This document shows, in pieces, positions 1 to 64,000 of a stretch of 64,000 bases of DNA. Position 1 is the stretch's first letter. Every line of letters begins with the position of its first letter. Both the position numbers and the translations under genes were made by a program. The DNA comes from Microbacterium neungamense (GTDB taxonomy: Bacteria; Actinomycetota; Actinomycetes; Actinomycetales; Microbacteriaceae): positions 1,240,001 through 1,304,000 of the forward strand of contig NZ_CP069717.1 of NCBI RefSeq assembly GCF_024971095.1, read 5' to 3'. The notes below the pieces were generated by a model. It saw nothing but the letters and a program-made list of their open reading frames with translations, made no database searches and was not told the DNA's origin.

Positions 1-1092
1 GCCCACGATCGCACGACGCAGCAGCATCGCCTGCACCCACTCCAGCGTCTCGATCAGCTCGGCGCGGTCGATGAGGCCGCGGCGGTGGTCGCCGTAGACG
101 CTCATCGCCAGCGGGTAGGCGATCCGGCCGAACGTGTTCAGGAAGCCGAGCTGACGGCGGATCTCCGGGTCGGGCTCGCGCGACGGGTCGAGCAGGTTGC
201 CGTAGATCTCCGCGTACTCGCGCCACACCGTCGCCTCGGCGCGCAGGCGCTCCAGGTCCACCCGCGGGAACGAGCCGCGGAAGGCGGCATACACGCCGTG
301 CTCTCCGGCGGCGGCGACCTCTCGCCCGGTCGTCATCACCAGGTAGTGCCGCCAGAACGCGCCGATCGTCTCGCCGGTGCTGCGCTCGATGGGCAGCCAG
401 AACTCCTCCTCGACGGCCAGCTGCTCGGCGTGCGAGAGGCCCATCAGGATGTAGTTGTGGATCAGCTCGTGGTCCCGCAGCGGCTCGCCGGTGGAGTTCA
501 GGCTCTCGAAGATCTGCTGGGCGTTCGCCTCGGCGCCGAGCGTGATCGACACGTGCTCCAGCTTCTGCAGCCCGCGCCACACCCGCGGCGCCTCCTCGGC
601 GTGCACCTGGCTGCGGAAGAACGCGTAGTTGTCGTCGAAGCGGGACTCGCGGTCGGCGTCGTCGCGGCGGTCGAGCACGACGGACTCGTACAGGTCGGCC
701 CAGGTGTGGTGCGGACGCAGCTTGGTGCGCGACGGGTCGTCGTGCCGCACCAGCACGCGCTCCAGCTCGGTCGCCATGGCCGGGTCGGTGTCGCGGACGG
801 CGTGATGCAGCGCCGCGATCAGCAGCATCACCGTGGTGATCCGCTGCTGCCCGTCGATGAGGATGAGGTCGGCGCCGGAGGCGTCCTGGGCGGACAGGAT
901 CGAGCCGATGAAGTGGCGGTGCGATTCGTCCTCGGCGGCGACGGCGCGGACGTCGGAGAGCAGCTTCTCGCATCCGCCGATGTCCCAGCGGTACTGGCGC
1001 TGGTAGACCGGGACCACGATGTTCGTGGACGGGGCGGAGAGCCATTCGATCGTGCCTGTTGCGGTTGCTTCGACATTGGTCGCCGTTGCCAT
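1..1092 (-). CDS. DUF262 (GmrS-like) domain protein, C-terminus cut off by window edge
   Basis: Only the first 364 residues are in the window; the gene reads off the left edge without a stop. Residues 28-36 read PVYQRQYRW and 80-84 read DGQQR followed by ITTVMLL. These are the two hallmark motifs of the DUF262 / GmrSD N-terminal domain, a ParB/Srx-like nucleotide-hydrolysing fold found in type IV restriction enzymes and many uncharacterised proteins. The rest of the visible part is charged and helical. The start is the ATG at 1090-1092, preceded by GGAGG about 12 nt upstream. Whether a DUF1524 HNH nuclease domain follows cannot be seen, so 'restriction enzyme' is only a possibility. No methylase or other defence gene is visible beside it. 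Confidence 0.85.
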   Translation of the reverse strand, partial: MATATNVEATATGTIEWLSAPSTNIVVPVYQRQYRWDIGGCEKLLSDVRAVAAEDESHRHFIGSILSAQDASGADLILIDGQQRITTVMLLIAALHHAVRDTDPAMATELERVLVRHDDPSRTKLRPHHTWADLYESVVLDRRDDADRESRFDDNYAFFRSQVHAEEAPRVWRGLQKLEHVSITLGAEANAQQIFESLNSTGEPLRDHELIHNYILMGLSHAEQLAVEEEFWLPIERSTGETIGAFWRHYLVMTTGREVAAAGEHGVYAAFRGSFPRVDLERLRAEATVWREYAEIYGNLLDPSREPDPEIRRQLGFLNTFGRIAYPLAMSVYGDHRRGLIDRAELIETLEWVQAMLLRRAIVG

Positions 1093-1199
1093 GACTGTGT
1101 GATGCCTCCGGACGGGCGGGGATGCGAGAGCCGCCCCGTCGAGTCTAGCCGCCGGCCTCCGCCCGGCCCGGGCTCCCGGGCCCGCTCAGGGGCCCGATG

Positions 1200-1211
1200 T
1201 AGGCTTGCCTA
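1200..1211 (+). promoter_or_regulatory. Palindrome TAGGCTTGCCTA upstream of the putative dioxygenase; -10 element and possible metal-regulator site
   Basis: The 12-bp sequence has perfect TAGGC / GCCTA arms and lies 42 bp before the start codon at 1254. Its first six bases, TAGGCT, are also the commonest -10 hexamer in this window, so it may simply be the promoter. Read as TTAGGCAAGCCTA on the other strand it matches the left half of the DtxR/IdeR box (TTAGGTTAGCCTAACCTAA) well, but the right half poorly. Confidence 0.35.
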
Positions 1212-1253
1212 AGTGGGCCTGTAAGAACTTCGCTGGCCCCGTACGAAAGGAAC

Positions 1254-2039
1254 ATGACTCGCATCATGGGATACATCAAGTCCGCAGCGCTCGAGGAGAA
1301 GGGCTTCGTCGTCCTGGACCGGTACGACCAGGAGGCCGACCCCAAGGAGTGGCTGGACATCGAGTACGTCGACTGGAAGTCCTCGGGTGACACCCGCTTC
1401 GCGCCGCTCGCCAGCGCCAAGGGCGAGATCGAGTGCAACGGGTTCTGGAACCACAAGCCGCCGCGGACCGACAAGGACGGCGTCTGGATCGAGTCGCAGG
1501 TGGAGAAGGCGCCGAACCTGACCCGCCGCGCGCAGGAGCCGGGCGCGAACGTCGGCCGCTGCCGCGTCATCGAGCTGCAGCCGACCCCGTACGGCGAGTG
1601 CCTGTACAACCTGCACCAGGACGACAACAACCGCCTGAACCCGGATGGCACCGGCTGGGTCGTGCGCGGCTTCTTCAACCTGACCGACGACAAGGACAGC
1701 TACTTCGTCCTGCGCGAGAACCGCACCGACCCGAGCATCGAGTACCGCATCGCTCTGCCGGCCGGCGCGCAGCTGGTCGTCGACACCCAGCGCCTGTGGC
1801 ACGCCGCGACCCACAACGGCACCGAGCCGCGCTACTGCCTGATCACCTCGTGGACGTCGGGCCCCGAGCTCGACGCGTACATCGAGAAGTACCACGGCAC
1901 CGACGAGGTGGAGAACTACCCCGTTCCGCAGGACGTGCTCGAGGCCGGCTACGCCGAGCAGGCGCGTCGTGACGCCGCCCGCGCCGCCTACTACGCTGCG
2001 AAGGGCCAGCAGGTCAAGCAGGCGATGAGCGAGGCCTGA
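1254..2039 (+). CDS. Putative Fe(II)/2-oxoglutarate-type dioxygenase
   Basis: A 261-aa soluble protein that I do not recognise by name. It carries the pattern of the double-stranded beta-helix dioxygenases: H121-x-D123 in NLHQDD, a distal H183 in RLWHAATHN, and R193 exactly ten residues later in PRYCLITSW. That HxD...H...R spacing is what the family uses to bind Fe(II) and 2-oxoglutarate. Sequence between the motifs is beta-rich and the C-terminal 30 residues are Ala-rich helix. The substrate is unknown. The ATG at 1254 has AAAGGA just upstream; ATG 1266 is an alternative. It is monocistronic, with a strong terminator downstream. The palindrome before it would suit an iron-responsive gene, but that link is inference. 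Confidence 0.6.
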   Translation: MTRIMGYIKSAALEEKGFVVLDRYDQEADPKEWLDIEYVDWKSSGDTRFAPLASAKGEIECNGFWNHKPPRTDKDGVWIESQVEKAPNLTRRAQEPGANVGRCRVIELQPTPYGECLYNLHQDDNNRLNPDGTGWVVRGFFNLTDDKDSYFVLRENRTDPSIEYRIALPAGAQLVVDTQRLWHAATHNGTEPRYCLITSWTSGPELDAYIEKYHGTDEVENYPVPQDVLEAGYAEQARRDAARAAYYAAKGQQVKQAMSEA

Positions 2040-2057
2040 GCCGCCGCCTGCGCTGAC

Positions 2058-2099
2058 GAAGGGCCCCGGCCGCGAAGCGTCGCGGGACCGGGGCCCTTC
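2058..2099 (+). terminator. Rho-independent terminator after the dioxygenase gene
   Basis: GAAGGGCCCCGG (2058-2069) pairs perfectly with CCGGGGCCCTTC (2088-2099) around an 18-nt loop that can itself pair. No T-tract follows, as is usual in high-GC actinobacteria. Confidence 0.85.
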
Positions 2100-2103
2100 C
2101 CGT

Positions 2104-2144
2104 GGAATCACACGCTTGTGATTCCCGCCGAAGTGGGCGATAAT
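2104..2144 (+). promoter_or_regulatory. DUF3145 promoter with a perfect palindrome over the -35 box
   Basis: A -35 TTGTGA (2116-2121), a 17-bp spacer and a -10 GATAAT (2139-2144) form a well-matched SigA promoter, unusually good for this window. GGAATCACA (2104-2112), CGCT, TGTGATTCC (2117-2125) is a perfect 9-bp inverted repeat covering the -35. It looks like an operator; I cannot name its protein. Confidence 0.65.
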
Positions 2145-2222
2145 CGCCGTACAACCGCATAGCTCGCCGGGATCGCTCGGTCAGGTCGTAGGGGAAGACG
2201 CACCTGATGAAACGGAGAGATC

Positions 2223-2726
2223 ATGGCGACGGGTTACGCACGCGGAGTGGTGTTCATCCACTCCGCTCCTCGCGCGCTCTGCCCGCACCTGGAATGGGCG
2301 GTCGGACGCGCTCTCGGTCGTGCCGTCAGCTTCGACTGGGCCGATCAGCCGGTCCAGGAGGGCACGCGCCGGGCCGAGTTCTTCTGGGACGGGCCGGTGG
2401 GCACCGGCGCCGCCCTGGCGACGGCGATCCGCGGCTGGGAGCACCTGCGCTTCGAGGTCACCGAGGATCCCACGCCGCGCAGCGACGGCGGACGCTGGCT
2501 GCACACGCCCGACCTCGGCATCCACTATGCGCAGACGGATGCCGCGGGCAACATCGTCGTCGGCGAGGACCGCATCCGGTACGCGATGGAGATCGCCGCC
2601 GGCAACCCGGTCGAGCTGCAGCGCGAGCTGGACGTCGCGCTCGGCTCGGCGTGGGACGAGGAGCTCGAGCCGTTCCGTCACCCCAGCGACGACGCCCGCG
2701 TCGTGTGGCTCCACAAGGTGGGCTAG
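2223..2726 (+). CDS. DUF3145 domain-containing protein
   Basis: A 167-aa acidic cytoplasmic protein matching DUF3145, a family restricted to actinobacteria. Typical features are the N-terminal RGVVFIHSAPRALCPHLEWA stretch, the FDWADQPV segment and the closing VVWLHKVG. No function is established and no catalytic motif is evident. The ATG at 2223 has GGAGAG 4 nt upstream at 2214-2219. The gene is transcribed alone from a good promoter overlapped by a palindrome, and is followed by a terminator and a REP array that separate it from the convergent fabF. Conservation and the regulated promoter suggest a housekeeping but controlled role. Confidence 0.9.
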   Translation: MATGYARGVVFIHSAPRALCPHLEWAVGRALGRAVSFDWADQPVQEGTRRAEFFWDGPVGTGAALATAIRGWEHLRFEVTEDPTPRSDGGRWLHTPDLGIHYAQTDAAGNIVVGEDRIRYAMEIAAGNPVELQRELDVALGSAWDEELEPFRHPSDDARVVWLHKVG

Positions 2727-2817
2727 CGGTCGCGATGAGGACCTGCGGAGGAGGCGCGAGTACCGGGACCCGGTGAGTCGTCCCTGGAACCGAGAAGGCG
2801 AATCCTCCGCACAACGA

Positions 2818-2849
2818 ACGATGCCCCCGCGGGGAAGCGGGGGCATCGT
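2818..2849 (+). terminator. Terminator between DUF3145 and fabF
   Basis: ACGATGCCCCCGC (2818-2830) pairs with GCGGGGGCATCGT (2837-2849) around a 6-nt loop. The hairpin is symmetric, so it can serve both convergent genes. Confidence 0.85.
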
Positions 2850-2854
2850 CGTGG

Positions 2855-2946
2855 GCGGTCCCTGAGCTTGTCGAAGGGCGGTCCCTGAGCTTGTCGAAGG
2901 GCGGTCCCTGAGCTTGTCGAAGGGCGGTCCCTGAGCTTGTCGAAGG
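2855..2946. repeat. REP-like array, four perfect tandem 23-bp units
   Basis: Four identical units (2855-2877, 2878-2900, 2901-2923, 2924-2946) contain the core CCTGAGCTTGTCGAAGG. The array runs to the base before the fabF stop codon. The same element in single or diverged form occurs at 14759, 23585 and 37462. There are no spacers between units, so it is not CRISPR. Confidence 0.95.
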
Positions 2947-2947
2947 G

Positions 2948-4183
2948 TCAGGCGCTGCGGAAGGCCACGACGGCGTTGTGCCCGCCGAAGCCGAACGAGT
3001 TGCTGATGGCCAGCTGGTCGCCCGCGCCGAGCTGCTGCGGCTCGACCGACAGACGGAACGGCACCGCCGGGTCCTGCTCGGTCATGTTGATGGTCGGCGG
3101 GGCGAGGCGGTCGCGCAGGGCCAGCACGCTGAACACGGCCTCCAGGGCCCCGGTGCCGCCGAGCAGGTGGCCCGTGGACGCCTTCGTGCCCGAGACCGGC
3201 ACCTCGCGGATGCGGTCGCCGAACACGGCCTGCAGCGCGGTGTACTCGTTCGGGTCGCCGACCGGGGTGGAGGTGAGGTGGGCGTTCACGTGGGTGACCT
3301 CGTCAGGGGAGGCGTCGGCCGACTCCAGCGCCATCCGGACGGCGCGGGCGGCGCCCTGGCCCTCCGGGTCGTTCGCGGTGATGTGGTACGAGTCCGCCGT
3401 CACGCCGCCGCCGGCGACATAGGCGTAGATCTTGGCCCCGCGCGCCCTGGCGTGATCTTCGCGCTCCAGGATGAGCGCAGCGGCGCCCTCGCCCATCACG
3501 AAGCCGTCGCGATCGATCGCGCCGGGACGCGACGCGGTCTCGGGGGATTCGTTGCGGCGGGACAGCGCCTGCATGGAGGAGAACGCGGCCACCGTGATCG
3601 GGTGGATGGCCGATTCCGTGCCGCCGGCGATCACGACGTCCGCCAGCCCGTCGCGCAGGTGCTCGATCGCGTTCACGAGCGACTCGGTGCTGGAGGCGCA
3701 GGCGCTGGCGACGGTGCGGGCGTAGGCGCGCGCGTTGAAGTGCAGCGACAGGTTCCCGGCGGCTGCGTTCGGCATCAGCATGGGGACCGTCATCGGCAGC
3801 ACTCGGCGCGGACCCTTCTCGCGCAGGGTGTCCCACGCGTCCAGCAGCGTCCACACGCCACCGATGCCGGTGGCGAAGTCGACGCCGAGGCGCTCCGGCT
3901 CCACTTCGGGGGAGCCGGCGTCCTCCCAGGCCTCCATCGCGGCGACCATCGCCAGCTGCGACGAGGGGTCGAGGCGCTTCGCGACGGGACGGGCGAGCAC
4001 CTGCTCGGGGCGCACGGCGACCTCGGCGGCGAAGGTGACCGGGAGCTCGTACTCGGCGACCCAGTCGTACTCGAGGGTGCGGGCCCCCGACACTCCGGCC
4101 AGGAGGTTCGCCCAGCTCTCCGGTGCGGTGCCGCCGAGCGGCGAGCTCGCTCCGATTCCGGTGACGACGATGCGCTTGCTCAT
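2948..4183 (-). CDS. fabF: Beta-ketoacyl-[acyl-carrier-protein] synthase II
   Basis: A 411-aa KAS-II condensing enzyme that elongates acyl-ACP with malonyl-ACP in the cytoplasmic FAS-II cycle. The thiolase-fold Cys-His-His triad is present: Cys162 in ASACASSTE, His302 in VNAHLTSTP and His339 in ASTGHLLGG. The ATG at 4181-4183 is chosen because it starts the conserved SKRIVVTGIG strand and has GGAGG 7 nt upstream; an upstream ATG would add 14 unconserved residues. It is the last gene of fabD-fabH-acpP-fabF, 78 bp after acpP. The REP array directly follows its stop codon. Confidence 0.97.
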   Translation of the reverse strand: MSKRIVVTGIGASSPLGGTAPESWANLLAGVSGARTLEYDWVAEYELPVTFAAEVAVRPEQVLARPVAKRLDPSSQLAMVAAMEAWEDAGSPEVEPERLGVDFATGIGGVWTLLDAWDTLREKGPRRVLPMTVPMLMPNAAAGNLSLHFNARAYARTVASACASSTESLVNAIEHLRDGLADVVIAGGTESAIHPITVAAFSSMQALSRRNESPETASRPGAIDRDGFVMGEGAAALILEREDHARARGAKIYAYVAGGGVTADSYHITANDPEGQGAARAVRMALESADASPDEVTHVNAHLTSTPVGDPNEYTALQAVFGDRIREVPVSGTKASTGHLLGGTGALEAVFSVLALRDRLAPPTINMTEQDPAVPFRLSVEPQQLGAGDQLAISNSFGFGGHNAVVAFRSA

Positions 4184-4261
4184 GGGTGATCCTCCGTAGG
4201 GGTGGTCGGGGACAGAGGATGCCACGCCCCGCGGTCGGCGGGGGTGGCATCCGCAGAGGGC

Positions 4262-4510
4262 TTACTCCTGGCCGGCGACGATGAAGTTGACGGCGTCGGC
4301 GACGGTCTTCAGGTTCTTGACCTCGTCGTCCGGGATGGTGACGCCGAACTTCTCCTCGGCATTGACGACGATCGTCATCATCGAGATCGAGTCGATGTCG
4401 AGGTCGTCGGTGAACGACTTCTCCATCGCGACATCGGACGCGTCGATGCCGGTCTCGTCGGTGATCAGCTCGGCAAGGCCGGCGAGGACCTCGTCGTGGG
4501 TGAGAGCCAT
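4262..4510 (-). CDS. acpP: Acyl carrier protein
   Basis: An 82-aa acidic four-helix carrier that holds growing acyl chains on a 4'-phosphopantetheine arm. The modification site is Ser41 in DLDIDSIS, a slight variant of the usual DSL motif. Length and charge are typical of bacterial AcpP. AGAGGA lies 5 nt before the ATG. It sits between fabH and fabF, as in other actinobacterial FAS-II operons. A holo-ACP synthase gene is not in the window. Confidence 0.97.
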   Translation of the reverse strand: MALTHDEVLAGLAELITDETGIDASDVAMEKSFTDDLDIDSISMMTIVVNAEEKFGVTIPDDEVKNLKTVADAVNFIVAGQE

Positions 4511-4574
4511 GTTTTCCTCTTTCTCGGGGGTGGTTTCGGAACCGGGGAACAGTCTAGGGAACGACCGGCCGTTG

Positions 4575-5576
4575 TCAGGGGAGCACGACGACCTGCGCCG
4601 CGAACACGAGGCCGGCGCCGAAGCCGATCTGGAGCGCCAGCCCGCCGGACAGCTCCGGGTGCTCGGTCATCAGCCGGTGGCTGGCCAGCGGGATCGACGC
4701 CGCCGACGTGTTGCCGGTGGTCTCGATGTCGCGGGCGATCACCGTGGTCTCGGGTAGCTTCAGCTGCTTGGCGAACTCGTCGATGATCCGCATGTTCGCC
4801 TGGTGCGGGATGAAGGCCGCGAGGTCCTCGGGCTTCACACCGGCCCGGTCGAGCGCCTCCCGGGCGACCTTCGCCATCTCCCACACAGCCCAGCGGAACA
4901 CCGTCTGGCCCTCCTGGCGCAGCGTGGGCCACGGGGCCAGGCCGTCGCGGAAGGCGGTGAGCGGGGCGTTCATGCCCACGGCATCCGCCTTCGAACCGTC
5001 CGAGCCCCACACCGCGGGACCGATGCCGGGGGTGTCGCTGGGGCCGATCAGGGCGGCTCCGGCGCCGTCGCCGAGGAGGAAGGAGATGCTGCGGTCGGTG
5101 GGGTCGACCACGTCGGAGAGCTTCTCGGCGCCCATCACGAGCGCGTAGCGGGCGGCGCCGGCGCGGATCAGCGCGTCGGCCTGGGCCACGGCGTACGCGT
5201 AGCCCGCGCACGCGGCGTTCACGTCGTACGCGGCGGCCGGGTTCGCGCCGACGCGGTCGGCGACGATGGCCGACACGGAGGGCGTCTGCTTCGGGTTGGT
5301 GACCGTGGACACGATCACCAGGTCGACCTCCTGCGCCGGGACGCCGGACTTCTCGATCGCCTCGGCGGCGGCGATGGTGGCGAGGTCGACGGTGTCGGTC
5401 TCCGGCAGTGCGCGGGTGCGGGTGATGATGCCGGTGCGCTGACGGATCCACTCGTCGCTGGAGTCGATCGGGCCGATGAGGTCCTCGTTGGGCACGGCGT
5501 TCTCGCCCCGTGCCGCCCCGAACGAGTAGATGCGGGTGTACGCGGGCCCGGATGCCTGGGCGAGGGTGGCGGTCAT
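4575..5576 (-). CDS. fabH: Beta-ketoacyl-[acyl-carrier-protein] synthase III
   Basis: A 333-aa KAS-III that starts each fatty-acid chain by condensing an acyl-CoA primer with malonyl-ACP. The triad is visible as Cys123 in NAACAGY, His258 in FIPHQAN and Asn289 in TTGNTSA. In this lineage it would be expected to accept branched primers, giving the iso/anteiso lipids of Microbacteriaceae; this is family knowledge, not read from the sequence. The start ATG overlaps the fabD stop (ATGA, 5573-5576), and GGAG is 4 nt upstream, so translation is probably coupled to fabD. Confidence 0.97.
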   Translation of the reverse strand: MTATLAQASGPAYTRIYSFGAARGENAVPNEDLIGPIDSSDEWIRQRTGIITRTRALPETDTVDLATIAAAEAIEKSGVPAQEVDLVIVSTVTNPKQTPSVSAIVADRVGANPAAAYDVNAACAGYAYAVAQADALIRAGAARYALVMGAEKLSDVVDPTDRSISFLLGDGAGAALIGPSDTPGIGPAVWGSDGSKADAVGMNAPLTAFRDGLAPWPTLRQEGQTVFRWAVWEMAKVAREALDRAGVKPEDLAAFIPHQANMRIIDEFAKQLKLPETTVIARDIETTGNTSAASIPLASHRLMTEHPELSGGLALQIGFGAGLVFAAQVVVLP

Positions 5577-6490
5577 GCTTCTCCGTTCAGCAGGGCGACG
5601 GCGGCGTCGAGGTCTTCGGGGGTCTTCACGGCCACGGCGGGGACGCCGCGCAGGCCGCGCTTGGCGAGGCCGGTCAGGGCCCCGGCCGGCGCCACCTCGA
5701 TCATGCCGGTGATGCCGGCTTCGGTGAAAGAGGCCATGCACAGGTCCCAGCGCACCGGCGAGGCCACCTGGTCGACGATCAGCTCCAGTGCGCGCGCGCC
5801 GTCTGCGACCGTGGAGCCGTCGCGGTTGGTCCACAGGGTGACCCCGGGGTCGGAGGTGGCGACGCCCGCCACCGCCTGGCGCAGCGCCTCGACCGCAGGG
5901 GCCATGTACGCGGTGTGGAAGGCGCCGGCGACCTGCAGCGGCACCACGCGGGTGCCGCGCAGCGGCTCCTCGGCCAGCGCGGCGAGGGCCGGCAGGGCGC
6001 CGGCGGCGACGATCTGCCCGCCGCCGTTGTAGTTCGCCGGCGTCAGGTCCAGCTCCTGCAGGCGGGCGACGACGGCGTCCTGGTCGCCGCCCAGCACCGC
6101 GCTCATGCCGGTCTCGGCCCGCGCCGCGGCATCCGCCATCGCGCGCCCGCGCACGCCCACCAGCCGCAGCGCATCCTCCGCGCCGATCACGCCGGCGAGG
6201 GCGACGGCCGCGAGCTCGCCCACGGAGTGCCCGGCCAGGCCGTCGGGACGGCGCCCGGCGCGCCGCTCGAGCTCCTCGGCGGCGATGATCGACGCGGCGA
6301 CGATGAGCGGCTGCGCGATGCGGGTGTCGCGGATCGTGTCGGCGTCCGACTGCGTGCCGTGGATGGCGAGATCGACCTGTGCGGCCTCGGAGAACGCGGC
6401 CAGACGCTCGGCGACGCCGGGGAGTTCGAGCCAGGGGGAGAGGAAGCCGGGGGTCTGTGAGCCCTGTCCAGGGCAGGCGACGACGATCAC
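5573..6490 (-). CDS. fabD: Malonyl-CoA:ACP transacylase
   Basis: A 305-aa enzyme that loads malonyl groups onto ACP. The N-terminus has the family's CPGQGSQTPGF oxyanion segment, and the nucleophile Ser89 lies in GLAGHSVGE. GTG at 6488-6490 is chosen because the conserved VVACPGQG strand begins there; no strong ribosome-binding site precedes it. CAGACT ends 6 bp before this GTG and may be a -10 for a leaderless transcript. It is the first gene of the fab operon and is separated from the FasR-type regulator by about 120 bp, which should contain the promoter FasR acts on. Confidence 0.96.
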   Translation of the reverse strand: MIVVACPGQGSQTPGFLSPWLELPGVAERLAAFSEAAQVDLAIHGTQSDADTIRDTRIAQPLIVAASIIAAEELERRAGRRPDGLAGHSVGELAAVALAGVIGAEDALRLVGVRGRAMADAAARAETGMSAVLGGDQDAVVARLQELDLTPANYNGGGQIVAAGALPALAALAEEPLRGTRVVPLQVAGAFHTAYMAPAVEALRQAVAGVATSDPGVTLWTNRDGSTVADGARALELIVDQVASPVRWDLCMASFTEAGITGMIEVAPAGALTGLAKRGLRGVPAVAVKTPEDLDAAVALLNGEA

Positions 6491-6609
6491 CCCACCAGTC
6501 TGCCAACGATCCGGCCCGGACGGTGGATGATCCCTCACAACAATTCGCAATCCGCTTGTGCGTGGCGTACAGTCGCGGGGTGCGCGCGGCGCCGCGGCGA
6601 CGACCCCCG

Positions 6610-7821
6610 TCAGCGCCTGCGGATCGGGCGTCGGCGCACCGGCTCGGCGGTGCCGATCGAACCCAGGATGAGCGCGGTCTGCAGGATCAGCGCCTCCCGG
6701 GGGCCGGTGGCGTCCCAGCCGATCACCTCGCTGACGCGCTTGAGCCGGTAGCGGACGGTGTTCGGGTGCACGAACAGCTCGCGGGCGGTGGCCTCCAGCG
6801 AACGGCCGCTGTCGAGGTAGCTCCACAGCGTGGTGACCAGGTCGGTGGAGTGGGCCTGCAGCGGGCGGTAGATCCGCTCGATGAGCGTCTGCTTGGCCAG
6901 CGCGTCCCCGGCGAGGGCGCGCTCGGGCAGCAGATCGTCCGCCTCGACCGGACGGGGCGCGCTGCGCCAGGCGCGGGCCACGGCGAACCCGGCGAGGGCG
7001 GCGCGAGCGCTCTGCCCGGCGTCCACGAGCGCCGCCACGGGCGGCCCGAGCACGACGTAGCCGGGGCCGAAGGACGGCTCCAGGCGCGCGGCGATCTCCT
7101 TGAACGGCAGCTCCTCGCCCTCAGGCTCGCGGCCGGGCACGCGCGCCCGCCCGATCACGAGCACGAGCCGCGACCCCTGCACGCCGATCAGGACGTCCAC
7201 GGACAGCTTCCGCGCCGTGCGCCGCACCTGGTCCACGTCGAACTGCGGCGGCGTGGTGCCGACGATGACGCACACCTCGCCGTGACCGTGCCAGCCGAGG
7301 GCCGCGATCCGGCTGGGCAGCTCCTCGTCGGCCTCGCCGGTGAGGATCGAGTCGACGACGAGCGCCTCCAGCCGGGCATCCCACAGGCCTCGCGCCTCGG
7401 CGGCGCGCGCGTACACGTCCGCGGCGGCGAAGGCGACGTCGCGGGAGTACAGCAGGATCGCCTCGCGCAGGTGCTCGCCCTTGCCGGCCACCCGCTCCTC
7501 GGTGACCTCGACGGTCACCCGGATCAGCTGCAGCGTCTGCTGCAGGCTGACGCTGCGCAGCAGCTCGCGCGGCGCGGCAGCGAAGATGTCCGCCGCGATC
7601 CACGGGGTGGAGGTCGGGTCGTCGTACCACTGGATGAACGCGGTGATCCCCGCCTGCGCGACCAACCCGACCGCCGAGCGCCGCGCCGGCGGCATCTCGG
7701 CGTACCACGGCAGCGTCTCCTCGAGCCGTTTGATCGTCGCCGTGGCCAGGTCGCCCGAGATGCGGCGCAGCCAGACGAGGGTCGCGGCCTTGTCCATGGC
7801 CGGCTGTGAGGAACCGGTCAC
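6610..7821 (-). CDS. fasR: PucR/CdaR-type transcriptional regulator, FasR-like
   Basis: A 403-aa regulator. The C-terminal PucR helix-turn-helix reads SLEATARELFVHPNTVRYRL near residues 345-365; the N-terminal and central parts are helical and GGDEF-like, as in CdaR proteins. In Streptomyces the regulator beside fabD, FasR, has this architecture and activates the fabD-fabH-acpP-fabF operon; position and type match here, so the same role is inferred. GTG 7819-7821 has GAGAGCTGA upstream and lies 5 nt after the aceE stop. ATG 7797 would shorten the protein by 8 residues but has no ribosome site. Likely co-transcribed with aceE, which would tie acetyl-CoA supply to lipid synthesis. Confidence 0.88.
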   Translation of the reverse strand: MTGSSQPAMDKAATLVWLRRISGDLATATIKRLEETLPWYAEMPPARRSAVGLVAQAGITAFIQWYDDPTSTPWIAADIFAAAPRELLRSVSLQQTLQLIRVTVEVTEERVAGKGEHLREAILLYSRDVAFAAADVYARAAEARGLWDARLEALVVDSILTGEADEELPSRIAALGWHGHGEVCVIVGTTPPQFDVDQVRRTARKLSVDVLIGVQGSRLVLVIGRARVPGREPEGEELPFKEIAARLEPSFGPGYVVLGPPVAALVDAGQSARAALAGFAVARAWRSAPRPVEADDLLPERALAGDALAKQTLIERIYRPLQAHSTDLVTTLWSYLDSGRSLEATARELFVHPNTVRYRLKRVSEVIGWDATGPREALILQTALILGSIGTAEPVRRRPIRRR

Positions 7822-7826
7822 GGCGG

Positions 7827-10553
7827 TCAGCTCTCGCCGCCCGCGTTCCCGCTCGTGCCGGCGTTCACGTTGAACAGGTCGTACTTCGCGATCGCCTGGC
7901 CCACGAGGGAGCGGTCCACGGCGCCCTGGTCGGCGAGGGCCTGCAGGGCGCGGACGACGATCGACGGGCCGTCGATCTTGAAGTAGCGGCGTGCCGCGGC
8001 GCGGGTGTCGGAGAAGCCGAAGTCGTCGGCGCCGAGCGTGTAGTACGGCTGCGGCACCCACGGGCGGATCTGATCCTGCACGGCGTGCATGAAGTCGCTG
8101 ACGCCGATGACCGGGCCCTCGGCACCCCGCAGCTTCTCGGTGAGGTACGCGGTGCGCGGCTCCTCGTCCGGGTGCAGGAAGTTGTGCTCGTCGGCGGCGA
8201 GGCCGTCGCGGCGCAGCTCGGTCCACGAGGTGACCGACCACACGTCGGCGACGACGCCCCAGTCGTTCTTCAGCAGCTCCTGCGCCTCCAGCGCCCACGG
8301 CACGCCGACGCCCGAGGCGAACAGCTGCGTGCGCGGGCCGTCGCCCTCGCCCTGCGCGATGCGGTGGATGCCGCGGACGATGCCGTCCACGTCGACGCCC
8401 TCCGGCTCGGCCGGCTGCACCAGCGGCTCGTTGTAGACGGTGATGTAGTACATCACGTTCGGGTCCTCGTGCTGCCCGCCGTACATGCGGTCCAGGCCCG
8501 AACGCACGATGTGGGCGATCTCGTAGCCGAAGGCCGGGTCGTACGAGATCGTGGCGGGGTTGGTGGCGGAGAGCAGGTGCGAGTGGCCGTCGGCGTGCTG
8601 CAGGCCCTCGCCGGTGAGCGTGGTGCGGCCGGCGGTGGCGCCGATGATGAAGCCGCGGGCCATCTGGTCGGCGGCCGCCCACTGCGCGTCGCCGGTGCGC
8701 TGGAAGCCGAACATCGAGTAGAAGATGTAGATCGGGATCAGCGGCTCACCGTGGGTGGCGTACGAGGTGCCCGCCGCGGTGAACGCCGCCACGGCGCCCG
8801 CCTCGTTGATGCCGACGTGCACGATCTGGCCCTGAGGGCTCTCCTTGTAGGCCAGCAGCAGCTCGCGGTCCACCGACGTGTAGTGCTGCCCGTTCGGGTT
8901 GTAGATCTTCGCGGTCGGGAAGTACGCGTCCATGCCGAAGGTGCGCGCCTCGTCCGGGATGATCGGGACGATGCGGTGGCCGAAGTCCTTCGCGCGCAGC
9001 AGGTCCTTCAGCAGGCGGACGAACGCCATCGTGGTGGCGACCTCCTGGGTGCCCGAGCCCTTCTTCGGCAGGGCGTACGCGCTGTCGTCCGGCAGGGAGA
9101 TCGGCACGTGCGTGGAGCGCCGCTCGGGCAGGAAGCCGCCGAGCGCGCGGCGGCGCTCGAGCATGTACTGGATGGTCTCGTCCTGCGGGCCGGGGTTGTA
9201 GTACGGCGGCAGGTACGGGTTCTCCTCGAGCTGCGCATCCGTGATCGGGATGTGCATGGTGTCGCGGAAGGTCTTCAGGTTCTCCAGCGTCATCTTCTTC
9301 ATCTGGTGGGTCGCGTTGCGGCCCTCGAAGTGCGGCCCGAGACCGTAGCCCTTGACGGTCTTGGCGAGGATGACGGTGGGCTGGCCCTTGTGCTCGACGG
9401 CCGCCTTGAACGCCGCGTACACCTTGCGGTAGTCGTGGCCGCCGCGGCGCAGGTGCCAGATCTGGTCGTCGGTGTAGTCCTTGACCAGGGCGGCGGCGCG
9501 CTCGTCCTTGCCGAAGAAGTGCTCGCGCACGTAGGCGCCGGACTCGGCCTTGTAGGTCTGGTAGTCGCCGTCTGGCGTGGAGTTCATGATGTTCAGCAGC
9601 GCGCCCTCGGTGTCGCGGGCGAGAAGGTCGTCCCACTCGCGACCCCAGACGACCTTGATCACGTTCCAGCCGGCGCCCCGGAAGAACGACTCCAGCTCCT
9701 GGATGACCTTGCCGTTGCCGCGCACCGGCCCGTCCAGGCGCTGCAGGTTGCAGTTGATCACGAAGGTGAGGTTGTCCAGGCCCTCGTTCGCCGCGAGCTG
9801 CAGCTGGCCGCGGCTCTCCACCTCGTCCATCTCGCCGTCGCCGAGGAACGCCCAGACGTGCTGGTCGGAGGTGTCCTTGATGCCGCGGTTCTCCAGGTAC
9901 CGGTTCGACATCGCCTGGTAGATGGCGTTGATCGGGCCGAGACCCATCGACACGGTGGGGAACTGCCAGTAGTCCGGCATCTGCCGCGGGTGCGGGTAGG
10001 ACGGGATGCCGAACGGGGCCTGCGACTGCTGCTGCCGGAAGCCGTCGAGGTGCTGCTCGGTGAGCCGGCCCTCGAGGAAGGAGCGGGCGTAGATGCCCGG
10101 GGAGGCGTGGCCCTGGATGAAGATCTGGTCACCGCCGCCGGGGTGGTCGGCGCCGCGGAAGAAGTGGTTGAAGCCGACCTCGTACAGCGAGGCGGACGAG
10201 GCATAGGTGGAGATGTGGCCGCCGACGCCGATGCCGGGGCGCTGCGCGCGGTGCACCGTGATCGCGGCGTTCCAGCGGATCCAGGCGCGGTAGCGGCGCT
10301 CGATCTCCTCGTCGCCGGGGAACTCCGGCTCGTTCTCCGGGGCGATCGTGTTGATGTAGTCCGTGGTGGGGACCATCGGCACGCCCAGGTGCAGCTCCTT
10401 GGAGCGCTTGAGCAGGCTCAGCATGATCTCGCGGCCACGACCGTGGCCCTTCGCGTCGACGAGCTCGTCGAGCGACTGCTGCCACTCGCTGGTCTCCTCC
10501 GGGTCGCTGTCGAGGGGGCCCTGGGAGTACGGATCCTGGTCGTGGACGGTCAC
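7827..10553 (-). CDS. aceE: Pyruvate dehydrogenase E1 component, homodimeric type
   Basis: A 908-aa thiamine-diphosphate enzyme that decarboxylates pyruvate and acetylates the lipoyl E2. Length matches the single-chain E1 of actinobacteria and proteobacteria (about 890-920 aa), not the two-chain alpha/beta type. The TPP-binding motif is [12 protein letters not shown] followed by [10 protein letters not shown], and the C-terminal half has the transketolase pyrimidine domain. GTG 10551-10553 is preferred because GAAAGG lies 7 nt upstream; ATGs at 10571 and 10589 lack a ribosome site. A -10 TAGGCT at 10647-10652 would give a leader of about 87 nt. The E2 and E3 partners are sucB and lpdA at 27969-31207. 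Confidence 0.97.
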
Positions 10554-10646
10554 GGGGGAGCCTTTCGTCATGCTGGCAGGTCGTGCCAAGGAAACGGGAT
10601 GCGACGCGGGGAGCCTTGTCGGCTCGGCACAACACGCGCTGTGCTC

Positions 10647-10652
10647 AGCCTA
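10647..10652 (-). promoter_or_regulatory. Probable aceE -10 element
   Basis: TAGGCT on the minus strand, about 94 bp upstream of the aceE GTG. No convincing -35 is visible. Confidence 0.4.
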
Positions 10653-10688
10653 ACCCCCTTCGCCGCGGGAGGACAGAACCGGCGTCGC

Positions 10689-10694
10689 TACACT
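10689..10694 (+). promoter_or_regulatory. Probable tRNA-Val -10 element
   Basis: TACACT ends 10 bp before the mature tRNA 5' end. No clear -35 box. Confidence 0.45.
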
Positions 10695-10704
10695 GGACCG
10701 GTCA

Positions 10705-10777
10705 GGGCCTTTAGCTCAGCTGGTAGAGCAACGGTTTTACACACCGTAGGTCGTCGGTTCGACCCCGGCAGGGCCCA
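10705..10777 (+). tRNA. tRNA-Val (anticodon TAC)
   Basis: A 73-nt cloverleaf. The acceptor stem GGGCCTT pairs with AGGGCCC (10770-10776) including one G-T wobble. The D arm reads TAGCTCAGCTGGTAGAGC, the anticodon stem ACGGT / ACCGT holds loop TTTACAC with anticodon TAC at 10738-10740, and the T arm contains GTTCGA. The discriminator is A10777. CCA is not encoded in full. The convergent aldo-keto reductase gene ends only 3 bp away and no terminator is visible between them. Confidence 0.97.
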
Positions 10778-10780
10778 CCG

Positions 10781-11620
10781 TCACATCTCCTCGTGCACCG
10801 CCGGGTCGGCGTCGAACAGGCGCCCGTCGGGGCGGCCCAGGGCAGTGATGGCCGCCACCTCGGCATCCTCGAGCGTCACCGACGCGGCCTCGAGGTTCGC
10901 CCGCTGATGCTCGATCGAGGAGGCCTTCGGGATCGACACCGTTCCGCGCGCGACGTGCCAGGCGATGACGGCCTGCGCGGGGGTGATGCCGTGCACCCGC
11001 GCGACCTCCACGATCACCGGCTCCTGCAGCAGCTCCTTCGCGCGGCCCAGCGGGCTCCACGCCACGGTGAGGATGCCGCGCTCGGCGTGCAGCGCCAGCG
11101 CCTCCTCCTGCGGGAAGTACGGGTGCACCTCGATCTGGTTCGCCACCGGCCGCACGCCGGTCTCCGCCTCGATGCGGTCCAGATGCTCGGGGAGGAAGTT
11201 GGACACGCCGACCTGGCGCACCACGCCGCGGCGCTGCGCCTCCACGAGCGCCGCCCACGCCTCGGGGTACAGGCCGACGCTCGGGTTCGGCCAGTGGATC
11301 AGGTGCAGGTCGGTGGCGTCCAGGCCCAGGCGGTAGCGGCTCTCCTCGATGCTCCAGCGCGCCTTGTCGGCGGCGTGGTGGCGGCCGGGGAGCTTCGTGG
11401 TCACGATGATCTCGTCGCGGTCGACCCCGGCGTCACGCACGCCCCGGCCCACGGCGCCCTCGTTCTCGTAGTTGAAGGCGGTGTCGACCAGACGGTACCC
11501 GGCCTCGATGCCGGCCGTCACGGCGGCGGCGCCGGCCTCGCCGTTGAGGCGATACGTGCCCAGCCCGACGGCGGGCAGGGCGAAGCCGTTGTGCGCGGTG
11601 AAGGCGGGAATGTCGCTCAT
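10781..11620 (-). CDS. Aldo/keto reductase, AKR3/AKR5-like
   Basis: A 279-aa NADPH-dependent oxidoreductase of the AKR TIM-barrel family. The catalytic tetrad is visible: Asp46 and Tyr51 in LVDTAFNYENE, Lys76 in VTTKLPG and His109 in LHLIHWPNP. The C-terminal cofactor motif appears as SIPKASS...R. The sequence resembles the 2,5-diketo-gluconate reductase group, whose real substrates are usually small carbonyls; the substrate is not deducible. GAGGAG lies 5 nt before the ATG. TAGGCT at 11679-11684 (minus) is a likely -10. It is a single gene between tRNA-Val and ychJ. Confidence 0.93.
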   Translation of the reverse strand: MSDIPAFTAHNGFALPAVGLGTYRLNGEAGAAAVTAGIEAGYRLVDTAFNYENEGAVGRGVRDAGVDRDEIIVTTKLPGRHHAADKARWSIEESRYRLGLDATDLHLIHWPNPSVGLYPEAWAALVEAQRRGVVRQVGVSNFLPEHLDRIEAETGVRPVANQIEVHPYFPQEEALALHAERGILTVAWSPLGRAKELLQEPVIVEVARVHGITPAQAVIAWHVARGTVSIPKASSIEHQRANLEAASVTLEDAEVAAITALGRPDGRLFDADPAVHEEM

Positions 11621-11721
11621 GCGTGCTCCTCGAGTGTCGTCACGGCAGCTGCGGAGGGCGTCTGCCCGGTCCTCGGACAGCCTACGTCGCGGCCCGCCGG
11701 CGGTCCTGCCACGATGGGAGG

Positions 11722-12129
11722 ATGCCGCACCGCCCGGACCCCGCCGACCGCTGCCCCTGCACGAGCGGGGACTCCTTCGGCGCCTGCTGCGGGCCGGTGA
11801 TCGCCTCCGGCGTCGCTCCCACCGCGGAGCGGCTGATGCGGTCGCGGTTCACCGCCTTCGCGATCGGCGACGCCGACCACATCCTCGCGTCCTGGCATCC
11901 GTCCACCCGCCCTGCGGAGCTGGAGCCCGACCCGGGCATCCGCTGGACCCGCCTGGACGTGCTCGGCACCGCCGCGGGCGGGCCGTTCGACAGCGAGGGA
12001 GTGGTGACGTTCGAGGCCTTCTACCGGCACGACGGCGAGCGCGGTTCGATGCGCGAGCGCAGCCGCTTCCGGCGCGACGGCGGGCGCTGGTACTACCTCG
12101 ACGGGGCAGTGGGTAGGTTGGAGACGTGA
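11722..12129 (+). CDS. YchJ family (UPF0225) protein with SEC-C zinc motif
   Basis: A 135-aa protein. The N-terminus, CPCTSGDSFGACCGP, is the zinc-binding SEC-C signature; the rest is an NTF2-like YchJ domain ending in FRRDGGRWYYLDG. The family is widespread and of unknown function. ATG 11722 is selected because the zinc motif starts ten residues later; GGGAGG is directly adjacent, too close for a normal Shine-Dalgarno, so initiation may be leaderless. Its stop overlaps the start of the next gene (GTGA at 12126). Confidence 0.85.
   Translation: MPHRPDPADRCPCTSGDSFGACCGPVIASGVAPTAERLMRSRFTAFAIGDADHILASWHPSTRPAELEPDPGIRWTRLDVLGTAAGGPFDSEGVVTFEAFYRHDGERGSMRERSRFRRDGGRWYYLDGAVGRLET
12114..12119 (+). 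promoter_or_regulatory. Possible internal -10 for the zinc-ribbon gene
   Basis: TAGGTT lies exactly 6 bp before the GTG at 12126, inside the 3' end of the YchJ-like gene. This could give a leaderless transcript. Confidence 0.35.
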
Positions 12130-12857
12130 ACGCCAGTCCCGAACACCAGCGCGTCCTTCTCGAGATCGCCGAACTCGACCGTCGCATCCAGCAGGCGGAG
12201 CGGGCGCGCACCAGGCCCGAGCACGCCGCCCGCATCACCGAGCTGGCCGGGATCCGGCAGGAGCAGCTGCGCGAGCTCACCGCGCTCACCGGCCTGCTCG
12301 AGGACGCCCGCGCGGAACTGAAGCGCCTGGAGTCCGACGTCACCCTCGCCGAGCAGCGGCGCGACCGGGACGCCGAGCGCCTGGCATCCGCGAGCGATCC
12401 GAAGCAGGCGCAGGCGCTCGAGCACGAGATCGAGAGCCTGGGACGGCGGCTGAGCGCGCTCGCGGACGCGGAGCTCGAGGTGATGGGGCGCGTCGAGGAT
12501 GCGGAGGCCGCCGTGAACGCGCAGCAGGCACTCATCGACGCCACGAACGCCGAGGGCTCCGAGCTCACCCGGAAGGCGAAGGAGGCCGTCGCCGCCGCCA
12601 CCGCCGAGGGGGAGCGGCTGACCCGCGACCGCGCCGCCGTGGCAGGCACCATCCCGCCCGCGCTGCTGGCCGAGTACGAGCGGCGCGCCGCCCGCGGCGT
12701 CGGCGCCGGGCTGCTGCGTCGCGGCGTGTGCGAGGGATGCCGGATGGTGCTCTCCGGCACCGATCTGACGGCCGTGCGCCGCGCGGCACCGGACGAGCTG
12801 GCCTCCTGCCCGGAATGCGGAGCCATCCTGGTCCGCACCGAGGAGTCCGGTCTGTGA
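12126..12857 (+). CDS. Coiled-coil protein with C-terminal C4 zinc ribbon (DUF164 / CT398-like)
   Basis: A 243-aa protein. Residues 1-175 are a long charged heptad-rich antiparallel coiled coil. The C-terminus has two CxxC knuckles, CEGCRM and CPECGA, forming a zinc ribbon. This matches the CT398/FlgZ-like C4-type zinc-ribbon family, found in many bacteria and of uncertain function, with links to nucleic acid or secretion-adaptor roles. The GTG start shares four bases with the ychJ-like stop, so the genes are probably coupled. In actinobacteria it often sits beside RNase H-like or Nif3-like genes; here it is followed 12 bp later by a polymerase-like gene. Confidence 0.9.
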   Translation: MNASPEHQRVLLEIAELDRRIQQAERARTRPEHAARITELAGIRQEQLRELTALTGLLEDARAELKRLESDVTLAEQRRDRDAERLASASDPKQAQALEHEIESLGRRLSALADAELEVMGRVEDAEAAVNAQQALIDATNAEGSELTRKAKEAVAAATAEGERLTRDRAAVAGTIPPALLAEYERRAARGVGAGLLRRGVCEGCRMVLSGTDLTAVRRAAPDELASCPECGAILVRTEESGL

Positions 12858-12869
12858 ACCCCCTCGTCG

Positions 12870-14612
12870 ATGTCCGCCCCCGGTGCTAGACCCGACGGTG
12901 TGAAGCACCCCGCGCCGCCCGTCGTGGTCGTCGGGCGCCACCCGGAAGGCGGCTGGCTCGCCGCGGGCGTCGACGAGGAGGGCGCCGCGGCCGATCCGGT
13001 GCACATCCCGGATCAGCATCTGGCGGCGTGGATCGCGGATGTCGAGGCCGCCGTCTCCCCGCGGTGGACGGTCCGCAGCCTGCGCACGTTCTATCCGCCG
13101 CTGCTGGCGGCCGGCGTCCGGCTGCGGAGGGCGCACGATCTGCTGCTGTGCCACGCGATCCTGCGGGACACGTCCTCCCTCGACGAGCCGCTGCCGGCGT
13201 CCACCGCGTGGCTCCGGGAGGATCCGATGCCCGGCGCCGACGACCGTCCCGCGCTGTTCGAGCTCACCGTCCGCGACCGCCGCGGCGACGAGGAGTTCGC
13301 GGAGATCCTCGCCGAGTGGCGGCGGCAGGAGGAGGCGCTCGCCCGCGCGCGCGACGGTCGGCTGGCGCTGCTGTGCCGCGCCGAGTCGACCGGGGCCCTG
13401 GTCGCCGAGGAGATGACGGCGGCGGGTCTGCCGTGGGATCGCGACGTGCACGAGCGCATCCTCGTCGAGGAGCTCGGTCCCCGGCCCCTGCGCGGCGGGC
13501 GGCCGGGGGCGATGGCCCGGCTGGCGGCGGAGATCGGGGAGCACCTCGGAGACCCGGCCGTGAACCCCGACAGCCCGCCGCGGCTGCTGCGGGCGCTGCA
13601 CCGCGCGGGAGTGCTCGTCGAGTCGACCGCGCGCTGGGAGCTGGCGCGCAGCGACCATCCCGTGGTGCCGCCGCTGCTGCGGTACAAGAAGCTCGCCCGC
13701 CTGTTCACGGCCAACGGCTGGGGCTGGCTGGATGAATGGGTGGTGGACGGGCGCTTCCGCCCCGTCTACCTCACCGGCGGGGTGGTGACCGGGCGGTGGG
13801 CGTCCGCGGGCGGTGGGGCGCTGCAGATCCCGCGGCGGCTGCGGGCCGCGGTGCGCGCCGACGACGGCTGGATGCTGGTCCGCGCGGACGTCGCGCAGCT
13901 GGAGCCGCGGGTGCTCGCGGCGATGTCCAGGGACCGGGCGATGGCGGATGCCGGGCGCGGCTCGGATCTGTATGACGGCGTGGTCCGCTCCGGCGCGGTG
14001 GCGACCCGGGAGGAGGCGAAGTACGCGGTGCTCGGCGCCATGTACGGCGCCACGACGGGGGAGAGCGGGCGGCTGGTGCCGCGGCTGCGTGCGGTCTTCC
14101 CGCGTGCGATGGGCCTGGTCGACGAGGCCGCGCGCGTCGGCGAGGACGGCGGCGTGGTCAGTACGCTGCTCGGCCGCACCTCCCCGCGTCCGGATGCCGG
14201 GTGGCGCACGGCGCAGTCGCTCGCGAGCGGTCCGGACGCGGGCGGGGCCGAGGAGTCCCGCGCGCGCAGCCGGGCGCGCGACCGCGGACGGTTCACCCGC
14301 AACTACGTGGTGCAGGGCACCGCGGCGGAGTGGGCCCTGCTGTGGCTGGCGGAGATCCGGCACCGGCTGCTCGCGCTGCCCCCGGCATCCGTCCCCGCCC
14401 CGGCATCCGGCCCCGTGTTCGCCGCGCGCGCCCACCTCGCCTTCTTCCTGCACGACGAGGTCATCGTGCACACGCCGGCCGAGCACGCCGAGGCCGCGGC
14501 CGCGGCGGTGCGGGACGCGGCCGCGGCGGCGACCGCCCGGCTGTTCCCCGGCGTGGAGATCGACATCCCGCTCGACCTGCGCATCAGCCGGGACGCGGGC
14601 AAGGACCCGTAG
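12870..14612 (+). CDS. Bifunctional 3'-5' exonuclease / family A DNA polymerase-like protein
   Basis: A 580-aa actinobacterial protein related to the Klenow half of DNA polymerase I. Palm motif A reads RADVAQLEPRVLA (about residues 335-350, cf. DYSQIELR), the finger motif B AKYAVLGAMYGATTG (about 382) and motif C FLHDEVIVHTP (about 525). The N-terminal 200 residues are a degenerate exonuclease-like domain in which I cannot find a full DEDD set. Motif A lacks the Tyr and has Gln-Leu-Glu, so activity is not assured. No 5'-nuclease domain. The start is uncertain: ATG 12870 is used, GTG 12900 is possible, and neither has a good ribosome site. Probably a repair or back-up polymerase. Confidence 0.85.
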   Translation: MSAPGARPDGVKHPAPPVVVVGRHPEGGWLAAGVDEEGAAADPVHIPDQHLAAWIADVEAAVSPRWTVRSLRTFYPPLLAAGVRLRRAHDLLLCHAILRDTSSLDEPLPASTAWLREDPMPGADDRPALFELTVRDRRGDEEFAEILAEWRRQEEALARARDGRLALLCRAESTGALVAEEMTAAGLPWDRDVHERILVEELGPRPLRGGRPGAMARLAAEIGEHLGDPAVNPDSPPRLLRALHRAGVLVESTARWELARSDHPVVPPLLRYKKLARLFTANGWGWLDEWVVDGRFRPVYLTGGVVTGRWASAGGGALQIPRRLRAAVRADDGWMLVRADVAQLEPRVLAAMSRDRAMADAGRGSDLYDGVVRSGAVATREEAKYAVLGAMYGATTGESGRLVPRLRAVFPRAMGLVDEAARVGEDGGVVSTLLGRTSPRPDAGWRTAQSLASGPDAGGAEESRARSRARDRGRFTRNYVVQGTAAEWALLWLAEIRHRLLALPPASVPAPASGPVFAARAHLAFFLHDEVIVHTPAEHAEAAAAAVRDAAAAATARLFPGVEIDIPLDLRISRDAGKDP

Positions 14613-14615
14613 ACT
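14610..14615 (+). promoter_or_regulatory. rnpB -10 element
   Basis: TAGACT ends 4 bp before the RNase P RNA helix P1, overlapping the stop codon of the polymerase-like gene. A transcript starting around 14620-14622 fits the RNA 5' end. Confidence 0.55.
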
Positions 14616-14619
14616 GGAA

Positions 14620-15012
14620 GGGCGAGCAGGTCGGTCGGACGGTCGCGTTGCGGGAGACCGCACCGAGGAACGTCCGGGCTCCACAGGGCAGGGCGGTGGG
14701 TAACACCCACCCGGAGTGATCCGCGAGACAGTGCCACAGAGAGCAGACCGCCTCTTCCGGTCCCTGAGCTTGTCGAAGGGTCCGGCGGGGTAAGGGTGAA
14801 AGGGTGGTGTAAGAGACCACCGGGGGTCATGGCGACATGACCCGCCAGGTAAACCTCGCCCGGAGCAAGGCCAGACAGAGGATGATGACGCGGCCCGCCG
14901 AGTCCTCGGGTAGGCCGCTGGAGCGGCACGGCAACGTGTCGCCGAGAGAGATGACCGTCGAAGGGGCTCGTCCCCGGAACAGAACCCGGCGTACAGACCG
15001 GCCCGCTCGCCC
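14620..15012 (+). ncRNA. rnpB: RNase P RNA, bacterial type A
   Basis: About 393 nt. The catalytic core is clear: GAGGAACGTCCGGGCTCC (CRI) with CACAGGGCAGGGCGGTGGGT, the TAAGGGTGAAA and GTGGTGTAAGAGACCACC blocks, the ACAGAGGATGATGAC strand and the 3' AGAACCCGGCGTACAGACC. Helix P1 is formed by GGGCGAGC (14620-14627) with GCTCGCCC (15005-15012). It processes pre-tRNA 5' ends. Unusually, the variable P12 stem contains a full copy of the REP-like element (14759-14779). Ends are set from P1 pairing and are approximate. Confidence 0.95.
14759..14779 (+). repeat. REP-like element inside RNase P RNA
   Basis: A single 21-bp copy identical to the element repeated at 2855-2946. It forms the apical part of a hairpin, CCGGTCCCT / AGGGTCCGG with one mismatch, at the P12 position. 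Confidence 0.9.
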
Positions 15013-15018
15013 CTCTGC

Positions 15019-15048
15019 AACACGCCGAAACGCAACACGCCGAAACGC
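15019..15048. repeat. Two tandem copies of a 15-bp sequence
   Basis: AACACGCCGAAACGC occurs at 15019-15033 and 15034-15048, between the 3' end of RNase P RNA and the terminator. A third, partial variant follows. No role is apparent. Confidence 0.85.
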
Positions 15049-15062
15049 AGCAAGCCCGATAC

Positions 15063-15104
15063 GCAGGAAGCCCCGGCCGCCGTCACGGCGCCGGGGCTTC
15101 CTGC
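15063..15104. terminator. Bidirectional terminator of rnpB and ppgK
   Basis: GCAGGAAGCCCCGG (15063-15076) pairs perfectly with CCGGGGCTTCCTGC (15091-15104). It lies between the convergent rnpB and ppgK. Confidence 0.85.
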
Positions 15105-15132
15105 GATCCGGGTCGAGCCGGTTCCTCGGTGC

Positions 15133-15879
15133 TCAGCCGTTCGCCGCGAGCGAGGCCGCGCCGATGATGCCGGAAGCGTTGCGGTGGATCGCCGCAACGA
15201 TCGGCGTGTTCAAGTCGAGCAGCGGCAGGAACTTCTCCGGGTGCTTGGACACCCCGCCGCCGACGACGAACAGGTCGGGGGAGAACAGGAACTCGACGTG
15301 CTTGAAGAACACCTGCAGACGCGACGACCACGCCTCCCACGACAGGTTCTCCCGCTCCATCGCCGAGTAGGCGGTCCAGCGCTCGATGGACTCGCCCTCG
15401 TACAGCAGGTGGCCCAGCTCGGTGTTCGGGATCAGCACGCCGTTGTACAGGAACGCCGACCCGATGCCGGTGCCGAGGGTGGCCATGATGGTCAGACCCT
15501 GGGCATCGCGGGCGGCGCCGTGGCGGACCTCGGCGACGCCGGCGGCATCCGCGTCGTTGACGAACGTGATGTCGCGGCCGAGCCCGTCCTCGAAGAACTT
15601 CTCGGCCTCGAAGCCGATCCAGTCCTTGGAGATGTTCGCGGCGGACAGCGTCCGGCCGTTCTTGACGATCGCCGGGAACGCGACGCCGAGGGGAAGCCGC
15701 GAGTCGGCGACGCCGAGCGTCTCGAGCACCTGGCGCACCGTGCTGAGCACGTCCGCCGGGGCCGCGCCCGCCGGGGTGGGGACCCGGATGCGCTCGGAGT
15801 CGAGCGTGCCGTGGGTGAGGTTGACGATTCCCGCTTTGATGCCCGTGCCGCCGATGTCGACGCCGATTGCCTGTGCCAT
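15133..15879 (-). CDS. ppgK: Polyphosphate glucokinase (ROK family)
   Basis: A 248-aa kinase that phosphorylates glucose with polyphosphate or ATP, feeding glycolysis. The ASKHA phosphate-1 motif is GVDIGGTGIKAG at the N-terminus, followed by FVNDADAAGVAE and the phosphate-2 loop TLGTGIGSAF. Length and sequence match actinobacterial PpgK, which replaces the classical PTS or ATP glucokinase in many members. No ribosome site precedes the ATG, but a TAGGCT hexamer ends 7 bp upstream, suggesting a leaderless mRNA. It is monocistronic. Confidence 0.95.
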   Translation of the reverse strand: MAQAIGVDIGGTGIKAGIVNLTHGTLDSERIRVPTPAGAAPADVLSTVRQVLETLGVADSRLPLGVAFPAIVKNGRTLSAANISKDWIGFEAEKFFEDGLGRDITFVNDADAAGVAEVRHGAARDAQGLTIMATLGTGIGSAFLYNGVLIPNTELGHLLYEGESIERWTAYSAMERENLSWEAWSSRLQVFFKHVEFLFSPDLFVVGGGVSKHPEKFLPLLDLNTPIVAAIHRNASGIIGAASLAANG

Positions 15880-15886
15880 GGCGAAT

Positions 15887-15892
15887 AGCCTA
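15887..15892 (-). promoter_or_regulatory. -10 element for leaderless ppgK
   Basis: TAGGCT on the minus strand with a 7-bp gap to the ATG. No ribosome-binding site fits in the gap. Confidence 0.5.
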
Positions 15893-15947
15893 GCGATGGT
15901 CGCGCTCCGGTCTAGGATCGTGACAGATCTCGATGAAGGGGACGGAA

Positions 15948-16193
15948 ATGCCCGACGGCGACGACAAGTACTGGTTCAACCTGAGCACCCGCGAGGTCGA
16001 GTACGGCATGCTCTCGCCCGCGGTCGACCGCGTCGGTCCCTTCGACACCCGTGAAGAGGCCGAACACGCGCCCGAGAAGCTCGAGGAGCGCTCCCGCGCC
16101 TGGGCCGAGGAGGAGGCCGCCGAGGACGCGTGGGGCTCGAACCGCACGGGCTCCGGTCCGGACGCCGACTCCGGTTCCGGCGCCGAGAGCTGA
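15948..16193 (+). CDS. Small SPOR-like protein upstream of glnA2
   Basis: An 81-aa acidic protein. The first 50 residues, KYWFNLSTREVEYGMLSPA then VDRVGPFDTREEAEHA, resemble the small SPOR-like proteins that actinobacteria keep beside glnA2. The C-terminal 30 residues are a low-complexity Glu/Asp/Ser/Gly tail. ATG 15948 has GGACGGA upstream and starts at the conserved region; ATG 15933 would add five residues. It ends 3 bp before glnA2 and is surely co-transcribed. A TAGGAT at 15913-15918 may be its -10. Function unknown; glutamine-synthetase linkage is by position only. Confidence 0.8.
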   Translation: MPDGDDKYWFNLSTREVEYGMLSPAVDRVGPFDTREEAEHAPEKLEERSRAWAEEEAAEDAWGSNRTGSGPDADSGSGAES

Positions 16194-16196
16194 GCG

Positions 16197-17534
16197 ATGG
16201 ACAAGCAGCGCGATTTCGTGCTCCGCACGATCGAGGAGCGCGGCGTCAAGTTCGTGCGCCTGTGGTTCACCGACGTCATCGGCACGCTGAAATCCGTGGC
16301 GATCGCCCCGGCCGAGGTCGAGGGCGCCTTCGCGGAGGGCATCGGCTTCGACGGCTCCGCCATCGAGGGCCTCACGCGCAGCTTCGAGTCGGACCTGCTC
16401 GCGCAGCCCGACCCGACCACGTTCCAGATCCTGCCGTGGCGGGGTGAGATCGACCCCACCGCGCGCATGTTCTGCGACCTGACCACGCCGGACGGCCGCC
16501 CGGCGGTCTCCGACCCGCGGCACGTGCTGCGCCGCACCCTGGCGAAGGCCGCGGATGCCGGGTTCACCTTCTACACGCATCCGGAGATCGAGTTCTACCT
16601 GCTGAAGTCGTCCTCATTCGGGCCGGAGGGCCCGGTGCCGGTCGACTCGGCGGGCTACTTCGACAACGTCCCCGGCGGCACGGCGCACGACTTCCGGCGC
16701 CGCTCGGTGCGGATGCTGGAGGACCTGGGCATCTCCGTCGAGTACAGCCACCACGAGGGCGGCCCGGGCCAGAACGAGATCGACCTGCGTTACGCGGACG
16801 CGCTCACCACGGCCGACAACATCATGACGTTCCGCACCGTGATCAAGGAGGTCGCGATCGAGCAGGGCGTGTACGCGACGTTCATGCCCAAGCCGCTCAC
16901 CGACCATCCCGGCAGCGGCATGCACACGCACATGTCGTTGTTCGAGGGCGACACCAACGCGTTCTACGAGGCGGGTGCGGAGTACCAGCTGTCCCTGATC
17001 GGGCGGCAGTTCATCGCCGGCCTGCTGCGGCACGCGAACGAGATCGCCGCGGTCACGAACCAGTTCGTGAACTCGTACAAGCGGCTGTGGGGCGGGGACG
17101 AGGCCCCGAGCTTCGTGACCTGGGGACACAACAACCGGTCGGCCCTGGTGCGCGTGCCGATGTACAAGCCGAACAAGGGGCAGTCCACCCGGGTCGAGTA
17201 CCGGGCGCTGGATTCCGCCGCGAACCCGTACCTGGCGTTCGCGCTCATGCTCGCCGCCGGGCTGAAGGGCATCGAGAAGGGCTACGAGCTGCCGCCGGAG
17301 GCGGAGAACAACGTGTGGTCGCTGAGCGACTCCGAGCGCCGCGCCCTCGGGTACGCCCCGCTGCCGGCCAGCCTGGACCACGCGCTGGAGTACATGGAGG
17401 AGTCCGAGCTGGTCGCCGAGACGCTGGGCGAGCAGGTGTTCAACTACGTCCTGCTCAACAAGCGCAAGGAGTGGGAGGCCTACCGGGGTCAGGTGACGCC
17501 GTTCGAGCTCAAGAGCAACCTCGAGCTGCTCTGA
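16197..17534 (+). CDS. glnA2: Glutamine synthetase-like enzyme GlnA2
   Basis: A 445-aa member of the GS-I fold, ligating ammonia or an amine to glutamate with ATP. The beta-grasp domain is followed by the catalytic barrel: EIEFY, HHEGGPGQNEIDLRY, GSGMHTHMSL and the R-rich STRVEYRALDSAANPYL. The adenylylation Tyr of GlnA1 is missing: the equivalent stretch reads NNVWSLSDSE rather than DLYELP, so GlnE should not modify it. Actinobacterial GlnA2 proteins vary from true GS to poly-gamma-glutamyl or polyamine ligases; which one cannot be read here. GAGAG precedes the ATG. It lies in the order SPOR-like, glnA2, glnE, as in Mycobacterium. Confidence 0.93.
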   Translation: MDKQRDFVLRTIEERGVKFVRLWFTDVIGTLKSVAIAPAEVEGAFAEGIGFDGSAIEGLTRSFESDLLAQPDPTTFQILPWRGEIDPTARMFCDLTTPDGRPAVSDPRHVLRRTLAKAADAGFTFYTHPEIEFYLLKSSSFGPEGPVPVDSAGYFDNVPGGTAHDFRRRSVRMLEDLGISVEYSHHEGGPGQNEIDLRYADALTTADNIMTFRTVIKEVAIEQGVYATFMPKPLTDHPGSGMHTHMSLFEGDTNAFYEAGAEYQLSLIGRQFIAGLLRHANEIAAVTNQFVNSYKRLWGGDEAPSFVTWGHNNRSALVRVPMYKPNKGQSTRVEYRALDSAANPYLAFALMLAAGLKGIEKGYELPPEAENNVWSLSDSERRALGYAPLPASLDHALEYMEESELVAETLGEQVFNYVLLNKRKEWEAYRGQVTPFELKSNLELL

Positions 17535-17555
17535 CGTTCCGGCGATGAACCGATC

Positions 17556-20540
17556 GTGATGGCCCGCCCCGACGCGTCCGTCTCGCTGTCGGCGCTCGCA
17601 CGGCTCGGGTTCGTCGAGCTGTCGCCCGCCTCGGCGCGCCTCGAGGAGCTGTCCGCGCTGACCGGCGTCGACCGGGCGGACCTCGTCGACGGGCTCTCCG
17701 CCGCCGACCCGGACGGCGCTCTGGACGGACTGCTGCGGGTCGCCCGCCGCGACTACGCGCGGGTCGCGGCGCTCCTCGGCGACGAGGAGCTGCGGCCGGC
17801 GACGTGGCGGCTGTTCGGCGCCTCCGCCGGGCTCGCACGGTTCTTCGAGCGGCATCCGTCGCAGCTGCAGGCGGATGCGGTGAGCCGCACCGCCCTGCCG
17901 GACGCCGCCGAGCTGCGCGAGCGGATGCTGGCCGCTGTGGGCGCGACCGATGGCTTCGCCACGGCCGCCTCCCCGGCGGTCGCGCTGCGCGTGTGCTACC
18001 GGCGCTGCCTGGCCGAGATCGCCGCGGCCGACCTGGCATCCGCGGACCCGGTGGCGGCGATCCCCGCCGTGTCCGCCTGCCTGGCGGATGCCGCCGCCGC
18101 GGCCCTCGACGCCGCCCTCGCGGTCGCCCGGGCCGAACTGGGCGGCGGGGATCCGGCATCCGTCGCCGCACGCGAGGTCGCGGCGACCCGGCTCGCGATC
18201 ATCGGCATGGGCAAGGCGGGCGCCCGGGAGCTCAACTACGTCAGCGACGTCGACGTGATCTTCGTGGCCGGCACCGCGGACGAGGAGCTGCTGCCGGAGC
18301 CGCGGGCGATCGACATCGCCACCCGCCTCGCCCGCGGCACGATGCGCGTGCTCTCCGGCGTGGAGACCGAGCCTCCGCTGTGGGAGGTGGACGCTGCCCT
18401 GCGCCCCGAGGGCAAGCAGGGCGCGCTGGTGCGCTCCCTCGCCGCGCACCTGGCGTACTACGACCGCTGGGCGAAGAGCTGGGAGTTCCAGGCGCTGCTG
18501 AAGGCCCGCGCGATCGCGGGGGACGCGGAGCTGGGCGCCGCGTACATCGATGCGCTGCAGCCGAAGGTGTTCTCCAGCGCGGCCCGCGAGGACTTCGTCG
18601 GCAGCGTGCAGCGGATGCGGGAGCGGGTCACCGAGCACATCCCGCCGGACGACGTGCCGTACCAGCTCAAGCTCGGACCGGGCGGGCTGCGCGACATCGA
18701 GTTCACGGTGCAGCTGCTGCAGCTGGTGCACGGGCTCACCGACGCGACGCTGCGCACCCGGGGGACGCTGGAGTCGCTGGACGCGCTCGTCGCGGGCGGC
18801 TACATCGGACGCGCCGAGGCGGCCTCGTTCGCGCGGGACTACTGCGTGCTGCGGCTGCTGGAGCACCGGCTGCAGCTGGCGGACCTGCAGCGCACGCATC
18901 TGATGCCGCGCGCCGAGCACGCGCTGCGGTCGCTGGCGCGTGCGACCGGCCTCGCCGACACCGGCGACGGGGTGCAGCGGGTCTGGGAGGGCGTGCGGCG
19001 CGAGGTGCGCGACCTGCACACCCGGCTGTTCTACCGTCCGCTGCTGAGCGCCGTCGCCTCGCTGCCCGAGGAGGAGCGCGAGCTGTCCCCGGAGCAGGCC
19101 GGCGACCGTCTCGCCGCGATCGGGTTCCGCGACCCCGCGGGCGCGCTGCGCCACATCGCCGCGCTCACCTCGGGGCTGAGCCGCAAGGCCACCATCCAGC
19201 GGCACCTGATGCCGGTGATGCTGCGCTGGTTCGCGGACGGCACCGACCCGGACTACGGCCTGCTCGCGTTCCGGCGGATCAGCGAGCGCCTCGGCGACAC
19301 CCCGTGGTTCCTGCGGATGCTGCGCGATTCGTCCGGCGCCGCGGAGCGGCTGACGACGCTGCTGACCGCGTCGCGCTACGTCGGCGAGCTGATGGAGTGG
19401 ATCCCGGAGTCCGTGGCCTGGCTGGACGGCACGGATGCCCTGCAGCCGCGCGGCCAGGCGGCGCTGGACGAGGAGGCCCGCGCGATCCAGACCCGCCACG
19501 ACCGGGCCAAGGACGCGTTCCGGGCGGTGCGGGCGCTGCGCCGCCGCGAGCTGCTGCGCACGGCGATGGGCGCGGTGCTCGACGTGCTCGACATCGACCA
19601 GGTCGCGCAGGCGCTCACCGACATCACGGATGCCACGATCCAGGCGGCGCTGCGGGCGGTGCGGCGCGAGGTGGTGCCGCCCGAGGACGACGCCCTGGAC
19701 TTCTCGATCATCGCGATGGGCCGTTTCGGCGGCGGCGAGCTCGGGTTCGGGTCGGATGCCGACGTGCTGTTCGTCTACGAACCGAACGGGGTGGACCCGC
19801 ATCGGGCGCAGCAGCTGTCCAGCCGGATCGTCGCCGGTCTGCGGGAGCAGCTCGACGATCACCGGGTGCCGCTCGAGCTCGACGCGGACCTGCGCCCCGA
19901 GGGCCGCAACGGTCCGATCGTGCGCACCCTGGACGCGTATGCGCAGTACTACCGGCGCTGGTCGCTGTCCTGGGAGTCGCAGGCGCTGCTGCGCGCCCGC
20001 GGCGTGGCCGGCAGCGGCAAGCTCATCGCCCGGTTCCTCGAGCTCGCGGACGGCGTCCGGTATCCGGCGGAGATCGCGGTGCAGGACGTGCGGGAGATCA
20101 AGCGGATCAAGGCGCGGGTCGAGGGGGAGCGTCTGCCGCAGGGCGCGGATCCGCGCCGGCATCTCAAGCTCGGCCCTGGCACCCTCAGCGACGTGGAGTG
20201 GATGGTGCAGATCCTGCAGCTGCAGCACGCGCACCGCATCCCGGCGCTGCGCACCACGTCCACGCTGCGGGCGCTGCAGGTGGCGGCGGAGGAGGGGCTG
20301 ATCCCGGCGGATGCCGCGGCGCTGCTGCGCGAGGCGTGGGTGCTGTCCAGCCGGCTGCGCTCGGCGATGACGCTGCTGACCGGGCAGACCAGGGACGTGC
20401 TGCCGGCCGATCTGCGGGAGCTGGACGGGGTGGGGCGGATCCTCGGCTACCCCGACCGCTCGGGGGCGGTGGTCGAGGAGGACTACCTCCGGGTCACACG
20501 GCGGGCGCGGCGGGTGTTCGAGCAGCTGTTCTACGGATGA
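17556..20540 (+). CDS. glnE: Bifunctional glutamine synthetase adenylyltransferase/deadenylylase
   Basis: A 994-aa enzyme that adenylylates and deadenylylates GlnA1 in response to nitrogen. Two nucleotidyltransferase domains are visible: the N-terminal one with MGKAGARELNYVSDVDVIFV near residues 210-230, and the C-terminal one with MGRFGGGELGFGSDADVLFV near 720-740. Each keeps the G-S-D-x-D metal motif and is followed by a helical GlnD_UR_UTase-type domain. Its target, GlnA1 with Tyr402 in DLYELP, is encoded 1 kb downstream. The start is GTG 17556 or the adjacent ATG 17559. It overlaps an ATG that may start the next gene (ATGA at 20537). Confidence 0.97.
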   Translation: MMARPDASVSLSALARLGFVELSPASARLEELSALTGVDRADLVDGLSAADPDGALDGLLRVARRDYARVAALLGDEELRPATWRLFGASAGLARFFERHPSQLQADAVSRTALPDAAELRERMLAAVGATDGFATAASPAVALRVCYRRCLAEIAAADLASADPVAAIPAVSACLADAAAAALDAALAVARAELGGGDPASVAAREVAATRLAIIGMGKAGARELNYVSDVDVIFVAGTADEELLPEPRAIDIATRLARGTMRVLSGVETEPPLWEVDAALRPEGKQGALVRSLAAHLAYYDRWAKSWEFQALLKARAIAGDAELGAAYIDALQPKVFSSAAREDFVGSVQRMRERVTEHIPPDDVPYQLKLGPGGLRDIEFTVQLLQLVHGLTDATLRTRGTLESLDALVAGGYIGRAEAASFARDYCVLRLLEHRLQLADLQRTHLMPRAEHALRSLARATGLADTGDGVQRVWEGVRREVRDLHTRLFYRPLLSAVASLPEEERELSPEQAGDRLAAIGFRDPAGALRHIAALTSGLSRKATIQRHLMPVMLRWFADGTDPDYGLLAFRRISERLGDTPWFLRMLRDSSGAAERLTTLLTASRYVGELMEWIPESVAWLDGTDALQPRGQAALDEEARAIQTRHDRAKDAFRAVRALRRRELLRTAMGAVLDVLDIDQVAQALTDITDATIQAALRAVRREVVPPEDDALDFSIIAMGRFGGGELGFGSDADVLFVYEPNGVDPHRAQQLSSRIVAGLREQLDDHRVPLELDADLRPEGRNGPIVRTLDAYAQYYRRWSLSWESQALLRARGVAGSGKLIARFLELADGVRYPAEIAVQDVREIKRIKARVEGERLPQGADPRRHLKLGPGTLSDVEWMVQILQLQHAHRIPALRTTSTLRALQVAAEEGLIPADAAALLREAWVLSSRLRSAMTLLTGQTRDVLPADLRELDGVGRILGYPDRSGAVVEEDYLRVTRRARRVFEQLFYG

Positions 20541-20566
20541 AGGGGGATTCGGCGAGGATGGGACAC

Positions 20567-21508
20567 ATGGCAGAGACGACGGAGGCGCGGCGTTCCGCCG
20601 CGGTGATCTGGAACCCCTCGAAGGTGGACGAGGACGAGTTGCGGACCGCGGTCGACGCGGCGCTCGGCGAGGACGTGCTGTGGCTGGAGACCAGCGAGGA
20701 GGACCCGGGCCGCGGGATGGCTGAGCAGGCCATCGCGGAGGGCCGGGATCTGCTCATCGCGGTCGGCGGGGACGGCACGGTCCGCGCGGTGGCGGAGGCC
20801 GTCGCCGGCACGGAGGCCGCGCTCGGGATCGTGCCGCGGGGCACCGGGAACCTGCTCGCCCGCAATCTCGGCATCCCGCTCGGCGACATCCCCGCGGCGC
20901 TGGCGCGGATCAGCGCGGGGGAGGAGCGTCCGCTCGACCTGGGCTGGGTGACGCTGGGCGAGGATGCCGAGGAGCAGGCGTTCGCGGTCATGATCGGCTT
21001 CGGGCTGGACGCGCAGATGCTCGCGGAGACCGACGACGACCTGAAGGCGAAGGCCGGGTGGCTGGCGTACGTGCAGGCCCTGGGCCGGGCGGCCGCGGCG
21101 ACCGAGCTGGTCGGCGCGCAGATCGCGCTGGACGACGAGGAGCCGGAGGCGACCAGCATCCACACCATGCTGATCGGCAACTGCGGCACCATCCAGGGCG
21201 GCATCACGCTGCTGCCGGATGCGAAGCCCGACGACGGCCGGCTGGACGTCCTCCTGGTCAGCGCCGACGACGTGGCCGGCTGGATCGACACGGCGCGGTC
21301 GGTGCTGTGGGACAACGGCCTGAAGCGCCTACTGCAGCGGTCCGTCGATGTCAGCGCCGTGAGCACGGATTCCGCGACGCACGCGTCGGCGGAGCGCATC
21401 CGGGTGAAGCTGCTGGAGCCGCAGCCGTTCGAGATCGACGGCGAGGAGGCCGGCGAGGTGTCCGAGTTCAGCGTGCGTGTGCAGAAGGGCGCGTTGCGCG
21501 TGCTCTGA
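20567..21508 (+). CDS. Diacylglycerol/lipid kinase family protein (DAGK catalytic domain)
   Basis: A 313-aa kinase of the YegS/DgkB group. The nucleotide loop reads AVGGDGTVRAVAEAV (about residues 62-77) and is followed by PRGTGNLLARNLGIPLGD. The C-terminal half is the beta-sandwich that ends in QPFEIDGEEAG. It phosphorylates a lipid or sphingoid base in the membrane; in actinobacteria such enzymes often handle diacylglycerol. Three in-frame ATGs compete: 20537 (overlapping the glnE stop as ATGA), 20558 and 20567. The last is used because GAGGAT lies upstream. It is coupled to glnE and ends at a strong bidirectional terminator. Confidence 0.88.
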   Translation: MAETTEARRSAAVIWNPSKVDEDELRTAVDAALGEDVLWLETSEEDPGRGMAEQAIAEGRDLLIAVGGDGTVRAVAEAVAGTEAALGIVPRGTGNLLARNLGIPLGDIPAALARISAGEERPLDLGWVTLGEDAEEQAFAVMIGFGLDAQMLAETDDDLKAKAGWLAYVQALGRAAAATELVGAQIALDDEEPEATSIHTMLIGNCGTIQGGITLLPDAKPDDGRLDVLLVSADDVAGWIDTARSVLWDNGLKRLLQRSVDVSAVSTDSATHASAERIRVKLLEPQPFEIDGEEAGEVSEFSVRVQKGALRVL

Positions 21509-21557
21509 GCCCGGTCAGGGCGTGGAGAGTGGGGTGGGGTGTGACGCCCCAGACACC

Positions 21558-21596
21558 CGAAAGCCCGCCCCGGCAGGTGACCGGGACGGGCTTTCG
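21558..21596. terminator. Bidirectional terminator between the lipid kinase gene and glnA1
   Basis: CGAAAGCCCG (21558-21567) pairs with CGGGCTTTCG (21587-21596). The stem continues inward through CCCCGG / CCGGG with one mismatch. Confidence 0.88.
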
Positions 21597-21604
21597 CGAA
21601 GGGG

Positions 21605-23029
21605 TCAGACCCCGTAGTACAGCTCGTACTCGTACGGGTGCGGACGCTGCGCCATCGGCAGGATCTCCTTCTCGTACTTGTACTCGATCCAGGTGTCGAT
21701 GAGCTCCTTGGTGAACACGCCGCCCTCGAGGAGGAAGTCGTGGTCGTTGCGGAGCGCCTCGAGCGAGTCCAGCAGCGAGTTCGGCACCTGCGGGATGTTC
21801 TTGGCCTCCTCCGGCGGGAGCTCGTAGAGGTCCTTGTCGATCGGCTCCATCGGCTCGATGCGGTTCTTGATGCCGTCCAGGCCCGCCATCATCTGGGCCG
21901 CGAAGGCGAGGTACGGGTTGCCCGACGCGTCCGGCACGCGGAACTCGATGCGCTTGGCCTTCGGGTTCGAGCCGGTGAGCGGGATGCGGATCGCGGCCGA
22001 GCGGTTGCCGGCGGAGTAGGCCAGGTTCACCGGCGCCTCGAAGTGCTTCACCAGGCGGTGGTAGCTGTTCAGGGTCGGGTTGGTGAAGGCCAGGACGGCG
22101 TGCGCGTGCTTGAGCAGGCCGCCGATGTACCAGCGCGCGGTGTCGCTGAGCTGGCCGTAGCCGGTCTCGTCGAAGAACAGCGGCTTGCCGTCGAGCCACA
22201 GCGACTGGTGGGTGTGCATGCCCGAGCCGTTGTCGCCGAACAGCGGCTTCGGCATGAAGGTCGCCGTCTTGCCCCACTCCTGGGCGGTGTTCTTGACGAT
22301 GTACTTGAACTTCAGCACGTCGTCGGCCGCGCGCACCATGGTGTCGAAGCGGTAGTTGATCTCCGCCTGACCCGCGGTGCCCACCTCGTGGTGCGAGCGC
22401 TCGACGATGAGGCCGGCGTCGGCGAGCTTGAGGACGATGTCGTCGCGCAGGTCGGCCTGCTTGTCGACCGGGGAGACGGGGAAGTAGCCGCCCTTGAACG
22501 GGGTCTTGTTGCCGAGGTTCCCGCCCTCCTCCTTGCGACCCGAGTTCCAGGCGGCCTCGTCCGAGTCCACGGCGTAGAAGCTCTTGCCGGCGGTGACCTC
22601 GTAGCGCACCTCGTCGAAGATGTAGAACTCCGCCTCGGGTGCGAAGTACGCGGTGTCGGCGATGCCGGTGGAGGCGAGGTACTTCTCCGCCTTCTTGGCG
22701 ACCTGGCGCGGGTCCTTCGAGTAGATCTCGCCGGTGCGCGGGTTGTAGATGTCGAAGACCATGATCAGCGTCTTCTCGGCCCGGAACGGGTCGAGGTAGG
22801 CCGTGGTGACGTCCGGGATGAGCTGCATGTCGGACTCGTGGATGCTGGCGAAGCCGCGGATCGAGGAGCCGTCGAACAGCTGGCCGTCACGGAAGAAGTC
22901 CTCGTCGACCGCCGAAGCGGGGATGTTGAAGTGCTGCTGAACACCGGGGAGGTCGGTGAAGCGGATGTCGAGGAACTTGACGTCCTGCTCCTTGATGTAC
23001 TGGAGCACCTCTGCGGGATCTGTGAACAT
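21605..23029 (-). CDS. glnA: Glutamine synthetase type I, GlnA1
   Basis: A 474-aa dodecameric GS-I-beta enzyme, the main ammonia-assimilating glutamine synthetase. It has DGSSIRGF near the N-terminus, the catalytic [42 protein letters not shown] and the ADP/glutamate-binding [17 protein letters not shown]. The adenylylation site Tyr402 is present in [11 protein letters not shown], so it is the expected GlnE substrate. AGGAG lies 7 nt before the ATG. It is expressed alone and is preceded by a four-element GlnR box at 23089-23126, so nitrogen control at the promoter adds to the post-translational control. Confidence 0.98.
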
Positions 23030-23063
23030 GAACGACTCCTGGATCGGGTACTGGTCGATTGCA

Positions 23064-23069
23064 ACCTTA
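23064..23069 (-). promoter_or_regulatory. Possible glnA -10 element
   Basis: TAAGGT on the minus strand, 20 bp downstream of the GlnR box. Seventeen bp upstream is AAACGG, a very poor -35, which would suit an activator-dependent promoter. Confidence 0.35.
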
Positions 23070-23088
23070 CGCAGGCTATGGCCGACCC

Positions 23089-23126
23089 GTTTCCCGACCG
23101 TGTCCGTCGTGTTTCGGGGATGTTAC
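23089..23126 (-). promoter_or_regulatory. GlnR-type operator upstream of glnA1
   Basis: On the minus strand the sequence reads GTAAC-N6-GAAAC-N6-GACAC-N6-GAAAC. This is the exact 5-6-5-6-5-6-5 layout of the actinobacterial GlnR consensus (gTnAC-n6-GaAAc repeated). Only one base, the A of GACAC, departs from it. GlnR is the OmpR-type nitrogen regulator; its gene is not in the window. Confidence 0.8.
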
Positions 23127-23136
23127 AGCGGCTGGG

Positions 23137-23142
23137 TAGGCT
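23137..23142 (+). promoter_or_regulatory. -10 element for leaderless RDD gene
   Basis: TAGGCT with a 6-bp gap to the GTG at 23149. It lies 11 bp from the GlnR box, so GlnR binding might also affect this promoter. Confidence 0.5.
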
Positions 23143-23148
23143 GAGACG

Positions 23149-23577
23149 GTGACGGATGCCGTGAACGCGTACCCCGGGGAGCGCCTCGGATTGCCGGAGA
23201 GCGGGCCGCGCAGCATCGCCCGGATCGGCCGCCGCGTCGGCGCCCTGCTGATCGACTACACGGCCGCGACGATCATCGCGATCGGCTTCCTCGGCTACGA
23301 CCCGCTCGCGCTGCCGCACGAGGCGGGCTGGCGGCAGTTCGCGCCCATGCTCGTCTTCGCCCTGCTGCAGATCCTGTTCATCCCGACCGCGGGCGGCAGC
23401 CCCGGGCACCGCATCCTCGGGATGCGGGTGGTGCGCATGGGCGGGGGCTGGGTGGGCCTGTGGCGTCCGGTGGTGCGCACGCTGCTGCTCGTGTTCGTCA
23501 TCCCCGCCGTGATCTGGGATGCCGATCAGCGCGGCCTGCACGACAAGGCGGCCAGCACGGTGCTGATCCGCTCCTGA
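23149..23577 (+). CDS. RDD family membrane protein
   Basis: A 142-aa inner-membrane protein. The RDD signature is present as RIGRRVGALLIDYTAA, with Arg/Asp pairs entering the first membrane helix, and the partner motif SPGHRILGMRVVR precedes the last helices. Three hydrophobic segments are visible (about 34-55, 63-80 and 105-125). RDD proteins have been linked to ion transport but most are uncharacterised. An RDD gene beside glnA1 is conserved in Mycobacterium (Rv2219A position). GTG start; a TAGGCT six bp upstream suggests a leaderless transcript. The 3' end faces a REP array. Confidence 0.9.
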   Translation: MTDAVNAYPGERLGLPESGPRSIARIGRRVGALLIDYTAATIIAIGFLGYDPLALPHEAGWRQFAPMLVFALLQILFIPTAGGSPGHRILGMRVVRMGGGWVGLWRPVVRTLLLVFVIPAVIWDADQRGLHDKAASTVLIRS

Positions 23578-23584
23578 AACGGGA

Positions 23585-23641
23585 CGCTTCGACAGGCTCA
23601 GCGTCCGCGGGGGACAGGCTCGGCGTCCGCGGGGGACGGGC
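23585..23641. repeat. Degenerate REP-like array, three copies
   Basis: The first copy (23585-23606) contains GCTTCGACAGGCTCAGCGTCC without its last base match changed; the next two (from 23609 and 23629) have lost the CTTC and changed CTCAG to CTCGG or CTCAT. The array fills the gap between the convergent RDD and zinc-protease genes. Confidence 0.85.
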
Positions 23642-24121
23642 TCATTCCCTGCCGCGGTTGCGGCGGCGCGTCTCACGCGGCGCGCGGCCGCCGAGGAAGG
23701 ACCGGGCCGGGTCGACGACGAAGCCCTGGCGCAGCGCCTCGCGCCCGATCAGCATCCGGAATCCCATCTCGTCACGGTTGCTGAGCGTGACCTCCGCGAG
23801 CACCTCGCGGTCGACGAGTCGCAGCATCAGCTGCACCACGATCCGCTCCTGCGCATGCCCGGACGAGCTGCGCACGGCGCGACGATCGTGCACCGGGAGC
23901 TCGGCGACGACGGCATCCGCCTGGCTGTTCTGCCACGGCCGCACCGTGAACCGCACCCACTCCTCCTCCTCGCGCTCGAACTCGTGCACGTCGTAGGCGT
24001 GCAGCGAGGAGGTGCGGGCGCCGGTGTCGATCTTCGCCTTGATCCAGTCGATGCCGAGGTCGGGCAGCGCGACCCACTCGCGCCACCCCGTCAGCGTGTT
24101 TGAATGAGAGGACCGACCCAC
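23642..24121 (-). CDS. RimB-type retropepsin-like protease (ATP-dependent zinc protease family)
   Basis: A 159-aa protein of the family once annotated 'ATP-dependent zinc protease' (COG4067), now seen as a retropepsin-like aspartic protease. The active-site signature is IKAKIDTGARTSSLHA; the later LIGREALRQGFVVDP segment is also typical. In Proteobacteria the homologue RimB trims poly-glutamate tails made by RimK. Here it is divergent from a RimK-like ligase gene with only 26 bp between the two start codons, so a ligase/protease pair is a fair inference. GTG 24121 is used; upstream in-frame sequence is not conserved. Confidence 0.85.
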   Translation of the reverse strand: MGRSSHSNTLTGWREWVALPDLGIDWIKAKIDTGARTSSLHAYDVHEFEREEEEWVRFTVRPWQNSQADAVVAELPVHDRRAVRSSSGHAQERIVVQLMLRLVDREVLAEVTLSNRDEMGFRMLIGREALRQGFVVDPARSFLGGRAPRETRRRNRGRE

Positions 24122-24147
24122 CCCTACATCCTGGCAGGAAACCCTCT

Positions 24148-25335
24148 GTGAAGATCGCCGTCCTCTCACGGGCACCGCAGTCCTACTCCACGCAGCGTCT
24201 CCGGGCGGCCGCACTGCAGCGGGGTCACACCGTGAAGGTGCTGAACACCCTGCGCTTCGCGATCGATCTGTCGGCGGACGTGCCGGACCTGTTCTACCGA
24301 GGCAGGCAGCTCAGCGACTACGACGCGATCCTGCCCCGGATCGGCAACTCGATCACCTACTTCGGCACGGCCGTGGTGCGTCAGTTCGAGCAGATGGACG
24401 TGTACACCCCGAACACGGCGAACGGCATCTCCAGCGCCCGCGACAAGCTGCGGGCGAACCAGATCCTCTCCCGGCACAACATCTCCATGCCGCCGACCGC
24501 GTTCGTGCGCAACCGCGCAGACGTGCGCCCCGCGATCGAGCGGGTCGGCGGCGCTCCGGTCGTGATCAAGCTGCTGGAAGGCACCCAGGGGATCGGCGTG
24601 ATCCTCGCCCCGCAGGTGAAGGTGGCCGAGGCCATCATCGAGACGCTGCACTCCACCAAGCAGAACGTGCTGATCCAGAAGTTCATCGCCGAGAGCCGCG
24701 GCCGCGACATCCGCGCCCTCGTCGTCGGCGACCGCGTGGTCGCCGCGATGCGCCGCGTTGCCGATGGCGACGAGTTCCGCTCGAACGTGCACCGCGGCGG
24801 CCGGGTGGAGCCGGTCACCCTCGACCCGCAGTACGAGCAGACCGCGGTCCGCTCCGCGCAGATCATGGGACTGCGGGTCGCCGGCGTCGACATGCTGGAG
24901 GGCGAGGACGGCCCCCTGGTGATGGAGGTGAACTCCTCCCCGGGACTGCAGGGCATCGAGGCGGCGACGAACCTCGACGTCGCCGGCGCGATCATCGACT
25001 ACATCGCCGCGCAGGTGGCCTTCCCCGAGATCGACATCCGCCAGCGTCTCTCCGTCTCCACCGGCTACGGCGTCGCCGAGCTGGTGATGCACGCCGGTGC
25101 GGAGCAGGTTGGCAAGAAGCTCGGCGACCTGGGGCTGTGGGACCGCGACATCACCGTCCTCACCCTGCACCGCGGGGTGAGCGTCATCCCGAACCCGCGC
25201 AAGCACGTGGTGCTCGAGCCCGAGGACCGGCTGCTGTGCTTCGGCAAGCTCGAGGAGATGCGCTCGATGATCCCCGAGCGCAAGCGCCGCCGCGCCAAGG
25301 TGCGGCGCCTGCCGAAGGAGCCGCTCGGCGACTGA
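24148..25335 (+). CDS. RimK-like ATP-grasp ligase fused to a TrkA-C (RCK_C)-like domain
   Basis: A 395-aa protein. Residues 1-300 are a RimK ATP-grasp ligase: the N-terminal PreATP domain (KIAVLSRAPQSYSTQRL), VVIKLLEGTQGIGV for nucleotide binding, FIAESRGRDIRALVVGD, and metal ligands in VMEVNSSPGLQGIE. RimK enzymes add glutamate to protein or peptide C-termini. Residues about 310-380 (GYGVAELVMHAGAEQVGKKL, DLGLWDRDITVLTL, VLEPEDRLLCFG) look like a TrkA-C ligand-binding domain, an uncommon fusion. GTG start with CAGGAA 8 nt upstream. The divergent RimB-type protease and a shared control region suggest a reversible tagging system. Confidence 0.9.
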   Translation: MKIAVLSRAPQSYSTQRLRAAALQRGHTVKVLNTLRFAIDLSADVPDLFYRGRQLSDYDAILPRIGNSITYFGTAVVRQFEQMDVYTPNTANGISSARDKLRANQILSRHNISMPPTAFVRNRADVRPAIERVGGAPVVIKLLEGTQGIGVILAPQVKVAEAIIETLHSTKQNVLIQKFIAESRGRDIRALVVGDRVVAAMRRVADGDEFRSNVHRGGRVEPVTLDPQYEQTAVRSAQIMGLRVAGVDMLEGEDGPLVMEVNSSPGLQGIEAATNLDVAGAIIDYIAAQVAFPEIDIRQRLSVSTGYGVAELVMHAGAEQVGKKLGDLGLWDRDITVLTLHRGVSVIPNPRKHVVLEPEDRLLCFGKLEEMRSMIPERKRRRAKVRRLPKEPLGD

Positions 25336-25360
25336 ACGGGCGCCTCGAGCGACCGCCAGG

Positions 25361-25408
25361 ACGACGAAGGCCTCCTGCCCTCTGCGGGGCGGGAGGCCTT
25401 CCTCGTCG
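25361..25408. terminator. Bidirectional terminator between the RimK-like gene and DUF4191
   Basis: ACGACGAAGGCCTCC (from 25361) pairs with GGAGGCCTTC and the following CTCGTCG (to 25408). The inner GCCC / GGGGC pairs lengthen the stem. Confidence 0.85.
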
Positions 25409-25415
25409 CGGATGC

Positions 25416-26126
25416 TCAGCGCGGACGCTGCGCCCTGACCTTGGTCGGGTCGATGCCCTTCGGGATCGGCAGCGACGACAACGACTGCGACACCGACTCG
25501 AGACGGCGGATGACGGCGGCCATCGTGGCCTTGTCGATCGCCTTGGGCAGCTTCTTGATGGTCTTCGCGAGGTCCGCGATCGCGACGTCGTCCTCGCCGT
25601 GTCCGACGTAGAGCACGGTCACCGGCACGCCGTGCGCGACCCGCTGGGCCTTGGTGCGCTCCTCGTTGACCAGACGCGTCAAGCGGCCCCGGGCGCCCTC
25701 GCCGACGATGACGATGCCGCCGCGGCCGACGACGCGGTAGACGGCCTCCTGGGTCTTCGGGTTGATGCCGACCGGGGTGTCCGCGGCCTGCCAGCTGCGG
25801 CCGAGGCCGGTGCTGAGCACGTGACCGCTCGCGCCGGGCATCCCGTCGATCTTGGCGTACATGGCCTTGGTGGACAGCCGCGTCATCAGGATCATGGCGC
25901 CGAGCAGACCGAGCATGAGGCCGGTGATGCCCCAGAGCAGCAGCGCGTACCACTGCGCGTGCCCGAGCAGGAGCCCGATGATGAGCCCGATCAGGACGCC
26001 GCCGACGAGGATCGCGAGCTGCGCCCAGGGCAGCCAGCCGTAGACCTCGCGCGTGAACCGGAACAGGGACCGGATCTGCGAGAAGAAGCCGGGACGCTTC
26101 TCAGGTTCGGGAGCACGCTTTGCCAT
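25416..26126 (-). CDS. DUF4191 membrane protein
   Basis: A 236-aa actinobacterial protein with two adjacent membrane helices (about residues 30-75: LPWAQLAILVGGVLIGLIIG and ALLLWGITGLMLGLLGAMIL). A cytoplasmic domain follows, containing VGRGGIVIVGEGARGRLTRL. In mycobacteria this family (Rv2219) sits between lipA and the RDD/glnA1 genes; here it is near glnA1 but lipA is absent. ATG 26126 has no ribosome site but a TAGGCT ends 7 bp upstream, so the mRNA is probably leaderless. Function unknown. Confidence 0.92.
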   Translation of the reverse strand: MAKRAPEPEKRPGFFSQIRSLFRFTREVYGWLPWAQLAILVGGVLIGLIIGLLLGHAQWYALLLWGITGLMLGLLGAMILMTRLSTKAMYAKIDGMPGASGHVLSTGLGRSWQAADTPVGINPKTQEAVYRVVGRGGIVIVGEGARGRLTRLVNEERTKAQRVAHGVPVTVLYVGHGEDDVAIADLAKTIKKLPKAIDKATMAAVIRRLESVSQSLSSLPIPKGIDPTKVRAQRPR

Positions 26127-26133
26127 GGGTACC

Positions 26134-26139
26134 AGCCTA
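26134..26139 (-). promoter_or_regulatory. -10 element for leaderless DUF4191 gene
   Basis: TAGGCT on the minus strand with a 7-bp gap to the ATG. Confidence 0.5.
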
Positions 26140-26251
26140 CCGAGTCGGCGGTGCTCCGGCCGTCCTGCACAGGAGCGCGGATGCCCCGATCTGTGCACAG
26201 CGACCGGTGCATCGCGCACCGGCACCGGCCCGCATGCGCTCTGATGGGGGC

Positions 26252-27964
26252 ATGGACGACGCAGCGGCGGCTCTCGTACCCGGGGCGCACCGGGTCATCC
26301 GGCAGGTGGACGACGCCGAGTCTGCCTTCGCCGGCGTGCTGGTGGCCGACGGCGGACGGGTGCGCGTGCGGATGCCGGCGGAGCGGACGCCCGCGCCGCT
26401 GTGGCGCTTCGCCGGCAGTGAGCACATTGCGGGCGTGACCGACGTCGTCCGCCGGGGCGACGGGCTTGATGTCCTGCTGCCGTGGTGTGCGGAGCGGGTG
26501 GACGTGTTCCTGGGGCGCCGCGCGGCGGCCGAGGAGCCGCTCGCGACCGGCGAGGCGGTCACGCTCGTCGGCAGCCTGCTGCGCGGGATCGGGGAGGCCG
26601 GGGACGAGCCGTTCACGGGGGCGTGGTGGCTGGACGGCGACGCCCGCCCGCTGTTCGTCCCTGGGGCGGGGGAGGCGCTGATCCCCGCCGTGCGGGCGCT
26701 CGTCGCCCGGGTGCGCGCACGATGCACGGACAGAGCGCTGGAGCGCCTGCTGGCCGAGGTGGAGCGGATGCCGGACGGCGCGCGCGCTGTCCGTCGCCGG
26801 CTGGACGGCTGGGAGGACGCTCTCACCGAGCTCGCGGCTCCGAAGCCGCTGCGGCGCGAGGTCGTCGCCGCGGGGGAGGTCGGCGCGGGAGATGTCGGCG
26901 AGGTGGCGATCGCGGTCCGCGGCGACCGAGCGACCGCCCGCGACACTCGCACGACGGTGGCCCGCGGCGTTCTCCCGGCGGCGGCCTCTGCCGCGCACGC
27001 GGCGGCGGTGCCGTGGGCGTCCGCGACCGCGGATCCCGAGGCGGGGACGGACGCCGTGCGCCGTCGGGCGGGTGCAGGGCGGACCGTGCCCTCGGCGGTC
27101 ATCGGTCGTGCCGCGCCCCCGGCGGGCACGAGGGTGCCGCTCCTCCGGGCGCCCCTCGGGGCGATCCTCAGATGGCGGACGGCACCCTCGGAACGGGCGC
27201 GGCGGGTGACCGCCGAGCCGGGCACGCATCCACCCGGTGTGCGTGCCGCGGTCGGCTCCCGGCTGACGGAGCTCCGGATGCGAGGCCGCGGCGGGCGCGC
27301 CCGGATGAGAACGTCGGTGATGGCGCCCGGCGAGCAGGCCGCGCGGACGCCGGGAAGGGTCGGGCGCCGGCCTCTTCTCGTGGGTGCAGCGGCGGCCGTC
27401 GCGGTGCTCGCTGCGGGCATCCTCTGGCCGGCGGTGCCGGGGGAGACGCGAGCCGATGAGCGGCTTCCGGCCTCGGCCACCGCGCAGGCGCCGGGGTCGC
27501 GCGGCAACGGCGACGCGGACCCGGCTGCGGCGGGCGCGGGCGGCGTGCTGACGCGCGACACTCGGCCCGAGGCCACCGATTCCGGCGCCGGGGACGGCGC
27601 ATCCGGAGCGTGCGCCGCACCGGGAGACTGCGCCGCCGGCGATGAGGCGGGCGCCTCCGCCGCGCCCGCCGACCTGGTGCGGACCGGGCAGACGCTTCTC
27701 GCCGGGATCGCCCGCTGCCGGGCGGAAGGGGACGCGGAGTGCGCCGAGGCGATCGCACCGGGCGCCGCGCCCGCCGTGCAGGAGAACCTCGCGGCCGGTC
27801 CGGCGTCCGCGGTGGAGCTCGTCGAGGACTACGGGGACGTCGCTGTGCTGCGTGTCAGCGGCGACGGGACGGGGCCGCAGATCGTCGTCCTCGCCCGCGC
27901 AGACGGAAGATGGCTGGTCCGCGACGTCTACGACATCGCGGACCAGCCATCAGGGCCGGGCTAG
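26252..27964 (+). CDS. Unrecognised single-pass membrane protein, possible pseudokinase-like N-domain
   Basis: I do not recognise this 570-aa protein. It has a cytoplasmic part of about 370 residues, one membrane helix at about 374-394 (LLVGAAAAVAVLAAGILWPA), and an extracytoplasmic part. That part has a Gly/Ala/Asp-rich linker with two Cys (SGACAAPGDCA) and an NTF2-like end (VVLARADGRWLVRDVYD). Residues 20-150 run VRMPAERTPAPLWRF, LLPWCAERVDVFL, EAVTLVGSLLRGIGEA, WWLDGDARPLFVPG. This order is reminiscent of the hinge, helix E and catalytic loop of bacterial Ser/Thr kinases, but HRD and DFG are missing, so at most it is a pseudokinase. GGGGG precedes ATG 26252. It occupies the place where lipB-lipA would be expected. 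Confidence 0.65.
   Translation: MDDAAAALVPGAHRVIRQVDDAESAFAGVLVADGGRVRVRMPAERTPAPLWRFAGSEHIAGVTDVVRRGDGLDVLLPWCAERVDVFLGRRAAAEEPLATGEAVTLVGSLLRGIGEAGDEPFTGAWWLDGDARPLFVPGAGEALIPAVRALVARVRARCTDRALERLLAEVERMPDGARAVRRRLDGWEDALTELAAPKPLRREVVAAGEVGAGDVGEVAIAVRGDRATARDTRTTVARGVLPAAASAAHAAAVPWASATADPEAGTDAVRRRAGAGRTVPSAVIGRAAPPAGTRVPLLRAPLGAILRWRTAPSERARRVTAEPGTHPPGVRAAVGSRLTELRMRGRGGRARMRTSVMAPGEQAARTPGRVGRRPLLVGAAAAVAVLAAGILWPAVPGETRADERLPASATAQAPGSRGNGDADPAAAGAGGVLTRDTRPEATDSGAGDGASGACAAPGDCAAGDEAGASAAPADLVRTGQTLLAGIARCRAEGDAECAEAIAPGAAPAVQENLAAGPASAVELVEDYGDVAVLRVSGDGTGPQIVVLARADGRWLVRDVYDIADQPSGPG
27909..27951. terminator. Perfect hairpin inside the 3' coding end of the 570-aa gene
   Basis: GATGGCTGGTCCGCGA (27909-27924) is the exact reverse complement of 27936-27951, with an 11-nt loop. 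It lies within the last 19 codons of the upstream gene and just beyond the sucB stop. The intergenic gap is only 4 bp, so this hairpin is the only candidate terminator for both convergent genes. Confidence 0.75.
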
Positions 27965-27968
27965 CTGC

Positions 27969-29768
27969 TCAGATGCCCAGCTGCGCGGCGAAGTCGGCCG
28001 CCTCCAGGCGGGCCTTGACCGCGCCCAGGAAGCGCGCGGCGTCCGCGCCGTCGATCGTGCGGTGGTCGTACGACAGCGCCAGGTACACGTACGAACGGAT
28101 CGCGATCGCGTCCACGCCGTCGACGGTCACCACACCGGGACGCTTGAACACCGTGCCGGTGCCGAGGATCGCGGACTGCGGCAGGAACACCAGCGGTGTG
28201 TCGAACAGCGCGCCGCGCGACCCGGTGTTGGTCACGGTGAACGTGCCGCCGGCCAGCTCGTCCGGCTTCAGCTTGTTGTCACGGGTGCGGGCCGCGAGGT
28301 CCGCGATCTCGTGTGCGAGCTGCGCCAGGTTCTTGGTGGCCGCATCGCGGACCACCGGGGTGAGCAGCCCGCGCTCGGTGTCGACCGCGATCGAGATGTT
28401 CTCGGTGTCGGGGTAGACGATCTTGTCGCCGTCGACCGTCGAGTTGATGATCGGGAACGCCTGCAGGGCCTCCGCGGCGGCCAGCGTGAAGAACGGCAGG
28501 AAGGAGAGCTTGTCGCCGGTCTTCTGCTGGAACTCGCCCTTCACCCGGTCGCGGTAGGCGGCGAGCTTGGTGACGTCGACCTCGACGAACGTCGTCAGCT
28601 GCGCCGTCTGCTGCATGGAGGCGACCGCACGCTCGGCGACCACCTTGCGCAGGCGCGACATCGGCTGCGTGGTACCGCGCAGGGGCGAGACCTCGAGCGG
28701 CTTCGGCGCGGGGGCGGCGGAGGGTGCGGATGCCTGTCCCTTCGCCTCGGCGGCCTTCAAGACATCCTCCTTGCGGATGCGGCCGCCGACGCCGGTGCCC
28801 TTCACGGATGCCAGGTCGACGCCCTGCTGCGCGGCGAGGCGCCGCACCAGCGGGGTCACGTACAGCGTGTCGCCCTCGGCCGCGGCGGGCTCCGCGGCCG
28901 CGGCAGGCTGCGCCGGGGCGGCGGCCGGTGCCGCGGGCTGGGCGGGAGCGGCGGCAGGGGCCGCCGGCTGGGCGGGAGCGGCGGCAGGTGCCGCGGGCTG
29001 GGCGGGGGCTGCCGGGGCGGGTGCCGCGGGCTGCGCCGCCGGAGCCTCCTGTGCCGGAGCCGGCTGGGCCGGCGCCTGCGGAGCGGGCTGGGCCGGAGCC
29101 TCCTGGGCGGGTGCGGCGGGAGCGCCCGAGCCGATGCGGGCCAGCACGGCGCCGACGGCGACGGTCTCGTCCTCGGCGGCGACGATCTCCTGCAGCACGC
29201 CGGCGACCGGTGACGGGATCTCGGTGTCGACCTTGTCGGTCGAGATCTCCAGCAGCGCCTCGTCCACGGCGACCTCGTCGCCGACCTGCTTCAGCCAGCG
29301 GGTGACGGTGCCCTCGGTGACGCTCTCGCCGAGCTCCGGGAGGACGACGTCGGTCGCATCGCCCGAGGAAGCGGCCGGTGCGGCCTGCCCGGGTGCGGCC
29401 TGCTCGGGAGCCTCCTGCGCGGCCGGCGCCGACGTGGCGGCGGGCGCCTCGGCCGGTGCGGCCTCGGCGGGAGCGGCCTCGGCCTGCGGGGTCTCGGCGG
29501 CGGGGGCCTGGCCGGACGGCGCGGCACCGCTGCCGTCGCCGATGCGCGCCAGGAGCGCCCCGACCTCGACCGTCTCGTCCTCCGCGACGAGGATCTCCTC
29601 GATCACGCCGCTCACGGGCGAGGGGATCTCGGTATCGACCTTGTCGGTCGAGATCTCGAGCAGGCCCTCGTCCGCCTGAACGGTGTCGCCGACCTGCTTC
29701 AGCCAGCGGGTGACCGTACCCTCTGTGACGCTCTCACCGAGAGCGGGGAGGACCACGGGTGTGCTCAT
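27969..29768 (-). CDS. sucB: Dihydrolipoyl acyltransferase E2 of the 2-oxoacid dehydrogenase complexes
   Basis: A 599-aa E2 (SucB/DlaT). Two lipoyl domains carry the modified lysines Lys43 and Lys179, each in STDKVDTE. An Ala/Pro-rich linker (about 215-300) is followed by the peripheral-subunit-binding domain (VTPLVRRLAAQQGVDLASVK) and the CoA-dependent acyltransferase domain with catalytic His569 in DHRTIDG. In actinobacteria this E2 serves pyruvate dehydrogenase with AceE and Lpd. AAAGGAG lies 7 nt before the ATG. It is 65 bp downstream of lpdA in the same direction. Its lipoylation enzymes LipA/LipB are not in the window. Confidence 0.95.
   Translation of the reverse strand: MSTPVVLPALGESVTEGTVTRWLKQVGDTVQADEGLLEISTDKVDTEIPSPVSGVIEEILVAEDETVEVGALLARIGDGSGAAPSGQAPAAETPQAEAAPAEAAPAEAPAATSAPAAQEAPEQAAPGQAAPAASSGDATDVVLPELGESVTEGTVTRWLKQVGDEVAVDEALLEISTDKVDTEIPSPVAGVLQEIVAAEDETVAVGAVLARIGSGAPAAPAQEAPAQPAPQAPAQPAPAQEAPAAQPAAPAPAAPAQPAAPAAAPAQPAAPAAAPAQPAAPAAAPAQPAAAAEPAAAEGDTLYVTPLVRRLAAQQGVDLASVKGTGVGGRIRKEDVLKAAEAKGQASAPSAAPAPKPLEVSPLRGTTQPMSRLRKVVAERAVASMQQTAQLTTFVEVDVTKLAAYRDRVKGEFQQKTGDKLSFLPFFTLAAAEALQAFPIINSTVDGDKIVYPDTENISIAVDTERGLLTPVVRDAATKNLAQLAHEIADLAARTRDNKLKPDELAGGTFTVTNTGSRGALFDTPLVFLPQSAILGTGTVFKRPGVVTVDGVDAIAIRSYVYLALSYDHRTIDGADAARFLGAVKARLEAADFAAQLGI
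28921..29010. repeat. Three 30-bp repeats in the sucB linker
   Basis: Units 28921-28950, 28951-28980 and 28981-29010 differ at only a few third positions. They encode a 10-residue Ala/Pro/Gln unit (AAPAAAPAQP) in the flexible linker, so copy number may vary between strains. Confidence 0.85.
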
Positions 29769-29833
29769 GACGGAGTCTCCTTTGAAATCTGTGACGCCTT
29801 CAGCTTAGTGACCTGGACGTCCATTGTTGCGGT

Positions 29834-31207
29834 TCAGAGTGCGTGAAGCGGTTTTCCGGACAGCGCGAGGAACGCCTCACCGAGGGCCTCGCTCTGCGTC
29901 GGATGGGCATGCACCAGCGGTGCGATGTCCTCGGGGTGCGCCTCCCAGGCGACGGCGAGCTGACCCTCGGTGATGAGCTCGCCGACGCGGTCGCCGAGCA
30001 GGTGGACGCCCACGACGGGGCCGTCCTTCCTGCGGACGACCTTGACGGTGCCACCCGTTCCGATGATCTCGCTCTTGCCGTTCCCGGCCAGGTTGTATTC
30101 GTAGGCGACGACGGCGTCCTCGCCGTGCGCGGCCTTCGCCGCCTCCTCGGTGAGTCCGACCGAGGCGACTTCGGGGCTGCTGTAGGTCACGCGCGGGATC
30201 TGCGTCTCCGGGACCGCGGGCACCTCGAGCCCGGCGATCCGCTCTGCGACGGCGATGCCCTGCAGGAATCCGCGATGCGCGAGCTGCAGGCCCGGCACGA
30301 TGTCGCCGACCGCCCACACGCCCGGCGCGCTGGTGCGCAGCCGCTCGTCCACGGTCACGAAGCCGCGGTCGAGGGCGACGCCGGCCTCCTCGAAGCCGAG
30401 ACCGGCCGTGGCCGGCCCACGGCCGACCGCGACGAGCAGATAGTCGGCGCTGTGCACGGTGCCGTCCTCGAGTGTGACGGTGACCTGCGTGTCGTCCTGC
30501 ACGGCCTGCTGGAAGCGCACGCCCAGGGAGTAGGCGATGCCGCGGCGGCGGAAGGCGCGCTCGAGTCCCTTGCTGAGGGCGACGTCCTCGTTCGGGACGA
30601 GGTGCGGCAGCGCCTCGATGATCGTGACCTCGGCGCCGAACGAGCGCCACACGCTGGCGAACTCGACGCCGATGACGCCGCCGCCGAGGATGATCACGCG
30701 CTCGGGCACCTCGTCCAGGGCGAGCGCCTGCTCGCTGGTGAGGATCCGCCCGCCGATCTCCAGCCCGGGCAGGGAGCGGCTGTACGAGCCGGTGGCGAGG
30801 ATGACGTCGGCCCCCCGGTAGACGTCGTCGCCGACGCGGACCGAGCGGTCGGCCTGGAGCCGCCCCTCGCCGGCGACGACCGTGATGCCGCGCGCCTTGA
30901 TGAGTCCTTCGAGACCCTTGTGCTTCTTGGCGACGATGCCCTCGCGATAGGCGCGCACCCCGGCCGGGTCGATGCCCTGGAAAGCGGCGGCGACGCCCAC
31001 GGATGCGGCGTCGCGTACGTGGTCGGCGACCTCCGCGGCATGCAGCAGCGCCTTGGTCGGGATGCAGCCGCGGTGCAGGCAGGTGCCGCCCACCTTGTCC
31101 TTCTCGATCAGCACGACCTTCTTGCCGAGCTCGCTGGCGCGCAGAGCGGCGGCGTATCCGCCGCTGCCGCCGCCCAGGACGACGATGTCGGTGTCGTGCG
31201 CGGTCAT
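29834..31207 (-). CDS. lpdA: Dihydrolipoyl dehydrogenase (E3)
   Basis: A 457-aa FAD disulfide oxidoreductase that reoxidises dihydrolipoyl groups of E2 with NAD+. It has the FAD Rossmann motif VVLGGGSGGYAAAL, the redox disulfide in GGTCLHRGCIPTKALL, the NAD motif IILGGGVIGVEFAS, the second FAD motif WAVGDIVPG and the C-terminal His-Glu dyad in HAHPTQSEALGE. ATG 31207 is favoured over 31210 because GGAGG then has a 4-nt spacing; both overlap the pepA stop (GCATGATGA), so the two are coupled. Organised pepA-lpdA-sucB on the minus strand. Confidence 0.96.
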   Translation of the reverse strand: MTAHDTDIVVLGGGSGGYAAALRASELGKKVVLIEKDKVGGTCLHRGCIPTKALLHAAEVADHVRDAASVGVAAAFQGIDPAGVRAYREGIVAKKHKGLEGLIKARGITVVAGEGRLQADRSVRVGDDVYRGADVILATGSYSRSLPGLEIGGRILTSEQALALDEVPERVIILGGGVIGVEFASVWRSFGAEVTIIEALPHLVPNEDVALSKGLERAFRRRGIAYSLGVRFQQAVQDDTQVTVTLEDGTVHSADYLLVAVGRGPATAGLGFEEAGVALDRGFVTVDERLRTSAPGVWAVGDIVPGLQLAHRGFLQGIAVAERIAGLEVPAVPETQIPRVTYSSPEVASVGLTEEAAKAAHGEDAVVAYEYNLAGNGKSEIIGTGGTVKVVRRKDGPVVGVHLLGDRVGELITEGQLAVAWEAHPEDIAPLVHAHPTQSEALGEAFLALSGKPLHAL

Positions 31208-32691
31208 CATGCCTCCTCGGCGGATGCGGCGGCGGATGCCTCGGCGAACGCGATCAGCGAGCGCACGGCGGCTCCGGTCGGGCCCTTCTCGGTGAAACCG
31301 TACGGCGAGCCGCTGTGCTCGGCCGACCCGGCGATGTCCAGATGCACCCACGGGATCCGCGGTGCGTCCTCGTCCTGCGAGGTCCGGCCCACGAACCGCC
31401 GCAGGAACAGGCCGGCGAACAGGGACCCGCCGGAGCGGTCGCCCATGTTCGCGTTGACCATGTCGGCGATCTGCGAGTCCAGCGACTCCTCCATGTAGTC
31501 CGGCAGCGGCAGGGCCCAGGCCGGCTCACCCGTCGCAGCCGCCGCCTCGAGGTACTCGCGCACCGCCTCGTCCTCGCCCATCACACCGGTGTGGCGCTTG
31601 CCGAGCGCGACCAGGATGGCGCCGGTGAGCGTGGCCACGTCGACGATCACGTCCGGCTTCTCCCGGCTTGCGGCGACCAGGCCGTCGGCGAGCACCAGCC
31701 GTCCCTCGGCGTCGGTGTTCAGCACCTCGACGGTCTGCCCGTCCAGCATCCGCAGCACGTCGCCGGGCCGGGTGGCGCGACCGGAGGGCATGTTGTCCGC
31801 GATGCACATCCATGCGGTGACACGTACGGGCAGGGCGAGCTCGGCGATGCCGCGCAGCACCGCCAGCACGGTGGCGGCGCCGGCCATGTCGAACTTCATC
31901 CCGACCATGCTGGCGGCGGGCTTGAGCGAGAGGCCGCCGGTGTCGAAGGTGATGCCCTTGCCGACGAGCGCGATGTGGCGGACGGCGGCGGCGGGGGAGT
32001 AGTCCAGACGCACCAGCCGTGGCGGCCGGTCCGACCCGCGCCCCACGCCGATGATGCCGCCGTAGCCCTGCTCCTCGAGCTCCTTCTCGTCCAGGATCCG
32101 CACGTCCACGGGCAGGCCGGCGACCGCGCCTGCGGCGGAGGCGGCCAGATCCGCCGGGCTCTGCCACTCGGCCGGCACCGAGACGAGGTCCTTGACCAGT
32201 GCCACGGCCTCGGCTACCGCCCGGGCGCGCGTGAGCGCCGTCTCGTCCAGCGCGGCGTGCAGCACCAGCGCGGACGCCTTGCCCGGCTTCTTCTCCGAGC
32301 GGTAGTCGTCGAAGCGGTAGCCGCCGAGCAGGGCGCCCTCCGCGGCGGCATCCGCGTACGCCTCCAGACCCGGGGCGAAGCCGATCGCGACCGTGCCGTA
32401 GCCGGTCAGCGAGCGCACCGCCGTGCCGACCGCGTCGCGCACCGCACCGGCATCCGCATTCCGTCCCGTGCTGACCACCGCCAGCGGCACCGGCGACACC
32501 TCCGGCAGGTGCAGCCGGGCGAACGCCGAAGCGGTGCCCTTGAAGCCGATGCCGGCGAGGGCGTCGGCGAGACCGGGGTATCCGTCGAGAGCGCCGTCCG
32601 CGGCGGCCGGGTCCGGGATGACGAGCACTGCGGCGTCGGCCGCACTTCCTGGGAACCGATCGGACGAGGGCGTGATCTCGGGAAGCGTCAT
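31207..32691 (-). CDS. pepA: Leucyl aminopeptidase (M17)
   Basis: A 494-aa cytosolic dizinc aminopeptidase that removes N-terminal residues from peptides. It shows the metal and catalytic motifs KGITFDTGGLSLKP, MKFDMAGAATVLA and the M17 signature NTDAEGRLVLADGL. Length and two-domain layout (macro-like N-domain, peptidase C-domain) are standard. ATG 32691 begins the conserved chain. It has only a weak AGGA upstream, but a TAGGAT ends 7 bp before it, suggesting leaderless initiation. Its stop overlaps the lpdA start. In Mycobacterium pepB is also close to dlaT, so the neighbourhood is old. Confidence 0.95.
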   Translation of the reverse strand: MTLPEITPSSDRFPGSAADAAVLVIPDPAAADGALDGYPGLADALAGIGFKGTASAFARLHLPEVSPVPLAVVSTGRNADAGAVRDAVGTAVRSLTGYGTVAIGFAPGLEAYADAAAEGALLGGYRFDDYRSEKKPGKASALVLHAALDETALTRARAVAEAVALVKDLVSVPAEWQSPADLAASAAGAVAGLPVDVRILDEKELEEQGYGGIIGVGRGSDRPPRLVRLDYSPAAAVRHIALVGKGITFDTGGLSLKPAASMVGMKFDMAGAATVLAVLRGIAELALPVRVTAWMCIADNMPSGRATRPGDVLRMLDGQTVEVLNTDAEGRLVLADGLVAASREKPDVIVDVATLTGAILVALGKRHTGVMGEDEAVREYLEAAAATGEPAWALPLPDYMEESLDSQIADMVNANMGDRSGGSLFAGLFLRRFVGRTSQDEDAPRIPWVHLDIAGSAEHSGSPYGFTEKGPTGAAVRSLIAFAEASAAASAEEA

Positions 32692-32698
32692 GGGGACC

Positions 32699-32704
32699 AT
32701 CCTA
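32699..32704 (-). promoter_or_regulatory. -10 element for leaderless pepA
   Basis: TAGGAT on the minus strand, 7 bp from the ATG at 32691. Confidence 0.5.
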
Positions 32705-32794
32705 GGGAGAGGCGCCCGCCGCGGCCCGTCACCACCGGGTCCGCGTGTTCGCTGTGAGCATCGCTCCCGCCGAGCGCACGCCTCCGGCGGCTCG

Positions 32795-32800
32795 TAGCAT
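32795..32800 (+). promoter_or_regulatory. -10 element for the PAC2 gene
   Basis: TAGCAT with a 6-bp gap (GGGAGC) to the ATG at 32807, consistent with a leaderless start. It is divergent from pepA. Confidence 0.5.
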
Positions 32801-32806
32801 GGGAGC

Positions 32807-33733
32807 ATGCCGTTCTCGGGAGAGCTTCATGCACGTGTCGCAGACGGCCCCGCGGTCCCCGGGGGCCTTCCGCTGGTCGTCCTGCTCACCGGGTTCACGG
32901 ATGCCGGCAGCGCCGTGTCCGGCCTGATCGACCACCTGCACGCCACCACGGCGCCCGCGCCCGTGACCGTCTTCGACAACGACCTGCTCCTGGACTACCG
33001 GGCCCGCCGCCCCGTGGTCGTCTTCGACCAGGACCACCTCACCGAGTACCGCCCGGCACGGCTGGACCTGTCCCTCGCGCACGACGCCCTGGGCCAGCCG
33101 TTCCTGCTGCTCTCCGGCTACGAGCCCGACTTCGCCTGGGACGCCTTCGCGGACGCCGTGCTCGACCTCATCGCGGAGTTCGAGGTGTCCGGCGTGGCCT
33201 GGGTGCACTCGATCGCGATGCCTGTGCCGCATACGCGCCCGCTCGGCACGACGGTGAGCGGCAACCGCCGCGACCTCGTCGCGGCGCACTCGGTGTGGCG
33301 TCCGCGCACCCAGGTGCCCTCGACCGCCGGGCACCTGCTGGAGTACCGGATCGCGGAGCGCGGCATCCGCGTCGCCGGCTTCGTGCTGCTCGTGCCGCAC
33401 TACCTGGCCGACACCGACTACCCGGACACGGTGCTCGCCGCGGCCGACAAGATCATGGTGGCCACCGGGCTGGTGCTGCGCACCGACGAGATCGCCGCCG
33501 CCCGGGACGAGTTCCGCGCGCGCGTCGACGAGCAGGTGCAGGGCAACGACGAGCTGGTGCAGATGGTGCACACCCTGGAGCGCCGCTACGACGCGTACAT
33601 GTCCGGACGGGATGCGGAGGACGTCGGCGACGGCTTCGACGAGCGCGACCTGCCCTCCGCGGACGAGCTGGCCGCGGAGCTGGAGCGCTACCTCGCCACC
33701 CGCCGCCCGGGCGACGAGGACAAGCTCGGCTGA
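32807..33733 (+). CDS. PAC2 family protein (proteasome assembly chaperone-like)
   Basis: A 308-aa cytoplasmic protein of the PAC2 family (also DUF75). N-terminal VVLLTGFTDAGSAVSGLIDHL and the central FLLLSGYEPDFAWDAF and GVAWVHSIAMPVPHTRP blocks are typical. The C-terminal 80 residues are charged helix (residues 230-305). Actinobacterial PAC2 proteins are very common, but no role in proteasome assembly has been shown for them; Microbacteriaceae generally lack a proteasome. It stands alone between pepA (divergent) and sigA (same direction). Confidence 0.92.
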   Translation: MPFSGELHARVADGPAVPGGLPLVVLLTGFTDAGSAVSGLIDHLHATTAPAPVTVFDNDLLLDYRARRPVVVFDQDHLTEYRPARLDLSLAHDALGQPFLLLSGYEPDFAWDAFADAVLDLIAEFEVSGVAWVHSIAMPVPHTRPLGTTVSGNRRDLVAAHSVWRPRTQVPSTAGHLLEYRIAERGIRVAGFVLLVPHYLADTDYPDTVLAAADKIMVATGLVLRTDEIAAARDEFRARVDEQVQGNDELVQMVHTLERRYDAYMSGRDAEDVGDGFDERDLPSADELAAELERYLATRRPGDEDKLG

Positions 33734-33776
33734 GCGCGCCGCATCCGGCCGGCGGGCGCCCCTCGGGCCCGCGGTG

Positions 33777-33785
33777 TGTGATAAT
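33777..33785 (+). promoter_or_regulatory. Extended -10 promoter candidate for sigA
   Basis: TGTGATAAT: a TG dinucleotide one base before GATAAT. This would give a sigA leader of about 100 nt. No -35 box is visible 17 bp upstream. Confidence 0.45.
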
Positions 33786-33799
33786 GGATGTTCGACCCG

Positions 33800-33833
33800 T
33801 TGTCAACCGGCGTTCCGCGCCCGGAGTTGACAA
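33800..33833. promoter_or_regulatory. Inverted repeat TTGTCAA...TTGACAA in the sigA leader
   Basis: TTGTCAA (33800-33806) and TTGACAA (33827-33833) are exact inverted copies flanking CCGG-type pairs. It could be a leader RNA hairpin, an operator, or two opposed -35 boxes. The TTGACA on the plus strand has no good -10 17 bp later. Confidence 0.45.
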
Positions 33834-33893
33834 GGGTCTTACTAGTGTCCGAAATGGCCCGGGGCGAGTGCACCGCTCCGTGAAAGGCGAAAC

Positions 33894-35183
33894 GTGACTC
33901 CTGCCACGACCAAGAAGACCCGGACGACGAAGAAGACCGCGGAAGCCGACGCTCCGGAGACCGAGGACGCCGCCGCCGAGACCGCGGCGCCCGCGAAGAA
34001 GACTGCATCCAAGAAGGCGCCGGCGAAGAAGGCCGCGCCCAAGAAGGCGGCCGCCAAGACGTCCAAGAAGAAGGACGACGACGAGGACGCCCCCGAAGAG
34101 CTCGCCGACGCCGACACGGCCGAGGCCGAGGGCGAGGTCGCCGAGGCGGATGCCGAGGAGGAGGGCGACAAGAAGCCGGCCTTCACCGAGCCGCTGCCCA
34201 CCGGCGCCATCGTCATCTCCTCCAGCGACGAGGACGACGTCCCGGTCTACTCCACGCAGATTACCGGCGCCACCGCCGACCCGGTCAAGGACTACCTGAA
34301 GCAGATCGGAAAGGTCGCGCTGCTGAACGCGGCCGAAGAGGTCGAGCTGGCCATGCGCATCGAGGCCGGCCTGTTCGCCGAGGAGAAGCTCTCGCACATG
34401 AGCGAGGCCGAGAAGTCCAGCCAGCTCGGCCTCGACCTGCAGTGGGTGGCCCGCGACGGCCAGCGTGCGAAGAGCCACCTGCTGGGCGCGAACCTGCGTC
34501 TGGTCGTCTCCCTCGCCAAGCGCTACACCGGTCGCGGCATGCAGTTCCTGGACCTCATCCAGGAAGGCAACCTGGGCCTCATCCGCGCGGTGGAGAAGTT
34601 CGACTACACCAAGGGCTTCAAGTTCTCCACGTACGCCACCTGGTGGATCCGTCAGGCGATCACCCGCGCCATGGCCGACCAGGCGCGCACCATCCGCATC
34701 CCGGTGCACATGGTCGAGGTCATCAACAAGCTCGCCCGCGTGCAGCGCCAGATGCTGCAGGACCTGGGCCGCGAGCCCACGCCGGAGGAGCTGTCCAAGG
34801 AACTCGACATGACCCCGGAGAAGGTCATCGAGGTGCAGAAGTACGGTCGCGAGCCGATCTCGCTGCACACCCCGCTGGGCGAGGACGGCGACAGCGAGTT
34901 CGGCGACCTGATCGAGGACACCGAGGCGGTCGTCCCGGCCGACGCGGTCGGATTCACCATGCTGCAGCGCCAGCTGGAGCAGCTGCTGGACTCGCTGTCC
35001 GAGCGCGAAGCCGGCGTGATCCGCATGCGCTTCGGCCTCGGCGACGGGCAGCCGAAGACGCTCGACCAGATCGGCGACACCTTCGGCGTCACGCGCGAGC
35101 GGATCCGCCAGATCGAGTCCAAGACGATGGCGAAGCTGCGGCACCCCAGCCGCTCGCAGTCGCTCCGGGACTACCTCGAGTGA
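33894..35183 (+). CDS. sigA: Principal sigma-70 factor SigA/HrdB
   Basis: A 429-aa group-1 sigma factor that directs core RNA polymerase to housekeeping promoters. The first 110 residues are a Lys/Ala/Glu-rich low-complexity arm ([13 protein letters not shown]), variable in actinobacteria. Region 1.2 follows ([16 protein letters not shown]), then 2.3-2.4 ([20 protein letters not shown]), which melts and reads the -10. The end is region 4.2 ([20 protein letters not shown]), which reads the -35. GTG 33894 has GAAAGG 6 nt upstream. The stop overlaps the next start (TGATG), so at least part of its mRNA continues into the CofE-like and murJ genes. Confidence 0.97.
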
Positions 35184-35878
35184 TGGCCGAGGCGAACAAG
35201 GGCAAGGCCCTCACCGTCGACATCGACGGCACCACGTACCAGCGCATCCCGATCCGCACCCGCGTCGTGATGCCCGGCGACGACCTCGACGAGATCATCC
35301 GCGAGTACACCGCCGGCGTGCTGCAGGACGGCGACATCCTCTTCGTCACGGAGAAGATCGTCGCCATCACGCAGGGCCGGTCGTACCAGCTCGAGGAGAT
35401 CCGGCCCCGCCGGCTCGCCCGCTTCCTGTCGAAGTATGTCACCCGCACCAGCTACGGCATCGGCCTGGGCATGCCCGAGACGATGGAGATGGCGCTGCGC
35501 GAGTGCGGGACGCCCCGCATCCTGCTCGCCGCCGCGGTCTCCGCGGTGACCAAGGCGTTCGGGCGCCGCGGCGACTTCTACCGCGTCGCCGGGTACAAGG
35601 CGCGCTCCATCGACGGCCCCACCTCGCACACGATCCCGCCGTACAACACGGCGGTCGTGCTCGGCCCGGAGAAGCCCAGGCAGGTCGCCCAGCACCTGCG
35701 GACGCTGCTGCCGGCCGGCGTGGAGGTCGCCGTCGTGGACATCAACGACATCGGCGGCAACATCCTCGGCTCCACGCTGGACCGCGCGGGGGAGCAGCGG
35801 CTCGTGGCCATCCTCCGGGACAACCCGCTCGGGCAGGGACACGAGTCCACGCCGATGGGCGTCATCCGCGCCGCCTGA
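35183..35878 (+). CDS. CofE-like coenzyme F420:L-glutamate ligase family protein
   Basis: A 231-aa protein of the F420-0:gamma-glutamyl ligase family (CofE, COG1478). Segments are RTRVVMPGDDLDEIIREY, DGDILFVTEKIVAITQGR and VVDINDIGGNILGST, with the GDILFVTEKI GTP/metal region. CofE adds gamma-linked glutamates to F420. No other F420 gene is visible here. The gene overlaps sigA on one side (TGATG at 35181) and murJ on the other (TGATG at 35876). That fits a cell-envelope glutamate ligase better than cofactor synthesis; this is inference from context. Confidence 0.85.
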   Translation: MAEANKGKALTVDIDGTTYQRIPIRTRVVMPGDDLDEIIREYTAGVLQDGDILFVTEKIVAITQGRSYQLEEIRPRRLARFLSKYVTRTSYGIGLGMPETMEMALRECGTPRILLAAAVSAVTKAFGRRGDFYRVAGYKARSIDGPTSHTIPPYNTAVVLGPEKPRQVAQHLRTLLPAGVEVAVVDINDIGGNILGSTLDRAGEQRLVAILRDNPLGQGHESTPMGVIRAA

Positions 35879-37461
35879 TGGGGATCGGTCGCGCGAGTGC
35901 GATGATCGCAGCCGGGACGCTCGCGTCCCGGGTCACCGGGCTGCTGCGGGCCATGGTGCTCGTGGCGGCGGTCGGCACGATCAGCCAGGCCGGTGACGCG
36001 TTCGCGACCGCGAACCAGCTGCCGAACAGCATCTATGCGGTGATCTCCGCCGGGCTGCTCACCGGCGTGATCGTGCCGCAGGTGGTGCGGGTGAGCGCGC
36101 AGGAGGACGGCGGACACGACTTCCTCGCCAAGCTGCTCACGCTCGGCGCGGTCCTGGTCGGCGCCGTCACGGTCGTGGCGACCCTCGCCGCGCCGCTGCT
36201 CGTGGACCTCTACTCGCAGTACCGCCCGGAGCAGCACGCGCTGGCCACGCAGTTCGCCTACTGGTGCCTGCCGCAGCTGTTCTTCTACGGCATGTTCGCG
36301 CTGCTGGGGGAGATCCTGAACGCGCGGCGGATGTTCGCGCCGTACGCCTGGGCGCCGATCGTGAACAACCTCGTCTCCATCGGCGGGTTCGGTGTCTTCA
36401 TCGTGCTGTTCGGACAGGGCCGCAGCGCGCTCGAGGGCTGGTCGCCCGCCATGGTGGCCACCCTCGCCGGCACCGCAACCCTCGGCGTCATCGCGCAGAC
36501 CGTCGTGCTCGTACTGTTCTGGCGACGGGCGGGCATCCCGCTGCGGCTCGATTTCCGCTGGCGGGGCATGGGCCTCGGGCACATGGGGAAGCTCGCCACC
36601 TGGACGTTCCTGACCACCCTGGTCGGGCAGCTGGTGGGGATCGTGCAGGCTCTCACGGTCACGCCCGCCTCCGAAGGCGGGCACGCCTCCGTCGCGGCAT
36701 CCGGCTACGCCTGGCTGGTGTACATGGTGCCGTACTCCATGATCATCCTCGCCATCGGCACCCCGTACTTCACCCGCATCAGCGAGCACGCGGCCGCGGA
36801 GCGCGACGACGAGCTGAAGGCGGACATCCGGCAGTCGCTCCGCGTGCTCGGCCTGTTCATCGTGATCGCGATCGCCGCGGTCGCCGCCGCCGCGCAGCCC
36901 GCCGCACGGGTGTTCAGCGAAGGCCCGGGGGAGGCGGTCGCCGTCGCGCCGGTGCTGCTGGCGTACCTGGTCAGCCTGCTGCCGATGGCGGTGCTCTTCA
37001 TCGTGCAGCGCACCTTCTACGCGTACGGCGACGCGCGCACCCCGTTCGTGTTCACGATGGTGCAGGGCTCGCTCGTGCTCGCGTTCACCCTCGTCGTGGC
37101 CGCCACGGTGCCGGTCGAGAATCTGGCCGCGGCCGTCGCGCTCGCGCAGTCCTGCGCCGGCATCCTGCAGACCGTGCTGGCGACGGTGCTGCTGCGCCGC
37201 CGGATCGGCTCGCTCGGCCTCGGCGGGGTGTGGCGCGCCCTGACCCGCTTCGCGCTGATGGCGGTGCCCGCCGGCGCGGCCGGGTACGGCGTGTACCTGC
37301 TCTCCGGTGGCGTCGGCGGATGGATGCTCGCCGGTCAGCTCTGGGGGGTGCTCGGATGCTGCCTCATCGCCGCATCCGCCGGTGCCGTGTACGTGGCGCT
37401 GCTCGCGCTGTTCCGGGTGCCGGAGCTGCGCACCGCGTTGGGCGCGCTGCGCCGGCGCTGA
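35878..37461 (+). CDS. murJ: MurJ/MviN-type lipid II flippase
   Basis: A 527-aa polytopic membrane protein with about 14 hydrophobic helices. The N-terminal GTLASRVTGLLRAMVLVAAVG is the MviN signature of the MOP-fold lipid II flippase family. Conserved loops such as NQLPNSIYAVISAGLLTGVI and QRTFYAYGDARTPF are present. It moves peptidoglycan precursors to the outer leaflet. There is no C-terminal pseudokinase extension as in Mycobacterium MviN. The ATG overlaps the preceding stop (TGATG) and lacks a ribosome site, so it depends on translational coupling. The 3' end runs into a REP array. Confidence 0.93.
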   Translation: MGIGRASAMIAAGTLASRVTGLLRAMVLVAAVGTISQAGDAFATANQLPNSIYAVISAGLLTGVIVPQVVRVSAQEDGGHDFLAKLLTLGAVLVGAVTVVATLAAPLLVDLYSQYRPEQHALATQFAYWCLPQLFFYGMFALLGEILNARRMFAPYAWAPIVNNLVSIGGFGVFIVLFGQGRSALEGWSPAMVATLAGTATLGVIAQTVVLVLFWRRAGIPLRLDFRWRGMGLGHMGKLATWTFLTTLVGQLVGIVQALTVTPASEGGHASVAASGYAWLVYMVPYSMIILAIGTPYFTRISEHAAAERDDELKADIRQSLRVLGLFIVIAIAAVAAAAQPAARVFSEGPGEAVAVAPVLLAYLVSLLPMAVLFIVQRTFYAYGDARTPFVFTMVQGSLVLAFTLVVAATVPVENLAAAVALAQSCAGILQTVLATVLLRRRIGSLGLGGVWRALTRFALMAVPAGAAGYGVYLLSGGVGGWMLAGQLWGVLGCCLIAASAGAVYVALLALFRVPELRTALGALRRR

Positions 37462-37524
37462 CGCTTCGACAGGCTCAGCGTCCGCTTCGACAGGCTCAGC
37501 GTCCGCGTCGACAGGCTCAGCGTC
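37462..37524. repeat. REP-like array, three tandem 21-bp units
   Basis: Units 37462-37482, 37483-37503 and 37504-37524 carry CTTCGACAGGCTCAGCG; the third has CGTCG for CTTCG. It fills the gap between the convergent murJ and ATP-grasp genes, starting one base after the murJ stop. Confidence 0.95.
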
Positions 37525-37526
37525 CG

Positions 37527-38558
37527 TCAGCGCTTGTCGAGCACGCCGGGGCCGATCGCCTCGACGTAGCGGTGCAGCAGGCCGGTGCGGACACCGGAGG
37601 CCGAGGGCTTCATCTGGAACACGCTCGAGTTGTGGTTCGCCTCGATGAGAGCCGGGCCGTCCGGGGTGATCGCGATGTCCCAGCCGACGTAGGGCACGGT
37701 GGGCAGGCGCTTGGCCGCGTCCTCGATCATCGCGACGACCTCGGGGTAGAACGGCACCCGGAAGCCCTGAATCCGCGTGCCCGTGGCCGGGTGCTCGTGG
37801 TAGATGTTCGACTGCTTGTCCACGCCCGGGTAGAGCGCGACGCCGTCGTCGTCGAGCATCGTGAACATCCCGCCGGAGGCGAAGTTGTCGATCACCGAGC
37901 CGTTGCCGATGCGCAGCACCGAGGCGATCACGTGCAGCCGGTCCTGCGGGTCGCGGTACGTGATCATCCGCACCGTGTTGACGCTGTCCGGGTACAGCGC
38001 GTTCAGGTCGTCATGCTGGCGCAGCACCTCCTCCAGCAGCGTCTGATCGCGCTCGACGAGCGCGGCGCGCCACGCGGCGACGTCCTCGATGTCCGCGGTG
38101 TGGTAGATCGCGATCCCCGCGCCGCCCTCGCCCTGCGCCGGCTTGGCGATCACGCGGGGGTGGCGCTCCAGGAAGTCGCGCAGATCCTGCTCGGAGGCGC
38201 GGGAGGCGTCGATCCAGTCCCGCCGGGTGAGGTCGGCGAAGTCGGCGAGGAAGCGCAGCTTGTCGCCCAGGATCACCTTCGAGTCCGGGCCGTTCAGCGT
38301 CTTGTTCAGCCGGAACGCCTTCGGATGCGTCATCCAGGTGGCGCGCTCCCGTGCGTTCAGGATGCGGATGTCCCACACCACGTAGTCCCGGAAGCCCATC
38401 TCGTAGCGCACCGAGCACCACAGCATGTCGGCGAGGATGACCGGCAGCGGAGCCTTCGACACCCGCTTCACCTGGCGAGCGAGCTCGAGCAGCTGGGTCG
38501 GATTCAGCCGCCGTGCCCGGTCGATGAGGTACCGGACGCGCAACCGCTTCTGATCCAT
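37527..38558 (-). CDS. ATP-grasp ligase, sugar-transfer-associated (ATPgrasp_ST) type, copy 1
   Basis: A 343-aa soluble ATP-grasp protein. Nucleotide-binding strands are RVIAKPAQGEGGAGIAIY; the metal-binding end is TPDGPALIEANHNSS. The sequence VPYVGWDIAIT is shared with its divergent paralogue at 38652. The family (PF14397) joins a carboxylate to an amine with ATP; substrates are mostly unknown, and members occur in capsule and wall clusters. It is divergent from copy 2 and next to murJ. A TAACCT hexamer ends 6 bp before the ATG, so it may be leaderless. A role adding an amino acid to a cell-wall precursor is inferred. Confidence 0.82.
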   Translation of the reverse strand: MDQKRLRVRYLIDRARRLNPTQLLELARQVKRVSKAPLPVILADMLWCSVRYEMGFRDYVVWDIRILNARERATWMTHPKAFRLNKTLNGPDSKVILGDKLRFLADFADLTRRDWIDASRASEQDLRDFLERHPRVIAKPAQGEGGAGIAIYHTADIEDVAAWRAALVERDQTLLEEVLRQHDDLNALYPDSVNTVRMITYRDPQDRLHVIASVLRIGNGSVIDNFASGGMFTMLDDDGVALYPGVDKQSNIYHEHPATGTRIQGFRVPFYPEVVAMIEDAAKRLPTVPYVGWDIAITPDGPALIEANHNSSVFQMKPSASGVRTGLLHRYVEAIGPGVLDKR

Positions 38559-38564
38559 CCGACC

Positions 38565-38570
38565 AGGTTA
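38565..38570 (-). promoter_or_regulatory. -10 element for leaderless ATP-grasp copy 1
   Basis: TAACCT on the minus strand, 6 bp from the ATG at 38558. Confidence 0.45.
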
Positions 38571-38651
38571 ACACGCAGGCGTCACAGGGCCCGGCGAGGG
38601 GGAGCGGCTACCATGGGACGTTCCCACCCGTCCGCCTCGAAAGGTCCTGCC

Positions 38652-39683
38652 TTGTCCCGAGACGTCGCACTCACGGCGCGCCTGAAGTACTTGCTGAAGC
38701 GGCTGACCGCGTTCAACCCCGGCCGGGTCTGGTCGTTCGCGACGCAGATCGCGCAGGAGCAGGGCAAGTGGGCCCCGTGGATCTTCGTGGACATGCTCAT
38801 CTGGGCGGCGTTCCACGACACCGCGTACATCGACTACTACGAGGCCGACTTCGCGCTGCTCACCCGCGCCGAGCGCAAGACGTTCATGACCTCGCTGATC
38901 CAGCACCACCTCGCGCAGGCGCTGAACGACCGCACCGACGTGCTGCAGTTCGAGAACAAGCTCTCCTTCAACCGCCGCTTCGCCGCCTACCTCGGCCGCG
39001 AGTGGCTCGACCTGGCGGAGACCGACGCGGAGGGGCTGCGCGCCTTCGCCGAGCGGCATCCGGTGATCATCGCCAAGACGCCGGTCGGGCGCGAGGGCAA
39101 GGGCGTGTTCCGCTACGACACCGCCGAGGTCGCCGACTGGGAGGGGTTCCGCACCGAGCTGCTGGAGAAGGGGCAGCGCCTGCTCGAGCAGCCCATCGTG
39201 CAGCATCCGTACCTCGCCGAGTACTGCGCGGGCACCGTGAACACGACCCGCGTGGCCACGTTCTTCGACGGGCAGACCGTGCACGTGCTGATGGCGGCGC
39301 AGAAGTTCGGCCGCGGCGCGGTCAGCGACCAGTTCACCTGGGGCGGGTTCTTCACGATGCTGGACGAGAACGGGCACTCGGTGGGGCCCGGGCACACCGG
39401 GAAGCACAAGAGCCGCTACGAGACGCACCCCGATTCGGGCGCCTCCATCGTCGACTTCCAGGTGCCGATGTGGGACCGCGTCGTCGAGCTCGTCGACCGT
39501 GCCGCGCGCGAGGTGCCCACCGTGCCCTACGTCGGCTGGGACGTCGCCGTCGGCCCCGACGGCCCGGTGCTGATCGAGGGCAACTGGACCCCCGGACTGT
39601 ACGAGACGCGCGTCAGCGCCACCGGCATCCGCACCGGCAGCAAGGAGCGGCATCGCCCGGTGATCGAGGCCAGCCGCCGATGA
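38652..39683 (+). CDS. ATP-grasp ligase, sugar-transfer-associated type, copy 2
   Basis: A 343-aa paralogue of the divergent gene. It has HPVIIAKTPVGREGKGVFRY for nucleotide binding and VLIEGNWTPGLYE as the metal-binding end, with Gly where copy 1 has Ala. The TTG at 38652 is chosen over ATG 38613: GAAAGG lies 7 nt before it, the N-terminus then aligns with copy 1 (both reach an N-P pair about 20 residues in), and both proteins become exactly 343 aa. The differences around IEANHNSS / IEGNWTPG suggest different substrates. It is first in an operon with the two racemase-like genes, joined by an 8-codon mini-ORF. Confidence 0.82.
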   Translation: MSRDVALTARLKYLLKRLTAFNPGRVWSFATQIAQEQGKWAPWIFVDMLIWAAFHDTAYIDYYEADFALLTRAERKTFMTSLIQHHLAQALNDRTDVLQFENKLSFNRRFAAYLGREWLDLAETDAEGLRAFAERHPVIIAKTPVGREGKGVFRYDTAEVADWEGFRTELLEKGQRLLEQPIVQHPYLAEYCAGTVNTTRVATFFDGQTVHVLMAAQKFGRGAVSDQFTWGGFFTMLDENGHSVGPGHTGKHKSRYETHPDSGASIVDFQVPMWDRVVELVDRAAREVPTVPYVGWDVAVGPDGPVLIEGNWTPGLYETRVSATGIRTGSKERHRPVIEASRR

Positions 39684-39706
39684 CCGCGGCCTCCGACGCA
39701 CGATGA
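39680..39706 (+). other. Eight-codon mini-ORF bridging two coupled genes
   Basis: ATG 39680 overlaps the ATP-grasp stop as ATGA (39680-39683) and reads eight codons (MTAASDAR). It ends in a TGA at 39704-39706 that overlaps the racemase-like ATG as ATGA (39703-39706). No ribosome site lies before either ATG. It would let a terminating ribosome restart twice and reach the next gene. The peptide itself is probably not functional. Confidence 0.5.
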
Positions 39707-40395
39707 GCGGCTCTCGCAGCCTGCCGCGGGCCGAGATCTCGGCGCGCGCCGTCCGCGAGGCGGCCGAGGCGGCCGTCGCCGCCGGCGGCGTTGTCGCCGA
39801 CCTGCGCGGCGACGCGTACGGTCACGGCGTCGCAGAGACGGCGCGGGTGGTGACGGATGCCGGCGTCCGCGCCGTGCTGGTGGACGACGCGCGGACCGTC
39901 GAAAGCCTCGCGGCATCCGGCATCCGCGCCGTCACCGACGGCGAGGCGGACATCGCCCCCGAGGCGCTGTACGGCCTGCCCGGCGCGGAGGACAGCCGGA
40001 CGCCCGCCATGCGCCTCGCCGGGCGGGTGCTCTCGGTGAAGCGGATGCTCGCGGGCGAGGCCGTCTCGTACGGGTACACGCACCGCGCCACCGTGGACAC
40101 CACCACGGCGCTCGTCACCGGCGGGTACGCGCAGGGCGTCGTGCGGGCTCTCGGCAATCACGCCCGGGTGGAGATCGACGGGGTGCTGCGCCCGATCATC
40201 GGCCGCGTGGCGATGGACGTCTGCGTCGTGGACCTGGAGGGGGCGCACGCGGAGGAGGGGACGGACGTGATCTACTTCGGCGGCACCGGGCCGGCCCGGG
40301 ACGCGCTGGCGGACTGGGCCCGCATCACCGGCCTCCGCCCCACCGAGCTGGTCGCCGTGGCCGGCGCGAAGGCGGTGCGCGAATGGCGAGCATGA
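39703..40395 (+). CDS. Alanine-racemase-family protein A: beta domain with Tyr, truncated barrel without the PLP lysine
   Basis: A 230-aa protein, against about 370 for alanine racemase. Residues 9-70 match the first strands and helices of the PLP barrel, but the lysine position before DAYGHG is Arg35 (LRGDAYGHG). Most of the barrel is missing. From about residue 100 the C-terminal beta domain is intact: AVSYGYTHRA with Tyr123, the residue that acts as the second base across the dimer, then TGGYAQGVVRALGNHARVEI and IIGRVAMDVCVVD. The protein cannot hold PLP by itself. The next gene supplies the lysine. Start ATG 39703 has no ribosome site and is reached by coupling. Confidence 0.8.
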   Translation: MSGSRSLPRAEISARAVREAAEAAVAAGGVVADLRGDAYGHGVAETARVVTDAGVRAVLVDDARTVESLAASGIRAVTDGEADIAPEALYGLPGAEDSRTPAMRLAGRVLSVKRMLAGEAVSYGYTHRATVDTTTALVTGGYAQGVVRALGNHARVEIDGVLRPIIGRVAMDVCVVDLEGAHAEEGTDVIYFGGTGPARDALADWARITGLRPTELVAVAGAKAVREWRA

Positions 40396-41447
40396 TCCCG
40401 CCGGCCGCCGGGCCGACCCTGAGGATCTCGCACCGCCGGTTCCTCGCGAACATCGACGCCGTGCGGATGCGGATCGCCCCGTCCGAGCTGATGCTGGTGA
40501 TGAAGGACGACGCCTACGGCCACGGCCTGGAGTGGGCGGTGGACGCCGCCCGCGGCGACGTGGACCTCTTCGGTGGCTACGACATCCCGACCTCGCTGCG
40601 GATCGCCGCGCGGGCACCCGGCGCGCGCGTGTTCGCCTGGGCCACCTCCGCGCAGCACGAGGTGGAGGAGGCTCTGCACGCCGGGGTCGAGCTCGGCGTG
40701 GGAACCACGGCGTACCTGCGGCGCGTGATCGCCGCGGCCGAACGGCTCGGCCGGCGGGCACGCGTGCACCTGAAGATCGACACCGGACTGCGCCGCAACG
40801 GCATGCGTCCCGAGGAGTGGCCGGAGGCGGTGGCCGAAGCCGCCGCGGCGCAGCGGGCGGGTCTGCTCGACGTGGCCGGGGTGTGGAGCCACCTCGCGGA
40901 GGCCAGCGACGAGGAGGACGACGCCGCGGCCGCCGAGTTCCGCCGCGCGGTCGCCGCCGTGCGCACGGCCGGCGCCCGGCCGGCGGCCCTGCACCTGACG
41001 GCGTCGGCCGCGTCGTGGTGGCGCCCCGAGCTGCGCGGCAGCGTGTGCCGGATCGGCGCGTTCTGCTACGGCATCCGCTCGGCGGACGGACCCGAGATCC
41101 CCGGGGTGCGCCCGATCGCGGCGCTCACGGCGCCCGTGATCGCCGCGGACGGCGACGGCGGCGATGCGGTGATCGGCATCGGCGCGCTGCACGGGCTGCC
41201 CTCGACCCTCGCCGGTGTGCGGATCGCCACTCCGGCAGGTCTGCGGGAACTCACCCGCATCGACGAACTGCGCAGCAGCGTGCGCGGCTGGCCGGGCGCC
41301 GCCCCCGGTCAGGAGGTCCGGCTGTTCGGGCCGGGCGCGCACGGGGAACCGGATGCCACCGCTCTCGCGGAGCGGATCGGCACGGTCGGCGAGGAGATCG
41401 TCACCCGGCTCACACCCGCGGTGGGCCGTGTCGTGACCGCGGCCTGA
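40392..41447 (+). CDS. Alanine-racemase-family protein B: full PLP barrel, C-domain lacks the catalytic Tyr segment
   Basis: A 351-aa protein. The barrel is complete: LMLVMKDDAYGHGL with the PLP lysine Lys38 (Lys41 if started at ATG 40383), HLKIDTGLRRNGM, GVWSHLAEASDE and RIGAFCYGI. The C-domain opens normally (IAALTAPVIAAD) and closes normally (IGTVGEEIVTRLTP), but the SYGxT / GYADG section between them is missing, so no second-base Tyr is present. The start ATG at 40392 overlaps the previous stop as ATGA. With protein A it could form one complete active site. Substrate could be alanine or a diamino acid such as ornithine or lysine. Confidence 0.82.
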   Translation: MIPPAAGPTLRISHRRFLANIDAVRMRIAPSELMLVMKDDAYGHGLEWAVDAARGDVDLFGGYDIPTSLRIAARAPGARVFAWATSAQHEVEEALHAGVELGVGTTAYLRRVIAAAERLGRRARVHLKIDTGLRRNGMRPEEWPEAVAEAAAAQRAGLLDVAGVWSHLAEASDEEDDAAAAEFRRAVAAVRTAGARPAALHLTASAASWWRPELRGSVCRIGAFCYGIRSADGPEIPGVRPIAALTAPVIAADGDGGDAVIGIGALHGLPSTLAGVRIATPAGLRELTRIDELRSSVRGWPGAAPGQEVRLFGPGAHGEPDATALAERIGTVGEEIVTRLTPAVGRVVTAA

Positions 41448-41464
41448 GGGTTCCTCAGGCCGCG
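41438..41464 (+). terminator. Terminator covering the stop codon of the racemase-like operon
   Basis: CGCGGCCTGAGG (41438-41449) pairs perfectly with CCTCAGGCCGCG (41453-41464) around a 3-nt loop. The TGA stop at 41445-41447 is inside the left arm. It also faces the 3' end of the convergent DUF7455 gene. Confidence 0.85.
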
Positions 41465-41473
41465 TCTACACGC

Positions 41474-41680
41474 TCAGGCGGTCTCCTCGAGACGGGCGGT
41501 CTCGTCGTGCCAGCTCGTGGCGATGGCGCGCAGCTTCTCCTCGTACTTGCGTCCGTGGTGGGCGCAGAACAGCAGCTCGGACCCGTTCACCTCGGCGGCG
41601 ATGTAGGCCTGGGCCCCGCAGGAGTCGCACCGGTCCATGGCGGTGAGGCGGTACTCGACCCGCTCGGTCGTAGCGTTCAT
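41474..41680 (-). CDS. DUF7455 small zinc-binding-like protein
   Basis: A 68-aa actinobacterial protein. CDSCGAQAYIAAEV followed by LFCAHHGRKYEEKL gives a C-x2-C ... C-x-HH set that should bind zinc. Homologues sit near the principal sigma factor and topoisomerase genes across actinobacteria (Rv2708c type). GAGGAGG lies 7 nt before the ATG, one of the strongest ribosome sites in the window. Function unknown; the conserved position near sigA suggests a link to transcription, without proof. Confidence 0.88.
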   Translation of the reverse strand: MNATTERVEYRLTAMDRCDSCGAQAYIAAEVNGSELLFCAHHGRKYEEKLRAIATSWHDETARLEETA

Positions 41681-41845
41681 CTCGGTGCCTCCTCGGGTGT
41701 CGGGTGTTCGGAGTGTCACTAAATGAAACCACGCCTCACCGGGGGGCATGCCCGGATCACGGCGTGTTTCGCTCTGCGCGTACGACCGGCCCCCGGGGTT
41801 GCGCCGGCGGGGGAGTGTCGTCCCGACCGGCCGCACCCGCGGGCA

Positions 41846-41851
41846 TAGAAT
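41846..41851 (+). promoter_or_regulatory. -10 element for leaderless parE
   Basis: TAGAAT with an 8-bp gap to the GTG at 41860. The gap (CGATCTCC) contains no ribosome-binding site. Confidence 0.5.
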
Positions 41852-41859
41852 CGATCTCC

Positions 41860-43947
41860 GTGACCGCCGAGTATTCCGCCCATCATCTCCAGGTGCTCGA
41901 AGGCCTCGAGGCGGTCCGCAAGCGACCCGGCATGTACATCGGGTCGAACGGCTCCCCGGGCCTGATGCACTGCCTCTGGGAGATCATCGACAACGCCGTG
42001 GACGAGGCCGTGGCCGGCAACGGCTCCCGCATCGACGTGGTGCTGCACGCCGACGGCAGCGTCGAGGTGCGTGACCGCGGGCGCGGCGTCCCGGTCGACA
42101 TCGAACCGCGCACCGGGCTCTCCGGCGTCGAGGTCGTGTACACCAAGCTGCACGCCGGCGGGAAGTTCGGCGGCGGCTCCTACGCGGCCTCCGGCGGCCT
42201 GCACGGCGTGGGCGCCTCGGTCGTGAACGCCCTCTCCGAGCGGCTCGACGTCGAGGTCGACCGCGGCGGGAAGACCTACGCGATGTCCTTCCACCGCGGC
42301 GAGCCTGGCGTGTTCGCCGACCGCGGCGAGCCGCGCCCCGACGCGCCGTTCACCCCGTTCGAGGAGCGCAGCGAGCTGCGCATCGTCGGCAAGGTCGCCA
42401 AGGGCGTCACCGGCACCCGGGTGCGCTACTGGGCGGACCGGCAGATCTTCACCAAGGACGCCGCGTTCCAGCTCGCGGAGCTGGAGACCCGCGCCCGGCA
42501 GACCGCCTTCCTCGTCCCGGGGCTCGAGATCGTCGTCCGCGACGAGCGCGCCTCGACCGACGGCGCGGCGAACGAGACGTCGTATCACTACGAGGGCGGC
42601 ATCTCCGAGTTCGTCGAGTACCTGGCCACGGATGCCCCGGTCACCGACACCTGGCGTCTGCAGGGCAGCGGAAGCTTCACCGAGACCGTCCCGGTGCTGC
42701 AGCCGGACGGGTCGATGAAGTCCACCGAGGTGGAGCGCGAGTGCACGGTCGACATCGCACTGCGGTGGGGCACCGGCTACGACACCGTGATCCGCTCCTT
42801 CGTCAACATCATCGCCACGCCGAAGGGCGGCACGCACCAGCAGGGCTTCGAGCAGGAGCTGCTGAAGACGCTGCGCGGCCAGGTCGAGCAGAACGCGCGG
42901 CGGCTCAAGGTCGGCAACGACAAGCTCGAGAAGGACGACGTGCTCGCCGGTCTCACCGCCGTGCTCACCGTCTCGCTGCCGGAGCCGCAGTTCGAGGGGC
43001 AGACCAAGGAGGTCCTCGGCACCCCTGCGGTGCGCGCGATCGTCGCGCAGGTGGTGCGCAAGGAGCTCGCGCAGCGGTTCTCGTCGACCAAGCGCGACGA
43101 CAAGAACCAGGTGTCGATGCTGCTGGACAAGGTCGTCGCCGAGATGAAGGCGCGGGTCTCCGCGCGGGCCCACAAGGAGACCCAGCGCCGCAAGAACGCG
43201 CTGGAGTCGTCCTCGCTGCCGGCCAAGCTCGTCGACTGCCGCACGAACGACGTGAGCCAGTCGGAGCTGTTCATCGTCGAGGGCGACTCGGCCCTCGGCA
43301 CCGCCAAGCACGCCCGCAACAGCGAGTTCCAGGCGCTGCTGCCGATCCGCGGCAAGATCCTCAACGTGCAGAAGGCGTCCATCAGTGACATGCTTTCCAA
43401 CGCCGAGTGCGCCTCGATCATCCAGGTGATCGGCGCCGGCTCCGGCCGCTCCTTCGATCTGGACGCCGCCCGCTACGGCAAGATCATCCTGATGAGCGAC
43501 GCCGACGTCGACGGCGCGCACATCCGCACCCTGCTGCTGACCCTGTTCTTCCGGTACATGCGGCCGCTGATCGAGGACGGCCGGGTGTTCGCCGCCGTCC
43601 CGCCGCTGCACCGCGTGATCGTGATGAACCCCGGCTCCAAGCCGAACGAGACGATCTACACCTACTCCGAGCAGGAGCTGCACAGCCTGCTCGCGAAGCT
43701 GCGCAAGCAGGGCCGCCGCTGGCACGAGCCGGTGCAGCGCTACAAGGGTCTCGGCGAGATGGACGCCGAGCAGCTGGCCACCACGACGATGGACCGCAAC
43801 GGCCGCCTGCTGCGCCGGGTGCGGATGGAGGACGCCGAGGCGGCCGGTCGCGTGTTCGAGCTGCTGATGGGCAACGAGGTCGCACCGCGCCGCGAGTTCA
43901 TCGTCGACTCCGCCGACCGCCTCACCCGCGACGCGATCGACGCCTGA
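41860..43947 (+). CDS. parE: DNA topoisomerase IV subunit B
   Basis: A 695-aa GHKL ATPase/TOPRIM subunit that powers decatenation of daughter chromosomes. The ATPase part has EGLEAVRKRPGMYIG, EIIDNAVDEAVAG and GGLHGVGASVVNALS; the TOPRIM part has FIVEGDSALG, LPIRGKILNV and MSDADVDGAHIRT. I call ParE rather than GyrB because the partner lies beside it in convergent orientation and the replication-origin gene set is absent. GTG 41860 starts the conserved TAEYSAHHLQVLEGL. Upstream in-frame codons are unconserved and no ribosome site is present, which fits leaderless expression. The 3' end lies in a 16-bp tandem repeat. Confidence 0.93.
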   Translation: MTAEYSAHHLQVLEGLEAVRKRPGMYIGSNGSPGLMHCLWEIIDNAVDEAVAGNGSRIDVVLHADGSVEVRDRGRGVPVDIEPRTGLSGVEVVYTKLHAGGKFGGGSYAASGGLHGVGASVVNALSERLDVEVDRGGKTYAMSFHRGEPGVFADRGEPRPDAPFTPFEERSELRIVGKVAKGVTGTRVRYWADRQIFTKDAAFQLAELETRARQTAFLVPGLEIVVRDERASTDGAANETSYHYEGGISEFVEYLATDAPVTDTWRLQGSGSFTETVPVLQPDGSMKSTEVERECTVDIALRWGTGYDTVIRSFVNIIATPKGGTHQQGFEQELLKTLRGQVEQNARRLKVGNDKLEKDDVLAGLTAVLTVSLPEPQFEGQTKEVLGTPAVRAIVAQVVRKELAQRFSSTKRDDKNQVSMLLDKVVAEMKARVSARAHKETQRRKNALESSSLPAKLVDCRTNDVSQSELFIVEGDSALGTAKHARNSEFQALLPIRGKILNVQKASISDMLSNAECASIIQVIGAGSGRSFDLDAARYGKIILMSDADVDGAHIRTLLLTLFFRYMRPLIEDGRVFAAVPPLHRVIVMNPGSKPNETIYTYSEQELHSLLAKLRKQGRRWHEPVQRYKGLGEMDAEQLATTTMDRNGRLLRRVRMEDAEAAGRVFELLMGNEVAPRREFIVDSADRLTRDAIDA

Positions 43948-43993
43948 CGCGATCGACGCCTGACGCGATCGACGCCTGAGGCGATCGACGCGG
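43930..43993. repeat. 16-bp tandem repeat across the parE stop codon
   Basis: GACGCGATCGACGCCT is repeated perfectly at 43930, 43946 and 43962, with a fourth copy from 43978 that has two changes. The first copy encodes the last codons of ParE and its TGA begins at 43945; the rest is 3' untranslated. Because 16 is not a multiple of three the copies shift frame. Confidence 0.95.
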
Positions 43994-44035
43994 ACAGGAT
44001 CCCGCCGCGACCGGGCCGGCTCGCCGCCCTGCGGG

Positions 44036-46486
44036 TCAGAACGTCGCCGGGATGCCCCGTCCCACCGATCCGATCACGGCGTCCAGCGGCTGACCGGACG
44101 CGTCTCGCTTGGCCCCCGCCTCGGGGAGCGTGCGGGCCGCGCCGTCGGGTCCGACCGCGAGCGCGGGCTCCGGTCCGGCCCAGGCCAGGCGCAGCCGGTC
44201 CTCGCCCTTCAGGAAGGCGTGCGCGCGGACGCCGCCGGTCGCCCGGCCCTTGCCGGGGAACTCGTCGAACCGCGACACCTTGGCGCGTCCGGCATCCGTC
44301 CCCGCGATCACGCCCTCGGCCCCGGACACCGTCACGACGACGGCCTCGTCGGGGGCGGTGACCGCCGAGAAGGCGACCACCTCGGCCGAGGCGCCCAGCT
44401 TTATGCCGGCCATGCCGCCCGCGGGCGCGCCCTGCGGCCGCACGGCGGATGCCGCGAAGTGCAGCAGCTGGGCATCCGACGAGATGAACACCAGCTCGGC
44501 GTCGTCGGGCGCGGAGGCGGCGCCGACCACGCTGTCACCGGGCTTGAGGCCGATGATCTCCAGCTCGGGTCGGGGCGGCAGCGCCGACGGCACGATGCGC
44601 TTGACGACGCCGTCCTTCGTGCCCAGGGCGACCGGGGTGTCGTCGTCGAAGCGGATCAGAGCGAGGATGCGCTCGCTCTTGTCGAGCAGGCCGATGTAGT
44701 CGCGCAGCGCCACCCCGGCGGAGAGGTGGATGGATGCCGGGGGCACCGACGGCAGATCGACGGGGGAGAAGCGCATCACACGGCCGGCCGAGGTGATCGC
44801 CCCGATCTCGGTGCGCGTCGTCGTGCTCAGGGTCGCCAGGATGGCGTCGTGCTTGCTGCGGCGGGCCGGGGGGACGATGCCCTGGCCGTCGGCGAGATCG
44901 ACCCGCACCGCGCGCCCGGTGGTGGAGAGCACCACCACGGTGGGCGCGTCCGCGATCTGCAGGTCCGCGGCGCCCTTCGCGCTGCGCGGCTTCGGCGGGG
45001 CGGCGTTCAGCAGCATCGTCCGGCGCGGGGTGCCGTAGGCCTCCGCCGCCGCGTCCAGCTCCTTCGCGACCTGGGCGCGCAGCAGCACGTCGCTGGCCAG
45101 CAGATCCTTCAGCTCGGCGATCTCGGCCTGCAGCCGGTCGCGCTCGGCCTCGAGCTCGATCCGGGAGAACTTCGTCAGCCGGCGCAGCCGCAGCTCGAGG
45201 ATGTACTCGGCCTGCGGGTCGCTGAGGTCGAACACGTCCCGCAGCCGCGCGCGCGCCTGATCGGAGTCGTCCGAGGTGCGGATCACCTGGATGACCTCGT
45301 CGATGTCCAGGATCGCGATGAGCAGACCCTCGACGAGGTGCAGACGCTCCTCGCGCCGCGCGAGGCGGAATCGGCTGCGCCGCGTGATCACCTCGAGGCG
45401 GTGCTGCACGTAGACCGAGAGCAGCTCCTTGAGGCCGAGGGTGCGCGGCTGGCCGTCGACGAGGGCGACGTTGTTGATGCTGAAGGAGTCCTCCAGCGGG
45501 GTGAGCCGGTACAGCTGCTCCAGCACCGCGTGCGGGTCGAAGCCCGTCTTGATGCCGATCTGGATGCGCAGCCCGTGGTTGCGGTCGGTCAGGTCGGTGA
45601 CGTCGCTGATGCCCTGCAGCTTCTTCGACTGCACGGCGTCGCGGATCTTCTCGATCAGGCGCTCCGGGCCGACCATGTAGGGCAGCTCGGTGACCACGAT
45701 CCCGGTCTTGCGCGGCCCGAGCGGCTCGACCGACACCTTGCCGCGCACCTTGAACGCGCCCCGGCCGGTGGCGTACGCCTCGCGCACCCCGTCCAGGCCC
45801 ATCACGATCCCGCCGGAGGGGAAGTCGGGGCCCGGGACGAACTCCATCAGCTCCTCGGTGGTCGCGTCCGGGTTCTCCAGCAGGTGCGTGGCGGCGGCGA
45901 CCACCTCGATGAGGTTGTGCGGCGCCATGTTCGTCGCCATGCCGACCGCGATGCCGCTCGTGCCGTTGACCAGCAGGTTCGGGAAGGCTGCCGGCAGCAC
46001 GGCCGGCTGCTGGAACTGGCCGTCGTAGTTCGGGATGAAGTCGACGACGTCCTCGTCCAGGCCCTCCGTCATCGCGAGGGCCGGGGCCGCCAGGCGCGCC
46101 TCCGTGTACCGCGAGGCGGCCGGACCGTCGTCCAGGGAGCCGAAGTTGCCGTGGCCGTCCACGAGCGCCACGCGCAGCGAGAAGGGCTGGGCGAGGCGGA
46201 CCAGCGCGTCGTAGATGGGAGCATCGCCGTGCGGATGCAGCTTTCCCATCACCTCGCCGACGACGCGGGCGCTCTTCACGTGGCCGCGATCGGGGCGCAG
46301 CCCCATCTCCGCCATCTGGTACAGGATGCGCCGCTGCACCGGCTTGAGCCCGTCGCGCGCATCCGGCAGCGCGCGGGAGTAGATCACCGAGTACGCGTAC
46401 TCGAGGAACGATCCCTGCATCTCCTGGGACAGATCGATGTCCTGGATGCGCTCCTGGACGGGCTCGGACGGCTGCGTGCGCGGCAT
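44036..46486 (-). CDS. parC: DNA topoisomerase IV subunit A
   Basis: An 816-aa type IIA cleavage subunit. The catalytic tyrosine is Tyr127 in [10 protein letters not shown]. The quinolone pocket reads [19 protein letters not shown], with Ala89 where E. coli GyrA has Ser83; a natural Ala there is also seen in mycobacterial GyrA. The C-terminal third has beta-pinwheel blades ([40 protein letters not shown]), but I see no GyrA box, which favours topoisomerase IV over gyrase. CAGGA lies before the ATG. It is convergent with parE over about 90 bp. Confidence 0.92.
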
Positions 46487-46570
46487 GGACTTCCTGCGGG
46501 GCTGTCGGTGCGGACTCGCGTCGCCGCGGTGGGGGCGACGCGTCGGGATGCCTGTGAAAGACTGGCCCGG

Positions 46571-47698
46571 ATGTCTCTCATGCTACCGTCCAGCCCCGCC
46601 GCGACGCGGAACATCGCCGGGGTGGCGCCGGAGCTGCTGCGTGCGCTGCGCGGCGAGGCGGAGAGCCTCCCGGCGGTGCGCTCGGCGGTCCTCGTTGTCG
46701 TCGACGGGCTGGGGGCTCTGCCACTGCGGGCGCACGCGGGGCACGCCCGCCACCTCACCGCCGGCATGTCCAAGCGCGATGTCGCCGCAGCGGTGTTCCC
46801 CACCACCACCGCCGCCGCGCTCACCAGCATCCTCACCGGCGCGGCGCCCGGCGAGCACGGGCTCGTCGGCTACCGCGTGCGCGACCCCCGCCGCGACGTC
46901 CTGGTGAACCAGCTCAGCGACTGGGAGGACGCCGGCATCGATCCGTTCGCCTGGCAGCCGGTCCCCACCGTGTTCGAACGGGCCGTCGCCGCCGGGCACC
47001 AGGCGTTCGCGGTCGGGATCCCCGCCTACGCCACCAGCGGATTCACCCGGGCCACGCTGCGCGGGGCGTCGTTCGTGCCGGAGAAGAAGCCGGCCGACCG
47101 GGTGGCCGCGGCCTGGGAGCTTGCCGCCGCGCATCCGGGCGCCCTCGTGTACTGCTACCTGCCCGAGGTCGACAAGGCCGGGCACAAGCACGGCATCGCC
47201 TCCGCGGAGTGGGTGCGCGCGCTCGAGGACGTCGACGCCGCACTCGGGCTGCGGATGCCGGACGGCGTCGGCGTCGCGATCACCGCGGACCACGGCATGA
47301 TCGACGTCCCCGCGCACCGGCAGCTCGTCCTCGAGGACGGGGAGGGCTGGCACGACGGGGTGCGGCACATCGGCGGGGAGCCGCGGATGCTGCACGTGTA
47401 CCTGGAGCCGGAGGCGGATGCCGCCGCGGTCGCCCTGCGCTGGCGTTCCGGCCTGGAGGGCGCCGCCGACGTGGTCACCCGTGACGAGGCCGTGCGCGCG
47501 GGCCTGTTCGGCGCCGTGGTCAGCGCCGCCGCGGTCGAGCGCCTGGGCGATCTCCTCGTCGTCGCCCGCGGCAACCGGGCCCTGTACGACGGCGCCGACG
47601 CGGATCAGCGCGGGCGCAACATGGTCGGGCAGCACGGCGGGCTGACCGACGAGGAGTGGCGGGTTCCGCTGCTGCTGCGCGGCGCGTTCGAGGGCTGA
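46571..47698 (+). CDS. Alkaline-phosphatase-superfamily phosphodiesterase / nucleotide pyrophosphatase
   Basis: A 375-aa enzyme. The AP-fold metal ligands are [11 protein letters not shown] (Asp45), the nucleophile loop [15 protein letters not shown] (Thr78-80), [15 protein letters not shown] and GQHGGLT. This is the NPP/phosphodiesterase layout, with Thr rather than Ser as nucleophile. It has no signal peptide, so it is probably cytoplasmic; the substrate could be nucleotide pyrophosphates or phosphodiesters. In actinobacteria it commonly sits between topoisomerase IV and sepH, as here. The start is ATG 46571 or ATG 46580; no ribosome site is clear. Confidence 0.9.
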
Positions 47699-47725
47699 GC
47701 GGCGAAGCGCTCGGGTTACGCCGCT
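47698..47725. terminator. Weak hairpin between the phosphodiesterase and sepH
   Basis: AGCGGCG (47698-47704) pairs with CGCCGCT (47719-47725). A 7-bp stem with a 14-nt loop; the only hairpin in the convergent gap. Confidence 0.35.
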
Positions 47726-47743
47726 GTACTCACTCGCCGGCAC

Positions 47744-48769
47744 TCACTCATCGGAGCGGGCGCCGAACACGATCTCGTCCCACGACGGCATCGCGTTCCG
47801 GCGGCGCCGGCGGCCCCCGCTCTCGGCGGGCTCGGGCTGCGGGCGCGGTTCCTCGCGCTCGGCGTCGGGGGCGTCGAAGAGCGCGATCGGGGTGGGCTCG
47901 GTGGTGCGGGCGCCGTCCTCTTCCTCGGCCAGCACCGGCGCCGGCTCGCGCTGACCGCGGCGGCGGCGCAGCGCCTCCAGCAGATCGGCCGTCTCCGCGC
48001 TGGTGGTGGACTGCTCCGGGGCGCGGCGGGCGGCGGCCTCGTGCGCGGCGGTGCTGGGCCGTTCCGGGGCGGACGGGTCGCCGGCATCCGGCTCGGGGGT
48101 GGGCACCAGGCGGGGGCCGAACGCGCCCGAGTCGAACCGGCTGTCGTCCTTGTACGGCGAGACCCGCTCGGTCTCCAGCGCGCGCAGGCGCGGGATGAGG
48201 CCGTCCGGCAGCGAGCCCTGCCGCGACAGCTGCGTGGCGTCTGCGTTCAGCGGTGCGAGTGCGCTGCGGCGCGGGTCGAAGCTCCAGCGCGCGTCGTGGG
48301 CGACCTCGTTCGCGGTGAACTCGAGCTTGACGGTCCAGCCGGACTCGTCCTTCCAGCTCGCCCAGCGCTCGTCCGTGGCGTCCAGATCGGCGAGCTTGGC
48401 GCGGATCGCGGTGCCGAAGGTCGGCTGCGCGTCGGGCTCGACCTCGCTGCCGATGAGCACGGGCACCGCCAGCGCCTGATCGATGATGTGCTCGCGCTCG
48501 GCCAGCACCGGGCCCTCGAAGCGCTCCACGTCCTGCAGGCTGACGCCCAGCAGCTCGGAGACCTCGGCCGCGGACAGCCCGGCGCGGATCTGCGCCTGAA
48601 TCTCGCGGGGGCTCGCCGCCAGGCGCGCCGGGGCGGGATCCGCCTCACGCGTCGCACGACGGATCTCGCGGTGCAGCACGTCGTCGATGGGGAGCGCGAA
48701 GCGCTGCCCGGACTCGGTCGCGAGGACGAGGACTCCCGCTTCTGTTCCGACGATGGTGACGTTTTCCAT
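47744..48769 (-). CDS. sepH: Septation protein SepH (DUF3071)
   Basis: A 341-aa cell-division regulator. In Streptomyces and Mycobacterium SepH binds FtsZ and stimulates its assembly. The N-terminal domain contains the helix-turn-helix-like REIQAQIRAGLSAAEVSELL (about residues 54-73) and the conserved WTVKLEFTANEVAHDARWSF. It is followed by a long disordered acidic Pro/Glu linker and the C-terminal signature RNAMPSWDEIVFGA, which is diagnostic for the family. AGAGGGG lies before the ATG. It is divergent from DUF4193. Confidence 0.95.
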   Translation of the reverse strand: MENVTIVGTEAGVLVLATESGQRFALPIDDVLHREIRRATREADPAPARLAASPREIQAQIRAGLSAAEVSELLGVSLQDVERFEGPVLAEREHIIDQALAVPVLIGSEVEPDAQPTFGTAIRAKLADLDATDERWASWKDESGWTVKLEFTANEVAHDARWSFDPRRSALAPLNADATQLSRQGSLPDGLIPRLRALETERVSPYKDDSRFDSGAFGPRLVPTPEPDAGDPSAPERPSTAAHEAAARRAPEQSTTSAETADLLEALRRRRGQREPAPVLAEEEDGARTTEPTPIALFDAPDAEREEPRPQPEPAESGGRRRRRNAMPSWDEIVFGARSDE

Positions 48770-48872
48770 GCTGATGCCCCTCTGGTGGGTGTGGGTTCAT
48801 GCTGTCACGGAGGATGGGGCAAACCCGGGAATAGCGCGGGCGTGCCGTGAGTTTGTCCTGGCGCATGACCGG

Positions 48873-48905
48873 GCATTTGCGAAATGCTCTGACGTCATGC
48901 AAACT
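48873..48905 (+). promoter_or_regulatory. DUF4193 promoter candidate with a palindrome over the -35
   Basis: TTGCGA (48877-48882), a 17-bp spacer and CAAACT (48900-48905). GCATTTGCGAAATGC (48873-48887), with perfect 6-bp arms around GCG, covers the -35. The regulator is unknown. The rest of the 205-bp divergent region shows no other clear signal. Confidence 0.5.
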
Positions 48906-48974
48906 ATGGCCGCCGCTCACCCGATCCGGCGTTCCCCGCAAACCACTCGAACCACGGAAGTGGAGACTGACCGC

Positions 48975-49268
48975 ATGGCAACCGACTACGACGCGCCCCG
49001 CAAGAGCGAAGACGACTCCGAGTCGATCGAAGCCCTCAAGGAGCGTGTGCCGGACGCCCGGTCCGGCTCCGGGGACGTCGAAGACTCGGACAACCCGACG
49101 GGCTTCGAGCTCCCGGGGGCGGACCTGTCCGACGTGGAGCTCGACGTCGTCGTGCTGCCCGCCCAGCAGGACGAGTTCACCTGCATGAACTGCTTCCTGG
49201 TGAAGCACCGTTCGCAGCTGGACCACGAGGACGCGAACGGCCCCATCTGCAAGGAGTGCGCGGCCTGA
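48975..49268 (+). CDS. DUF4193 domain-containing protein
   Basis: A 97-aa acidic actinobacterial protein. The C-terminus has FTCMNCFLVKHRSQL and ICKECAA, two CxxC pairs that should bind zinc. The N-terminal half is Asp/Glu/Ser-rich. Homologues lie beside sepH/dut in most actinobacteria. Function unknown. ATG 48975 has GGAG 9 nt upstream. Followed by a strong terminator. Confidence 0.93.
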   Translation: MATDYDAPRKSEDDSESIEALKERVPDARSGSGDVEDSDNPTGFELPGADLSDVELDVVVLPAQQDEFTCMNCFLVKHRSQLDHEDANGPICKECAA

Positions 49269-49283
49269 CGTCGCCGCGAACCC

Positions 49284-49315
49284 GCGCGCCCCGAGCCGGA
49301 AGGCCCGGGGCGCGC
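49284..49315. terminator. Bidirectional terminator between DUF4193 and DUF3093
   Basis: GCGCGCCCCG (49284-49293) pairs with CGGGGCGCGC (49306-49315); GCC / GGC pairs extend the stem inward. Confidence 0.85.
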
Positions 49316-49329
49316 TGTCGTCTGCCGGG

Positions 49330-49809
49330 TCAGCGTCCGGGCCGGCCGGCGGCGCGGCGGATGGCCGCTGCGAGCCGATCCGGTGTGCGGGTGGAGATGC
49401 TCCAGGAGCGCACCGGGTCGGCCGGGTCGGTGATCGGGACCACCACCAGGCCGTCGATGCCGCCGCGGATGAGGTGCCAGCCGTCCCCGGGCAGCCGCGG
49501 ACCCCGGCGCGCCCTCGCCTCCTCGCCGGTGTACACCTCCGGCTCACCCAGCCAGCCGGCGTCGATGTGCGCGCGACCGGCGCGGAGCTCGCCGTCGGCG
49601 ACGGCGACGACGGGGGAGAAGGCGATGCTCGCGACGACGAGGAGCAGCGAGACCAGCACGCCGATGACCAGGGCGAGGGTCGTGGATCCGGCGGGCAGGA
49701 ACACGAGTGTCGTCATCGGCCCCGCCAGGGCGATGGTCACCAGCAGCCAGAGGCCGGGCGCCAGGCGCTCACGGTAGAGCGGCCGCGTATCGCGTTCGTG
49801 GTTCTGCAT
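49330..49809 (-). CDS. DUF3093 membrane protein
   Basis: A 159-aa actinobacterial protein with two N-terminal membrane helices (about residues 13-60) and a cytoplasmic beta-rich domain containing HIDAGWLGEPEVYTGEEARARRG and a closing WSISTRTPDRLAAAI. Function unknown. ATG 49809 is used (TGAGG just upstream); ATG 49818 is an alternative. It is divergent from dut with at most 12 bp between start codons, so the two promoters must overlap the opposite gene. Confidence 0.9.
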   Translation of the reverse strand: MQNHERDTRPLYRERLAPGLWLLVTIALAGPMTTLVFLPAGSTTLALVIGVLVSLLLVVASIAFSPVVAVADGELRAGRAHIDAGWLGEPEVYTGEEARARRGPRLPGDGWHLIRGGIDGLVVVPITDPADPVRSWSISTRTPDRLAAAIRRAAGRPGR

Positions 49810-49815
49810 TAGCCT
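49810..49815 (+). promoter_or_regulatory. -10 element for leaderless dut
   Basis: TAGCCT with a 6-bp gap (CATGGG) to the GTG at 49822. It abuts the DUF3093 start codon on the other strand. Confidence 0.5.
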
Positions 49816-49821
49816 CATGGG

Positions 49822-50271
49822 GTGACCGAATCCGTTGGTGTCCCCATTATCGCCGCCACCGTCCCGGCCTACGCCCACCCGGGCGACGCGGGTGCCGATC
49901 TCGTCGCCGCCGAGGCGGTGACCCTCGCCCCCGGGGAGCGCGCCCTCGTCGGCACCGGCGTGCGGATCGCCCTCCCGGAGGGGTACGCCGCCTTCGTGGT
50001 GCCCCGCAGCGGGCTGGCCGCCAAGCACGGCATCACCGTGGTGAACAGCCCCGGCACGGTGGACGCGGGCTATCGCGGGGAGATCAAGGTCTGCCTGCTG
50101 AACACCGACAGGAACGACGCGTACGATGTGGCGGTCGGTGACCGGATCGCGCAGCTGATCGTGATGCCCGTCGTCCGGGCCGTCTTCTCACCGGTCGACG
50201 AGCTGCCCGACAGCGTGCGCGGCGACGGCGGCTTCGGATCGACCGGCTATACACGGGGAGAGAGCGAATGA
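49822..50271 (+). CDS. dut: dUTP diphosphatase
   Basis: A 149-aa trimeric dUTPase that hydrolyses dUTP to dUMP, keeping uracil out of DNA and feeding dTMP synthesis. All five motifs are present: HPGDAGADL (I), VPRSGLAAKHG (II), VVNSPGTVDAGYRGEIKV (III), DRIAQLIVM (IV) and the C-terminal GDGGFGSTG (V) that closes over the active site. GTG start, probably leaderless. It overlaps the DUF3710 gene by ATGA (50268-50271). Confidence 0.97.
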   Translation: MTESVGVPIIAATVPAYAHPGDAGADLVAAEAVTLAPGERALVGTGVRIALPEGYAAFVVPRSGLAAKHGITVVNSPGTVDAGYRGEIKVCLLNTDRNDAYDVAVGDRIAQLIVMPVVRAVFSPVDELPDSVRGDGGFGSTGYTRGESE

Positions 50272-50870
50272 GCGAAGAGAACACTCCAGAGCAGGCCGCG
50301 CCGGTGCTGAAGTCGGCGCCCGCCGATCGCGCCACGGCCGGGCCGTTCGACGACGCCGAGGCGAACCCGGTCCGCCCCTACATCGACCTCGGCGGCATCA
50401 AGGTGCTGCCGCGCGAAGGCCTCAACCTGCGGCTGGAGGTGGAGGAGCAGACCAAACGGATCGTGGCCGTCGGCCTCGACTACGCCGGATCCTCCCTGCA
50501 GGTGCAGCCGTTCGCCGCCCCGCGCTCGCGCGGACTGTGGGATGAGACGCGGGTCCAGCTGCGCGACCAGATCCGGGCGCAGGGCGGGCGCGTCGAGGAG
50601 CGCGAGGGACCGCTCGGCAAGGAGCTGCTCGCGGAGGTCCCGGCCACCGCGGCCGAGGGGTCCGGCATGCGCCTGGCGCGCTTCGTGGGCGTCGACGGAC
50701 CGCGCTGGTTCCTACGCGGCGTGATCGGCGGGGACGCCGCCGCCGATCCGGCGGCGGCCGCGCAGGTGGAGGACCTGTTCCGCTCGATCGTCGTCGTCCG
50801 CGGCAGCGCGCCGATGCCTCCGCGCGACCTCATCCCGCTGAAGATGCCCTCCACTCCGGGCGCCGCGTGA
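50268..50870 (+). CDS. DUF3710 domain-containing protein
   Basis: A 200-aa actinobacterial protein with PYIDLGGIKVLPREGLNLRLEV and GLWDETRVQLRDQI in the positions typical of DUF3710. The last 40 residues include VVVRGSAPMPPRDLIPLKMP. Soluble, function unknown. It overlaps dut upstream and the DUF3159 gene downstream (GTGA at 50867), so dut-DUF3710-DUF3159 is one coupled operon, an order found in many actinobacteria. Confidence 0.93.
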   Translation: MSEENTPEQAAPVLKSAPADRATAGPFDDAEANPVRPYIDLGGIKVLPREGLNLRLEVEEQTKRIVAVGLDYAGSSLQVQPFAAPRSRGLWDETRVQLRDQIRAQGGRVEEREGPLGKELLAEVPATAAEGSGMRLARFVGVDGPRWFLRGVIGGDAAADPAAAAQVEDLFRSIVVVRGSAPMPPRDLIPLKMPSTPGAA

Positions 50871-51610
50871 CGGTCGACCCGGATCGCCCCGAGGGGGAGC
50901 CCGGCGTCCCCGAGCAGGGGGCTCCGGAGCCCGGAGCCGCCGAGACCATCGGCGCCGCGCTGAGCTCGGCTGCTCGCCGCGCCGGCATCGACCCGGAGGC
51001 CGAACAGTCCACCGGCCGCATGGTGTGGCAGGTGATCGGCGGCTGGCGCGGCGTCGTGGAGTCGGTGCTGCCGGTGCTCTCCTTCGCCGTGGTGTACACC
51101 GCGACCCGGGAGCTCCTCCTCGCCCTTGGCATCTCGGTCGGGATCGCCGCGGTGTTCGCCGTGGTGCGGCTGGCGATGAAGTCGCCGCCCGTGGCGGCCT
51201 TCTCCGGGCTGGTCGCCGCCGTCGTCGCCGCCGGACTGCCGCTGTTCACCGGTCGCGCCGAGGACCAGTTCGTCATCGGCTTCCTGACCAACATCGCCTA
51301 CGGCACGGCTTTCCTCGTCTCGGCTCTGGTGCGCTGGCCGCTGATCGGCGTCGTGGTCGGCTTCCTGATGGGTGAGGGCCTGGCCTGGCGGACGGACGCC
51401 CACAAGCGCCGCACCTTCTTCTGGCTGTCGGTCGCCTGGGCCGCGCTGTTCGCCGCGCGGCTCGCCGCCCAGCTGCCGTTCTACTTCGCCGGGGACGTCG
51501 CCGCGCTCGGCACCGTCAAGATCCTGATGGGCCTTCCCTTCTTCGCCGTGCTGCTCGCCCTGACCTGGGTGGTGACACGCCGGCTCTATCCCCGCGGAGG
51601 ATCGCGCTGA
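50867..51610 (+). CDS. DUF3159 membrane protein
   Basis: A 247-aa integral membrane protein with six or so hydrophobic segments from residue 60 on, after an acidic Pro/Glu-rich cytoplasmic start. DUF3159 hallmarks include RGVVESVLPVLSFAVVY near residue 60. Function unknown. GTG start overlapping the DUF3710 stop. The 3' end is 19 bp before the acn operator palindrome, with no terminator between. Confidence 0.93.
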   Translation: MTVDPDRPEGEPGVPEQGAPEPGAAETIGAALSSAARRAGIDPEAEQSTGRMVWQVIGGWRGVVESVLPVLSFAVVYTATRELLLALGISVGIAAVFAVVRLAMKSPPVAAFSGLVAAVVAAGLPLFTGRAEDQFVIGFLTNIAYGTAFLVSALVRWPLIGVVVGFLMGEGLAWRTDAHKRRTFFWLSVAWAALFAARLAAQLPFYFAGDVAALGTVKILMGLPFFAVLLALTWVVTRRLYPRGGSR

Positions 51611-51629
51611 CACTCGGCATCCGTGCTAG

Positions 51630-51653
51630 ATTTATCTCGACGTCAAGATAAAT
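51630..51653 (+). promoter_or_regulatory. 24-bp near-perfect palindrome in the acnA control region
   Basis: Arms ATTTATCT (51630-51637) and AGATAAAT (51646-51653) are exact inverted copies around CGACGTCA. This AT-rich stretch stands out in a 70 percent GC region. A TAGATT (51627-51632), a possible -10, overlaps its left edge, which suits a repressor site. The binding protein is not identifiable; AcnR-type TetR control of aconitase is known in Corynebacterium but with a different sequence. Confidence 0.65.
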
Positions 51654-51778
51654 CAGGTGTTCCGCCGACGCTCGAGGAGACGCAGACTGGTAAGGCCCGC
51701 CTTGCTGGCCCCGGTCCTTCGTCGGCGAGCAAGATGGAGTCGCCTGTCGCTTCCATCCGATCAGAAGGAGACGGATAC

Positions 51779-54646
<2,868 letters not shown>

Positions 54647-54657
54647 CCCGATAGGCC

Positions 54658-54691
54658 AGGGGCCCGGACGCCGCGCGGCGTCCGGGCCCCT
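54658..54691 (+). terminator. Terminator after acnA
   Basis: AGGGGCCCGGACGCC (54658-54672) pairs perfectly with GGCGTCCGGGCCCCT (54677-54691) around GCGC, followed by a short T/G tail. Confidence 0.9.
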
Positions 54692-54729
54692 GTCGCTGTC
54701 GTCACACCGGATTCCCACCGACCCGCAGA

Positions 54730-54735
54730 TAGACT
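54730..54735 (+). promoter_or_regulatory. Probable dxs -10 element
   Basis: TAGACT 55 bp before the dxs ATG. No good -35 17 bp upstream. Confidence 0.45.
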
Positions 54736-54790
54736 TGGGGGGTCTTGCACGGCCTCGGCCGCGCGCCCGTCGAGTCGAGGAGGAGCTTCG

Positions 54791-56734
54791 ATGCCGATCC
54801 TGCCGAGCATCACCGGACCCCGCGATCTCGACCGGCTCTCCGCCGCCGAGCTGACCGCGCTGGCGGCCGAGATCCGCACCTTCCTGGTGGAGAACGTCGC
54901 CAAGACCGGCGGCCACCTCGGTCCGAACCTCGGTGTGGTCGAACTGACGATCGCGCTGCACCGGGTGTTCTCCTCCCCGGACGACCCGATCATCTTCGAC
55001 ACCGGTCACCAGTCGTACGTGCACAAGCTGCTCACCGGGCGGCAGGACTTCTCCGCTCTGCGCTCGCGCGGCGGCCTCGCCGGCTACCCGCAGCGCAGCG
55101 AGAGCCCGCACGACGTCGTGGAGTCGTCGCACGCCTCGAGCTCGCTGAGCTGGGCCGACGGGGTGTCCCGCGCCCTGACTGCGACCGGACGCGCCGACCG
55201 GCACGTCGTGGCCGTGGTCGGCGACGGCGCTCTCACCGGCGGCATGACCTGGGAGGCGCTGAACAACATCACCGACGACAACGACCGCAACCTGGTGATC
55301 GTCGTCAACGACAACGGCCGCTCCTACGCGCCGACCATCGGCGGCATGTCGCGGTACCTGAACCGGGTGCGCACCGCCGGCGCGTACCGAGAGATGCACC
55401 GGAAGTCCGACCGGCTGTTCCGCGCCCTCGGACCGTTCGGCCGGGCCCTGTTCCGCGGCGTCCGCGGGGGCACCCACGGCTTCCTGTCCCGGTTCACGAA
55501 CAACGCCGCGCTGTATTCCAACCTCGACATCAAGTACCTCGGCCCCGTGGACGGGCACGACATCCCGGCGCTCATCGAGACGCTGCAGCTCGCCAAGGAC
55601 TACGGCGCCCCGGTGATCGTGCACGCGATCACGGAGAAGGGCCGCGGCTACCAGCCCGCGCTCGACGACGAGGCCGACCAGTTCCATGCCGTCGGACGCA
55701 TCGACCCGAAGACCGGCGGCCCGCTCACGGCGTCCTCCGGTCGCGCCTGGACCGACGCCTTCGCGGAGGCCCTGGTCGAGATCGGCGCCCGCGATCCGAA
55801 GGTGATCGCGATGACCGCGGCGATGCTGCGCCCCACCGGTCTGGCGCCGTTCGCCGAGCGCTTCCCCGACCGGGTCTACGACGTCGGCATCGCCGAGCAG
55901 CACGCCGTCGCCTCGGCAGCGGGTCTCGCCTTCGGCGGCCTGCATCCCGTCGTCGCGATCTACGCCACCTTCATGAACCGCGCCTTCGACCAGGTGCTGA
56001 TGGACGTCGCCCTGCACCGCGCCGGCGTGACCTTCGTGCTCGACCGGGCCGGTGTGACCGGGCCAGACGGGCCGAGCCACCACGGCGTGTGGGACCTGGC
56101 GATGCTGCAGCTCGTGCCGGGCATCCGCATCGCCGCCCCGCGCGACGCCGAGCGGCTGCGGGAGACGCTGGACGAGGCCGTGGCGGTCGACGACGCGCCC
56201 ACGGTGATCCGCTACCCGAAGGCCTCGGTGGGCCCCGAGATCCCGGCGGTGGAGCGTCTCGAGGACGGTGTCGACGTGCTCGCCCGGGGGGAGGGCGAGG
56301 ACGTGCTGCTCGTCGGCATCGGCCCGTTCGCCGCGCTCGCCCTGGATGTCGCCGCCCGGCTGCGCGCCCAGGGGATCGGTGCGACGGTGGTCGACCCGCG
56401 CTGGGTGATCCCGGTGCAGCCGTCGATCGTCGAGCTCGCCGCGCGCCATCGTCTCGTGATCACCCTCGAGGACGGCATCCGCGTCGGCGGCATCGGCACG
56501 CGCGTGCGCCAGGTGCTGCGCGAGGCCGGGATCGACACCGCCGTGGACGAGCTCGGTCTGCCCGACGAGTTCATCGACCACGCCAGCCGCGAGGAGATCC
56601 TCGCGGACGCCGGGCTGACCGCCGCGAAGATCGCCCACGACGTCGTCGCGCAGGTCCTCGGCCGGCGCGTCCCGGTCGCCCGTCAGGCCGGCGAGACCGG
56701 CGCGATCGAGCTGCCCCTGCACGAGCGCGGCTGA
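54791..56734 (+). CDS. dxs: 1-deoxy-D-xylulose-5-phosphate synthase
   Basis: A 647-aa thiamine-diphosphate enzyme that joins pyruvate and glyceraldehyde 3-phosphate, the first step of the MEP route to isoprenoids (menaquinone, carotenoids, undecaprenyl carriers). The N-terminal DXS signature is GGHLGPNLGVVELTIALH; the TPP motif is GDGALTGGMTWEALNN; the pyrimidine domain contains IAEQHAVASAAGLA. GAGGAG lies 6 nt before the ATG. It is expressed alone, with an 11-bp gap to the convergent band-7-like gene and no hairpin there. Confidence 0.97.
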   Translation: MPILPSITGPRDLDRLSAAELTALAAEIRTFLVENVAKTGGHLGPNLGVVELTIALHRVFSSPDDPIIFDTGHQSYVHKLLTGRQDFSALRSRGGLAGYPQRSESPHDVVESSHASSSLSWADGVSRALTATGRADRHVVAVVGDGALTGGMTWEALNNITDDNDRNLVIVVNDNGRSYAPTIGGMSRYLNRVRTAGAYREMHRKSDRLFRALGPFGRALFRGVRGGTHGFLSRFTNNAALYSNLDIKYLGPVDGHDIPALIETLQLAKDYGAPVIVHAITEKGRGYQPALDDEADQFHAVGRIDPKTGGPLTASSGRAWTDAFAEALVEIGARDPKVIAMTAAMLRPTGLAPFAERFPDRVYDVGIAEQHAVASAAGLAFGGLHPVVAIYATFMNRAFDQVLMDVALHRAGVTFVLDRAGVTGPDGPSHHGVWDLAMLQLVPGIRIAAPRDAERLRETLDEAVAVDDAPTVIRYPKASVGPEIPAVERLEDGVDVLARGEGEDVLLVGIGPFAALALDVAARLRAQGIGATVVDPRWVIPVQPSIVELAARHRLVITLEDGIRVGGIGTRVRQVLREAGIDTAVDELGLPDEFIDHASREEILADAGLTAAKIAHDVVAQVLGRRVPVARQAGETGAIELPLHERG

Positions 56735-56745
56735 CGAACTCCCGG

Positions 56746-57438
56746 TCAGTTCAGGGCGTGCAGCGCCCCGACCACGGGGTGCGGATGCTCCGCGTCGCGG
56801 AGCGCGCGAGCCAGCAGGTAGCCGTCGGTGAGCGCGTCGCCGGTGATCATCACCCGCAACAGCTCCACGCCGCAGGTCTCCCGCACCTGGGCCGCGCACG
56901 CGGCGAGCACGCGGGTGCTGATCTCGTCGTTGTGCGGCAGCTCCGTGCCGTCCAGCATCCGGATCGCGTCCCGCAGCGCTGCGCCGACGATGTTCGAGGC
57001 GCGCTCCTTGACATTCACCACGTCGAGTTCGAACACCCGCAGATCGCGTCCGGTGGCGATCGGACGCCACTCGAACGAGGCGTGCACGCGGTGCTGATGA
57101 CCGCCGGCCCCGGTCATCTCCCTGGCCGGCAGGTCGGTGGCGCGGCACCGCACGTCGACGAGGCGGTACCAGTAGAACAGCGGGAAGGCGCCGTGCGAGC
57201 CCGGCTGCAGCACGACCACCTCGCCGACGGCGCCCCCGGCGGACTTCCGGCGGGCCGGCCGGTTGCGGATGATCGGCTTCCCGTTCCGCGTGCGGATGGC
57301 CGCCCAGCCCTCGTCCACGGTGACGACGAACAGCTTCAGCAGCGCAGGCACCACGAGCAGGATGGTGAGGATCGCCGTCCCCGTCCGCAGCAGCCCCGAC
57401 ATCCCCTTGCCGCTCATCATGGTCACGAGCATGTCCAT
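56746..57438 (-). CDS. SPFH/Band 7-like membrane-anchored protein
   Basis: A 230-aa protein with one N-terminal membrane helix (about residues 17-38, GTAILTILLVVPALLKLFVV). It is followed by VDEGWAAIRTRNGKP, VLQPGSHGAFPLFYWYRLVDVRCR and a helical end with LRVMITGDALTDGYLLARAL, the layout of a Band 7/SPFH domain. These proteins form membrane scaffolds; the role here is unknown. It is shorter than typical flotillins and lacks their coiled-coil tail. ATG 57438 has no strong ribosome site; internal ATGs are possible. Confidence 0.7.
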   Translation of the reverse strand: MDMLVTMMSGKGMSGLLRTGTAILTILLVVPALLKLFVVTVDEGWAAIRTRNGKPIIRNRPARRKSAGGAVGEVVVLQPGSHGAFPLFYWYRLVDVRCRATDLPAREMTGAGGHQHRVHASFEWRPIATGRDLRVFELDVVNVKERASNIVGAALRDAIRMLDGTELPHNDEISTRVLAACAAQVRETCGVELLRVMITGDALTDGYLLARALRDAEHPHPVVGALHALN

Positions 57439-57584
57439 GTCACCACTGTGCCGCCTCGCGCCGGCGCCGGAGCACGGATCCGGCCCCGGCGCGGATGTGT
57501 TCACACGCTGTTCCCCGTGCGTTCGGCGACGGGTCGGGGCACGGAAACGGATGCTCCTGGGGCACGTCGCGTCCGGGACGCGCA

Positions 57585-57616
57585 GACGGGCGGGAGGAAC
57601 GCGCCTCCCGCCCGTC
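57585..57616 (-). terminator. Terminator after the fadA-fadB pair
   Basis: GACGGGCGGGAGG (57585-57597) pairs perfectly with CCTCCCGCCCGTC (57604-57616) around a 6-nt loop, 11 bp beyond the minus-strand stop. Confidence 0.9.
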
Positions 57617-57627
57617 GTGGGCCCTGC

Positions 57628-59781
57628 TCAAGCCTGCGCGATGCCGCGGATCGGCGGGTGGTGGAAGGTGTCGCCGAACACCCGCTGCGAGGCGCCCTCA
57701 CGGTCCAGGTAAGGGGAGGCGCCGCCGTCGATGAACGGCCAGCCCGCGCCCAGGATCAGGCACAGGTCGATGTCCTCGACCTCCGGCACCACGCCCTCGT
57801 CGAGCATGATCCGGATCTCCTGCGCGAGTCCGTCCTGCACGCGGCGAAGGATCGTGTCCGCGGATGCCGGGGTCGAGCCGACCGCGCCCTTGAGCGTCTT
57901 CTCCGCCGCCTTCGTCCATCCGGTGACCCGGCCGCCCTTGTCCTTCTCGACGACCTGGTCGAGCTCGGCCAGCGCGTGGAAGTTGTCGTTCGCGTAGAAC
58001 CGGTCCGGGAAGGCGCGCACCATGGTGTCCTGCACGTGCGCGGCCACCTTCCAGCCGACCAGGTCGATGAGCTGGAACGGCCCCATGGGAAGCCCGAGCG
58101 GCGCGAACGCCTTCTCGACATCCGCCACCGGGGTGCCCTCGTACACGGCGCGCGCCGCCTCGCCCATCACCTTGGCCAGCAGACGGTTCACCACGAAGCC
58201 GGGGGCGTCCGCGGTGAGCACGGCGTTCTTGCCGAGGTTCTTCGCGACCACGAACGCCGTCGACAGCGCGGCATCCGAGGTCTGCGGCGTCTTCACGATC
58301 TCGATCAGCGGCATCACCGCCACCGGGTTGAAGAAGTGGAACCCGACGAGACGCTCCGGGTGGGCGAGCTTCGCGCCGATCTCCTCGACCGACAGCGACG
58401 AGGTGTTGGTGGCGAGGACGGCGTCCTCGGCCACGATCTTCTCGATCTCGCCGAACACCTGCTGCTTGACGCCGACCTCCTCGAACACCGCCTCGATCAC
58501 GAAGTCGCAGTCCGCGTAGAGGCTCTTGTCGGTGGTGCCGGTGATCAGGGCGCGGAGCCGGGCGGCGGTGTCGCCGTCCAGACGGCCCTTCGCCTCCAGC
58601 TTGCCGATCTCCTCGTGGATCGAGGCGACGCCCTTGTCCACGCGCGCCTGGTCGATGTCGGTGATCAGCACCGGCACCTGCAGCCTGCGCACGAACAGCA
58701 GCGCGAACTGGGTGGCCATGAGCCCCGCGCCGATGATGCCCACCTTGGTCACCTTCTTCGCCAGTTCCTTCTCCGGCGCGCCCACCGGCCGCTTGGCGCG
58801 CTTCTGCACGAGGTCGAAGGCGTACATGGATGCCGCGAACTGGTCGCCCGTGACGAGCTCCGCCAGCGCCTCGTCCTCGCGGGCGAAGCCCTCGGCGCGA
58901 TCCTTCGGCGAGGTGCCGCTGCTGGCCTTGTCGAGCAGGTCGAGCGCGACGTAGGGGGAGCGGGGCACGGTGCCGATCTTCGACTCCAGCATCCCGCGGG
59001 CCATCTTGATCGCGATCGGCCATTTGGTGAGCCGCTCGATCCTCCCGGGCTGGTTCTTCCGCTCGACCTTCTTCCCGCCGAGGACCTCGTCCGCCCAGCG
59101 AAGCGAGTCCTCGAGGAAGTTCGCGGCGGGGAAGATCGCGTCCATGATGCCCAGCTCGAACGCCTGCTGCGGCTTCAGCATCCGGTTCTGCTTGAGCGGG
59201 TTCGAGATGACGACCTCGAGGGCGTTCTCGATGCCGATCAGGTTCGGCAGCAGGTACGCGCCGCCCCACCCGGGGATGATGCCGAGGAACACCTCGGGCA
59301 GGGCGATCGCGGCGGCCGAGGCGTCGACGGTGCGGTAGCTCGAGTTCAGCGCGATCTCCAGGCCGCCGCCGAGGGCCAGGCCGTTCACGAACGCGAACGA
59401 CGGCACCCCGAGCTCCGACAGAGAGCCGAGGACCTTGTGCCCGAGCTGGGCGATCCGTCGCGCGTTCTCCTTCGAGCCGACCTTGCTGATGTCGGACAGA
59501 TCGGCGCCCGCGGCGAGGATGTACTGCTTGCCGGTGATGCCGACGGCCTGGATCTCCCCGGATGCCGCCCGCGCCTTGAGGCCCTCCAGCGTCTCGCCGA
59601 GTTCGAACAGGGTCGCCGGCCCCAGCGTGTTCGGTCGGGTGTGGTCGCGCCCGTTGTCGAGCGTGATCAGCGCCAGCGTCCGGCCCGAGGGAAGGCGGAT
59701 GTCGCGCACCCGCGAGTGGGTGATCACCTCGCCCTCGGCGAGGGCCGACAGCTGCGAGAAGTCGATGTCGTCGTAGCTCAC
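57628..59781 (-). CDS. fadB: Multifunctional fatty-acid oxidation protein: enoyl-CoA hydratase / 3-hydroxyacyl-CoA dehydrogenase
   Basis: A 717-aa two-enzyme protein of beta-oxidation. The N-terminal crotonase domain has NGLALGGGLEIAL and LPEVFLGIIPGWGGAYLLPN. The central NAD domain opens with VGIIGAGLMATQFALLFVRR and contains NTSSLSVEEI; the 3HCDH C-domain has HFFNPVAVMPLIE, DAPGFVVNRLLAKV and MGPFQLIDLVGW. The NAD motif has Ala for the usual Gly in GxGxMG (GAGLMA), which is tolerated in some homologues. The GTG start overlaps the fadA stop (GTGA at 59778-59781). Confidence 0.94.
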   Translation of the reverse strand: MSYDDIDFSQLSALAEGEVITHSRVRDIRLPSGRTLALITLDNGRDHTRPNTLGPATLFELGETLEGLKARAASGEIQAVGITGKQYILAAGADLSDISKVGSKENARRIAQLGHKVLGSLSELGVPSFAFVNGLALGGGLEIALNSSYRTVDASAAAIALPEVFLGIIPGWGGAYLLPNLIGIENALEVVISNPLKQNRMLKPQQAFELGIMDAIFPAANFLEDSLRWADEVLGGKKVERKNQPGRIERLTKWPIAIKMARGMLESKIGTVPRSPYVALDLLDKASSGTSPKDRAEGFAREDEALAELVTGDQFAASMYAFDLVQKRAKRPVGAPEKELAKKVTKVGIIGAGLMATQFALLFVRRLQVPVLITDIDQARVDKGVASIHEEIGKLEAKGRLDGDTAARLRALITGTTDKSLYADCDFVIEAVFEEVGVKQQVFGEIEKIVAEDAVLATNTSSLSVEEIGAKLAHPERLVGFHFFNPVAVMPLIEIVKTPQTSDAALSTAFVVAKNLGKNAVLTADAPGFVVNRLLAKVMGEAARAVYEGTPVADVEKAFAPLGLPMGPFQLIDLVGWKVAAHVQDTMVRAFPDRFYANDNFHALAELDQVVEKDKGGRVTGWTKAAEKTLKGAVGSTPASADTILRRVQDGLAQEIRIMLDEGVVPEVEDIDLCLILGAGWPFIDGGASPYLDREGASQRVFGDTFHHPPIRGIAQA

Positions 59782-60983
59782 TTCTTCTTCTTTCCGTCGT
59801 AGAACGGGTTCTCCCAGATGACCGAGCCGCCCTGGCCGAGGCCCACGCACATGGCGGTGAGGCCGTAGCGGACGTCGGGGCGCTCGGCGAACTGCGCGGC
59901 CAGCTGGATCATCAGGCGCACGCCGGAGGCGGCGAGCGGATGCCCGAGGGCGATCGCGCCGCCCCACGGGTTGACCCGCGGGTCGTCGTCGGCGATGCCG
60001 AAGTGGTCGAGCAGGGACAGCACCTGGATCGCGAACGCCTCGTTCAGCTCGAACAGCCCGATGTCGGAGATGTCCAGCCCGGCCTTCTTCAGCGCCTTCT
60101 CGGTGGATGGGATCGGCCCGATGCCCATGATCTCCGGCTGCACGCCGGCGTACGCGAAGGACACCATCCGCATCTTCGGCTGCAGGCCGAGCTCCTTCAC
60201 GGCCTGCCGCCCGGCGAGCAGCGACATCGTGGCGCCGTCGGTGAGCGGCGAGGAGGTGCCGGCGGTGACGCGCCCGTGCGGGCGGAACGGCGTCTTCAGC
60301 CCGGCCAGGTCCTCCATGGTGGTCTGCGGACGGCGGCCCTCGTCCTCGCTGGCCAGGCCCCAGGCGCCCTCGGCGTCCTTGATCGCGACCGGGACCAGGT
60401 CGGGCTGGATCTTGCCGGCCTCGTACGCGGCCTGCACCTTGTGCTGGCTGAGCATGCCGAACCGGTCGGCGCGCTCCTTGGTCAGGTGCGGGAACCGGTC
60501 GTGGATGCGCTCGGCGGTCACGCCCATGTTCAGCGCGCCGGGATCGACCATCTTCTCGGCCACGAAGCGCGGGTTCGGGTCGGCGTTCGTGCCGATCGGG
60601 TGGCGCCCCATGTGCTCCACGCCCCCGGCGAGGGCGAGGTCGTACATGCCCACGCCGATCGAGGCGCCCATGGTCGTCACCGCGGTCATCGCGCCCGCGC
60701 ACATCCGGTCGATCGCCAGACCGGGCACGGTCTGCGGCAGCCCGGCGAGGATCGCCACCGAGCGGCCGAGCGTGAGCCCCTGGTCGCCGGTCTGGCTGGT
60801 CGCGGCGATCGCCACGTCGTCGACGCGATCGCGGGGGACGCCGGGATTGCGCTCCATCAGGCCGATGGTCGCCTTGACGGCGAGGTCATCCGCGCGGGTG
60901 TTCCAGTACATGCCCTTCTCGCCGGCGCGCCCGAAAGGCGTGCGCACTCCGTCGACGAAGAAGACGTCCGAGATCTCGGCCAC
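59778..60983 (-). CDS. fadA: Acetyl-CoA C-acyltransferase (thiolase)
   Basis: A 401-aa thiolase for the last step of beta-oxidation. The acyl-accepting Cys is in DRMCAGAMTAV; the other active-site blocks are LNEAFAI, GGAIALGHPLAASG and the C-terminal CVGLGQGGS with the second Cys. GTG 60983 has GGAGG 4 nt upstream. It is first in a coupled fadA-fadB pair transcribed away from rnd. The poly-Lys tail (GKKKK) comes from an A-rich stretch just before the fadB start. Confidence 0.95.
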   Translation of the reverse strand: MAEISDVFFVDGVRTPFGRAGEKGMYWNTRADDLAVKATIGLMERNPGVPRDRVDDVAIAATSQTGDQGLTLGRSVAILAGLPQTVPGLAIDRMCAGAMTAVTTMGASIGVGMYDLALAGGVEHMGRHPIGTNADPNPRFVAEKMVDPGALNMGVTAERIHDRFPHLTKERADRFGMLSQHKVQAAYEAGKIQPDLVPVAIKDAEGAWGLASEDEGRRPQTTMEDLAGLKTPFRPHGRVTAGTSSPLTDGATMSLLAGRQAVKELGLQPKMRMVSFAYAGVQPEIMGIGPIPSTEKALKKAGLDISDIGLFELNEAFAIQVLSLLDHFGIADDDPRVNPWGGAIALGHPLAASGVRLMIQLAAQFAERPDVRYGLTAMCVGLGQGGSVIWENPFYDGKKKK

Positions 60984-61055
60984 TCTGCCTCCATAGGTTG
61001 GGATACCGCCAGCCTAGGAGGGCGAAAATCGGCGCCGGAATCGGTTGGGTCGAAC

Positions 61056-62252
61056 CTACGAACCGTCCTCGGCGGGCTCCTCGAACGATTGCGCAGCCTC
61101 TACAAAGGCATCCGAGATCTTCTGTGCGGTGTGCGCAATCTGCCAGGGGCGCGCCCCGAGCTCTTCGAGCGCCTTCCCGATGGCATCCGGAGTGGGCGCC
61201 GGCGGCTCCCAGGCGATCCGGCGCAGGTGCTCGGGCGTGAGCAGGTTCTCCGTGGGCATGTTCAGCTCCTGGGCGAGCTGCTCCACGACCGGGCGGGCGG
61301 CCTTCAGTCGGGCATCCGCCTCGGGATTGCGGTCGGCCCATGCGCGCGGCGGCGGCAGCGTGTCGCTGGGCACGCGCTCGCGCGGGAGTTCGGTGCTCTC
61401 GCGGCCCCGCACGATCGCCTGCCACCAGCGGTCCAGCTGGCTCCGGCTGGCGCGGCCGGTGAAGTCGGGGACGGATGCCAGGGCCTGCTTGCTCGCCGGA
61501 GCGGCGAGCACGGCCGCCACCAGCGAGCGGTCGGGGACGAGCCGCCCGGGGGAGACGTCCTGCTGCTGCGCGTACTCCTCCCGCGCCAGCCACAGCTCCC
61601 GCGCCACCGCCAGGTTCCGGGCGCCGCGGACCCGGTGCAGGCCGCTGAGCCGGCGCCATGGGTCCTCCCGGGGCGCCTTGGGGGCGCGGGCGAGGGTGGC
61701 TGCGAACTCCTGCGCGGCGATCTCGGTCTTCCCGGTCTCTGCCAGCTCGGCGGCGAGCACGTCGCGGACGTCGACCAGGTGCTCCACATCGAGGGCGGCA
61801 TACTCCAGCCAGGCGGCCGGCAGCGGGCGCGTCGACCAGTCGGCGGCGGAGTGCTCCTTCGCCAGCGCGATCCCCAGCGTGCGCTCCACCACCGCCGCAA
61901 GGCCCACGCGTTCGTGACCGAGCAGCCGGGCGGCGAGCTCGGTGTCGAAGATCGACGGCGGCTCCAAGCCGAGCTCGCGCAACGACGGCAGATCCTGGCT
62001 CGCGGCGTGCAGCACCCATTCCGCGTCGCCGATCGCGTCCTGCAGCGGTGCGAAGTCGCCGAGCGCGGGGGGATCGAACAGCCGCACGCCGCCCGCCCCG
62101 CGGCGGAACACCTGCACCAGGTAGGCGCGCTGCGAGTACCGGAACCCGGAGGCCCGCTCCACGTCGACCGCGACCGGGCCGGTGCCCGCGGCGAGGGCGC
62201 GGCAGGCGGCCTCGAACTCCGCGCGGTCGTCGATCACGGAGTAGTCAGCCAC
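61056..62252 (-). CDS. rnd: Ribonuclease D-like 3'-5' exonuclease with HRDC domain
   Basis: A 398-aa DEDD-family exonuclease that trims tRNA and other small RNA 3' ends. Exo I is AVDVERASGFRYSQ (Asp30, Glu32), Exo II is LHAASQDLPSLRELG, and Exo III is YAALDVEHLVDVRD with the Tyr of the DEDDy group. The C-terminal half has HRDC-type helices (LHRVRGARNLAVARELWLAR). GTG 62252 has AGGAAGGGCGG upstream and overlaps the DUF3000 stop by 8 bp. The actinobacterial pair DUF3000-rnd, often followed by dxs, is conserved; dxs is 4 kb away here, with fadA-fadB and band-7 genes between. Confidence 0.93.
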   Translation of the reverse strand: MADYSVIDDRAEFEAACRALAAGTGPVAVDVERASGFRYSQRAYLVQVFRRGAGGVRLFDPPALGDFAPLQDAIGDAEWVLHAASQDLPSLRELGLEPPSIFDTELAARLLGHERVGLAAVVERTLGIALAKEHSAADWSTRPLPAAWLEYAALDVEHLVDVRDVLAAELAETGKTEIAAQEFAATLARAPKAPREDPWRRLSGLHRVRGARNLAVARELWLAREEYAQQQDVSPGRLVPDRSLVAAVLAAPASKQALASVPDFTGRASRSQLDRWWQAIVRGRESTELPRERVPSDTLPPPRAWADRNPEADARLKAARPVVEQLAQELNMPTENLLTPEHLRRIAWEPPAPTPDAIGKALEELGARPWQIAHTAQKISDAFVEAAQSFEEPAEDGS

Positions 62253-62826
62253 GTCCGCCCTTCCTCGCGCCGAACACGGCGACGTTCTCGGAGCCCGGCG
62301 GCAGTCCCGCGAGCATCCCCACCAGCTCCGCCCATGCTTCCACATGCGGCCGGATCGGCCCCTCCGGCGTCCACGACGCGCGCAGCTCGATCTGCGCGCC
62401 GTCGCCCTCGCCGGCGAGCCCGCCGAAGCCCTTCGAGAGCATCTTCGTCGAGGTGCCGGATGCCGAGTGATACACCGCGTTCCGGGACTCCAGCGCGTCC
62501 ACAAGCCACGACCAGGCGACGTCAGCCAGGAGCGGATCGGTGCCGATCTCCGGCTCCAACGGCGCCTGAGCGAAGGCGACGACGCGCCAGGCGCCGTCCC
62601 AGGCGCCCGGCTCGTCCGGGTCGTGCAGCAGCACGAAGCGCCCGGTGCCGTACACCGAGTCGCCGTGGTCGTCCGGGCGGACATCGGCGGCCAGGGCGAG
62701 CGCGAAGGGCGCCAGGCCGGAGGGGGAGGGGATCTCGCGGACGACGATGTCCGTGCGGAACGGCGTCGCGCGCAGCTCGGCGGCGGCCTCCTCGAAGGCG
62801 GCGGCGGCATCCGGGTGGGCGGTCAC
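62245..62826 (-). CDS. DUF3000 domain-containing protein
   Basis: A 193-aa actinobacterial protein matching DUF3000: AAAELRATPFRTDIVVREIPSP (split across residues 15-36), LAPFALALAADV, GRFVLLHDPDEPGAW and RNAVYHSASGTSTKMLSKGFG. Soluble, function unknown. GTG 62826 has a TAGCCT 6 bp upstream and no ribosome site, so it is probably leaderless. It overlaps rnd downstream and is divergent from the hydrolase gene. Confidence 0.92.
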   Translation of the reverse strand: MTAHPDAAAAFEEAAAELRATPFRTDIVVREIPSPSGLAPFALALAADVRPDDHGDSVYGTGRFVLLHDPDEPGAWDGAWRVVAFAQAPLEPEIGTDPLLADVAWSWLVDALESRNAVYHSASGTSTKMLSKGFGGLAGEGDGAQIELRASWTPEGPIRPHVEAWAELVGMLAGLPPGSENVAVFGARKGGRG

Positions 62827-62832
62827 GGTGAC

Positions 62833-62838
62833 AGGCTA
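62833..62838 (-). promoter_or_regulatory. -10 element for leaderless DUF3000-rnd
   Basis: TAGCCT on the minus strand, 6 bp from the GTG. It overlaps by two bases a plus-strand TAGAGT (62837-62842) that may serve the divergent hydrolase. Confidence 0.5.
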
Positions 62839-62851
62839 GAGTCAGGAGGCG

Positions 62852-64000
62852 ATGAAGAGTCTCAGGCACGCCGTAGCGCTGGCCGCACCCGCCCTCGTCG
62901 CCGCCGGCCTCGCGGGTGCCGCAGCCGTGTTCGCGACCGCCCGACGGGTGGTCACGCCCGCCATCCGCCGCAACGACACCGTCATCCTCGCGGTCGACAC
63001 CGGCGCGCAGACGATCGAGCTCGGCCGCACACCCGACACCGAGCTGCCGGGGCGCTACGGGCTGTTCACCACCGGCACCCACGGCTACGTGAAGCTGGGC
63101 GCGGTGCTCAGCGCCGACGCCGGCCGGGTGCGTCGCAAGCTGCTCACCCAGATCGAGCCCGGGGCGCGCGTGGATCGGGACGCGGCCTTCAGCGGCTGGT
63201 ACTACACCGCGCCGAGCGAACTGCACCTGCCGTGGGAGGCCGTCCTCATCGGCAGCCCGGCGGGGCCGTGCCCGGCGTGGCTCTTCCCGGGGGAGGACTG
63301 GTCCACCTGGGTGATCCAGGTGCACGGGCGCGGCACCACGCGCTCGGAGTGTCTGCGCGCGGTGCCGGTGTTCCACGCGCTCGGGCATCCGACCCTCGTC
63401 GTCTCCTACCGCAACGACGGGGAGGCGCCGCGCAGCCGCGGCGGCAGCTACGCCCTGGGCGCCTCCGAGTGGCGGGACGTGGACGCCGCGATCGCCTACG
63501 CCCTGCGGCGCGGGGCGCAGCGGGTCGTGCTGATGGGCTGGTCGATGGGCGGGGCCATCGCGCTGCAGGCGGCGGTGTCGTCGGGGCGGCGCGGCGCGAT
63601 CGCCGGCGTGGTGCTGGAGTCCCCGGTCGTGGACTGGCGCACCGTGCTGCGCTTCCAGGCCCGGGAGTCCGGCCTGCGCGAGCCGCTGCCGCAGCTGGCG
63701 ATGAGCGCGCTGTCCTCCGCGGTGACCGCGCGGCTCAGCGGCGCCGAGGAGGCGATCCCGTTCGACCGGCTGGACATGGTCGCGCGGGCGTCCGAGCTGG
63801 AGGCGCCCATCCTCATCCTGCACAGCGAGGACGACGGCTTCGTGCCCGCGGACGCGTCGCACGCCCTGGCCGCGGCCCGGCCGGACATCGTCACGATGCC
63901 GCGGTTCTCGGGGGCCCGGCACACCAAGCTGTGGAACTACGACCAGACGGCGTGGACCGACGCGATCACCGCGTGGATGCGGGATCAGGGTCTGAGCGTC
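62852..64000 (+). CDS. Alpha/beta hydrolase, membrane-anchored, cut off by the right edge
   Basis: The first 383 residues are visible with no stop. An N-terminal hydrophobic segment (about residues 8-32, VALAAPALVAAGLAGAAAVF) is a signal anchor. The hydrolase core has IQVHGRGTTRSECLRAV, the nucleophile elbow VLMGWSMGGAIAL (GxSxG), the acid HSEDDGFVP and the His in FSGARHTKLWN, so the full catalytic triad is inside the window and little can be missing. It resembles BAAT/prolyl-oligopeptidase-like hydrolases; the substrate is unknown. AGGAGG lies 3 nt before the ATG. Confidence 0.88.
   Translation, partial: MKSLRHAVALAAPALVAAGLAGAAAVFATARRVVTPAIRRNDTVILAVDTGAQTIELGRTPDTELPGRYGLFTTGTHGYVKLGAVLSADAGRVRRKLLTQIEPGARVDRDAAFSGWYYTAPSELHLPWEAVLIGSPAGPCPAWLFPGEDWSTWVIQVHGRGTTRSECLRAVPVFHALGHPTLVVSYRNDGEAPRSRGGSYALGASEWRDVDAAIAYALRRGAQRVVLMGWSMGGAIALQAAVSSGRRGAIAGVVLESPVVDWRTVLRFQARESGLREPLPQLAMSALSSAVTARLSGAEEAIPFDRLDMVARASELEAPILILHSEDDGFVPADASHALAAARPDIVTMPRFSGARHTKLWNYDQTAWTDAITAWMRDQGLSV

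Follow-up and report, generated by a model that had tools for sequence, protein, structure and literature searches.

Two overlapping genes of Microbacterium neungamense, here termed A and B, encode proteins of the alanine-racemase fold that have each lost what the other retains of the catalytic machinery. We put the probability at roughly 85% that their products form an obligate heterodimer with exactly one working site, with a D-diamino acid as the likeliest product and a substrate that is probably not alanine. Because the pair is widely conserved and natural fusions of the same two halves exist, A and B would be expected to work jointly, and the evidence indicates one enzyme with a single active site drawn from both proteins instead of a symmetric two-site pair.

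Alanine racemase, a target of antibiotics, is the textbook example of a homodimer whose two active sites are both composite. In Alr and DadX, the lysine that binds PLP comes from one subunit and the catalytic tyrosine from the other across a head-to-tail interface, as described in the accessible portions of PMC3485190 and PMC4517790. A lineage that keeps one of these two sites, and does so in several formats, would offer a route from a shared-site homodimer to an obligate heterodimer.

Two overlapping genes with complementary catalytic halves

The window is the whole stretch of DNA analysed, 64,000 nucleotides of contig NZ_CP069717.1, and all coordinates refer to it. The pair has the following features:

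39703..40395, + strand: gene A, the proposed non-PLP subunit (230 aa), a remnant of three beta-alpha barrel units followed by a complete alanine-racemase C-domain
39805..39807, + strand: Arg35 (codon CGC) in place of the PLP-binding lysine (Arg in 120/120 listed homologues)
40069..40071, + strand: Tyr123 (SYGYT), equivalent to the catalytic Tyr265' that acts in trans (120/120 listed homologues; 37/37 split A)
40213..40218, + strand: Met171-Asp172 (GRVAMD), counterpart of Met312'/Asp313' (each 120/120 in listed homologues)
40392..40395, + strand: ATGA, stop of A and start of B in a 4-nt overlap (translational coupling)
40392..41447, + strand: gene B, the proposed PLP subunit (351 aa), a whole barrel and a degenerate C-domain, with an alternative upstream start at 40383
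40503..40505, + strand: Lys38 codon AAG, the PLP lysine (120/120 listed homologues, 37/37 split B, 80/80 named B)
41391..41393, + strand: Glu334 in place of the alanine-specificity residue Tyr354 (Glu/Asp in all readable B)

An earlier note on this DNA had described two overlapping genes with complementary catalytic halves, and the residues, the 4-nt overlap and an alignment of 37 A with 37 B proteins confirm this; both open reading frames run as listed. The barrel motif of A reads ADLRGDAYGHG, with Arg35 where the PLP lysine would be, and Pfam assigns Ala_racemase_C to residues 102-225 (95.2 bits) with no match to Ala_racemase_N. B carries the lysine motif VMKDDAYGHG (Lys38), and its residues 13-229 match Ala_racemase_N (143 bits). 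The C-domain of B is degenerate, not absent: only profile positions 74-126 are matched, at 22.5 bits and under the cut-off of 25, and both SYG and GRxxMD are missing from it, which bears out the view of B as a protein with the lysine and the whole barrel that lacks the tyrosine section. Against the NCBIfam alr equivalog, A and B score 94.9 and 94.2 bits, respectively, below the 168-bit cut-off.

Arg35, Tyr123 and Met171 were each found in 120/120 of the best 120 of 1142 homologues of A, all of which were used and which, where named, are mostly from Microbacterium. Among the best 120 of 1443 homologues of B, Lys38 was present in 120, GRxxMD in none, and SYG in a single protein, at the barrel end and not at the catalytic site. 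The 4-nt overlap recurs in 28 of 32 two-ORF loci (an intact tandem, L034, counted among them), and 67 of 80 named loci show an in-frame A/B overlap with an ATG, GTG or TTG start.

Reciprocal losses across homologous pairs

The alignment of split proteins comprised 31 A and 31 B from the same loci (L009-L043, 19 genera) together with six of each from the database, whose partnership is not established; L034 stands outside the 37, L028, L036 and L038 were counted as fusions, and B is truncated at L033 and L035. For reference, 88 canonical Alr proteins of 350-440 aa, taken from the best 120 matches of the fusion-protein search, were placed in the same alignment frame. Column names such as Lys39 follow what we take to be the Geobacillus numbering, compared with the accessible text of PMC3485190 and PMC4517790. 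In this numbering, A has the trans-acting residues Tyr265', Tyr284', Met312' and Asp313', and B the cis-acting residues Lys39, Lys129, Arg136, His166 and Arg219.

All 37 split A retain Tyr265' and Met312' and have Tyr or Phe at Tyr284', and Asp313' is Asp in 34 and Asn in three. Their lysine position is occupied by Arg (32), Asp (2), Ser (2) or Thr (1), and a search for A homologues with a normal lysine gave 0/37 here and 0/29 among the A halves of fusions. Split B has the lysine in 37/37 and Tyr265 and Met312 in 0/37. Likewise, no B homologue with an intact tyrosine segment was found among the 37 split B or the 80 named B, where three apparent Tyr265 (L175, L198 and L199) were rejected as a misplaced GYADG-type strand. 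The barrel of A is less uniformly reduced: long A proteins with much of the barrel occur at L018, L211, L119 and L259, all of them without the lysine (Asp, Thr, Gly and Ser, respectively), and the smallest separate A has 178 aa (L205).

Outside Microbacterium, the sequences read also have Ser, Thr, Asp or Gly at the Arg35 position, loss of the lysine being the constant part; counts of this position in the 80 named loci are biased to Arg, since the scan pattern demanded it. The earlier description of A, with Arg35, a truncated barrel, the SYGYT tyrosine and GRVAMD, thus holds for this protein, and its Arg35 is not universal beyond the genus. We rejected Arg35 as a new catalytic residue on the same grounds, given that Ser, Thr, Asp and Gly are found there in other A.

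In the enzyme that we propose, B would bind PLP on Lys38 as an internal aldimine and supply Lys128, Arg135, His167 and Arg220, and A would dock head-to-tail on B, insert Tyr123 as the second, opposite acid/base, and also supply Tyr142 as well as Met171/Asp172 near the substrate carboxylate. The opposite site, formed by the A barrel and the B C-domain, would be dead and dismantled, so that A would keep only a barrel stub. By analogy with Alr chemistry each AB unit would have one site, and its likeliest product would be a D-diamino acid for the type-B cross-bridge (D-ornithine in most Microbacterium clusters).

Natural fusions and genomes with asymmetric enzymes only

Using a 602-residue protein from one genome as query, we found 29 B-A fusions of 568-678 aa among the best 120 of 2870 matches, the genus names given being Gulosibacter and Pseudoclavibacter. 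The reciprocal-loss pattern is repeated in 29/29: every B half has the lysine and none has SYG or GRxxMD, and every A half has the tyrosine and methionine with Ser (24), Thr (3), Gly (1) or Ala (1) at the lysine position. An AlphaFold model of a natural B-A fusion reaches a pTM of 0.90 with both lobes confidently placed. When the whole fusion is superposed on one PDB chain by Foldseek (about 600 columns), the rmsd is 16.5-18.8 Å, compared with 2.4 Å for the B half; because of this difference we tentatively read the modelled C-domain of the A half as lying outside the cis position, a reading that falls short of proving a trans one.

Several genomes carry asymmetric enzymes only. In the g78 genomes both Alr-family enzymes have the domain pattern of a split pair (5/5 genomes; residues read in G077 and G140), and these five keep two such pairs with no intact Alr shown. 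The fusion is the sole source of PF00842 domains found in 6/6 g21 genomes and in G136 (residues read in G020, G100 and G136), and an intact-looking Alr is also present in G073, G478 and G560. In 17 of the 20 genomes examined, no alanine-racemase C-domain was found outside split or fused enzymes; ten of these 17 were read residue by residue. A D-amino-acid transaminase could be an alternative source of D-Ala.

A more extreme form occurs in the g50 genomes, where one ORF encodes, in order, a barrel with the lysine, a dead C-domain, a live C-domain (SYGG, GRVAMD) and a P-loop segment that resembles TsaE (5/5 genomes sampled). At these loci (L294-L298, in G119, G049, G511, G464 and G551) the racemase barrel, two C-domains and the TsaE-like P-loop domain are thus joined in one long ORF.

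One may postulate that B is the whole enzyme, working without a trans tyrosine (e.g., by one-base chemistry like that of other fold-III PLP proteins), and that A is a regulator or scaffold. The checked barrel-side PLP and substrate residues are indeed kept in B, and activating dead paralogues are known, as the available parts of PMC3663545 and PMC5201418 describe. This reading nonetheless appears unlikely: A keeps exactly what B lost, a regulator would not need active-site residues, and in the g50 chain the A part is reduced to its C-domain, tyrosine included. Still less probable is that A modulates the canonical Alr of the same genome by hetero-dimerisation and that B does something else. A complete canonical Alr does exist in the window's genome, but A overlaps B by 4 nt in most two-ORF loci, the 29 fusions join A to a B-type half and never to an intact Alr, and the five g78 genomes have their two pairs without an intact Alr. 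The obligate heterodimer that the earlier note thought possible is instead supported by the reciprocal losses across lineages, the fusions and the asymmetric-only genomes, from which we infer the dimer itself.

Trees and apparent intermediates

We reconstructed a barrel tree by a quick method (LG+G4, unrooted; one B, from L119, is mis-typed as acid by a stray Tyr). A branch with SH-aLRT 99 separates all Glu/Asp-354 proteins, which include split B and the full-length tandem copies described below, from the rest, namely 57 canonical enzymes (52 Tyr, 4 Trp and 1 His at this site), the B halves of fusions and the g78 B'. The split-B label requires five changes on this tree, at least three of them forced by well-supported branches. 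In a C-domain tree (only 139 columns), full-length Asp-354 tandem copies surround the g78 A', with SH-aLRT 88-94 on the enclosing branches, and this placement suggests a heterodimer derived from an alr1-alr2 tandem. The g50 chains are absent from both trees.

The apparent intermediates are still living: an intact tandem, a long partner with a dead lysine, a truncated partner, a partner of C-domain only, and a fusion. The window pair looks like one member of a recurrent, family-wide asymmetric racemase architecture. A bolder reading, to which we would give slightly less than even odds, is that Microbacteriaceae repeatedly made Alr into an asymmetric one-site machine and that the window pair is a dedicated D-ornithine racemase for type-B peptidoglycan. 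Its formats would comprise pairs split into A and B in both Glu- and Asp-type lineages, B-A fusions on a single chain, a split housekeeping enzyme built from both copies of an alr tandem, and a TsaE fusion whose racemase part has one barrel but two C-domains.

An acidic residue at the alanine-specificity site

According to the available parts of PMC3485190, the spacing of Tyr265' and Tyr354 gives alanine specificity, and Lyr and Bar lack the latter tyrosine. All 88 canonical Alr have Tyr at site 354, and none has an acidic residue there. Of the 35 readable split B (two of the 37 are truncated), 21 have Glu and 14 Asp, and of the 77 readable named B (three of the 80 are too short), 49 have Glu and 28 Asp. 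The window's genome encodes a separate, complete canonical Alr with the lysine, the tyrosine and Tyr354. As Glu334 of B replaces the alanine-gating tyrosine and the genome has its own Alr, the substrate of A+B is probably not alanine. It is probably a cationic diamino acid for type-B peptidoglycan, whether D-ornithine or another; the acidic residue is a charge argument, which does not name a substrate. We also considered that Glu and Asp might match ornithine and diaminobutyrate by reach, and dropped this idea because the Glu/Asp split follows phylogeny in the barrel tree.

The same heterodimer could act on alanine or serine as a second alanine racemase, which we regard as doubtful, though well short of negligible. 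Its fold is that of Alr, and the serine racemase VanT carries Asn in place of Tyr354 (in the portion of PMC3485190 available), yet Glu/Asp is uniform in the readable split B and absent from the 88 canonical enzymes, the SH-aLRT 99 branch parts the acidic from the Tyr354 enzymes, and an Alr is already present.

In sixteen other genomes, an intact racemase with Glu or Asp at 354 stands in tandem with an Alr that has Tyr354 or Trp354, and the acidic copy has lysine and tyrosine on one chain, the ordinary arrangement. Since no split A is among the matches listed for these 16, the full-length acidic racemases look like replacements of the split pair and not counter-examples to it. The alr locus was read in 14 split-pair genomes and contains a single Alr, with Tyr354 (13) or Trp (1), and no acidic copy beside it. 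A tandem acidic copy or a split pair, each alongside Alr, would therefore represent a second, non-alanine racemase, either intact or split.

The accessible text of PMC10757982 reports D-Orn in most Microbacterium clusters and names M. sufflavum and M. croceum as having it; L-Lys is given there for M. enclense, for M. gubbeenense and for two of the three species in the M. imperiale clade. Among the D-Orn species, to which our comparison is confined, M. sufflavum carries pairs (L192, L194) and M. croceum (P0078) at least A. A literature search for the D-ornithine racemase that supplies type-B peptidoglycan found no description of this step among the papers listed, and the A/B pair is a concrete candidate for the racemase behind the D-ornithine or D-diaminobutyrate in walls of type B.

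Two further kinds of full-length racemase were observed. At six tandem alr loci (L113, L115, L116, L254, L255 and L261), the carbamylated Lys129 is replaced by Cys in the Tyr/Trp-354 copy (with Asn for Asp313) and by Asn, Gly or Thr in the Glu-354 copy; the two copies thus look as though they had diverged in a concerted manner, and they might hetero-dimerise. The full-length Alr of L264 (G017) sits on a long branch and has His, Glu and Phe at sites 354, 129 and 43, respectively.

Relation to known enzymes

The closest relatives are the fold-type III PLP homodimers Alr and DadX, which share the barrel and C-domain and with which A and B align or superpose. In contrast to these, the catalytic bases here lie on two gene products, so that one site per dimer is expected and not two, both proteins score about 94 bits against the 168-bit equivalog cut-off, and Tyr354 has become Glu. 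The annotation 'alanine racemase' would hide single chains unable to work alone. An engineered two-fragment alanine racemase of Geobacillus is reportedly active from two polypeptides after an artificial cut between the domains; there one chain was cut, whereas A and B are two paralogues with complementary losses. The full-length Glu/Asp-354 racemases of other Microbacteriaceae share with split B their side of the barrel tree and the acidic residue, but have both catalytic residues on one chain.

Lyr and Bar also have the Alr fold without Tyr354 and accept larger basic substrates; they are, however, homodimers with Thr or Ala at 354, compared with Glu or Asp in a split enzyme here (available parts of PMC3485190). 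The 2,4-diaminobutyric acid racemase PddB is likewise actinobacterial and makes a D-diamino acid, but it is described in the accessible portion of PMC8225329 as PLP-independent and DapF-like, an unrelated fold with no split. Trypanosomatid deoxyhypusine synthase and AdoMetDC with their prozymes each make an active enzyme from an impaired and a dead paralogue; their folds are unrelated and, as far as the available text of PMC3663545 and PMC5201418 goes, activation there is allosteric or relieves autoinhibition, whereas A would provide a catalytic base in trans, and A/B also exist as single-chain fusions. The earlier note knew of no described racemase of this kind, and a literature search for a heterodimeric, split or fused alanine racemase likewise yielded none, judged by title among the matches listed.

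Distribution, selection and gene neighbourhood

At E <= 1e-40, a threshold that canonical Alr approached to about 1e-27, the A profile matched 124 of 149 sampled Microbacterium genomes, some matches spanning only the C-domain part, and gave no match in the other 25. Contiguous A-type matches occurred in at least 59 of 299 evenly drawn Microbacteriaceae genomes, a hand count of matches spanning position <=7 to >=227, most of them not read residue by residue. Across 396 phylum-drawn genomes, the only such matches among those listed were four from Microbacterium itself. Among the named carriers are Microbacterium, Leifsonia, Pseudoclavibacter, Diaminobutyricibacter, Homoserinibacter, Salinibacterium, Gulosibacter, Protaetiibacter, Schumannella and Frigoribacterium.

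In 66 of the 80 named loci, the pair has a sigma-70-type gene on one side and a type II topoisomerase gene on the other; nine of the remainder have part of this neighbourhood and five have none of it. Sigma domains were found by domain match, and the flanking genes are ones that we take from their sequences to be SigA, ParE and ParC.

Median pN/pS over 39 loci was 0.56 for A and 0.55 for B, compared with 0.21 for both ParE and sigA (strong codon bias depresses pS), and because of this excess, purifying selection on A and B is only moderate. That the two genes are degenerate duplicates decaying into pseudogenes would fit these ratios and the absence of essential residues from each protein singly. 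We reject chance or decay because the residues are invariant in 120/120 listed homologues of each protein, and retention of the locus in 66/80 and the A-profile matches in 124/149 genomes leave this reading next to no probability. The suggestion of the earlier note that reciprocal losses and translational coupling argue against simple decay is upheld by these figures and by fusions with the same pattern. Distances of A and B correlate at 0.956 (partial correlation 0.77, 61 loci), and since A adjoins B, the correlated trees could reflect joint inheritance through adjacency.

Five neighbours in the window were assigned by domain match:

35180..35878, + strand: F420 gamma-glutamyl-ligase-like gene (PF01996)
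35902..37461, + strand: MurJ-type lipid II flippase
37527..38558, - strand: ATP-grasp ligase (PF14397)
38652..39683, + strand: second ATP-grasp ligase (PF14397), directly upstream of A
41474..41680, - strand: DUF7455 small protein (PF24254)

Co-function of the pair with the ATP-grasp, F420-ligase-like or MurT/GatD neighbours was considered and is weak, because in 16 of 20 loci fetched as seemingly lacking A/B (L201-L220) such ligase genes stand without the pair; two of the others have neither ligases nor A/B, and two (L205, L211) proved to carry a pair. The slot between the sigma factor and A/B (35180-39683 in the window; also L067, L069-L076 and others) holds one of two alternative ligase modules. 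One is MurT/GatD; the other is an F420-ligase-like gene accompanied by a single PF14397 ATP-grasp gene or by two, and sometimes by MurJ. The DUF7455 protein is visible at 68 of the 80 named pair loci and also at loci without the pair. The chromosome of Microbacterium sufflavum SSW1-51 has two A/B pairs (L192, L194), of which one lies away from the usual locus, beside an ATP-grasp gene.
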